Source: Methanoculleus sp. (GTDB taxonomy: Archaea; Halobacteriota; Methanomicrobia; Methanomicrobiales; Methanomicrobiaceae). Taken from it: a stretch of DNA of 33,560 nt. The DNA is taken from NCBI GenBank assembly GCA_011048835.1, contig DSDF01000041.1, forward strand, positions 1 to 33,560, given 5' to 3'. Shown piece by piece: positions 1-33,560 of this stretch; the stretch's first letter is position 1; each line of letters starts with the position of its first letter. The translations under genes and the position numbers were made by a program. The notes under the pieces were generated by a model that was given only the letters and a program-made list of their open reading frames with translations, did not search any database and was not told the origin of the DNA.

Positions 1-32
1 CCGGCCGGGGCGTCGAAACCAGCACACATTTT

Positions 33-1328
33 TTATCCCGGTTCCGGAACCCTGCGCATCGGCTGCACGTTCATGCCTTCCATCTCCCCCAGCGCGAACC
101 GGAAGCGCTTGCGGATGTTCGGCGGTAGCTCGGCCTCGAGAATCGGGACGAACCCGAAGGTCTCGTAGAAGGAGATCAGCTCGAGCGTCGAGTGCATGTA
201 GAGCGTTTCGTGGCCGCAGGCATCGAGCAGCGCCTGCATGGCCTCCCGGGCATACCCCCGGTTCCTGAACTCGGGAAGGACGAAGACGCCGTCGACTTCG
301 AGGCCGTCGGCATGCTGTTTGCAGCGGGCGACGCCGGCAAGAATGGATTCCACGAACACCCCGAAGATGCGGTCGGTCTCCGGGTCCGCGGTCTGCTGGC
401 GGTAGTGCAGCCACACCTCTTCTGCGAGGTGGAATTCGTCGGGGCCGAGCTCGCGTGCCCGCACCTCGAGGACGATGTCGGGAGAGAGCACGAACACCGG
501 ATGCCGGGTTCGTTTCACCACACCGGCCGTGGTGCTTCCCAGCTGCACATTGCGCACGTAATCGGCCTTGCCGCACCGGGGCACAATGATCAGGGAGACG
601 TCCTGCGCATCGGCAACCTCGCAGATCCGGTCGACCGGGTTGCCCGTGCACACGAGCGTCGTGATCTGCTTCCCGTCCTCTCCGGCGTCGACTGCCATCC
701 GTTCGAGACGCCGCTGTGCGGTGGTTTCAAAGAATGCAAGTTCGTTTTTCGACTCGGCGCTCCTGATGACATGCAGCAGGATGAGCTCGCGGGGATCGAC
801 GTTATGCCGCAAAAATACCATCATCTCCTCGGAAGGCCGGGAAAAATCGACCGGAGCGAGAACGCGGGAAAAAAGCGGCCTGATAGTTCCGTTCCCGCCC
901 CGGAGGGGGTGCATGATGAGCACGTTTCTCCGGATCCTGCGCAGCACGCCCGACGAGACGCTCCCCAAAATCAGACCGCTGATGATCCCCCGTCCCCTGG
1001 CTCCCATCACGACGAGCGAGGCGTCCACCTCATCGGCAACGGCGCTGATGGCCTGCGGCACATCGCCATGCTCGATAAATTCAAGCCGCGTGCGCACCTT
1101 CATGCCCCGGGCTTCGAGGCTCTCCCGCAGGGCTTCGAGGCCTTTTCGCGCCGATTCAAGCGGGGATTCGAGTATCCTGCCTGAGATCCAGTACTGCGTG
1201 GCTGCACGGGGGGCGTCGAGCACGTGAAGCAGGACGATTTCGTCGATACCGGGGATCTGGTCGATAGTGTCGAAAATCGCACGTGAATAGTCGGAAAAAT
1301 CAGTGGGGATCAGGACGGTCGCAAACAT
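33..1328 (-). CDS. Tandem universal stress protein (UspA x2) fused to a C-terminal GNAT acetyltransferase domain
   Basis: Two Usp alpha/beta domains (about residues 1-140 and 155-290) are followed by a GNAT-like domain (about 295-420); total 431 aa. The first Usp has the ATP-binding signature G-2x-G-9x-G-S (MGARGRG...LGS). In the second, both leading glycines are replaced (R-CG-K-9x-GS), so it may not bind ATP. The GNAT part carries the acetyl-CoA loop RNRGYA, preceded by a V-x-V-L-P strand typical of the fold. The start MFATVLIPTDFS was chosen because GGAG lies 7 nt upstream and the Usp fold begins there. An ATG 90 nt further upstream overlaps a TATA-like box. Cytoplasmic stress or nucleotide sensing with acyl transfer is inferred; the acetylation substrate is unknown. 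It is divergent from a small orphan gene. Confidence 0.88.
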   Translation of the reverse strand: MFATVLIPTDFSDYSRAIFDTIDQIPGIDEIVLLHVLDAPRAATQYWISGRILESPLESARKGLEALRESLEARGMKVRTRLEFIEHGDVPQAISAVADEVDASLVVMGARGRGIISGLILGSVSSGVLRRIRRNVLIMHPLRGGNGTIRPLFSRVLAPVDFSRPSEEMMVFLRHNVDPRELILLHVIRSAESKNELAFFETTAQRRLERMAVDAGEDGKQITTLVCTGNPVDRICEVADAQDVSLIIVPRCGKADYVRNVQLGSTTAGVVKRTRHPVFVLSPDIVLEVRARELGPDEFHLAEEVWLHYRQQTADPETDRIFGVFVESILAGVARCKQHADGLEVDGVFVLPEFRNRGYAREAMQALLDACGHETLYMHSTLELISFYETFGFVPILEAELPPNIRKRFRFALGEMEGMNVQPMRRVPEPG

Positions 1329-1415
1329 GGAAGAGCTCCGGGCGGCGGCACATGGGGGGATGGGAGAGTGGTAGCGCGGCAGGAAATTTCGTGAGAAACC
1401 TTCAACCGGGAACTT

Positions 1416-1423
1416 CATATACT
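1416..1423 (-). promoter_or_regulatory. Possible TATA box for the Usp-GNAT gene
   Basis: On the minus strand the bases read AGTATATG, about 90 nt before the chosen ATG. This would give a 5' leader of roughly 60 nt. Placement is by eye only. Confidence 0.3.
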
Positions 1424-1532
1424 GACCGGTTTTGGTAGTCCGGTATCCGGAACAGGTACACGCACCGGCCGGACGGGGCGCCCCCCCGAACCCGGCGATA
1501 CCGACAAGTAGCTGGAAAGCGATGATCGCCCT

Positions 1533-1790
1533 ATGCTCAGCACAGACGAGGTTATCAGGAAATTGTGGGACGCACAGGGGTACGGGAATCTCGTAGTATG
1601 GGGAGACGGCACGATGAACGTGGTCACGCCCGGTTCAGAACCGGAAGAAGCACCGGATAACCCCCATGTGGTGTTCAAGCCTCTCCCGCTCGTCGGGGGC
1701 TACCCCATGCTGGATCATGCGACCGGCGATAAGGCCCTCCGGCAACGCATCACGGATGCCGTACGGGGTGCTGGTATCGAGATCGAGTGA
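1533..1790 (+). CDS. Small protein of unknown function (85 aa)
   Basis: I do not recognise this family. The product starts MLSTDEVIRKLWDAQG, has a central acidic/proline-rich stretch (EPEEAPDNP) and a GGYPMLDH segment, and ends in a short amphipathic helix. It has no signal peptide or membrane segment. Codon usage is GC-rich like its neighbours, and the translation looks protein-like rather than arginine/serine-rich as shadow frames do. No strong ribosome-binding site precedes the ATG. It sits between the divergent Usp-GNAT gene and the convergent glucan phosphorylase. It could be a taxon-restricted conserved protein. Confidence 0.6.
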   Translation: MLSTDEVIRKLWDAQGYGNLVVWGDGTMNVVTPGSEPEEAPDNPHVVFKPLPLVGGYPMLDHATGDKALRQRITDAVRGAGIEIE

Positions 1791-1835
1791 TGGATTGGAG
1801 GGGATCCCGGTCGTCGATGAGGCAGTGGTGTGCCA

Positions 1836-4052
1836 TCAGCGATACCCGGGTTCCCCGGCCGCATATTTCACGGATTCGCATGCACGTGAGGGCGCATCGC
1901 CGCGGCCGCAGCGTTCCTCGCAGCCCATCGCGGGGTTATAATAGCGGGCCACGTACTCCTTGACCATCCGGCGGGCGGAAAACGCGGGGCAGTTGCTCTG
2001 TATGCTCTCCTTCATCATCTTCACCCACTCGTGGGGCACCCCGTCGCCCGCCACCGCGTAATAGCGGGGCACCACCTGCTGTTCGAGAATATCGTAAATC
2101 GCAGCCGCATCAGCCGCATCACGGTCCGAAACGCTGCTCCCGTCACCGAACGCCCATCCGTTGCGCCCGTTGTAGCCCTCGAGCCACCACCCGTCGAGGA
2201 TGCTGAGGTTGAGCACGCCGTTGAGCGCGGCCTTCATACCGCTCGTCCCGCTCGCCTCCATGGGCGGCAGCGGGTTGTTCAGCCACACGTCGACGCCATG
2301 AACGAGATATTTTGCTATCTCCTCGCCGTAATCCTCGACAAACGCGATCCTGCCGCCGAACTCAGGCTGCCGGGCACGATGGTAGATGGACTGGATGATG
2401 CGTTTGCCCTCGTCGTCGGACGGGTGGGCCTTGCCGGCGAAGATAATCTGCACCGGCTTGTAGGGGTTGTTGAGGATCGATTTCAGGCGTTCTGGATCGG
2501 AAAAGATGAGCCCTGCACGCTTGTAGGTGGTGAACCGGCGCGCGAACCCGATTGTCAGCACGGTCGGATCGAGCAGGGCTCCTCCCGCAAGCACGCTCCC
2601 GGGATGCGTCTGCTGGTTCGCCCAGTCCCGCCGTTTGTATTCACGGATACGGTCGATCAGCTTGCGCTTCAGGGCAAGGTGCACGTGCCAGAGATCTTCG
2701 TCAGGAATGCGATTGATATAGCGCCATGATGAAGGATTGTCGTGATTTTCCAGCCACCGGGGGCAGTAGGGATTCATGTACCGGTCGATGAGCGCACGCA
2801 GATCCGGGTTGAGCCATGTATTGATGTGGATGCCATTGGTGATGTAGCCGATGGGATCGCGGTCTTCGGCCATCTCCTGCCAGAGCGCGCGCCACATCTC
2901 CCTCGATACACTCCCGTTCATCCTGCTCACCCCGTTGTTGTGCGCGGAGAGGCGCAGTGCGAGCGCCGTCATGTTGAATCCCCCATGTCCTCCCACCGGC
3001 TGATCGCCGAGAGCGAAGAAGTGATCCCGGCCGATGCCAAGTTCCGGGTAAAACCGGCCGAAGTGGTGCCCGATCAGGTTGCAGGGGAAGACATCGTGCC
3101 CGGCGGGAACCGGGGTGTGGGTGGTGAACACCGAGGATCGCATCACCAGTCCGGCCGCCTCGTCGAACGAGCGGCCGTCTGCAACGAGCATGCGGATCCA
3201 TTCCAGCAGGGCGAATGCAGGGTGCCCTTCATTGAGGTGGACTGCGGAAAAATCGACCCCCAACCTCGCAAGCATGCGGATCCCGCCTATGCCGAGCACG
3301 ATCTCCTGCAGGAGGCGGCGCTGCGCATCGCCGGTATACAGCCGCGAGGTAATGTTCCTGATGGCGGGATCGTTCTCCTCGATGTCCGTGTCGAGGAGGA
3401 GCAGGTCAACCCGTCCCACCTTTGCCCGCCACCCTGAAACATATATCCGCGGTTCGATGAAGGGGAGCTCGACGACGAGGGGGCATCCCTCTTCGTCGAG
3501 AACTCTCCTCACCGGCGCCGAGGAAAAATCGATGCGCTCTTCGGCGTTCTGCTGCCACCCCTCCTCCCCGATGCGCTGGTGGAGATACCCGTTCGAGTAC
3601 AGCAGTCCCACGGCGACCATCGGCACCCCGAGATCGCTGCATTCCTTGATATGATCGCCGGCGAGGAACCCCAACCCTCCGGCAAAAAACGGCAGTGTTG
3701 AGAGCAGCCCGTATTCTGCGGAAAAATAGGCGATGGGCCGGTTTCCAGGGTCCGCCATGCGGCCCGCAAACCATGTGCCCTCCGATTGCTTCAGGCGCAG
3801 GAATTCCTCCATCACCGCGTCGTAGCGGCGCAGGTACTGCCGATCATTCAGGGCGCGGTGCAGGAATTCATCCGGGAGCTGCCGGAGCATCCTCACCGGG
3901 TTGTGCCCGCTATCCATCCACCCCTGCGGGTTCAGTTCGTCGAACAGTGCCTTCGCATCGGGATTCCAGCTCCACCAGAGATTATAGGAGAGATCCACGA
4001 GACCCGAGAGCCGTTCCGGTATATGGGAGTAATAGTGGGATGTACTTTTCAT
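1836..4052 (-). CDS. glgP: Alpha-glucan phosphorylase (GT35 family, DUF3417-containing type)
   Basis: It releases glucose 1-phosphate from storage alpha-1,4-glucan with pyridoxal phosphate in the cytoplasm. The 738-aa product has an N-terminal DUF3417-like region (about residues 1-110, LSYNLWWSWNPDA), then the phosphorylase body with NEGHPAF (274-280), FARRFTTYKR (503-512) and EASGTSGMKAALNG (599-612). Lys607 in the last motif is the expected PLP Schiff-base residue. The start MKSTSHYY is preceded by GAAGG 7 nt upstream. The longer open frame upstream is cysteine-rich and unlike the family. The gene lies downstream of two flavin-reductase genes across a 319-nt gap, so it probably has its own promoter. 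The tail after about residue 708 (MGCEERCGRG...) is probably lineage-specific. Confidence 0.95.
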   Translation of the reverse strand: MKSTSHYYSHIPERLSGLVDLSYNLWWSWNPDAKALFDELNPQGWMDSGHNPVRMLRQLPDEFLHRALNDRQYLRRYDAVMEEFLRLKQSEGTWFAGRMADPGNRPIAYFSAEYGLLSTLPFFAGGLGFLAGDHIKECSDLGVPMVAVGLLYSNGYLHQRIGEEGWQQNAEERIDFSSAPVRRVLDEEGCPLVVELPFIEPRIYVSGWRAKVGRVDLLLLDTDIEENDPAIRNITSRLYTGDAQRRLLQEIVLGIGGIRMLARLGVDFSAVHLNEGHPAFALLEWIRMLVADGRSFDEAAGLVMRSSVFTTHTPVPAGHDVFPCNLIGHHFGRFYPELGIGRDHFFALGDQPVGGHGGFNMTALALRLSAHNNGVSRMNGSVSREMWRALWQEMAEDRDPIGYITNGIHINTWLNPDLRALIDRYMNPYCPRWLENHDNPSSWRYINRIPDEDLWHVHLALKRKLIDRIREYKRRDWANQQTHPGSVLAGGALLDPTVLTIGFARRFTTYKRAGLIFSDPERLKSILNNPYKPVQIIFAGKAHPSDDEGKRIIQSIYHRARQPEFGGRIAFVEDYGEEIAKYLVHGVDVWLNNPLPPMEASGTSGMKAALNGVLNLSILDGWWLEGYNGRNGWAFGDGSSVSDRDAADAAAIYDILEQQVVPRYYAVAGDGVPHEWVKMMKESIQSNCPAFSARRMVKEYVARYYNPAMGCEERCGRGDAPSRACESVKYAAGEPGYR

Positions 4053-4371
4053 GCCACAACCTTCTATAAAACGATGGCAGGAACGGTGTGGAATTCGGCA
4101 AAAATGGCTGTATCGCCCCTTCAAACCGATAGCGGCACGTAGGGAGAGTGGCGCACCGCACACTTCCCGCATCAGGTGAACAATGCACGCACCGCACCCC
4201 TGCACACACAAAGGTACTATTGGAAACGCTGGCTAAATAGTCCTCGATCGGAGAATCGAATTTATGAATGCAGATAATGCATTCATGCTCCCACGATGCA
4301 CCGGGGTCGTGCCATTCGTGCGGCGCAGGATGGCAACGCAGCTATGCCTGCGGGAACGAAAGCTCTGAAAT
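4053..4371. other. Intergenic region upstream of glgP (319 nt)
   Basis: No convincing gene is seen. Short frames on both strands have shadow-like composition. The notable content is the perfect 9-bp dyad at 4264-4286 and the purine-rich ribosome-binding site next to the glgP start. Confidence 0.6.
4264..4286. promoter_or_regulatory. Perfect 9-bp inverted repeat with 5-nt spacer
   Basis: The left arm ATGAATGCA (4264-4272) and right arm TGCATTCAT (4278-4286) flank GATAA. It lies 86 nt past the flavin-reductase stop and 212 nt before the glgP start. It is AT-rich for this genome and has no T-run after it, so an operator is at least as likely as a terminator stem. Confidence 0.45.
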
Positions 4372-4944
4372 TCATTTTTTGAATACCAATCCTGCGGAAA
4401 ACGCTTTTCCAACATATCCGCCGACGGTCCGGTATTCCCTGCGAAGTGAATCGTAGACAAGGGGGCTGATCTTCTCCACATCCGGTTTGCCATCCTTCCC
4501 CATCACCGCCTCATCGACCAGCACATCGAGGATCTCGGCGACGAACTGCACATGCACCCCGATTTCCACCGTAGTGATAACCCTGCAGCAGAGCACCACC
4601 GGAAACTCCTCGATTGCGGGGGCATGCACGTGGGGTGCGGGAACCGGGGTAAGCCCGCAGGCTTCGAATTTGTCGGTGTCCCTGCCTGATACCAGGCCAA
4701 AATAGTCTGCTTCAGCCACATGGGCCGACGAGGGGATATTCACCGTGCAAGCACCGGTTTCATTCAGGTTCGTGCAGGTGTACCGGGATTTCTGGACTGA
4801 AAATGCGACGCAGGGGGGATCGGAACTGCAGATGCCGCCCCAGGCTGCGGCCATGGCATCAGGCCGTCCTTCGGCATCATAGGTACCAATGATCAGCATG
4901 GGGTGGGGATACAGGAGGGTGCGGGGTCCGAGGGAGGTTTTCAT
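4372..4944 (-). CDS. Flavin reductase-like FMN-binding split-barrel protein (copy 2)
   Basis: The 190-aa product matches the flavin-reductase-like/flavoredoxin family. A split barrel begins at LYPHPMLIIGTYDAEGRPDAM, has the N-terminal FMN-contact region around AAWGGICSSDPPCVAFSV, and contains the family segment ADYFGLVSGRDTDKF. Members bind FMN and act as flavin reductases or electron-transfer flavoproteins; the actual donor and acceptor here are unknown. The start lies 3 nt after the TAG of the upstream paralogue, so the two are almost certainly co-transcribed. The pair share DY(F/C)GLVSG but differ elsewhere, which points to an old duplication. Confidence 0.88.
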   Translation of the reverse strand: MKTSLGPRTLLYPHPMLIIGTYDAEGRPDAMAAAWGGICSSDPPCVAFSVQKSRYTCTNLNETGACTVNIPSSAHVAEADYFGLVSGRDTDKFEACGLTPVPAPHVHAPAIEEFPVVLCCRVITTVEIGVHVQFVAEILDVLVDEAVMGKDGKPDVEKISPLVYDSLRREYRTVGGYVGKAFSAGLVFKK

Positions 4945-4947
4945 ACT

Positions 4948-5526
4948 CTAGTACCGCAATGCGATCCGCATTAACTCTTTTCCAATCTCCCATGCCCGGC
5001 CGATCCGCGCTCCGATCCGGTAGTAGCTCCGGTCGTTCATCGAAAAGAGAATGGGCTGCACTTTGTTCACGTCCACCGTACCATCGGTGATCACGACAGG
5101 GTCGCAGAAGGTATTTTCAATTTTTCCGATAAATATATCATGCGCTGGGAAATCCACGGTCCTGATAAGCCTGCATTCCATATTCACCGGGCACTCGTGT
5201 ATCATCGGCGCCGTCCCGAGCGTTCCGTAAAAATTGCGAAACAACGCGGATTTATCGACCTTTTTTCCGGATACCAGCCCGCAATAGTCTGTCTGCCGGA
5301 CCATATTCACCGACGGAATGTTCACGCTGAACGTGCCGTTCTCTCTGATCCCCGCATTGGTATAGTGCGTCTTCGACATGCCCAGGGAAATGGATCCGAA
5401 ATCGAGGATCCCGACATGGGCAATGGTAATGTAGTTCGGTTTTCCGCTGACATTCACCCCGACGAGCGTGGTGGGAAGGGGGTAGAGGCAGTTGACCGGG
5501 CCTAACTCCGTTTTGCCGCGCACCAT
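4948..5526 (-). CDS. Flavin reductase-like FMN-binding split-barrel protein (copy 1)
   Basis: The product is about 192 aa with the same fold as the downstream gene. It starts in a barrel strand (LYPLPTTLVGVNVSGKPNYI), has the hydrophobic GILDFGSISLGMSKTHYT region, and the signature TDYCGLVSGKKVDKS. ATG at 5526 was chosen because a GGGGGA stretch lies about 9 nt upstream; GTG at 5529 or 5523 is also possible. It is the first gene of a two-gene operon with its paralogue. Cytoplasmic flavoprotein; the redox partner is unknown. Confidence 0.88.
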   Translation of the reverse strand: MVRGKTELGPVNCLYPLPTTLVGVNVSGKPNYITIAHVGILDFGSISLGMSKTHYTNAGIRENGTFSVNIPSVNMVRQTDYCGLVSGKKVDKSALFRNFYGTLGTAPMIHECPVNMECRLIRTVDFPAHDIFIGKIENTFCDPVVITDGTVDVNKVQPILFSMNDRSYYRIGARIGRAWEIGKELMRIALRY

Positions 5527-5554
5527 CACGTATAATCCCCCAATGGTCGTTGCA

Positions 5555-5562
5555 CTATATAC
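5555..5562 (-). promoter_or_regulatory. TATA box for the flavin reductase pair
   Basis: The minus-strand bases GTATATAG lie about 30 nt before the ATG at 5526. This is the usual archaeal distance for a leaderless or nearly leaderless transcript. Confidence 0.45.
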
Positions 5563-5600
5563 ACCTAACTGATGCGAAGAAAAGAAAATATGCGAATGGA

Positions 5601-6638
5601 TCAGAGATCAGGCTTGCTCTTGAGCGCCTCGACGAGCAGTCGAACGCCCTGTTCGATATCCCCGCAGTCCACCACTTCCACGGGGGAATGGATGTAGCGC
5701 GATGCGATGGAGAGCGGAATGCTCGGTATGCCGTCCCGGACGAGGTGGATGATGGTGGCGTCGGTGTTCCCACCCGTTCCCACCTCGAGCTGGTAGGGGA
5801 TGTCGTGCGCCTCGGCAGTCGTTCGCAACCACGCCGTCATCGCTTCGCTGGCCATCAGTCCACGGCCGCTCGCACTCACCAGCACGAGTACCGGCCCTTT
5901 TCCCATCACGACCGTCGAGTCCTTTTTCTTGATGCCGGGATGGTCGCCGGGAATGGTCACGTCGGTGGCGATGGCGCAGTCCGGATCGAGGGAGAATGCG
6001 CTCACTTTCGCGCCTTTCAGCCCCAGTTCCTCCTGCACGGTGAAGACCCCGTAGATGGTGTGCGGGGAATTGACCTCTTTCAGGGCCTTGATGAGCATGG
6101 CGACGCCGACGCGATTGTCGAGCGCCTTGCCGGTGACGCGGTTGTTGGCAAGCTCGACGGCCTCGCGATCGATGGTCACCGGGGTGCCGATCTCGATGCC
6201 CATCTCCGCCACCTCATCGGCGCTTCCTGCCCCGATGTCGATGAACATATCCTCGATTTTGATCTCCTTTTTCCGCTCTTCCGGGTCCATGACATGCGGG
6301 GGTTTCCCCCCGATGACGCCGTACACCATACCCTTCGAGCCATGGACGGCAACACGCTGATTATAGAGCGTCGGGTTGAACCATCCGCCGAGGGTCACGA
6401 AGCGGAGGAACCCGTCGTCGTCGATATACTGCACCATGAGGCCGATCTCGTCCATGTGCGACGCGATCATGATCTTGAATGCATCGCCGCGCTTGACGGC
6501 CACGAGGTTGCCCATGGAATCGGTCCGGAATTCGTCCACGTGCCCCTCGAGCTGGGCCCTGATGAACGCGGTCACGTTTCCCTCCCGTCCGGAGACGCCA
6601 TGGAGGTTTGAAAGTTCCTTGAGAAGCGATTGTACCAT
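5601..6638 (-). CDS. M42 family metallo-aminopeptidase (TET/FrvX type)
   Basis: This is a zinc/cobalt peptidase that trims peptides, by family usually as a large tetrahedral TET assembly in the cytoplasm. The 345-aa length is typical. Metal ligands and catalytic residues are all visible: His61 and Asp63 in SHMDEIG, Asp174 in KALDNRVG, Glu203/Glu204 in QEELGLKGA, Asp226 in ATDVT, and His317 in SRYIHSPVE. The start is 6 nt after the aminotransferase stop, so it is the third gene of the hexuloisomerase-aminotransferase-peptidase operon. Family members are also annotated as endoglucanases; the conserved ligands favour aminopeptidase. Confidence 0.95.
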   Translation of the reverse strand: MVQSLLKELSNLHGVSGREGNVTAFIRAQLEGHVDEFRTDSMGNLVAVKRGDAFKIMIASHMDEIGLMVQYIDDDGFLRFVTLGGWFNPTLYNQRVAVHGSKGMVYGVIGGKPPHVMDPEERKKEIKIEDMFIDIGAGSADEVAEMGIEIGTPVTIDREAVELANNRVTGKALDNRVGVAMLIKALKEVNSPHTIYGVFTVQEELGLKGAKVSAFSLDPDCAIATDVTIPGDHPGIKKKDSTVVMGKGPVLVLVSASGRGLMASEAMTAWLRTTAEAHDIPYQLEVGTGGNTDATIIHLVRDGIPSIPLSIASRYIHSPVEVVDCGDIEQGVRLLVEALKSKPDL

Positions 6639-6644
6639 AACCTA

Positions 6645-7748
6645 TCACCCTGTTGCTGCAAGCCTTTCAACGGCTGCACGAAGTTTTTCTCTCGACGCGG
6701 CATAACTTATGCGGGCGTAATCCGGGGCGTTCTCCCCGAACGATGCGCCGGGAACAACGAGGACACCACTTTTGACCGCCTCCTCGATGCGATCCTGGCC
6801 CATGGGCACGAACATATAGAAAGCTCCTTCGGGTTTCGGAAACTCGTATCCCTGCGAAACCAGACCTTCGTAGAGGAGATCACGGCGTGCACGGTATTCC
6901 TCGCGCATCGCAACAACCGCGGACTGGTCCCCGGAATAGGCAGCCGTAGCGGCGTACTGGGCGATGGAGGTTGCGCATGCCTGGCAATACTGGTGAATCT
7001 TGAGGCACTGGTTCACGTAGCGCTCGTCGGCGGCGAGGTACCCGATGCGCCAGCCGGTCATGGCATAGGTCTTGCTCGCAGCATTGACGGTGATCACGTC
7101 GTCCCCGTAGCAGGCTGCACTGAAATGGGGCCGTTCGTAGACAAAATGCTCGTACACTTCATCGCTGACAACCGTCACCGAAGCGTCCATGGCATATTCG
7201 ACGATCGCCCGGATCGACTCCTCGCTCTCCACCATGCCCGTCGGGTTCGACGGGGAATTCAGCACGAAGAGCCGTGCGCCGTCCATCATCTCCTGTGCAC
7301 GCTGGACGTCGATATGCATTGTTCCGTCACAGGGAACACCCTCCACGCGGCCGCCTGCGATGCGGGCGAGCGGTGCGTAGGAGACAAATCCAGGATCAGG
7401 GACCAGCACACGGTCGCCGGGCTCAACAAGCGCTTCCATGACGAGGTGGAGGCCTTCGCTACCCCCGGCGGTCACGAGTACCTGTTCCGGCCCGAAGGAA
7501 AGACCGTTTTCACGGCGAAACTTCTCTACGATCGCGTTGCGAAGCTCGGGTATCCCGGCATTGGGCGTATACCCCGTGTGCCCGTCCCGGATGGCCTGTA
7601 CTGCCGCCTCTTTGATATGGGCAGGGGTGTCGAAATCGGGCTGCCCTATCCCAAGGTTGATTGCGTCAGGGCCGCCCGCATCGAAGAGTTTGCGTATCCC
7701 GGAGAGTTCGATTCCCGCAACCCGGGACGCAACGTGGATATCTCGCAT
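6645..7748 (-). CDS. Pyridoxal-phosphate aminotransferase, class I/II (aspartate aminotransferase-like)
   Basis: The 367-aa fold-type I aminotransferase has the expected landmarks: GQPDFDTP near the N-terminus, GYTPNAGIPELR, SPSNPTG with Asn168, SDEVYE with Asp196 contacting the PLP pyridine nitrogen, Lys226 in NAASKTYAMTGWRIGYL as the Schiff base, and the C-terminal YARISYA arginine that binds the alpha-carboxylate. The substrate cannot be read from sequence; aspartate, aromatic amino acids or another acceptor are possible. It lies 18 nt after the hexuloisomerase gene and 6 nt before the peptidase, consistent with one operon. Confidence 0.94.
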   Translation of the reverse strand: MRDIHVASRVAGIELSGIRKLFDAGGPDAINLGIGQPDFDTPAHIKEAAVQAIRDGHTGYTPNAGIPELRNAIVEKFRRENGLSFGPEQVLVTAGGSEGLHLVMEALVEPGDRVLVPDPGFVSYAPLARIAGGRVEGVPCDGTMHIDVQRAQEMMDGARLFVLNSPSNPTGMVESEESIRAIVEYAMDASVTVVSDEVYEHFVYERPHFSAACYGDDVITVNAASKTYAMTGWRIGYLAADERYVNQCLKIHQYCQACATSIAQYAATAAYSGDQSAVVAMREEYRARRDLLYEGLVSQGYEFPKPEGAFYMFVPMGQDRIEEAVKSGVLVVPGASFGENAPDYARISYAASREKLRAAVERLAATG

Positions 7749-7766
7749 ACCATCACCAGCCCCCGG

Positions 7767-8375
7767 TCACTCGATATTTGCGTGGCGGTCCCTGAGAGAG
7801 TCCAGGTCGCAGTGCGTTATCTCCATAAGTGCAGAGATGATGGCATCGGCAAAGACCATTGCGGTGGTTTCGAAGAGCGTCCCCATCGGGGCAAAGGATT
7901 TGTGCTCGCCTTTCATCTGCCGGATCTCGAACTCGGCGGATTCGTCCTTCACTTCATCGCGCTGGCTCTCGAGCACCACGATATTGTCCGCAATTTTGCC
8001 GATTCTCGACTCTTTCTTGGAGGTGACAAGACAGATCCTGCCGCCGATCGCCTTGGCGGTTTCCGAGAGCTCGGCAACGGTCTTCGTCTGGCCCGAACCG
8101 GAGAAGGCGACGAGCATATCGCCTTTCTTCATCGACGGCGTAATCGTCTCACCCACCACGTAGGACTGCAGCCCGAGGTGCATCAACCTCATGGCGAATG
8201 CTTTTGCGACAAGGCCCGACCGCCCGGCGCCAACCACGTAGATGCGTTGGGCATCGAGTATTTCGGAGATAAAACCCCGCACCTCGGCATCTGAAATCAG
8301 AGTGGCGGTGGAGATAATCTTTCTGCCCATCAGCCGCATCATTTCCTGTACACTGATACATTCATTCATTGCCAC
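7767..8375 (-). CDS. hxlB: 6-phospho-3-hexuloisomerase (SIS domain)
   Basis: It interconverts 3-hexulose 6-phosphate and fructose 6-phosphate. In methanogens this is the reverse ribulose-monophosphate route to pentose phosphates. The SIS fold is clear: YVVGAGRSGLVAKAFAMRL (sugar-phosphate loop), the second loop AFSGSGQTKTVAEL, and the C-terminal helix FETTAMVFADAIISALM containing the conserved Glu. The length (202 aa from GTG 8375, 200 from ATG 8369) fits the family. No hexulose-phosphate synthase lies in the window. It is the first gene of a three-gene operon and divergent from the DNA methyltransferase. Confidence 0.9.
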   Translation of the reverse strand: MAMNECISVQEMMRLMGRKIISTATLISDAEVRGFISEILDAQRIYVVGAGRSGLVAKAFAMRLMHLGLQSYVVGETITPSMKKGDMLVAFSGSGQTKTVAELSETAKAIGGRICLVTSKKESRIGKIADNIVVLESQRDEVKDESAEFEIRQMKGEHKSFAPMGTLFETTAMVFADAIISALMEITHCDLDSLRDRHANIE

Positions 8376-8402
8376 AGTATGATTGCATCGGGAACTACTT
8401 TA

Positions 8403-8409
8403 GAATATT
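8403..8409 (-). promoter_or_regulatory. Possible TATA box of the hxlB operon
   Basis: AATATTC on the minus strand lies about 30-35 nt before the GTG/ATG starts. No Shine-Dalgarno sequence lies between, so a leaderless message is likely. Confidence 0.35.
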
Positions 8410-8463
8410 GATGGCGGATGACGAAAACGGCTAAATCTGGCGTTACTGAGAAATTCAGCCCCC

Positions 8464-9435
8464 ATGAATATCCTGATGCAGTGGAAGGCCGCTTTGTCCG
8501 GTCAGAACAGAAAACTACTATGCAACGCTCCACCAACACACCTGTACTGGATAGATCCGTGTTCCCGGAAAGAACACCGTGCAGGAGGAACCACCATCTC
8601 ATCACCCCCCTACTACGCAAAAGACGGATTCGAACTCCACCTTACCGACTGCATCAGCTGCATGGAAGAACTCCCCGAAGGATCGGTGGATCTCGTATTT
8701 GCCGATCCCCCTTATAATCTCTCCAACGGGGGATTCACCTGCCATGCGGGGAGAAGAGTGCCGGTGCACAAGGGCGACTGGGATGTGAGCAGCGGCGCCG
8801 AAGAGAATTTTGCCTTCCACCTGGCATGGATCAACGCCTGCCGGCGTGTGCTCAAGGCGGACGGATCCATCTGGATCAGCGGTACCTATCACTCGATCTA
8901 CGCGTGCGGCTATGCCCTGCAGGTCGCGGGGTTCCACATTCTCAACGACATCTGCTGGTTCAAACCGAACGCACCCCCGAACCTCAGCCGGAGGTACTTC
9001 ACCGCCAGCCACGAGACCCTTATCTGGGCCCGCAAGAACGCCGAAGGCAAACACACCTTCAACTACGAGGCCATGAAATGCGGCGACTGGCACGAGGCGG
9101 ACATGCTCAAACGGGAAGGAAAACAGATGCGGTCGGTCTGGAGCATCTCCGCCCCCAGGCCGGCGGAGAAGGCACACGGAAGGCACCCCACCCAGAAACC
9201 CCTGCTCCTGCTGCGGCGCATTCTCAGTGCCTGCACACACGAGGGGGACTGCGTCCTCGACCCCTTCACCGGGAGTTCGACAACGGGGCTTGCGGCGTAT
9301 GCAATGCACCGCAGGTTCATCGGCATCGACAGCGACCAGGCGTACCTCGATCTTTCGATCAGGCGCTTCGAGGATCTGCAGCAGACTCGCGTTGGTCATG
9401 AAGGCGAGAAAACGCGGCCCCAGGGGCCGGCATGA
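8464..9435 (+). CDS. Beta-class DNA methyltransferase (adenine-N6 or cytosine-N4), solitary
   Basis: S-adenosylmethionine-dependent amino-methyltransferase with the permuted beta-class motif order. Catalytic motif IV ADPPYNLS (residues 80-87) comes first; HPTQKP (241-246) and the AdoMet-binding LDPFTGSSTTGLAA (265-278) are near the C-terminus. The conserved region begins only at about residue 50. The first 44 codons look like untranslated sequence, and no ribosome-binding site precedes ATG 8464. A strong AGGAGGAA at 8583-8590 instead points to codon ATC at 8596, so the true start is uncertain. No restriction endonuclease is adjacent. Target specificity cannot be read from sequence. Confidence 0.9.
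   Translation: MNILMQWKAALSGQNRKLLCNAPPTHLYWIDPCSRKEHRAGGTTISSPPYYAKDGFELHLTDCISCMEELPEGSVDLVFADPPYNLSNGGFTCHAGRRVPVHKGDWDVSSGAEENFAFHLAWINACRRVLKADGSIWISGTYHSIYACGYALQVAGFHILNDICWFKPNAPPNLSRRYFTASHETLIWARKNAEGKHTFNYEAMKCGDWHEADMLKREGKQMRSVWSISAPRPAEKAHGRHPTQKPLLLLRRILSACTHEGDCVLDPFTGSSTTGLAAYAMHRRFIGIDSDQAYLDLSIRRFEDLQQTRVGHEGEKTRPQGPA
8583..8590 (+). promoter_or_regulatory. Strong internal Shine-Dalgarno in the methyltransferase frame
   Basis: AGGAGGAA lies 5 nt (7 nt from the GGAGG core) before an in-frame ATC at 8596, exactly where homologues of this class would be expected to begin. There is no ATG, GTG or TTG in this frame between about 8497 and that point. Confidence 0.55.
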
Positions 9436-9482
9436 CGCACTGCCGCAGCACGGATGCGTCCCCGTTCCTGACTGCCGGTGAC

Positions 9483-9501
9483 GGGGCCTCATGCAGGCCC
9501 C
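9483..9501. terminator. GC-rich hairpin between convergent genes
   Basis: GGGGCCT (9483-9489), loop CATGC, AGGCCCC (9495-9501) form a perfect 7-bp stem between the ends of the methyltransferase (+) and ferritin-like gene (-). No U-run follows directly. A T6 tract lies at 9568-9573 on the + strand and could serve as an archaeal-type terminator for the methyltransferase transcript. Confidence 0.4.
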
Positions 9502-9564
9502 CTCACACAGCAGATGGCTTCCGGCGCAGGACCGTTCGGATGGAGCCGGCGAACCGCCAGCTCT

Positions 9565-9870
9565 CTATTTTTTCAGTTTCGCGATCTCTTCCTCGACCTC
9601 CTCGGCGCCTTCCCGGTAGAACTCCCCCTCCTCGGGAGCGAGTTCCTTGAGAAGCCTCAGGAACTCCCCGGCATGGACTTTCTCCTCGTTCGCGACATCC
9701 CATAGCACCTTTTTGGCCAGTTCATTGTTGGTGGAGTCGGCGATCTGGACATAGATCTGCACGGCTTCATATTCGGCAGCGACGCTGTACCGTATCGCCC
9801 GCACCAGTTCATTGTGGGTTAATGTTCTCTCTGTTGCGAGCCCGGAAAATGCACTCGAAAATTCAGGCAT
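9565..9870 (-). CDS. Short ferritin-like di-iron protein (encapsulin-cargo-like ferritin family)
   Basis: The 101-aa four-helix-type half ferritin has Glu33 in AAEYEAVQIY and Glu63/His66 in NEEKVHAGEF, giving one E plus one ExxH per chain. A complete di-iron centre would therefore need a dimer, as in encapsulated ferritins and the ferritin-like domain of Pyrococcus encapsulin. The C-terminus is a lysine/glutamate-rich helix (EEVEEEIAKLKK). Start MPEFSSAF is fixed by GGGAGGTGA just upstream, not by the ATG 30 nt earlier. No encapsulin shell gene is in the window, so a free rubrerythrin-like or iron-oxidising role is also possible. Confidence 0.8.
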   Translation of the reverse strand: MPEFSSAFSGLATERTLTHNELVRAIRYSVAAEYEAVQIYVQIADSTNNELAKKVLWDVANEEKVHAGEFLRLLKELAPEEGEFYREGAEEVEEEIAKLKK

Positions 9871-9874
9871 CGAA

Positions 9875-9883
9875 TCACCTCCC
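9875..9883 (-). promoter_or_regulatory. Near-perfect ribosome-binding site of the ferritin-like gene
   Basis: GGGAGGTGA on the minus strand, 4 nt before ATG 9870. It decides the start and suggests strong translation. Confidence 0.75.
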
Positions 9884-9916
9884 TTCGAGGATACCCCCAT
9901 AGATCATACCATTAGA

Positions 9917-9925
9917 AATATATTT
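9917..9925 (-). promoter_or_regulatory. TATA box of the ferritin-like gene
   Basis: AAATATATT on the minus strand, about 50 nt before ATG 9870. The implied start near 9895 leaves a leader of about 25 nt that includes the strong ribosome-binding site. Confidence 0.55.
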
Positions 9926-9952
9926 CGTTGGCAATGGAATATGCCGCGATCA

Positions 9953-9973
9953 ATGCCACCATGTATATGGCAT
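9953..9973. promoter_or_regulatory. Inverted repeat enclosing the TATA box of the orphan gene at 10010
   Basis: ATGCCA (9953-9958) and TGGCAT (9968-9973) flank a TATA-like TGTATATG (9962-9969), with the right arm overlapping the box. A repressor bound here would block TBP. The box is about 45 nt before the ATG, which has GAGGAG upstream. Confidence 0.4.
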
Positions 9974-10009
9974 CAGGAAAAAACGAGATGAGCAGAATCG
10001 AGGAGAAGC

Positions 10010-10402
10010 ATGTCATCCATCAAAGAAGCAATCGCAGATGAAGGAGTACGTGTCGGTGCACAGGTGGATATTCGCACCCTGAAGCGGATCTCAGTGCAAA
10101 GAGATATCAATGTCGTTCTCTACTGGGAGGAGGACATGGGGCGCAAAGCCGATTACGAATCAGATCTGGCGGATAACGGGCACCTCGCCGAAGAAAACAG
10201 GCCGTTTATCACCATCGACGCGTTCCTGAAATTTTTCGCGGAGACCTATGCCATGTTTCCCAAACCGGTGGACGAGCTTCTGGCCGACATTCCCATCGCC
10301 ATCGAGATCACCGCGGTGCGCATGTACATCCCGAAAGGAGAAACCGAAACAAAAACGCTTATTGCAGGGCTGATGCCGTTCCGGGACGAGATGGAGTCCT
10401 GA
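10010..10402 (+). CDS. Orphan protein of unknown function (130 aa)
   Basis: I do not recognise the family. The start is well supported by GAGGAG 4 nt before the ATG and a TATA-like box about 45 nt upstream. The product is acidic and soluble with no membrane segment. It reads as an alpha/beta protein: an N-terminal helix, a strand NINVVLYW-like region (DINVVLYWEEDMG), a helix AFLKFFAETYAMFPKPVDELL, then strands IAIEITAVRMYI and TKTLIAGLMPF. It is divergent from the ferritin-like gene and convergent with the PEP-swivel pseudogene. Confidence 0.75.
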   Translation: MSSIKEAIADEGVRVGAQVDIRTLKRISVQRDINVVLYWEEDMGRKADYESDLADNGHLAEENRPFITIDAFLKFFAETYAMFPKPVDELLADIPIAIEITAVRMYIPKGETETKTLIAGLMPFRDEMES

Positions 10403-10445
10403 ACCGTATCATGAAGAGACCGGGCACGCCATAGGTTACGGTCGT

Positions 10446-11001
10446 TCATGCGGTCGCCACTGGCGATCCCTTCTCGGATAGCTTCGTGATGCTCACCAGG
10501 CCGACGTAGCCGTCGACACTCACCTGATCCCCGGTTGCGATGATCGCCGTTGCTCCGGGAATTCCGGTCACGCAGGGGATCCCGTACTCCCGTGCGATGA
10601 TGGCGCCGTGAATCAGCATCCCGCCTCTCGATGATGCCGGCATACAGCGGCAGGATGAAGGTGATGGTCGAATCGATCGAATCACAGACGAGGAGCATTC
10701 CTTGCCGGAAATCAAACGCGTCGGAAGGTCCGCCCACCACGCGCGCAGTCCCTCGGGCAAAGCCCCTGCTCGCCGGCTGCCCCATCATCTGCCGCACCCG
10801 ACGGGATCCGGCATCTGGGGGTGGCGGGGGAACTTCCTGCAGTGAGGGGGTGTAGCCGGCAACGCAGAATGCCGGCCCGACCTCTTCTGCCGGCAGGCGG
10901 TCCGCATCTCCCATCCCGCTATCACAAAGCCGTCTCCTTCCCTCAAGGACCGCCCGGTCCTCAGGACCGATTTCGTCAAGGCGAAGGAGGATTTTCTCCA
11001 T
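10446..11001 (-). pseudogene. Stand-alone PEP-utilising swivelling (phosphohistidine) domain gene, frameshifted
   Basis: The reading frame from ATG 11001 (good GAGGTG ribosome-binding site) runs through a PEP-synthase-like linker and the strand region ASRGFARGTARVV to YAGIIE at residue 125. Homology then continues in another frame as RGGMLIHGAIIAREYGIPCV, then GIPGATAIIATGDQVSVDGY, to the stop at 10446. The phosphorylatable His of GGMLIHGA is intact. The break is at 10623-10629, where GAGAGG would restore the frame as GAGAGAGG, suggesting loss of one AG unit or an assembly error. No ATP-grasp domain precedes it, so this is the mobile domain alone. It overlaps the FMN-barrel gene by 26 nt, implying translational coupling. 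Confidence 0.82.
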
Positions 11002-11440
11002 CGACGACCACCTCGATCACCTGCTGGAAATGGTGCACGATGCTATAGCGTTCGATATCGGCCCTGAACAGCACCGTCGTCGGGGAGAGAAGGAAATCGA
11101 CACGGTGCGGATGGCGGGCACGGTACGGTCCTTGAAAGAGAAGACGATCCCTCCCGGCGACCGGGCGGGCCTTCCCGAGTGCGGTTACAGCGATGGCATC
11201 ACGAAAATCGGAGACGGTGTTGCTGCGATTGTCGATGAGGAATGCCACTGCAGGGTGGGCGGCGAGATTTTCATAGTTTCTCGTGGCGCGCGTGGTTGCG
11301 AACAGCACGGCACTGAGGTCTTCGAGCACCGTGATTGCAACGATGTTTGCATATGCTCCTGAATGGCTTCTGGTAGCGAGCACCGCAAGTGGCTGTGCGG
11401 CAAAGAGATCCCTGAGAAGCTGGTGCGCATCGATGATCAT
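10976..11440 (-). CDS. Pyridoxamine 5'-phosphate oxidase-like FMN-binding split-barrel protein
   Basis: The 154-aa product fits the PPOX-type split barrel: PLAVLATRSHSGAYANIVAI (first strands), VLFATTRATRNYENLAAHP (flavin/phosphate contact with the conserved RATRNYENL), then VAFLIDNRS. Family members bind FMN, F420 or heme; the ligand and substrate here are undetermined, and F420 is possible in a methanogen. ATG 11440 was chosen because the fold begins there. GAGGT lies about 13 nt upstream, which is somewhat far. The gene is divergent from the prenyltransferase, and its 3' end overlaps the frameshifted PEP-swivel gene. Confidence 0.82.
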   Translation of the reverse strand: MIIDAHQLLRDLFAAQPLAVLATRSHSGAYANIVAITVLEDLSAVLFATTRATRNYENLAAHPAVAFLIDNRSNTVSDFRDAIAVTALGKARPVAGRDRLLFQGPYRARHPHRVDFLLSPTTVLFRADIERYSIVHHFQQVIEVVVDGENPPSP

Positions 11441-11565
11441 CCGGCATGCCGGACCTCTACAGGGGGGTTCACCATGCCATGCATCATAATGAAACCGCCC
11501 GGCGCCATAACCATTAATTGCGTGCAGCACAACCACCCCCTGTCAACGAGGAGGGTGTGCACGGT

Positions 11566-12480
11566 ATGCCGAATGCCGGTATCTGGATCAAAGCCCTGAG
11601 GCTTCCGTTCCTGACGGCGACATTCGTCCCGGTTGCGCTGGGGACGATCATTGCATGGCATGAAACCGGTGCATTCAACGCAGTCCATCTGGTGCTCGCT
11701 ACGGCGGCGGTATCCCTCATCCACCTCGGCGCCAACCTCTCCAACGATTTCTTCGATTTCCAGTCGGAAAACGACCTCATCAACACCGGTTTCAACGCGT
11801 TCAGCGGTGGCAGTAGGGTCATTGCGGACGGCCAGCTCTCACCCGGGGAGGTCTTTTCGGCGGCGGTTCTCTTTTACGGGACCGGCGCCATCGTGGGGCT
11901 CCTGCTGGCATGGCTCACCGGCAGCATCCTCCTTGGAGCACTGGTCATTGCCGGGGTGCTGGCGGGCTATTTCTATACCGCACCACCCCTGAAATTCGCC
12001 TACCGCAGCACGGGCGAACTGGTGAATGTCCTTGCTTTCGGGCCGCTGATCGTGGCTATCGCCTGCCGTGCACAGGGATCAGCGCCGTCACCCGCGGCGA
12101 TCGCCGCATCGATGTTTCCCGGGCTGCTGCTCGGGCTGCTCCTGTTGATCAACGAGTTCCCCGATTACGAGGCCGATATCGGTGCAGAAAAGCGGACGCT
12201 CGTGGTCAGGCTGGGCACGCTGCAGGCGCTGAACCTCCACCATGCAGGGCTCGCCGCCGTATTCCTGCTGGTACCGCTGACGGTCGCCCTCGGCAGCCTG
12301 CCGCCGACTGTCCTCATCACGTTTTTCACCCTCCCGCTGGCCGTCCTGATCGTCCGGCAGACACGCGACCACCTCCACGAAGCCTGCATGCCTGCTTCGG
12401 CAAACGCCCGCTGCTACCAGCTTCACTTCCTGTTCGGTCTGTTTCTCTGCAGCGGAATTCTCGCCGGGCCGCTGATCTGA
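11566..12480 (+). CDS. UbiA-superfamily prenyltransferase, MenA-like
   Basis: The 304-aa integral membrane protein has about eight or nine hydrophobic helices. The first Asp-rich motif is N60-D61-F-F-D64-F-Q-S-E-N-D70, and the second is N196-E-F-P-D200-Y-E-A-D204, which bind Mg-prenyl diphosphate. The GFNAFSGGSRVIADGQLSP segment is typical of 1,4-dihydroxy-2-naphthoate polyprenyltransferase-like members rather than the digeranylgeranylglyceryl-phosphate synthase branch. The aromatic acceptor is unknown; Methanomicrobiales are not known to make menaquinone. ATG 11566 follows GAGGAGG by about 11 nt. It is divergent from the PPOX-like gene and 104 nt upstream of the aldehyde dehydrogenase. Confidence 0.88.
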   Translation: MPNAGIWIKALRLPFLTATFVPVALGTIIAWHETGAFNAVHLVLATAAVSLIHLGANLSNDFFDFQSENDLINTGFNAFSGGSRVIADGQLSPGEVFSAAVLFYGTGAIVGLLLAWLTGSILLGALVIAGVLAGYFYTAPPLKFAYRSTGELVNVLAFGPLIVAIACRAQGSAPSPAAIAASMFPGLLLGLLLLINEFPDYEADIGAEKRTLVVRLGTLQALNLHHAGLAAVFLLVPLTVALGSLPPTVLITFFTLPLAVLIVRQTRDHLHEACMPASANARCYQLHFLFGLFLCSGILAGPLI

Positions 12481-12584
12481 CCTCCCCGGCGCACATCCAT
12501 GCCACTGCGGGAACGGGGAAGGCGGATAGGTCGGCGCGGCCCGGGCAGGAGATAGGAAATACAAGGAACGAGAAAAAGCACTGT

Positions 12585-14027
12585 ATGAAGATGCAAATTG
12601 GCGGCGAATGGACGGAAGCCGCCGGCGGCGCATGGGTCCAGGTGACCAACCCCGCCACCGGGGAGCGTATCGACCACGTCCCCGCGGGCGACCGACGCGA
12701 TGTGGATGCGGCGGTAACCGCAGCCGAATCCGCATTCCCCGGCTGGGAACGCCGGTCTTACGGCGAACGGGGGATGGTCCTCGGCCGCTGCGCCCGCCTG
12801 CTCAGGGAGCGGATCCCTGCACTCGCCCCCGTGCTTACCCGAGAGCAGGGAAAACCCCTTGCCGAGGCGACGGGAGAGCTGATGGGACTCGCCCACGTGT
12901 TGGAACACTACCATTCCATCGCGGGGTCTGTGTCCGGCGAATACCGCAACCTGCGCCTCTACGGCAGCGCCATGGTGACGCACACGCCGCTCGGGGTGGT
13001 GGGGGCGATCATCCCGTGGAATATGCCTGCCCTGCTCATGGGGTGGAAGGTCGGCCCCGCGCTGGTAGCGGGCAATACCATGGTGCTCAAACCGGCCACC
13101 TCCACCCCGCTCACCACGCTCGCACTCGCCGGTCTCTTCGAGGAGGCAGGACTTCCCCCCGGCGTCCTCAATGTCGTTACGGGGAGCGGGCACGCGGCCG
13201 GAGAACCGCTGGTGCTCCACCCGACGGTCAAAAAGGTCTCCTTCACCGGGCAGGTGGAGACCGGAAGACGCATCGCCGAACTGGCCGCCCGGGACTTCAC
13301 ACGGACGACGCTCGAACTGGGAGGGTGCGACCCGATGATCGTATGCGACGACGCCGACATCGGGACGGCGGTGGCGGGCGCGGTCCGGGGGCGGTTTTTC
13401 AACTGCGGTCAGGTCTGCACCGCAGTAAAACGCCTCTACGTCTTCGAGAGCATCGCCGAACATTTTGAGACGCAGCTGGCGGCGCGGGTTGCAGGACTGC
13501 GGGTGGGCAACGGCATGGACCACGGCGTGGACATGGGACCGCTGAACAATGCAGAGCAGCACCGCGCCATCACCGCCCTCGTGGACGGCGTGCAGGAACG
13601 CGGGGAGGGGACCGTGGTTGTCGGGGGAGCGGTTCTGGAGGGAGAGGAATTTGCCCGCGGCAACTTCTACGCCCCCACCCTCGTCACCGAGGTGGCTGCC
13701 GAATCGCCACTCCTCCGGGAGGAGGTCTTCGGCCCGGTGCTCCCCGTGGTGAGGGTGGAAAACCTCGACGACGCCATCGCACAGGCGAATGCATCCCGGT
13801 ACGGCCTCGGGGCCTCGATATGGACGCATGATATCCGGCGGATCACCACCGCATGCGAACAGCTGCAGGCAGGCATCGTCTGGGTCAACCAGCACCTCAG
13901 GATACCGCCGGAAGTGCCCTTCGGAGGGACAAAGGAGAGCGGGATCGGGCGTGAGAACGGGTACGGGTCGATTGATGACTACAGCAACATCAAATCGATC
14001 CTGATAGCCCCGGGGAAGGCTCGATGA
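12585..14027 (+). CDS. NAD(P)-dependent aldehyde dehydrogenase
   Basis: The 480-aa ALDH-superfamily enzyme oxidises an aldehyde to the acid with NAD(P). Visible residues: Asn146 in IIPWNMPA (oxyanion), Lys169 in MVLKPATSTP (cofactor), Glu244 in TLELGGCDP (general base) and nucleophile Cys278 in FFNCGQVCTA. The C-terminal PFGGTKESGIGRENG is also typical. It lacks features that would assign a substrate. F420-pathway lactaldehyde dehydrogenase is one archaeal possibility, but the sequence looks closer to generic bacterial-type ALDHs. The open frame continues upstream inside the prenyltransferase; ATG 12585 is where the family begins. Its stop overlaps the exonuclease III start. Confidence 0.94.
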   Translation: MKMQIGGEWTEAAGGAWVQVTNPATGERIDHVPAGDRRDVDAAVTAAESAFPGWERRSYGERGMVLGRCARLLRERIPALAPVLTREQGKPLAEATGELMGLAHVLEHYHSIAGSVSGEYRNLRLYGSAMVTHTPLGVVGAIIPWNMPALLMGWKVGPALVAGNTMVLKPATSTPLTTLALAGLFEEAGLPPGVLNVVTGSGHAAGEPLVLHPTVKKVSFTGQVETGRRIAELAARDFTRTTLELGGCDPMIVCDDADIGTAVAGAVRGRFFNCGQVCTAVKRLYVFESIAEHFETQLAARVAGLRVGNGMDHGVDMGPLNNAEQHRAITALVDGVQERGEGTVVVGGAVLEGEEFARGNFYAPTLVTEVAAESPLLREEVFGPVLPVVRVENLDDAIAQANASRYGLGASIWTHDIRRITTACEQLQAGIVWVNQHLRIPPEVPFGGTKESGIGRENGYGSIDDYSNIKSILIAPGKAR

Positions 14028-14815
14028 TAAAGGAGCGCTCCGTCAGGCTGATCTCCTGGAATGTCAACGGCCTCCGGGCGATCCTGAAAAAAGGATTCCT
14101 CGAATTTGTTGCACGGGAACAACCCGATATCCTCTGCATCCAGGAAACGAAACTCCAGGAGGAGCAGCTCCCTGCCGAAGTGAGCGGGTTGCCGGGATAC
14201 CGGATCTCTCTGGCATCCGCCGAACGAAAGGGGTACAGCGGCGTCGCATTGCTCTCACGCACCGCACCGGCATGGGTGGAGAGGGGGTTTGGCGCGAGCC
14301 GCTTCGATACCGAAGGCCGCATCCTCATCGCCGGGTTTCCCGACTTTGACCTCTATACCATCTATTTTCCCAACGGAAAGGCCTCGGACGAGCGGCTGCG
14401 CTACAAGCTCGATTTCTACGACGCCTGCCTCGACCGGATGAAACAGAGCATCGAAGGCGGCAGGGAAGTCGTGCTCTGCGGCGACGTGAACACCGCCCAT
14501 GCGGAAATCGATCTCGCGCGCCCGATGCAGAACCGGACGGTCTCCGGATTCCTCCCCGAAGAACGGGCCTGGATCGACCGGCTGATCGCGGAGGGGTTTG
14601 TGGATACCTTCAGGATGGTCTCCCGCGAGGGAGGCCACTATACCTGGTGGGACCAAAAAAGCCGCGCGCGGGAGAGAAACGTCGGGTGGAGGATCGATTA
14701 TTTCTTCGTGAGCGAGGGGCTTACAGGCAGCGTCGCCGGAACCGGCATCCATCCGCAGGTCATGGGCTCCGACCACTGCCCCATATCCCTCGTGCTTGAC
14801 GGCGTGAACATCTGA
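14024..14815 (+). CDS. xth: Exodeoxyribonuclease III / AP endonuclease
   Basis: This base-excision-repair AP endonuclease and 3'-5' exonuclease has 263 aa, the usual length. Active-site motifs of the EEP fold are present: SWNVNGLRA, IQETKLQ with the Mg-binding Glu, GDVNTAHAEIDLARP, WRIDYFFVS, and the terminal GSDHCPISL with the catalytic Asp-His. The ATG overlaps the TGA of the aldehyde dehydrogenase in ATGA, so translation is probably coupled even though the functions are unrelated. Repair of aldehyde-damaged DNA is only speculation. Confidence 0.95.
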   Translation: MIKERSVRLISWNVNGLRAILKKGFLEFVAREQPDILCIQETKLQEEQLPAEVSGLPGYRISLASAERKGYSGVALLSRTAPAWVERGFGASRFDTEGRILIAGFPDFDLYTIYFPNGKASDERLRYKLDFYDACLDRMKQSIEGGREVVLCGDVNTAHAEIDLARPMQNRTVSGFLPEERAWIDRLIAEGFVDTFRMVSREGGHYTWWDQKSRARERNVGWRIDYFFVSEGLTGSVAGTGIHPQVMGSDHCPISLVLDGVNI

Positions 14816-14925
14816 GCACGGTACATGGGGCGCATTCCCCGGAGTGCTCTTCCAGCCATCTATTTATGTCATGACACAACCACACAGTATCATCCGGCCG
14901 TGGCGCCCGGACGCAGGGATGGACG

Positions 14926-16713
14926 ATGGATGTACAAATTCTCCTGATGCTGCTTGTTCTGGCCGCAACCGTCATCCTCTTCGTCACCGAGGCGCTTCGC
15001 ATCGATGTGGCGGCCATCGTCGTCATGGTCGCCATCACCTGGCTCGGACTGGTGACGCCCGCACAGGCCTTCTCCGGTTTCGCCAGCAACGCGGTCATCT
15101 CCATGCTATCGGTGATGATCCTGGGATACGGCATCGATCGGGCGGGAGTGATGCTGAGGCTGAGCGCCTGGATCATCCGTACCGCCGGCACCACTGAAAA
15201 ACGATTGATAGGCGTCACTTCCCTCTTTGTGGGATCCATTTCAGGGTTCATGCAAAACATCGGAGCTGCGGCGCTGTTCCTTCCGGCACTCATGAGGATC
15301 TCGAAAAAAACCGGTATTCACTCATCGAGGCTCCTCATGCCCGTGGGGTATGCGGCACTCCTCGGTGGATCACTGACCATGGTGGGGACCTCGTCCCTTA
15401 TCGTGCTCAACGACCTTCTCGAGCAGGGAGGATACGAACCGCTGGGGCTGTTCGTGGTCACCCCTGCGGGAATCGCACTCCTCCTTACCGGCGTGGCCTA
15501 TTTTTATTTCCTGGGCCCTTATGTCCTGCCTGATAAGGGCAGCGCCATGCCTGCAGGCGTGCAGGAGGAGCTGATCGAGACCTGGCAGCTCCCGGAGAGT
15601 ATCAGTTATGTAGCGATCACGGATACAGGCAGGCTCGACGGGCTCACACGGGAGGATGTGCACCTGATCGAGAGGTACGGGATACACCTCGTCGCCCTCG
15701 TCGACGGAGAGGAAATCCTCTATGCGCCATGGCGCCACACCCGGTTTGCTGCAGGACAGGAACTGGCCATCATGGGCGATAAAGCAGAGATTCATAAATT
15801 TGCAGACGACTACGGTCTCGAGATGGTGCGGGGAGACCCGCGTATCGTGAAATCCCTGAGCGGGGATATCGCAGGCTTTGCCGAGGTCATCATCCCACCA
15901 AGGTCCGATATCGCCGGGAAAACCCCCCGCGAGATAGCCCTTCGCAAGAATTACGGTGTCGAACCGCTCCTCCTTCTTTCGCGCGCGGAGAGAAAAACGG
16001 CGGACTTCTCAGACATTCCACTCCAGCCCGGCGACACCATCGTGGTCTACGGGTTGTGGGACCGTATCCGAGCACTTGGAGACGAGGGGAATTTCGTCCT
16101 TATTACCCGGGTGGAGGGAGAGCCGTTCAGGGAATCGAAGGCACTGAGTGCAGTAATCTGCTTTCTGGGAGCCATAACACTCACGTTCACGGGTTTGCCC
16201 ATCTCGATCAGCTTCTTTTCGGGGGCGATCGCCATGGTGCTGCTCCGCGTGATCACCATCGACGAGGCGTACCGCTCGATCGACTGGCGGACCATTTTTT
16301 TAATCGGCTCACTGATACCGCTGGGCATCGCCATGGAGTCAAGCGGCACGGCGGCATTTCTTGCAACCATGGTGACCGATGTGGTCGCGGGCCAGCCGGT
16401 GCTGGTCATCCTGCTTGCGTTCGGGCTCCTCACCACCGTATTTTCACTCTTCATGACCAATGTGGCGGCCACCGTGCTGCTCGTCCCGCTCATGCTCGTA
16501 CTGGCACGGGAGACGGGCATCAGTGCGCTGGCACTAGTGCTGCTCGTAGGCGTGTGCGCCTCGAATTCCTTCGTGCTCCCCACTCATCAGGTCAATGCCC
16601 TCCTCATGGCGCCGGGGGGATACGCCAACCGCGATTATCTGCGTGCGGGGAGCATCATGACCGTGCTCTTCCTGCTGGTGGCCGTCGTGCTCATTTATAT
16701 ATTATACCTCTGA
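14926..16713 (+). CDS. SLC13/DASS-type anion permease with two central TrkA-C (RCK_C) domains
   Basis: The 595-aa membrane protein has two hydrophobic halves (about residues 1-200 and 405-595) separated by a cytoplasmic insert. The halves carry matching motifs, MQNIGAAALFLP (109-120) and MTNVAATVLLVP (510-521), as expected for the inverted-repeat ion-transporter fold. VGTSSLIVLN (153-162) is the usual substrate/sodium hairpin. The insert holds two TrkA-C-like domains (about 225-295 and 310-395, the second with SDIAGKTPREIALRKNYG). Family substrates include sulfate, dicarboxylates and other anions; the substrate is not readable here. Gated regulation by a small ligand is inferred from TrkA-C. 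It is 51 nt upstream of the YeeE/YedE gene and may be co-transcribed. Confidence 0.9.
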   Translation: MDVQILLMLLVLAATVILFVTEALRIDVAAIVVMVAITWLGLVTPAQAFSGFASNAVISMLSVMILGYGIDRAGVMLRLSAWIIRTAGTTEKRLIGVTSLFVGSISGFMQNIGAAALFLPALMRISKKTGIHSSRLLMPVGYAALLGGSLTMVGTSSLIVLNDLLEQGGYEPLGLFVVTPAGIALLLTGVAYFYFLGPYVLPDKGSAMPAGVQEELIETWQLPESISYVAITDTGRLDGLTREDVHLIERYGIHLVALVDGEEILYAPWRHTRFAAGQELAIMGDKAEIHKFADDYGLEMVRGDPRIVKSLSGDIAGFAEVIIPPRSDIAGKTPREIALRKNYGVEPLLLLSRAERKTADFSDIPLQPGDTIVVYGLWDRIRALGDEGNFVLITRVEGEPFRESKALSAVICFLGAITLTFTGLPISISFFSGAIAMVLLRVITIDEAYRSIDWRTIFLIGSLIPLGIAMESSGTAAFLATMVTDVVAGQPVLVILLAFGLLTTVFSLFMTNVAATVLLVPLMLVLARETGISALALVLLVGVCASNSFVLPTHQVNALLMAPGGYANRDYLRAGSIMTVLFLLVAVVLIYILYL

Positions 16714-16764
16714 TATCCTTCAACCGTGACATTACGGTTCACACATGCAGAGGAGATGTAACAG

Positions 16765-17841
16765 ATGGATATGACGCCCTATCTTGCGGGAATCGGTATC
16801 GGCGCACTCAGCTGGCTTGCGTTTTTGCTCTCTGACAGGCCGCTCGGATGTTCGACCGCGTACGCACAGACGTTCGGGATGATCGAACACCGCATCAGGG
16901 GTGCCGCCGCCCGAAAAAGGCCCTACTGGCAGAAGGTGACGCCCGCCATCGACTGGCAGTGGATGCTGGTGGCCGGGGTGGTGATCGGATCTTTTCTTGC
17001 CGCGACCCTCTCGGGAGAATTCGGCCTGCTCTGGGTCCCAACCACATTCAGCGCCACATTCGGCGAGAGTGTCCTCCTCAGGCTCATCGTCGCCCTGATC
17101 GGGGGGGTGCTGATGGGCATCGGTGCGCGCTGGGCAGGGGGATGTACGAGCGGCCACGGGATCAGCGGGGCGCTGCAGCTGGCGGTGGCAAGCTGGATCG
17201 CCGTCATCTGCTTCTTCATCGCCGGCATCGCCACGGCGATGGTCATGTACGGGGTGTTTGCGCCGTTAAGAGGAGGACCGGGGATGTTTGATCAGCTGCA
17301 CGCAAATACGGGGGCCCAGCTGGTACTGGGCCTTCTCATGGGAATCGCCTTCGGGTTTTTCCTGCAGACCGGCGGCGTCACCGACTACAACATCATCATC
17401 GCCCAGCTCCTTCTCACCGACTTCACCGTCGTGAAAGTGATGCTCTCGGCAGTGCTGGTGGGCATGATCGGCGTTTACTTCATGAAGGGGAGGGGACTCG
17501 TGCGCCTGCACGCCAAGACCGGATCGGTGGGATCGACCGTCGTAGGCGGCCTGATCTTCGGCGCCGGATTCGCCGTCCTCGGGTACTGCCCCGGGACGGT
17601 CGCCGGTGCCGTGGGGCAGGGAGCACTCGATGCGCTGTTCGGCGGGGCGGTGGGCATTCTCATCGGAACCGGGATCTATGCCGTCATCTATCCTGCGCTG
17701 CACCGGCGCGTCCTCGGGGTGGGAACCTTCCCGTCGGAGACCATCCCCGCCATGCTCCGCGTGAATCCCTGGGTGGTCATAGTCCCCCTCACTGTACTGA
17801 TACTCGCCCTGTTCTGGGTGCTGGAATCGCTGGGGCTGTAG
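16765..17841 (+). CDS. YeeE/YedE family sulfur-compound (thiosulfate-type) transporter
   Basis: The 358-aa polytopic membrane protein has the family's three conserved cysteine motifs: Cys29 in RPLGCST, Cys127 in WAGGCTSGHGISG and Cys275 in LGYCPGT. In the characterised homologue TsuA, equivalent cysteines relay thiosulfate through the membrane. The internal repeat (GGCTSGHG and GYCPGTVAGA halves) is visible. AGGAG lies about 10 nt before the ATG. No TusA-like sulfurtransferase is adjacent, so import of thiosulfate or another sulfur species for assimilation is inferred. It is downstream of the SLC13-type permease and upstream of a small winged-helix gene. Confidence 0.9.
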   Translation: MDMTPYLAGIGIGALSWLAFLLSDRPLGCSTAYAQTFGMIEHRIRGAAARKRPYWQKVTPAIDWQWMLVAGVVIGSFLAATLSGEFGLLWVPTTFSATFGESVLLRLIVALIGGVLMGIGARWAGGCTSGHGISGALQLAVASWIAVICFFIAGIATAMVMYGVFAPLRGGPGMFDQLHANTGAQLVLGLLMGIAFGFFLQTGGVTDYNIIIAQLLLTDFTVVKVMLSAVLVGMIGVYFMKGRGLVRLHAKTGSVGSTVVGGLIFGAGFAVLGYCPGTVAGAVGQGALDALFGGAVGILIGTGIYAVIYPALHRRVLGVGTFPSETIPAMLRVNPWVVIVPLTVLILALFWVLESLGL

Positions 17842-17905
17842 CAGACAGCCCGCCCGTCCAACCCCCCATCGGCCGGGGATCCTCCATGCGACGTGGACCC
17901 CCCGC

Positions 17906-17921
17906 CGCAAACTATATTGCG
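17906..17921. promoter_or_regulatory. Inverted repeat enclosing a TATA box before the winged-helix gene
   Basis: CGCAA (17906-17910) and TTGCG (17917-17921) flank ACTATA. The TATA-like element at 17912-17918 is about 45 nt before ATG 17959, giving a short leader that includes GGAGGT. The dyad is suitable for autoregulation by the encoded winged-helix protein; this is inference. Confidence 0.45.
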
Positions 17922-17958
17922 TCCTGCGCCCGACTGCGGTGCGGAGGTACTCCAACGC

Positions 17959-18228
17959 ATGGAACAGGTAGAAGAAAATGCCAATAAAGTGATGCTTGCC
18001 CTTCTCGGGACAGAAATGAGGCCGTACAGCGGTGAAGAACTGACGATGGAACTTGAAATGTCACCGCAGGAGCTCAACAGCGCCGTGGATCTGCTGCGCG
18101 ATCAGGCAATGCTCACCCTCGCAGATGAAGCGCCCCGGGAACCCTATGCATTCGGAACCGTCCTTATCACCGAGAAGGGGAGGAAAACGTTCCTCACGCT
18201 GAAGAGCGACACGAGCTGTCAGGTCTGA
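17959..18228 (+). CDS. Small winged-helix-like protein, putative transcriptional regulator
   Basis: The 89-aa protein has the look of a single winged helix-turn-helix: helix ANKVMLALLG, helix SGEELTMELEM, recognition-type helix SPQELNSAVDLLRDQAML, and a wing strand AFGTVLITEKGRKTFLTL. No ligand-binding domain is present, and Cys87 near the end is its only cysteine. The start follows GGAGGT by about 10 nt, and a TATA box lies upstream inside a dyad. It may regulate the adjacent sulfur transporter genes or itself; the target is unknown. Confidence 0.72.
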   Translation: MEQVEENANKVMLALLGTEMRPYSGEELTMELEMSPQELNSAVDLLRDQAMLTLADEAPREPYAFGTVLITEKGRKTFLTLKSDTSCQV

Positions 18229-18247
18229 TCGGGGAAAAAGGGGGTTT

Positions 18248-19165
18248 TTAGGATCCCTCGTAGATCCGGATCGCTTCCTCCGCGCTTGCATCGTCCATGG
18301 TGATTGCGGAGATGGCATTGCACATGCGGACCGCTTCTTCGAGGGATTTCTGGTGGATGTTGCGGCCCGTGGCGTTGCCGGACGTTCCGCCGATGTGAAT
18401 CTGCTCGTGGAGCTGCCTCAGGAACGCCGGGACATCCATACTGGAACCGCCTGCACAGACCACCTTCGTCTTCCCGGCAGTGGTCGTCGCCTCTTTCAGC
18501 ATGTCGGCGGACGAAACCCCGTCCTTTTTAGGAGCGTTCACCTTGACGAAATCGCTGCCCAGGGTTGCTGCCACTGCGGCTGCTCCGGCGATGAGGTGAG
18601 GGTCTTTTTCGTCCTTCACCGCGCTTCCCCGCGGGTAGATCCAGAGGACGGTCAGGAGCCCGTGCTGGTGGGCTTCGATGACCACCTGTGCGGCCTGGTG
18701 GAGCATCTCGGCTTCGAATTCGCTTCCCAGGTAGATGGTGTAGCCGACTGCGGCGATCTTCAGCCCGCTCTGCTCCCTGAACCGGACGATCTGGTCGATG
18801 GTGAACCACTGGTTGCTCATCGGGTCCTGCTGTGCGGTCTTGACGAGATGGGTCTTCGAATTCAGTTTCACCAGGTAGGGGATGTCGGGGTATTGCCTGC
18901 CGTACCGTGCGATAAGGCCGAGCTGGGTTGCATACACCCCGATACGGCCCTGCTGCGCGATGCGGAACAGGTGCTCGGGGTCGGCATCGTCCTCGTGGAT
19001 CCCTTCGCCGTAGAAATCATCATTCAGGTGCTCGACCCGCTGGTCTCCTGCAAGCAGCATCAGCCTGCCGGTGCCGTGCGTAATCAACTCAAAATTCTTG
19101 CGATAGATATCGTGTGCTTTTTTTGGCACATCAAGAGGAATTTCAACATCAGAAGCGCTCGACAT
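18248..19165 (-). CDS. Archaeal class I (DhnA-type) aldolase, probable fructose-bisphosphate aldolase
   Basis: It cleaves or forms fructose 1,6-bisphosphate, or a related aldol, through a Schiff-base lysine. The roughly 305-aa TIM barrel shows AGDQRVEHLNDDFYG (39-53), PYLVKLNSKT, VGYTIYLGSEFEAEM, VLWIYPRGSAVKDEKDPH and SDFVKVNAPKK, where Lys208 is the likely Schiff base. The terminal GGTSGNATGRNIHQ resembles the phosphate-binding loop. ATG 19165 fits a leaderless start about 28 nt after an AATTTTTATG element; ATG 19192 (nine residues longer) is the alternative. The related branch 2-amino-3,7-dideoxyheptulosonate synthase is shorter and less likely. It is convergent with the winged-helix gene. 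Confidence 0.87.
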   Translation of the reverse strand: MSSASDVEIPLDVPKKAHDIYRKNFELITHGTGRLMLLAGDQRVEHLNDDFYGEGIHEDDADPEHLFRIAQQGRIGVYATQLGLIARYGRQYPDIPYLVKLNSKTHLVKTAQQDPMSNQWFTIDQIVRFREQSGLKIAAVGYTIYLGSEFEAEMLHQAAQVVIEAHQHGLLTVLWIYPRGSAVKDEKDPHLIAGAAAVAATLGSDFVKVNAPKKDGVSSADMLKEATTTAGKTKVVCAGGSSMDVPAFLRQLHEQIHIGGTSGNATGRNIHQKSLEEAVRMCNAISAITMDDASAEEAIRIYEGS

Positions 19166-19222
19166 ACACACCCATATTTTCCCTTCACTCATAAAAATTG
19201 CGGGGAGCAGGTGGATGCGGGA

Positions 19223-22084
19223 TCACAGCAACGAGGAAATATCCTCGCCCGTCTCCTCGCGGTAGCGGCGCACTGCGTCGGGAGAGCCGCGCAGGAGCCT
19301 GCGGGTGGTATTGTACACGCTGGGCGTCGATTCGGGGTCGGTGTGCTCCAGCAGGTTCACCAGGACCCTGGCGACCGCTGCCCGGAACATCTCGTCCATG
19401 CAGTCGATATTGCCGAAGACGGAGAGAGCGCTGACCGTACTGTATTCGTTGATCCGGGCGAGACGGCAGAGTGCCTCGCCGAGAAACGCCCTGCCTTCGG
19501 CCGTTTGCAGGGACTTCTTTTTGTTCTGGGCAAACCGGACATAGAGGGCCCGCTGGTCGTTCGCCTGCTCGATCTGAAAATACGGCGATGGTTCGATGCG
19601 TCGTACCAGATCGACGACATCGGGGCTGTTTGCACCCGCGACCGAGGAGAGAAATGCCTCCCACGACACAGGGTGGGTGCTGCTCTCCTCCATGAACCGG
19701 TCGAGAACGGAGAGCCGATCGGGAGCGCTGCTGTTGATGATGCAGGCGAAGGCGAAAAACCGGTCCGTGGGGTTGGGGCCCTCCTCGAACTGACGGCGTG
19801 CGAGGGCGACCATCTCTTCTGTGTCGAGCGCACAGAGCACGGAAAGGCAGGCGTTCTTCAGCTGCCGTTTCTTGATATCGCCACGACGCGCTGCAAAATC
19901 GTCACGGTCGCTGATTGCAGTGCTGGTGCGGGCATAGAGGTCCATGATCGCCGGGGCGTGCCGCCGGGCGATGGCACGCAGGATCCGCTGTCTGGCCTCG
20001 TAGATATCCCCGTAGCGGTGGGCATACCTCCCGTCGGCAACCGACTCGAATATGGTGAGAAACTGGCCCCCCGCACGGTCCATGAGCGCTGCATCGCGCA
20101 TCAGATCGAAATACAGACGCGTGATGGCCTCCGGCACTTCTGCGGAATCACCGTCCATCAGGCGCATTTTCTGGCGATCGAACAGGCGGTTGAATGCCAT
20201 GAACCGGTTGATCACGTCGGGATCGAGTCTTGCCTGAAGGAGGAGCTCGGCATCGGCCGCATCATACGCAACCTGCCCGTAGAAGGATCCGCCGCGGTTG
20301 AGCGAGAGAAACGCCGGTGTGCCGGAATATGAGAACGCGATCCGTTCCACCTGATGCTGCACCCATACCACCCGTTCCTCGATATCGTTCCCCTCTTCGT
20401 CCACGAGCGCCGCGACAAACGGGAATTCCCAGAACTGCCCTTCACGGGGCGAATGCTGCCTGAGCGCCAGCGAGAATCCGCCCTCCTCACCGGTTTCCTC
20501 TCTGCTCACGTGCACCGTCGGAAATCCGGTCTGCTTGAGCCACTGCGCCGCCATCGCCCCAAACGACAATCCGGCGGCCTCTTCCATCGACTCGATCCAC
20601 TGTCCGCGGGAAGCGTTCTGGTGCCGGAAGACGGTGTGGTAGCGGTCGAGGCCCCTGACAAATGGTTCCTTTCCCATCAGTGTCTCGATCATGCGGACGA
20701 ATTCCGGGGCTTTGACGTAGGTGACGTTTGTGATGAGCTCGTTGGGATCATTGAACCCATCCGGCTCGATGGGCATGGACCCTGCACCGCGGTCGAAAAA
20801 GAAGGTCCCGCCGTCGGGGGAGAGGAGTCGGAGTACCGTCTGCAGCCTGCTGTAGTCTTCGCCGAAGATGAATGCGTGGTACCAATCTTCAACATGCACC
20901 GTCACCGCCTCGTTCAGCCAGAGCTCAAACGGGGTCGTTCCGGTCACCTCGGACCCGTTGAGGTTGTGGTAGAACTCGTGGACCTTCACCCGCACCATGT
21001 ACTCGTAACCGGGATCGGTTGCCTGTGCAAAGGGGATAATGCGGTTTGCGGTGATGGTGGTGTTGCCCACGTTCTCCATCCCCCCGAAATCGGAGTTCTG
21101 CATGGCGATTTCACGGTACACCGTCCCCGTGTACCGGTACCCGGGGCGGATCCGGCGTGAGAGATCCGCAAGACGGGCGCGGAGATCGTTGATACGGGAT
21201 CCGCCGTTTCCTGCCAGCAGCAGCAGGTCACGCTCTTTCGAAAGACGGTATATCTCGTCCCGCAGCTCCCGCGCTTCGTAGCGCCCCGGGCCGGTATGGC
21301 AGTAGACCCACAGGATGGCGTCGGCAAGCATCTCCAGCGCCTGCCGGGCTTTTTCCTTGTTCGCACCGGGAGGGAGAAGCAGTTCGAGATCGAACGTGCT
21401 CCCGTCGGGGTACTCGAAGGGGCGGCCGAACGCATCGTAGGTCCCCACCCCGACAAAAAAGAGATAGGGGGCCATGGGCGTGGTCTCGTTGGAGTAGGTG
21501 ACAGCATCTCGCCCTCCCCCTACCGGGTGGCGGGGCACCGCCACGTCGCCGTTGGTGATCATGTGGGTGTAGCGCTCATCAGCGGAAATCGTGCTCCGGT
21601 ACGTGCACTTTGCCGCCATGTCGTCGATGCAGGGGACGATGCGCTGGAACCCCCATTGCTGGCACTGCGATATCTGCTGGGGCGGTGCGCCGGGCGGGGT
21701 TCTGTCGTAGTAGATCCCCTCGAGGAGATGATCGGAGGGGCGGCAGACGGTATCGGTGCGGACAGTCGCCTTCGTGTGGGGCGGAAGCGGGGCCGCGAAT
21801 ATGATGTGCAGGAGGCTGTTCGCACGATCGTACTCCCACGCGGTTTCGCATTCCTCACAGCCCGCGTCAAGAATATCGAGGTTTTTCGCGTTCAGCGCAA
21901 GCCGGGCGAGAGGCTCGCTTCGCGTCGTGAAATGCAGGCGGGAGCCGACGCGGGTATGGTCGTCGTAGATGTCGATCTCGAGATCCATGTGGTCGACAAT
22001 CACCGGTGGTTCGCCAAAATCCCGTGGCCGGTATTTCCAGATGTCGCGCAATGGTCGATCTTCACGGATTTCCGGATCACTCAT
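19223..22084 (-). CDS. M1 family zinc metallopeptidase (aminopeptidase N-like)
   Basis: The roughly 953-aa gluzincin removes N-terminal residues from peptides. The N-terminal beta domain spans about 25-225. The exopeptidase motif is GGMEN (334-338) in place of GAMEN, and the zinc site is H369-E-F-Y-H373 with E392 eighteen residues on (WLNEAVTV). The C-terminal half is helical. A charged stretch of about 55 residues (265-320, R/E/L-rich) lies between the beta domain and GGMEN, where classical M1 enzymes are shorter. No signal peptide is seen, so it is cytoplasmic. ATG 22084 is favoured by a TGATATG element about 28 nt upstream, giving a leaderless start. It lies 75 nt after the CDF transporter gene. 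Confidence 0.92.
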   Translation of the reverse strand: MSDPEIREDRPLRDIWKYRPRDFGEPPVIVDHMDLEIDIYDDHTRVGSRLHFTTRSEPLARLALNAKNLDILDAGCEECETAWEYDRANSLLHIIFAAPLPPHTKATVRTDTVCRPSDHLLEGIYYDRTPPGAPPQQISQCQQWGFQRIVPCIDDMAAKCTYRSTISADERYTHMITNGDVAVPRHPVGGGRDAVTYSNETTPMAPYLFFVGVGTYDAFGRPFEYPDGSTFDLELLLPPGANKEKARQALEMLADAILWVYCHTGPGRYEARELRDEIYRLSKERDLLLLAGNGGSRINDLRARLADLSRRIRPGYRYTGTVYREIAMQNSDFGGMENVGNTTITANRIIPFAQATDPGYEYMVRVKVHEFYHNLNGSEVTGTTPFELWLNEAVTVHVEDWYHAFIFGEDYSRLQTVLRLLSPDGGTFFFDRGAGSMPIEPDGFNDPNELITNVTYVKAPEFVRMIETLMGKEPFVRGLDRYHTVFRHQNASRGQWIESMEEAAGLSFGAMAAQWLKQTGFPTVHVSREETGEEGGFSLALRQHSPREGQFWEFPFVAALVDEEGNDIEERVVWVQHQVERIAFSYSGTPAFLSLNRGGSFYGQVAYDAADAELLLQARLDPDVINRFMAFNRLFDRQKMRLMDGDSAEVPEAITRLYFDLMRDAALMDRAGGQFLTIFESVADGRYAHRYGDIYEARQRILRAIARRHAPAIMDLYARTSTAISDRDDFAARRGDIKKRQLKNACLSVLCALDTEEMVALARRQFEEGPNPTDRFFAFACIINSSAPDRLSVLDRFMEESSTHPVSWEAFLSSVAGANSPDVVDLVRRIEPSPYFQIEQANDQRALYVRFAQNKKKSLQTAEGRAFLGEALCRLARINEYSTVSALSVFGNIDCMDEMFRAAVARVLVNLLEHTDPESTPSVYNTTRRLLRGSPDAVRRYREETGEDISSLL

Positions 22085-22108
22085 CGGTTTACTATTGGCC
22101 GCTGGCAG

Positions 22109-22115
22109 CATATCA
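22109..22115 (-). promoter_or_regulatory. Possible TATA box for the M1 peptidase
   Basis: TGATATG on the minus strand, about 28 nt before ATG 22084, with no ribosome-binding site between. This is consistent with leaderless transcription. Confidence 0.35.
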
Positions 22116-22159
22116 CTGTGCCATGCGGACAGGGCCCCCCGCTGCGGCAATGCGAAGGT

Positions 22160-23383
22160 TCACGCTTCGTCGAGGCGCAGGATCAGCCCGTCGAGGAGGT
22201 CGGGGAGTGTTGAGGCGTCTGTCATCTCCGTGAGGACGCCCGAGGTTGCAAACGCGTAGCCCGGGCCTTTTCCCTCAAGATCCTCCCGGGTGACGACGGT
22301 GTCGACCTTGCGGGCGAGCAGCTCTTCGGCAACCCTGATGCCCTTGCCCTTCTCGTTGCCTGCATGGCGGTTTTCGACAATCTCCTGCCGCTCGATCCTT
22401 TTTCCAATCAGGTCGATATCGACAAGAGCAAAATACGGAGCATCCCCGAAATGATCGCTTATCGTGCCTTTGTGGTCGGCGAGGGGGACGGCATACCGGA
22501 TGCCCGTTTTCTGGCGAGGTTCGTAATGGATGATGACGCTGTCGACATTGGGCACCTGTGCCCTGATGGCGGACTCGATCCGCTGGCTGACCAGATGGGC
22601 GCGCTCGAGGTCACCCAGGCGCAGCACCACGTCCGCCTCCACGAAGATATACCTGCCGGAATTCCTCCCGGTCACGCGCCGCACTTCTGTCACTCCCGGC
22701 TCGGCGAGGATTGTCGCATGGATTGCCTCCAGAGTCTCGTGATCGACCGATGCATCGAGAAGGACCCGCATGCCCGACTTGAGAATGTCCCATCCCGACC
22801 GGAGGATGAAGATCGAGATGATGACCGCACCGATGCGGTCGAGGGTGAGGGACAGGTACTGGCCGACAAGGGCGAAAAAGACGACCAGCGAGGACAATAC
22901 ATCGGCCTTGTGCTGGATACCGTCGGCTATGATGCTCGGTGAATTGAACCTGCGCCCCACCCGTTCCTGGTACGCGCCGAAGAGGTAGGGCACCGGAATG
23001 AGAGCGGCAACCGCGACCAGCACCCACCCGCTGTATGACACCACCGACGGATCGCCCATCACCGCCTCCGTCAGGATCTCGTACACGGTCAGGAAAAGGA
23101 GAAACGCAATGGCGACCGATACCACATTTTCAACCTTGTAGAGCCCGTACGGGAACTCCGCGCTTTTCCTCATTGACAGGTGCAGTCCGATAATCAGTGC
23201 CGCGGAAGCGAAGACGTCGACGAGCGAGTGAATGGCGTCGGCACGAAGCGTGAGGCTTCCCGACACCTGCGAGAGCGCCAGCTTGATGGCCACGAGGGCA
23301 ATATTGAGCCCGAGGGAGAGGAACGCCACCCTGAGCACCGCTGATTCGGGCGATCGCTCCGGTTTGAGGATGTGGTCCGGCAT
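22160..23383 (-). CDS. Cation diffusion facilitator fused to a NifX/NifB-like (dinitrogenase cofactor) domain
   Basis: The 407-aa metal exporter has three recognisable parts: a six-helix CDF domain (about 15-205), a cytoplasmic zinc-transporter-dimerisation-type domain (about 210-290), and a C-terminal dinitrogenase iron-molybdenum-cofactor domain (about 298-405; RYAVPLADHKGTISDHFGDA). In helix 2 the metal motif His52-x3-Asp56 is intact (ADAIHSLVD). In helix 5 the expected His-x3-Asp reads Gln157-H-K-A-Asp161 (DGIQHKADVLSS). Metal specificity is therefore uncertain. The C-terminal domain may sense metal clusters; that is inference. It is divergent from a DUF1622 gene. Confidence 0.9.
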   Translation of the reverse strand: MPDHILKPERSPESAVLRVAFLSLGLNIALVAIKLALSQVSGSLTLRADAIHSLVDVFASAALIIGLHLSMRKSAEFPYGLYKVENVVSVAIAFLLFLTVYEILTEAVMGDPSVVSYSGWVLVAVAALIPVPYLFGAYQERVGRRFNSPSIIADGIQHKADVLSSLVVFFALVGQYLSLTLDRIGAVIISIFILRSGWDILKSGMRVLLDASVDHETLEAIHATILAEPGVTEVRRVTGRNSGRYIFVEADVVLRLGDLERAHLVSQRIESAIRAQVPNVDSVIIHYEPRQKTGIRYAVPLADHKGTISDHFGDAPYFALVDIDLIGKRIERQEIVENRHAGNEKGKGIRVAEELLARKVDTVVTREDLEGKGPGYAFATSGVLTEMTDASTLPDLLDGLILRLDEA

Positions 23384-23431
23384 CTGCCACCTGTTTGACC
23401 GTAATCAATGGCGATAGGAGCCGGATAGTCA

Positions 23432-23439
23432 AATATATT
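23432..23439 (-). promoter_or_regulatory. TATA box of the CDF transporter gene
   Basis: AATATATT on the minus strand about 50 nt before ATG 23383. The implied leader is about 25 nt and contains an AGGTGG ribosome-binding site. Confidence 0.5.
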
Positions 23440-23533
23440 GCGCACTCTGGATTCGGGAGGCAATGGGGACGGCCCGCGTCGACATATCCCTGCATTCGCA
23501 ATCTATTTCAACCCTCAACCGGCATTGCTCTCC

Positions 23534-23875
23534 ATGGCGGATCTGATCCTCGGCACCTGGATCGTCGAATACGCCGCAGTGGTATTCAGCTGGGCGGGAG
23601 CGCTCATCACCATCTACGGGGGGGTGTTTGCCCTCGTCAGGATCGTCCAGCGCGAAGTCTTACACCACCCCATTAAATACAATGATATAAGGCTGAATTT
23701 TACCAATAAAATCGTATTCGGCCTTGAATTTTTTATCGCCTCCGATATTCTCACCACGCTCATCGCCCCCTCGCAGGAAGAGCTCATCCTCCTCGGCGCC
23801 GTGGTCGTCATCAGGTCGGTCCTCGGCTATTTCCTCGAAAAAGAGGCGGAAGAGTTTAAAGTCGAGCGGGACTGA
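23534..23875 (+). CDS. DUF1622 family small membrane protein
   Basis: The 113-aa protein has three hydrophobic segments (about residues 8-34, 60-80 and 86-104). The sequence resembles DUF1622: VRIVQREVLHHP, NDIRLNFTNKIVFGLEFFIASDILTTL, and the terminal VVVIRSVLGYFLEKE. Function is unknown in the family. ATG 23534 was chosen because the family begins there. A TCTATTTC element about 30 nt upstream and the absence of a ribosome-binding site suggest a leaderless start. It is divergent from the CDF transporter and convergent with the F390-synthetase-like gene. Confidence 0.85.
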   Translation: MADLILGTWIVEYAAVVFSWAGALITIYGGVFALVRIVQREVLHHPIKYNDIRLNFTNKIVFGLEFFIASDILTTLIAPSQEELILLGAVVVIRSVLGYFLEKEAEEFKVERD

Positions 23876-23896
23876 AGGGGGCCACTTTTCCTATCG

Positions 23897-25243
23897 CTAT
23901 CTCCGGTCGATGAACCGTTTCGGGCGGCCTTTCGCCCGGTAGAGTTCAAGGGCGCCGGGATCGGCGAAATGAAAGATCACGTCGAGCGTGCCGTCGTTGT
24001 ACTGGTCGAAGAGCGGGCGCTTCGATCCGAAAAAGGATGTGATAAAGTTGTGCTCGACCAGTTCCCGGTCGCATGCGGACGTGTCCTCGCATTCCACGCT
24101 CACCCGTAGTACGGTCCCGCTCTCCTCCCCTCCTCCGTACAAGAACGCCTCGTACTCGCCGGTGAGGTACTCCATGTTGTCGCGGGAAAAGACCCCCCGT
24201 TCGATGTCGACGCGGTTCACCGGCACGCCGGCGATCCAGAAAGTCTCCGCCTCGCGCTGGGGGTTAAGGATCTTCATATGAGTCCTCCCGCAGGCGCACC
24301 GCTCCCTCGTCAGTACCATGGTGGTGTCCTCGGTATCGTAATTGATCAGCACCATCCCGGCCTTTTCGCCGACCGGGACGAGCGTGGTAAGTACTATCCG
24401 CCCGCATTCGCCCTCCTCCACGAATCCGCTGATGCCCGGGTCGTAGAGATCCATGTGCACCAGATCTTCGGGCACGTGGAGCCCGTTCATCTCGCTGCAT
24501 TCTCCGCACATCGTCCCTTCCGTTGAACCGTAGGTGTTGTAGACATCGACACCCCAGACTTCGGCGAGATATGCCCTTGATTCGGGAGCAAAACTCTCGC
24601 CGCCCACAACCAGCCTCCGGATGCCGCTCGTCGCGGGGTCGATGCCCATATCCCTGAGGCGGCGGGCGAGCCGGAGCAGCTTGAAGACGCTCCCGACGAT
24701 TGCGGTGGGCCGGTAACTGGTGATCACCCGGGGGGGGAAGGTGCACCTCCCCTCCGGAATAACACAGAATCCCACGTCGCGGGCGGCAAGGGTCATCGTG
24801 TTCGCTCCCACGTTCATGCCGTAGCTTGCACAGACCACCACGCGGTCGTCAGGGCCAAACCCCTGCGATGTGAAAATGCGCGCGTATTTTTCCGCGTACC
24901 GCAGCCAGTCCCCCCATGTCAGAAAGAAGGCTTTTGGGATTCCGCTCGTCCCGCTGGTCTCATGAATGCTAAAGATGCTGTTCCAGTCAACGCTCTTTAA
25001 TTCGAAATCACCGATGAACGGCGGCTGGTGCTCCCTGATGGTTTCCCCGCCGATAACAGGCAGTGACAACAGGTCTTCGTGCTCCCGGATCAAACCCGGA
25101 TTGATTCCTTCCCTCTCGAACATCCTGCGATAATAGCGTGAATGTTCGGCAGCATAACGGACCGTATAGGAGATGCGCTCGTCGACAAGGGCATCCAGAT
25201 CGCCCCGGGCGAGCGTCTCGATTTCCGGATTGAAATAAGCCAT
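23897..25243 (-). CDS. Phenylacetate-CoA ligase / coenzyme F390 synthetase-family adenylate-forming enzyme
   Basis: The 448-aa ANL-superfamily enzyme activates an acid with ATP, or in the F390-synthetase branch adenylates coenzyme F420. The P-loop-like motif is HETSGTSGIPKA (94-105) and the adenine-binding motif is YNTYGSTEG (235-243); the C-terminal region carries NPQREAETFWIAGVPVNR. Cysteine pairs CGEC (246-249) and RCACGRTH could bind a metal. GGAG lies 9 nt before ATG 25243. F390 synthetase is common as a methanogen annotation, but sequence alone cannot separate it from an aryl-CoA ligase. It is downstream of a HEAT-repeat gene across 145 nt. Confidence 0.85.
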   Translation of the reverse strand: MAYFNPEIETLARGDLDALVDERISYTVRYAAEHSRYYRRMFEREGINPGLIREHEDLLSLPVIGGETIREHQPPFIGDFELKSVDWNSIFSIHETSGTSGIPKAFFLTWGDWLRYAEKYARIFTSQGFGPDDRVVVCASYGMNVGANTMTLAARDVGFCVIPEGRCTFPPRVITSYRPTAIVGSVFKLLRLARRLRDMGIDPATSGIRRLVVGGESFAPESRAYLAEVWGVDVYNTYGSTEGTMCGECSEMNGLHVPEDLVHMDLYDPGISGFVEEGECGRIVLTTLVPVGEKAGMVLINYDTEDTTMVLTRERCACGRTHMKILNPQREAETFWIAGVPVNRVDIERGVFSRDNMEYLTGEYEAFLYGGGEESGTVLRVSVECEDTSACDRELVEHNFITSFFGSKRPLFDQYNDGTLDVIFHFADPGALELYRAKGRPKRFIDRR

Positions 25244-25388
25244 CGCACAAGCTCCCTGAGAGTGCAAAGGCTTCAGGAAAAATTAATGATTGCGGTTACT
25301 GGAGGGGCTGCAGGCCACGGCGGCCGGTGCTCTCGCCGGGAACGGCGCGAAATTCGGGTCCGGTCCGCAAAAGACCACGAGGGTGGGG

Positions 25389-25913
25389 CTATGCCGAAAC
25401 AGTCTCGTCGATTACATCAATCGCTTCGGTCGCCGCCGCACGCACTTCGGCGTCAGTGTCATCGAGAAGTTTTCTCAGGTACTCTTTGGCTTCGAGATCC
25501 TGTATCTCGCCCAGCGCCACGACCGCACCCATGCGGACACGGCGATCTTCATCGCTGAGGGCCTCGATGAGCGGTGGTACCGCACGTTTCCCCATGGCTA
25601 TAAGTGAATCGGTCGCCCAGAGCTGCACCCGCGTTTTATCATCCTTGAAAAGCTGGATCAACGCTTTTACCGCCCGTTCGTCACCGATCTGACCGAGAAT
25701 TTTTGCGGCTTCCTCCCTCACGCGCCAGTCCTCGCTGTCCAGAGCCTCCGAGAGCGGTAGAATGGATTCCTGTCCGCGTGCGATTAGGATGTCATGCGCT
25801 TCCTGACGAACATTTTTCGGCTTGTCCTGGCCGAGATCCTCGATGAGTGAAGGAATGGTTTTTTGATGAGAGGGACCGTTTTTCTGCTGTTGAATGAAAT
25901 CAAATAACCCCAT
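25389..25913 (-). CDS. HEAT-repeat protein (PBS-lyase HEAT-like)
   Basis: The 174-aa alpha-solenoid has about four HEAT units after the N-terminal MGLFDFIQQQ. Examples are SILPLSEALDSEDWRVREEA, RAVKALIQLFKDDKTRVQLW, AVPPLIEALSDEDRRVRMGA and EAKEYLRKLLDDTDAEVRAA, each with the D-x-x-x-V-R signature. These proteins are usually scaffolds or binding partners; the partner here is unknown. AGAGAGG lies just before the ATG, with a TATA-like AATATATG upstream at 25952-25959. It is divergent from a second, smaller HEAT protein. Confidence 0.88.
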   Translation of the reverse strand: MGLFDFIQQQKNGPSHQKTIPSLIEDLGQDKPKNVRQEAHDILIARGQESILPLSEALDSEDWRVREEAAKILGQIGDERAVKALIQLFKDDKTRVQLWATDSLIAMGKRAVPPLIEALSDEDRRVRMGAVVALGEIQDLEAKEYLRKLLDDTDAEVRAAATEAIDVIDETVSA

Positions 25914-25951
25914 TATGAACCTCTCTTTGATAATATAGCAATTATTTTTTG

Positions 25952-25959
25952 AATATATG
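25952..25959 (-). promoter_or_regulatory. Possible TATA box of the minus-strand HEAT gene
   Basis: CATATATT on the minus strand within an AT-rich stretch, about 42 nt before ATG 25913. This leaves a short leader with the AGAGAGG ribosome-binding site. Confidence 0.4.
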
Positions 25960-26095
25960 AACATTATGAAAACACATTCGTACAGTCCTGCGCGGTATCG
26001 TTGCGCCCCGTACGTCCGCAAAGACAGTGCGATATCTATCGGGTGGAGACGTAGACGCGGCTGATTGTTCCCCGTGCAGACAGAGGGTGATGAGG

Positions 26096-26443
26096 ATGGA
26101 TGGTGCGCCTGATGACGGTGAAACGACGAGGCAGGAGAGACGACGTGCATTCTTCTTGAACAATCTGGACCATCCCGAAGCACCGTACCGGTGGGGTGCC
26201 GCAGAGGCGCTGGGACGGATGGAAGACCCGGAAGCTGTCGATGCGCTCATACCCCTTTTACACGATCCCGACTGGCGGGTCAGGCTAAAGGCAGCGTGGG
26301 CGCTCGGGAGGATTGGTGATGCGAGAGCTGCGCCCTACGTACACCGCCTCGCCCGCGACGAGTCGGAAGCGGTGCGGGACATGGCGAAGGAGGCGATGCA
26401 GCAGCTCCTGAAACGCCGCTTTCGAGAGCGTTCCGCAGACTGA
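26096..26443 (+). CDS. Short HEAT-repeat protein
   Basis: The roughly 115-aa protein has two to three HEAT units ([58 protein letters not shown]) and a basic C-terminus ([12 protein letters not shown]). ATG 26096 is preceded by GAGGGTGA with a 5-nt spacer; ATG 26090 is the alternative. It is divergent from the longer HEAT protein, and the two share a 182-nt intergenic region. The repeat consensus WRVR(L/E) is common to both, so they may be diverged paralogues. Binding partner unknown. Confidence 0.82.
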
Positions 26444-26523
26444 GAGTCACGATCTCGAAAATCCCGGTTCGGCGGATCCCCGCGGGCGAGCCCCCTCACA
26501 TCGTCCGAATACAACTTCACAGG

Positions 26524-26530
26524 CTATTTA
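26524..26530 (+). promoter_or_regulatory. TATA box of the lemA operon
   Basis: CTATTTA lies about 29 nt before the GTG at 26556, with no ribosome-binding site between. A leaderless or nearly leaderless start is likely. Confidence 0.45.
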
Positions 26531-26555
26531 TCCTGTACTGGAGTATACTGTCCCG

Positions 26556-27122
26556 GTGATTGTAGTGGTCGATTGGATTATCGGCATTGTCATTCTCATC
26601 GTGCTTGTCGTCCTCGGCGGCATGTTCGTGTCCATTTACAACAGGTTTTTCAACCTCAAAAATTCCGCCGAAGCAACGCTCGGCCAGATCAGGGTGGCCA
26701 TGAAAAAGCGCCTCGATCTCGTCGGGCAGCTGCTCGGTGCAGTGAAGAGTTATGCCGCCTTCGAAAAGGAAACACTGGAGAAGGTGACCGCGATGCGAAG
26801 CAGCGTGGGCAGCGCGGGCCCCGGCGATCTCAACGAGGTCGAAGCCGAGACGCGCTCCATCCTCGGGCGCCTCTTTGCGGTCGTTGAAAACTACCCCGAT
26901 CTCAAGACATCCGCCACCGTCACCGACCTGATGAAGTCGGTGAAGGGCGTTGAAGACGAGATCGCCCGGCAGCGGTATACCTACAACAACATCGCACAGC
27001 AGCTCAACACCATGACCGAGACGATTCCTTCCAACATCGTCGCGTCCCTCATCGGGATGCAGAAGCTGCGCTACCTTGAGTTCGAGGAAGAGATTGAAAG
27101 ACCGCCTGAAATCGCATTCTAA
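26556..27122 (+). CDS. LemA family protein
   Basis: The 188-aa protein has one N-terminal membrane anchor (about residues 4-27), then the conserved [20 protein letters not shown] and a long helical bundle ending in [20 protein letters not shown] and YLEFEEE. LemA proteins are membrane-anchored with the bundle outside or inside, depending on topology; the biochemical role is unknown. The start is GTG 26556, leaderless-looking. It lies 12 nt before a DUF2207 gene, a pairing seen widely in bacteria and archaea and taken to mean joint function at the cell envelope. Confidence 0.93.
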
Positions 27123-27134
27123 CGGGTCGATGCC

Positions 27135-28949
27135 GTGAGCGAAACGCGCCAGATCGGAGCGGTGATCCTGATCACCGCGGCAATTGCGGTGCTCGCCCTC
27201 GCCGCCCTCGCCGCCCTCCCGGCACTCCTCGAGGGCGACCTCGTCGTGGACAGCTACGAGGCGGTATGGCAGGAGGACGGCACGCTCATCGAGCGCTATA
27301 CCTACGAGGTGAAGGAATCAGGCAGGTACCGCATGCTCTATCGCGTCTGGGACGCGCCGCTCGCCTCGCAGGCCCTCGATGCACCGCACATCGAATTCGT
27401 CGAAATGACCGCCCCGGCAGGAGTGGTGGGCTACTACCGGGATCACCTCGGCATGGTTACCCTCGTCGATTCCGGCAGTACGGCATATCAGGCAACCATT
27501 GCAGGCCTCGCCTACCCCAACGAGGCGGGCATCTACAACCCGGCATACTTCGAGGCAGGGACGTACACCGTCGAGTACGTCTTTCGCATACGCCCGCCCA
27601 TCGAGTACGACGAGTCCTTCGCCCATATCAACCTGCAGCTGGCACGCGAGCACGTGCCCTACCGGAGCGTCGCCATCACCGTGCCTGCAGCCCCCATCGA
27701 GCAGCTGTACCCGCATCCACCCACACTCACCGCAACGCGTGAGGGTGAATCGTTCGTGATCAGGGGGAGCGCCCCCCGCGACGACCTTGTCGAGGTTGAG
27801 ATGCTGCTCTCCCGCGAGAGCCTTGATGCCCTCGCAGGATTTCCGACCGCAGTCGAGGATGTCCGGGGCAAGACCGAATCGGCCAACCTCTGGTATTCGC
27901 TGCCCTTCTCTGCAGCGATAGTGCTCAATTTTCTTGCAAGGGTTGCCGTTCTCGTCATGCCGCTGCTCCTCTACCTCGCGTACCGGCGATGGGGCCGGGA
28001 AAAAGCGTTCACCGTCCCCCGCTACCTGAGTTTTGTCCCCGACCCCGATCTCAGGCCATGGCAGGTCAACCTCCTCTTCAAGGGAGATGCCGTCGATTTC
28101 GACGAAAACGGGTTTTACGCCACCCTGCTCGACATGCACCGGCGCAACCATCTCGAGATCTCCGAAAAGGAAGGGGGGAAGGGGGTGATCATCCGCATCC
28201 TCGATGACCGGACCGGTGATCCCTACGAACAGCGCATCATCGCCTTTGTCAGGAACGCGGGCGAAGACGACGAGCTCGATACCGGCAGGCTGGAGACGCT
28301 TGCGCAGCGCGCCGATCACAGCACCAGCGCACAGCTCTCCATCATGCGCCTCCAGACAACGCTCAAGGCATTATCGGACACGGTCGACCGGTCGATTGTC
28401 CGCACCTATCTTGTGGAGGGGCGGCCGCGCCTCCTGCCGCTCGCGTTTCTGGGAGCGATACCCTGTGCGCTTTCCGTCCTCCTGCTCATCCGGGCGACGG
28501 GGACCGCCCCTCTGCTCATGCCCGCCGCAGTGCTCTTCTGTATGGTCATCCTGCAGGTCGGCGCGGCAGCACTCTTTCCCACGACGCTCTTTGGTTCGTG
28601 GAAAGGCGATCACTACAAAGAGAAACTGGAATGGAACGCCTTTGCAGCGTTTCTCTCGGACATGGCGCTCATCAGGAAGTACTCGCCAGCCGACCTTTCC
28701 ATGTGGGGGGAGTGGCTGGTCTACGGCACCGCCCTCGGCGTCGGCGACCGCGTGGAGGAGGCGATGAAGGAGCTGCAGATCAACATACGGGAGACCGGCA
28801 TGCCCCGCTACTCGTACCTGCACTTCGCCTTCGTGCCCGTGGTGGCATATGCCCCGCCGGCGAGCGGCGGTGGCGGGTTCGGCGGGCGAGGTGGCGGTGG
28901 ATTCGGCGGCGGCGGCGGATTCGGCGGCGGCGGCGCCGGCGGACGCTGA
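27135..28949 (+). CDS. DUF2207 membrane protein with glycine-rich C-terminal tail
   Basis: The 604-aa protein has a signal-anchor helix (8-32), an extracytoplasmic beta-rich DUF2207 domain (35-235), a membrane segment near 255-282, a soluble part with KAFTVPRYLSFVPDPDLRPW, and two further helices around 434-480. The last 28 residues are nearly all Gly with Phe, typical of this family's tails. The GTG start lies 12 nt after lemA. Function unknown; probable partner of LemA in the envelope. Confidence 0.9.
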   Translation: MSETRQIGAVILITAAIAVLALAALAALPALLEGDLVVDSYEAVWQEDGTLIERYTYEVKESGRYRMLYRVWDAPLASQALDAPHIEFVEMTAPAGVVGYYRDHLGMVTLVDSGSTAYQATIAGLAYPNEAGIYNPAYFEAGTYTVEYVFRIRPPIEYDESFAHINLQLAREHVPYRSVAITVPAAPIEQLYPHPPTLTATREGESFVIRGSAPRDDLVEVEMLLSRESLDALAGFPTAVEDVRGKTESANLWYSLPFSAAIVLNFLARVAVLVMPLLLYLAYRRWGREKAFTVPRYLSFVPDPDLRPWQVNLLFKGDAVDFDENGFYATLLDMHRRNHLEISEKEGGKGVIIRILDDRTGDPYEQRIIAFVRNAGEDDELDTGRLETLAQRADHSTSAQLSIMRLQTTLKALSDTVDRSIVRTYLVEGRPRLLPLAFLGAIPCALSVLLLIRATGTAPLLMPAAVLFCMVILQVGAAALFPTTLFGSWKGDHYKEKLEWNAFAAFLSDMALIRKYSPADLSMWGEWLVYGTALGVGDRVEEAMKELQINIRETGMPRYSYLHFAFVPVVAYAPPASGGGGFGGRGGGGFGGGGGFGGGGAGGR

Positions 28950-28959
28950 TGGTGTGCGA

Positions 28960-29271
28960 TCACCCGAGAAAGTGGGGGAGGGTGCGGGACTCCCCGCCCT
29001 CCTCGACGCGTCCCCGGTCCCACACCGATCCCGCCGGACGCTCTTCCCGTGCGCCGTCGATCTCCTTGAGCATCTCCACGAGCACCGAGAATACCGCCGC
29101 CTCGAGGGGATCGTCGAAGGCATAAAACCCCTCGCTGGAATGGCGCTTTGCCATTTCCGCAAGCTTCCCGGCGTATGCCTGGTCCTCTTTTTTCATCGCC
29201 TTCTGCACCCGCATCCAGCGGTCGGCGGTGTTTTTCACGCCGAGACGGACGCTCTCAAAACTTCTGCCCAT
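28960..29271 (-). CDS. Conserved-looking small protein of unknown function (103 aa)
   Basis: I cannot name the family. The product starts MGRSFESVRLGVKNTADRW and is helical and highly charged, with AMKKEDQAYAGKLAEMAKRH and EGFYAFDDPLEAAVFSVLVEMLKEID. It looks like a real cytoplasmic protein because its composition differs from shadow frames. AGGAGTGA lies about 12 nt before the ATG. The last 30 residues are Arg/Gly/Glu-rich. It ends 10 nt from the DUF2207 stop (convergent) and is divergent from the aldehyde:ferredoxin oxidoreductase. Confidence 0.75.
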   Translation of the reverse strand: MGRSFESVRLGVKNTADRWMRVQKAMKKEDQAYAGKLAEMAKRHSSEGFYAFDDPLEAAVFSVLVEMLKEIDGAREERPAGSVWDRGRVEEGGESRTLPHFLG

Positions 29272-29399
29272 ACTCTTCGTTCACTCCTGTAGATTCACCG
29301 TGTGTCGACAGGTGCAGATAAGCGTGGAGGATGGAGGGAGTGAAAGTGTTCGCCGGGATCGAGGATATGTTCTTGAACGTTCAGGGAGATATCTCGACG

Positions 29400-31208
29400 A
29401 TGCCTATGGACGGCTATGCGGGCAGGATTCTCTCCGTCGATCTCTCGCGCGGCGAGGTGACGGCATCCGTATTCCCGGAAGAATGGAAACGCACCTGCAT
29501 CGGGGGACGCGGGCTCGGCGCGCAGATCCTGCACGACCGTGGAGATCCCGGCCTCGATCCCTTTGATCCCGACACATTGCTGGTCTTCGCCGCGGGCCCC
29601 CTCACCGGCACCGGCATTCCGCTGGGCTCCCGGTATGACGTGATCACCAGATCGCCGCTCACGGGCACCATCACCAGCGCAAACAGCGGGGGGATGTTCG
29701 GTACTGCAATGAAGCGGGCGGGCTTCGATGCAGTGCTGGTACGCGGGCGATCGCCTGCGCCGGTCACGCTCCACCTGCACGAGGGGAGGGCGGAACTGCA
29801 CGACGCGTCGGCCGTGTGGGGAATGACCACAGGGGAGACGGAAGCCGCATTGCGCAGCGACCTTGGTGGTGCGGCGGTCAGGATCGCATGCATCGGCCCT
29901 GCCGGTGAGCGCCTCGCACGGATGGCCTGCATGATCAATGACGGGGGACGCGCCGCGGGGCGCGGCGGCGTCGGGGCGGTCATGGGATCGAAGTTGCTCA
30001 AGGCCATCACCGCCCTCGGCTGCCGGGATGCGCAATTTGCCGGGGGAGAGGTTATTGAAGATGAAAAGGCCCGGATCAGGGAACTGCTCAAGCAGAGCGG
30101 GATTACGCGCGGCGACCTGCGCATCCACGGCACCGCATCGATGCTTACCCGGGTCAACGAACTCGGCGTGCTGCCCACCTGCAACTTCAGGGAGGGCAGG
30201 TTTGCGCACGCTGACGAGGTGGCCGGGGAGCGGATGACCGAAACCATTTTTGTGCGGAGGACCGCGTGCTTTGCCTGCCCCGTGGGCTGCGGACGAATGA
30301 CCGCGGTCGGTCCGGAAGAGGGAAAGGGGCCGGAATACGAGACCATCTGGGCTTTCGGCCCCAATTGCGGTATCGACGACATCGAGGCAATCGCACGCGC
30401 GAACTACCGGTGCAACGAACTCGGGCTCGACACCATCTCCACCGGGGCGACCATCGCCTGCGCGATGGAGCTCTCCGAGAGGGGGATCATCGACGAGCGC
30501 CTGTGCTTCGGCGACGCCGGGCATATGGTCCGGCTGGTTGAGCAGATGGGGCGTCGCGAGGGTATCGGTGACCGGCTCGCCGAGGGGTCACTGCGGTTCG
30601 CCGCACGCCACGGCCACCCGGAGTATTCCATGAGCGTCAAAGGGCAGGAGCTGCCGGCGTACGATCCCCGGGGGCTGCAGGGGCTTGGGCTCAACTATGC
30701 CACGTCGGTCAGGGGTGGCTGTCATGTCTACGGCAACGTAGGGTACCCCGAGATCGGGGGATCGCCGGTCAAGCTGGATCCCGATGCCACGAAAGGCAAG
30801 GCGACGTGGACGAAAACATTCCAGGATCTCGCCGCGGTTGTTGATGCATCGGGCATCTGCACCTTCACGCTCAAGGTCATGTGGATTCCCGACTATGTCG
30901 CGATGCTCAATGCCGTATGCGGATTCGGACTCGACGAAACCGGGCTGATCCGCACCGGGGAGCGGATCTGGAACCTCCAGAGACTCTTCAATATCCGTGC
31001 AGGGTTCGGGAAAAAAGACGACACCCTACCCCCCCGCCTCCGTTGCGAACCGCTCGGGGCCGGGGGAGTGCAGGCCCGCGTGTGGCGAGGAGAGGAGATG
31101 CTGCAGGACTATTACGCCCTGCGCGGCTGGGATGCCGCGGGAGTGCCTTCGGAGGAAAAACTGCATGAGCTTGGCATTGCATCCAAAGGTGCGTCCGCCC
31201 CCCCATGA
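29400..31208 (+). CDS. Aldehyde:ferredoxin oxidoreductase family tungstoenzyme
   Basis: It oxidises aldehydes to carboxylates with ferredoxin through a tungsten-bis-pterin and a [4Fe-4S] cluster. The 602-aa length is typical. The N-terminal domain begins YAGRILSVDLSRGEV. Cluster cysteines are C290-x2-C293-x3-C297 (ACFACPVGCG) and C487 (DASGICTFT). The pterin loop is DPRGLQGLGLNYATSVRGGCH (421-441); the usual RGA(C/D)H-type segment is RGGCH here. ATG 29400 is preceded by GGGAGA; an earlier in-frame ATG at 29331 adds 23 non-family residues. The family also includes tungsten enzymes with other substrates, so the substrate is unassigned. Confidence 0.93.
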   Translation: MPMDGYAGRILSVDLSRGEVTASVFPEEWKRTCIGGRGLGAQILHDRGDPGLDPFDPDTLLVFAAGPLTGTGIPLGSRYDVITRSPLTGTITSANSGGMFGTAMKRAGFDAVLVRGRSPAPVTLHLHEGRAELHDASAVWGMTTGETEAALRSDLGGAAVRIACIGPAGERLARMACMINDGGRAAGRGGVGAVMGSKLLKAITALGCRDAQFAGGEVIEDEKARIRELLKQSGITRGDLRIHGTASMLTRVNELGVLPTCNFREGRFAHADEVAGERMTETIFVRRTACFACPVGCGRMTAVGPEEGKGPEYETIWAFGPNCGIDDIEAIARANYRCNELGLDTISTGATIACAMELSERGIIDERLCFGDAGHMVRLVEQMGRREGIGDRLAEGSLRFAARHGHPEYSMSVKGQELPAYDPRGLQGLGLNYATSVRGGCHVYGNVGYPEIGGSPVKLDPDATKGKATWTKTFQDLAAVVDASGICTFTLKVMWIPDYVAMLNAVCGFGLDETGLIRTGERIWNLQRLFNIRAGFGKKDDTLPPRLRCEPLGAGGVQARVWRGEEMLQDYYALRGWDAAGVPSEEKLHELGIASKGASAPP

Positions 31209-31320
31209 TACCGGCGAAATCGCTCTCTCGATCTGCACGCAGGAGTTTCATTCGTAGTGATTATCCGATCAGCCAGCAATGGGCCGTAGAACGAGAAATT
31301 CCCCGGCCAAATACTATTAT

Positions 31321-31335
31321 TTGTATAATATACAA
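31321..31335. promoter_or_regulatory. Perfect 15-bp palindrome just upstream of the fasciclin gene TATA box
   Basis: TTGTATA-A-TATACAA, 7-bp arms around one base, ends 5 nt before the TATA-like run. In archaea this is a position where an activator or repressor could act. Confidence 0.5.
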
Positions 31336-31340
31336 GAAAG

Positions 31341-31350
31341 TATATATTTT
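31341..31350 (+). promoter_or_regulatory. TATA box of the fasciclin gene
   Basis: TATATATTTT, 51 nt before the ATG at 31401. The predicted leader is about 30 nt and contains GGGGGA near the start. This is the most AT-rich spot in the 3' part of the window. Confidence 0.6.
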
Positions 31351-31400
31351 AGAATGTTGCAGATAAGGGCTATATCCCTAAATCAGGGGGGATTCATGTG

Positions 31401-32132
31401 ATGAAAAAATTGACCTTACTCCTTGTACTGCTCGTTGCGGGAGGGGTTTGTATCGCCGGATGCACCACCGAAGAAAATGGTGAAGTGCTGCCGACACAAA
31501 CACCCGAAGCAACAGAGACAGTACCAGAGGAAGTTACCACGCCTCCCACTGAGGAAGTGACGGAAGAGCCGACAGAAGAAGTGACGGAAGAGCCGACAGA
31601 AGAAGTGACAGAACCGACGGCAAACCTCGTGGAGACTGCTGCAGGTGCCGGACAGTTTAATACCCTGGTTGCGGCTATCGAGGCCGCGGGGCTGAGCGAA
31701 GAACTGAGCACCGGCGGGCCATACACGGTCTTTGCACCAACTGATGCTGCCTTTGCGGCGATTCCGGCCGAGACCCTGGATGCACTGCTCGCTTCACCGG
31801 ATGAGGAGCTCACTGAGATTCTGACCTACCATGTCGTGGAGGGCGAATACTACGCCGTGGATCTGGCGAACTCCGTGTCGCTTGACACCCTTCAGGGGAC
31901 CATGCTCACCATCAGCATCGACGGCGACACGGTGATGGTGGACGGTGCACAGGTTATCGATCAGGATATACAGGCGAGCAACGGCGTCATCCATGTCATT
32001 GACGAGGTGCTGGTGCCGATCGGTGTCGAACTGCCGGCGGCGACCGACGGTGAGATGGAGGAAGCAACTGAAGAGATGACAGAAGAGGTCACCGAGGAAA
32101 TGACAGAAGAAGAAACCGAAACCCCGGAGTGA
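31401..32132 (+). CDS. Fasciclin-domain (FAS1) lipoprotein
   Basis: The 243-aa secreted protein has a signal peptide ending in the lipobox I-A-G-C21, so it is probably lipid-anchored outside the membrane. A Thr/Glu/Pro-rich linker (about 28-73, repeats of EEVTEEPT) is followed by one FAS1 domain (about 75-207) with TVFAPTDAAF, LTYHVVEG and NGVIHVIDEVLVP. A second Glu/Thr-rich repeat tail (216-243) ends the protein. FAS1 domains act in adhesion or cell-surface contact. GTG 31398 directly precedes ATG 31401, which has GGGGGA upstream. An operator-like palindrome and a strong TATA box precede it. Confidence 0.92.
   Translation: MKKLTLLLVLLVAGGVCIAGCTTEENGEVLPTQTPEATETVPEEVTTPPTEEVTEEPTEEVTEEPTEEVTEPTANLVETAAGAGQFNTLVAAIEAAGLSEELSTGGPYTVFAPTDAAFAAIPAETLDALLASPDEELTEILTYHVVEGEYYAVDLANSVSLDTLQGTMLTISIDGDTVMVDGAQVIDQDIQASNGVIHVIDEVLVPIGVELPAATDGEMEEATEEMTEEVTEEMTEEETETPE
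31554..31620 (+). repeat. 24-bp tandem repeat encoding the Glu/Thr/Pro linker
   Basis: Two identical 24-bp units (31554-31577 and 31578-31601, beginning GAAGTGACGGAAGAGCC) are followed by a partial, diverged third. Each unit encodes eight residues of the form EVTEEPTE. Copy number may vary between strains. Confidence 0.85.
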
Positions 32133-32423
32133 GATGCACCGGGATTACCACACATTTTATCCCTTTTCAACGCTGCACATGTGCGCCTTTGCGGGAGAGC
32201 CGCGAATGGTTCTTTGGAACTCATCACAGCAGCGGCACCTCTGATCCCACCGATCCGGCAGCGCTCCGGGCAACAAACGCAGCAAATGCACCGAGAAGGA
32301 TCGATGCGAGGGATGCGGGAGTTGCTCAATGGCATGGGCAGGGAGAGGAGTTCGCCGGACAATTGCCACGGCCCGGGAAATGAACAATAACACTAAATTC
32401 GCAGGGGGCATTCATAATTATTT
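32133..32423. other. Intergenic region after the fasciclin gene (291 nt)
   Basis: No gene is supported here. It holds T-rich runs (TTTTATCCCTTTT) at 32155-32168 that could terminate the fasciclin transcript, the 10-bp palindrome GCACATGTGC at 32175-32184, and an AT-rich stretch before the next gene. A TAAATT element about 27 nt before ATG 32424 could be its promoter. Confidence 0.55.
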
Positions 32424-33443
32424 ATGCCTGACGGGCCGCAGGAATCTGCCGGGAGCATTGCCGCATCCCTGTTCCAGAATGAACTGGAGACCATCACTGC
32501 GGCGATCGAATCGTACGGCAAGAAAACTCACGAAAATATCGCCATCATAGCGGATCCTTTTGCAGGTCAGCAATTAGTCATTGAAGAAATCAAGCGGCGG
32601 TACCCGGACACGATCTCGTATCTTCCCTTCTTTTCCGTGGTGACAGGCAAAGACTTCATCCCCAACCTCTACACCGCAAAGGACGTGGTCGTCATGGAGC
32701 GCTGCCATTTCCTTGCACTGCGTAAAATTGGCGGGTTCGTGATGCTCGACGAATTTCTCGATTTCATCTCGTCATCGGAAAAACTCTTCATAACGACCTG
32801 GAACAGCTACTCGTGGTCGTACCTGAATGCCGTGAAACGTATCGAGGGATTTTTCCCCGAGATTATCCGGCTGCCGAAAATTGACGACATGACACTCAAA
32901 CAGCTTATCCTGTCGCGGTACGAAAACAACGAGATTGAATGTATCGATGATCGCGAGGTCGAAAAGAATAGCGGGTTCGAGGTTATTAAACGCCAGGTCA
33001 CCCTTCCGTTTACCAGCGCGCCGATAACCATCCCGTGGATAACATTCAACGTCGGGGCGACAAAGGGGGAAGAGGTCAAGGCCGAGGACGCTGTGTTCAG
33101 GAGGATCAATACCCTTGCAGACGGCAATTACGGGGTTGCACAGAGAATCTGGGACCGGTATCTCGAATACCCCACGATGAAGATGAGCAACCTCCCGGAC
33201 AGACCCTGCGCCCTCGATCTCTCCATCAATGAGGAATTCCTCCTCAATATCATTCTCTCCATGGAATCCATCCAGCTCGTGGATCTCGTCGAGATCGCGA
33301 GCCCGGAGATCAATATCGACCAGAATCTCCACCGGCTGATCAAGCAGGACCTCGTCGAAGAGGAGAAGGGATATTATCGCATCAAGCCCGAGGCGCTCAA
33401 CTGTGTATGCAACTACCTCAAGCGAATACGGATGGTGTGGTAA
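32424..33443 (+). CDS. P-loop ATPase-like protein with degenerate Walker A and C-terminal winged helix
   Basis: I recognise the general architecture but no named family. The 339-aa protein resembles AAA/STAND ATPases. A strand-loop IAIIADPFAGQQLVIEEI sits where Walker A should be but lacks the G-K-S/T core, with AGQQ (residues 47-50) in its place. A Walker B-like DVVVMERCHFLAL follows at 87-99, then a sensor-like KLFITTWNSYSW. The C-terminal 75 residues look like a winged helix (NEEFLLNIILSMESIQLVDL, LIKQDLVEEEKGYYRI). ATP binding is doubtful. Its stop abuts the ATG of a membrane protein (TAAATG), which implies a shared operon. Confidence 0.78.
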   Translation: MPDGPQESAGSIAASLFQNELETITAAIESYGKKTHENIAIIADPFAGQQLVIEEIKRRYPDTISYLPFFSVVTGKDFIPNLYTAKDVVVMERCHFLALRKIGGFVMLDEFLDFISSSEKLFITTWNSYSWSYLNAVKRIEGFFPEIIRLPKIDDMTLKQLILSRYENNEIECIDDREVEKNSGFEVIKRQVTLPFTSAPITIPWITFNVGATKGEEVKAEDAVFRRINTLADGNYGVAQRIWDRYLEYPTMKMSNLPDRPCALDLSINEEFLLNIILSMESIQLVDLVEIASPEINIDQNLHRLIKQDLVEEEKGYYRIKPEALNCVCNYLKRIRMVW

Positions 33444-33560
33444 ATGGTGAACGAAATACAGGTCGATTGGACGGATTTGCCTATCAAGGATATCGATATC
33501 GGCACCTTCCTCTACATCGCCTATCTCCTCATCGCCGCCTACATCGCGGTGCGGGTGCTC
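33444..33560 (+). CDS. Membrane protein, N-terminal fragment (cut by window end)
   Basis: The first 39 residues are visible: a short acidic leader (VNEIQVDWTDLPIKDID) and the start of a membrane helix (FLYIAYLLIAAYIAVRVL). The ATG directly follows the stop of the P-loop-like gene. A mechanosensitive-channel-type protein would fit the leader and helix, but too little is present to name it. Confidence 0.7.
   Translation, partial: MVNEIQVDWTDLPIKDIDIGTFLYIAYLLIAAYIAVRVL

Follow-up and report, generated by a model that had tools for sequence, protein, structure and literature searches.

A P-loop protein, its nucleotide site degenerate in some lineages, is encoded together with an MscS-type channel in sampled Halobacteriota

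The window, meaning the whole 33,560-nucleotide stretch that was analysed, makes up contig C14 in full; the draft genome to which it belongs is 2.0 Mb in size and has the Methanomicrobiaceae MAG M17C-73-02 as its nearest named relative. Close to its right end an ORF encodes a P-loop-like protein (Table 1). The TAA stop codon of this gene (33441-33443) abuts the ATG of the next gene at 33444 to give TAAATG, exactly as the original prediction had described for an ATPase-like gene touching a membrane-protein gene. The contig ends inside the second gene, and the identity of its product had been left to sequence beyond position 33560. Contig C108 of the same genome opens with 123 bases identical to those at the right end of the window, an overlap of contig ends presumably left over by the assembler at a graph break. 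Extension through C108 completes the second gene, which encodes an MscS channel (PF00924) of ~286 amino acids.

Table 1. Features of the P-loop gene and of the start of the channel gene, in window coordinates.
Feature	Position	Strand	Basis
AAA+/STAND-like P-loop gene with a degenerate nucleotide site and a predicted C-terminal winged helix	32424..33443	+	ORF, 339 aa
Walker A position, residues 43-50 (ADPFAGQQ)	32550..32573	+	Sequence; survey of 67 homologues
Walker-B-like strand, residues 88-97 (VVVMERCHFL)	32685..32714	+	Sequence; homologue survey
Sensor-1-like TTWN..SW.YL motif, residues 124-134	32793..32825	+	W126, N127, W131 and L134 near-invariant
Predicted protruding beta hairpin, residues 184-209, lower confidence	32973..33050	+	AlphaFold2, Q-type and K-type homologues
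Predicted winged-helix domain, residues 268-334, negative net charge	33225..33425	+	AlphaFold2; computed charge
Conserved 3' end CGG ATG GTG TGG TAA (R-M-V-W-stop) bearing GGTG	33429..33443	+	Codon bias; Shine-Dalgarno-like counts
MscS-type channel gene, 5' 117 bases (39 codons)	33444..33560	+	Goes on in C108 (locus L044, to ~base 891)

Nucleotide identity between the window and the sister locus L021 is ~97% and drops to 67-85% inside the P-loop gene, at about codon 135. The low-identity tract covers window positions 32800-33560 and L044, includes all of the MscS gene and extends ~1 kb beyond it (joined coordinate ~35,400); it is either an allelic recombination tract or a product of mixed-strain assembly. 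Elsewhere in the window, a fasciclin-like lipoprotein (31398-32132) carries Thr/Glu-rich repeats (TEEVTEEPTEE) that flank its domain on both sides, and the repeats of the L021 copy differ slightly. The product of 27135-28949, a membrane protein whose tail is rich in glycine (GGGGFGGGG), looks by eye like a DUF2207-type protein, and inspection of L021 places a LemA-like gene ahead of its DUF2207-type-looking gene. Downstream of MscS in L021 (7787-9823) are genes whose products appear by eye to be glutaredoxin-like, ferredoxin-thioredoxin-reductase-like and stomatin/prohibitin-like; neighbour clustering of 57 loci did not find them recurring near the pair elsewhere.

Several comparisons identify the membrane partner. 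The MscS beta domain (PF00924) was detected in 20 of 20 aligned subfamily members at E ≤ 0.001, and the L021 protein scored 68.7 bits against a cut-off of 20.2. A profile of the channel matched the solved MscS structures 3udc and 3t9n over nearly its full length (E = 2e-19), and profile positions 20-272 matched residues 27-275 of E. coli MscS (E = 1.4e-13). The completed protein has three hydrophobic segments (~residues 16-47, 55-82 and 85-119), the number of transmembrane helices expected of an MscS protein; the third is Gly/Ala-rich and lines up with solved MscS. Matches to the NCBIfam MscS equivalog models were far below cut-off, and the channel is therefore considered a distinct MscS subfamily. 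Its family membership predicts opening by membrane tension. Conservation of the cytosolic domain, at 0.68 compared to 0.58-0.62 in neighbouring MscS paralogues, was considered as evidence for a protein interface and dropped because the excess is too slight.

Linkage between the two genes was measured in 60 near relatives and in 394 genomes, all of them Halobacteriota. Searches of the near relatives with the P-loop protein and with the MscS subfamily matched the identical 29 genomes; one of these (G020) is included through a weak MscS match alone, because its P-loop gene is located at a contig end. The P-loop profile was found in 69 of the 394 genomes and the MscS-subfamily profile in 65, all of which are within the 69. 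The four genomes with the P-loop match only comprise two with weak matches to other AAA ATPases, one in which a remnant of 64 residues is left and one that is fragmented and 66% complete. The two weak matches, from family f31 (G239 and G249), have an intact Walker A and were not counted. Locus L131, which has no MscS alongside, and L130, which is cut by a contig end, were also left uncounted. The order is represented by 232 genomes and 40 genera, of which 58 and 19, respectively, carry the P-loop gene; this presence is patchy, yet the pair is kept together.

This MscS follows directly, on the same strand, in every homologue locus that extends far enough downstream, with a single exception in G037, where a TnpB-like ORF is inserted between the two genes (L084, 331-1494). 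Adjacency is present at 67 junctions and in 20 further loci, and amounts to at least 86 Halobacteriota genomes (the 67 junctions plus 19 new genomes). The pairing is not due to chance, because it is repeated in all homologues with enough downstream sequence except the one carrying the IS insertion. Clustering of neighbours in the 57 loci placed the P-loop and MscS families in 53 and 51 loci, respectively, and the next most frequent family in 7. The pair recurs and no other neighbour does, which disfavours simple hitch-hiking in a conserved chromosomal block. The pair is a self-standing two-gene unit.

Two features of individual loci were recorded alongside the linkage survey. The P-loop gene is fragmentary or contains stops or frameshifts in L108, L133 and L135, next to an intact MscS. 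The channel in these loci may work without its partner, or the breaks may be assembly errors; an intact channel gene beside a broken partner argues against an absolute requirement for the partner. A second, conventional MscS paralogue is located no more than ~2 kb away in 10 of the 49 loci that measure at least 8 kb and in several shorter ones; loci with such a paralogue include L030, L033, L087, L094, L095, L101, L102, L107, L111-L114, L116 and L120. Its order and orientation vary between loci, and its proximity seems to exceed chance.

The junctions carry signals of translational coupling. An ATG in the MscS frame lies within -4 to +5 bases of the P-loop stop codon at 63 of the 67 junctions: directly after the stop in 32, with a one-base overlap in 12 and elsewhere in this interval in 19. 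Two of the four junctions that lack a nearby ATG start with GTG right after the stop. At the 3' end of the P-loop gene most clades have AGG-NTG-GTG-TGG-TAA-ATG. Valine within the last three codons is encoded by GTG in 44 of 52 cases compared to 26% in the gene bodies, and a Shine-Dalgarno-like string is present in the last 15 nucleotides of 59 of the 67 genes compared to 15% of in-frame controls taken from within genes. The GGTG at the gene end is likely the Shine-Dalgarno site of the channel gene, and these codon statistics make it most likely that the last codons of the P-loop gene contain the ribosome-binding site of the channel. The conserved C-terminal R-x-V-W was also considered as a protein docking motif; this idea was set aside because the synonymous bias to GTG and the Shine-Dalgarno-like strings show that its conservation reflects, at least in part, a constraint at the nucleotide level.

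The Walker A region of the window protein reads IAIIADPFAGQQLVIE, with Gln49 in the place of the lysine and Gln50 in the place of the following Thr/Ser, and Glu92 of the Walker-B-like strand occupies the Asp position. The absence of the lysine and the presence of a Walker-B-like strand had both been read correctly from the window. The position of the Walker A lysine is occupied by K in 27 of the 67 homologues, R in 22, Q in 10 and other residues in 8. The Thr/Ser that follows is present in 27/27 K-type, 17/22 R-type, 0/10 Q-type and 1/8 other proteins, and the Walker B Asp in 27/27, 15/22, 6/10 and 2/8 of the same classes. Other positions are near-invariant across all four classes (Cys94, Gly104, Phe105, Trp126, Asn127, Trp131, Gly234 and Trp243), and dN/dS in the non-K clades is 0.06-0.25, which indicates purifying selection. 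As judged from the homologue survey, the ATP site was lost stepwise while the rest of the protein was retained. The most extreme nucleotide-site loss is found in genus g30 (L149, L151 and L152), whose homologues have lost even the glycine motif of the P-loop (SPTSFSR, SPTSFPR and SPTSYSR) and still have MscS beside them.

Nucleotide binding was probably lost secondarily rather than being absent family-wide. The tree of the 67 sequences is unrooted and requires a minimum of three changes between K and non-K; the direction of loss, with lysine as the ancestral state, is taken from the general ancestry of P-loop NTPases. GK[ST] is retained in many homologues, including those of genus g14 of the same order and those of a clade that is probably Methanosarcina-type. 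The GQ form is common to ten homologues in at least four genera with [DE]PFAGQ conserved, and the degenerate gene in the window thus appears as a maintained, lineage-wide form. The best reading is that the family is nucleotide-dependent in its ancestry and nucleotide-blind in the window's lineage. The proposal of a nucleotide-blind protein consequently holds for this lineage, where the lysine was lost under purifying selection, but not for the family. The conservation check proposed with it had the same divided outcome: linkage to the neighbour is nearly universal, but the A-G-Q-Q loop is not family-wide.

The fold of the P-loop protein was predicted with AlphaFold2. The model of the window protein, built with the 67 homologues, has a pLDDT of 85.9 and a pTM of 0.80, and that of a K-type homologue has a pLDDT of 89.3 and a pTM of 0.81. 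Both models have the same order of elements: an AAA+ core, a beta hairpin, lid helices and a winged helix, the last as anticipated in the original prediction. The best PDB folds found by Foldseek for both models were Cdc6/ORC and RuvB with E = 1e-7 to 2.5e-8, matches that have TM-scores of just 0.3-0.5, large rmsd and 8-17% identity. The K-type model also matches 2qen, an archaeal Walker-type ATPase. The window protein had no match among the Pfam, NCBIfam, PADLOC or PHROG models, and a sequence search of solved structures with the P-loop protein returned nothing significant. The protein is placed within AAA+ by its predicted fold alone. It has the AAA+ core and C-terminal winged helix of the Cdc6/RuvB type, as judged from the top Foldseek matches with their low TM-scores, and the window member lacks a functional Walker A/B, with Lys and Thr absent and Glu in place of the Walker B Asp.

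The suggestion that the protein is STAND-like applies loosely, to the extent that an AAA+ core is followed by a winged helix in both predicted models. The STAND Walker A GxxxxGK[ST] is absent from the window protein, and its GK[ST] part is present in 27 of 67 homologues. C-terminal sensor repeats or a fused effector are absent, and the protein ends right after the winged helix; homologues are 320-365 residues long with one exception. No STAND model scored above its curated cut-off with the window protein or with ten K-type members scanned singly, the best of which reached nSTAND3 with E = 9e-6 and 25.9 bits against a cut-off of 27.2. The protein may work in a loosely STAND-like way, yet it does not qualify for the STAND class.

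We propose, with a probability of roughly 0.6, that a dedicated cytosolic AAA+/STAND-like protein regulates an archaeal MscS as part of a two-protein Halobacteriota channel module. The channel belongs to the MscS subfamily, has about three transmembrane helices and should assemble as a heptamer, and the product of the upstream gene is a soluble cytosolic protein with a predicted AAA+ core, beta-hairpin insert and winged helix. The abutting or overlapping stop and start codons, together with the embedded ribosome-binding site, would couple translation and yield matched amounts of the two proteins. The AAA+-like protein may bind the cytoplasmic cage of MscS and set its opening threshold or inactivation, and the pair could function as the sensor and gate that had been envisaged. 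Regulation in K-type lineages would be switched by NTP binding in response to cell energy state, crowding or a ligand. The nucleotide switch would be gone in the window's lineage, leaving a subunit that is constitutive or is driven by a ligand independently of nucleotide. This fuller picture, a heteromeric MscS tuned by an AAA+/STAND-like subunit that is nucleotide-controlled in K-type pairs and a pseudo-ATPase in Methanomicrobiaceae, is tentative and is given slightly less than even odds.

Two other roles for the AAA+-like protein were weighed against a regulatory subunit. It could be a chaperone-like assembly or quality-control factor that acts in MscS folding, insertion or oligomerisation and stays outside the working channel. 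The AAA+ fold, the synthesis of the partner ahead of the channel with coupled translation and the retention of the channel where the partner gene is broken are consistent with such a factor; ATP-driven chaperoning is ill-suited to a lineage-wide loss of the Lys, the Thr/Ser and the Walker B Asp, and we regard this role as unlikely. Alternatively, the protein could regulate transcription of the operon that encodes it, with the winged helix on DNA controlling mscS under osmotic stress. The predicted C-terminal winged helix and the nearest PDB folds, Cdc6/ORC and RuvB, which are DNA-binding AAA+ proteins, point in this direction. However, these are acidic proteins with a median pI of 5.6 (4.9 for the window protein), and neither the winged helix (median net charge -3) nor its recognition-helix region (median -1) is basic, which makes a DNA-binding regulator less likely. 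STAND proteins usually have winged helices that do not bind DNA, and the tight translational coupling favours a complex of fixed stoichiometry instead. Transcriptional control is similarly unlikely.

A role in defence, with a STAND-like sensor that opens the MscS pore upon infection and kills the cell, would fit the weak nSTAND3/AAA_16 similarity of some K-type members and the patchy distribution of a portable two-gene unit. Yet no PADLOC model matches the window proteins, a K-type homologue reaches E = 0.005 at best, and sensor repeats and effector fusions are absent. The genes are under purifying selection and have no recurrent defence neighbours in the 57 loci, the loss of the nucleotide site would disarm a STAND switch, and the ordinary MscS nearby in several loci points to turgor control. 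A defence module is accordingly very improbable. The original prediction had also named what would overturn it, namely homologues with an intact Walker A that reveal the window gene as a decayed copy, or a linkage to the membrane gene that is not conserved. Intact GK[ST] homologues do exist and a few family members are broken, as expected if the gene were what remains of a degenerating ATPase whose function disappeared together with the lysine, but linkage to MscS is conserved, the reading frames are open and the other motifs are invariant. The low dN/dS and the shared GQ motif lead us to reject this pseudogene reading, which we rate as the most improbable of all. Regulation of the channel by a dedicated partner is the reading we retain.

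In textbooks, MscS channels stand for gating that is self-sufficient and driven by tension only. To our knowledge known MscS channels need no AAA+-like subunit, and we know of no mechanosensitive channel for which an obligate AAA+ partner has been described. This large MscS subfamily is never found without the coupled AAA+-like gene in the sampled phylum, which suggests that some channels have dedicated cytosolic regulators. If the proposal is correct, K-type pairs would couple the energy state of the cell to turgor release. The K to R to Q series found in nature offers a ready-made experiment in the conversion of an ATPase switch into a nucleotide-independent subunit, and K-type pairs are present in apparently Methanosarcina-type genomes, where genetic tools exist.

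The P-loop/MscS pairing matches no named system that was found, in line with the original prediction. A full-text literature search covering few subscription papers, so that absence is not proof, returned no paper that joins MscS with STAND or NTPase partners, and a search for MscS with conflict systems or a pseudo-ATPase returned nothing relevant. The P-loop protein resembles STAND NTPases (nSTAND3, PF20720; ATPase_2, PF01637; structure 2qen) in having a P-loop core followed by a winged helix, and differs from them in lacking C-terminal repeats or a fused effector and in the loss of the nucleotide site in many members. It shares the AAA+ core plus winged helix with Cdc6/ORC and RuvB, whereas its winged helix is acidic and its genes have no DNA-processing context. 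Archaeal precedents exist for an MscS gene in a compact operon. The conserved haloarchaeal dacZ-mscS2 operon joins an archaeal MscS gene with a cytosolic signalling protein, and deletion of mscS2 has a growth phenotype at low salt, although the channel was not found to be a main target; the partner there is a c-di-AMP synthase and not an AAA+-like protein (PMC6741144). The ynaI-kamA-ablB operon of Ca. Methanoperedens, also in Halobacteriota, is a compact unit for osmoadaptation that includes an MscS-like gene; the partners there are acetyl-lysine synthesis enzymes, and a P-loop protein is unreported (PMC11337218). Within the MscS family (PF00924), which includes E. coli MscS, Caldanaerobacter/Thermoanaerobacter MscS, YnaI and MscK, the channel aligns over nearly its full length with E. 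coli MscS and best with the 3udc/3t9n MscS, and it differs from known members as a distinct subfamily that is always encoded with an AAA+-like partner.
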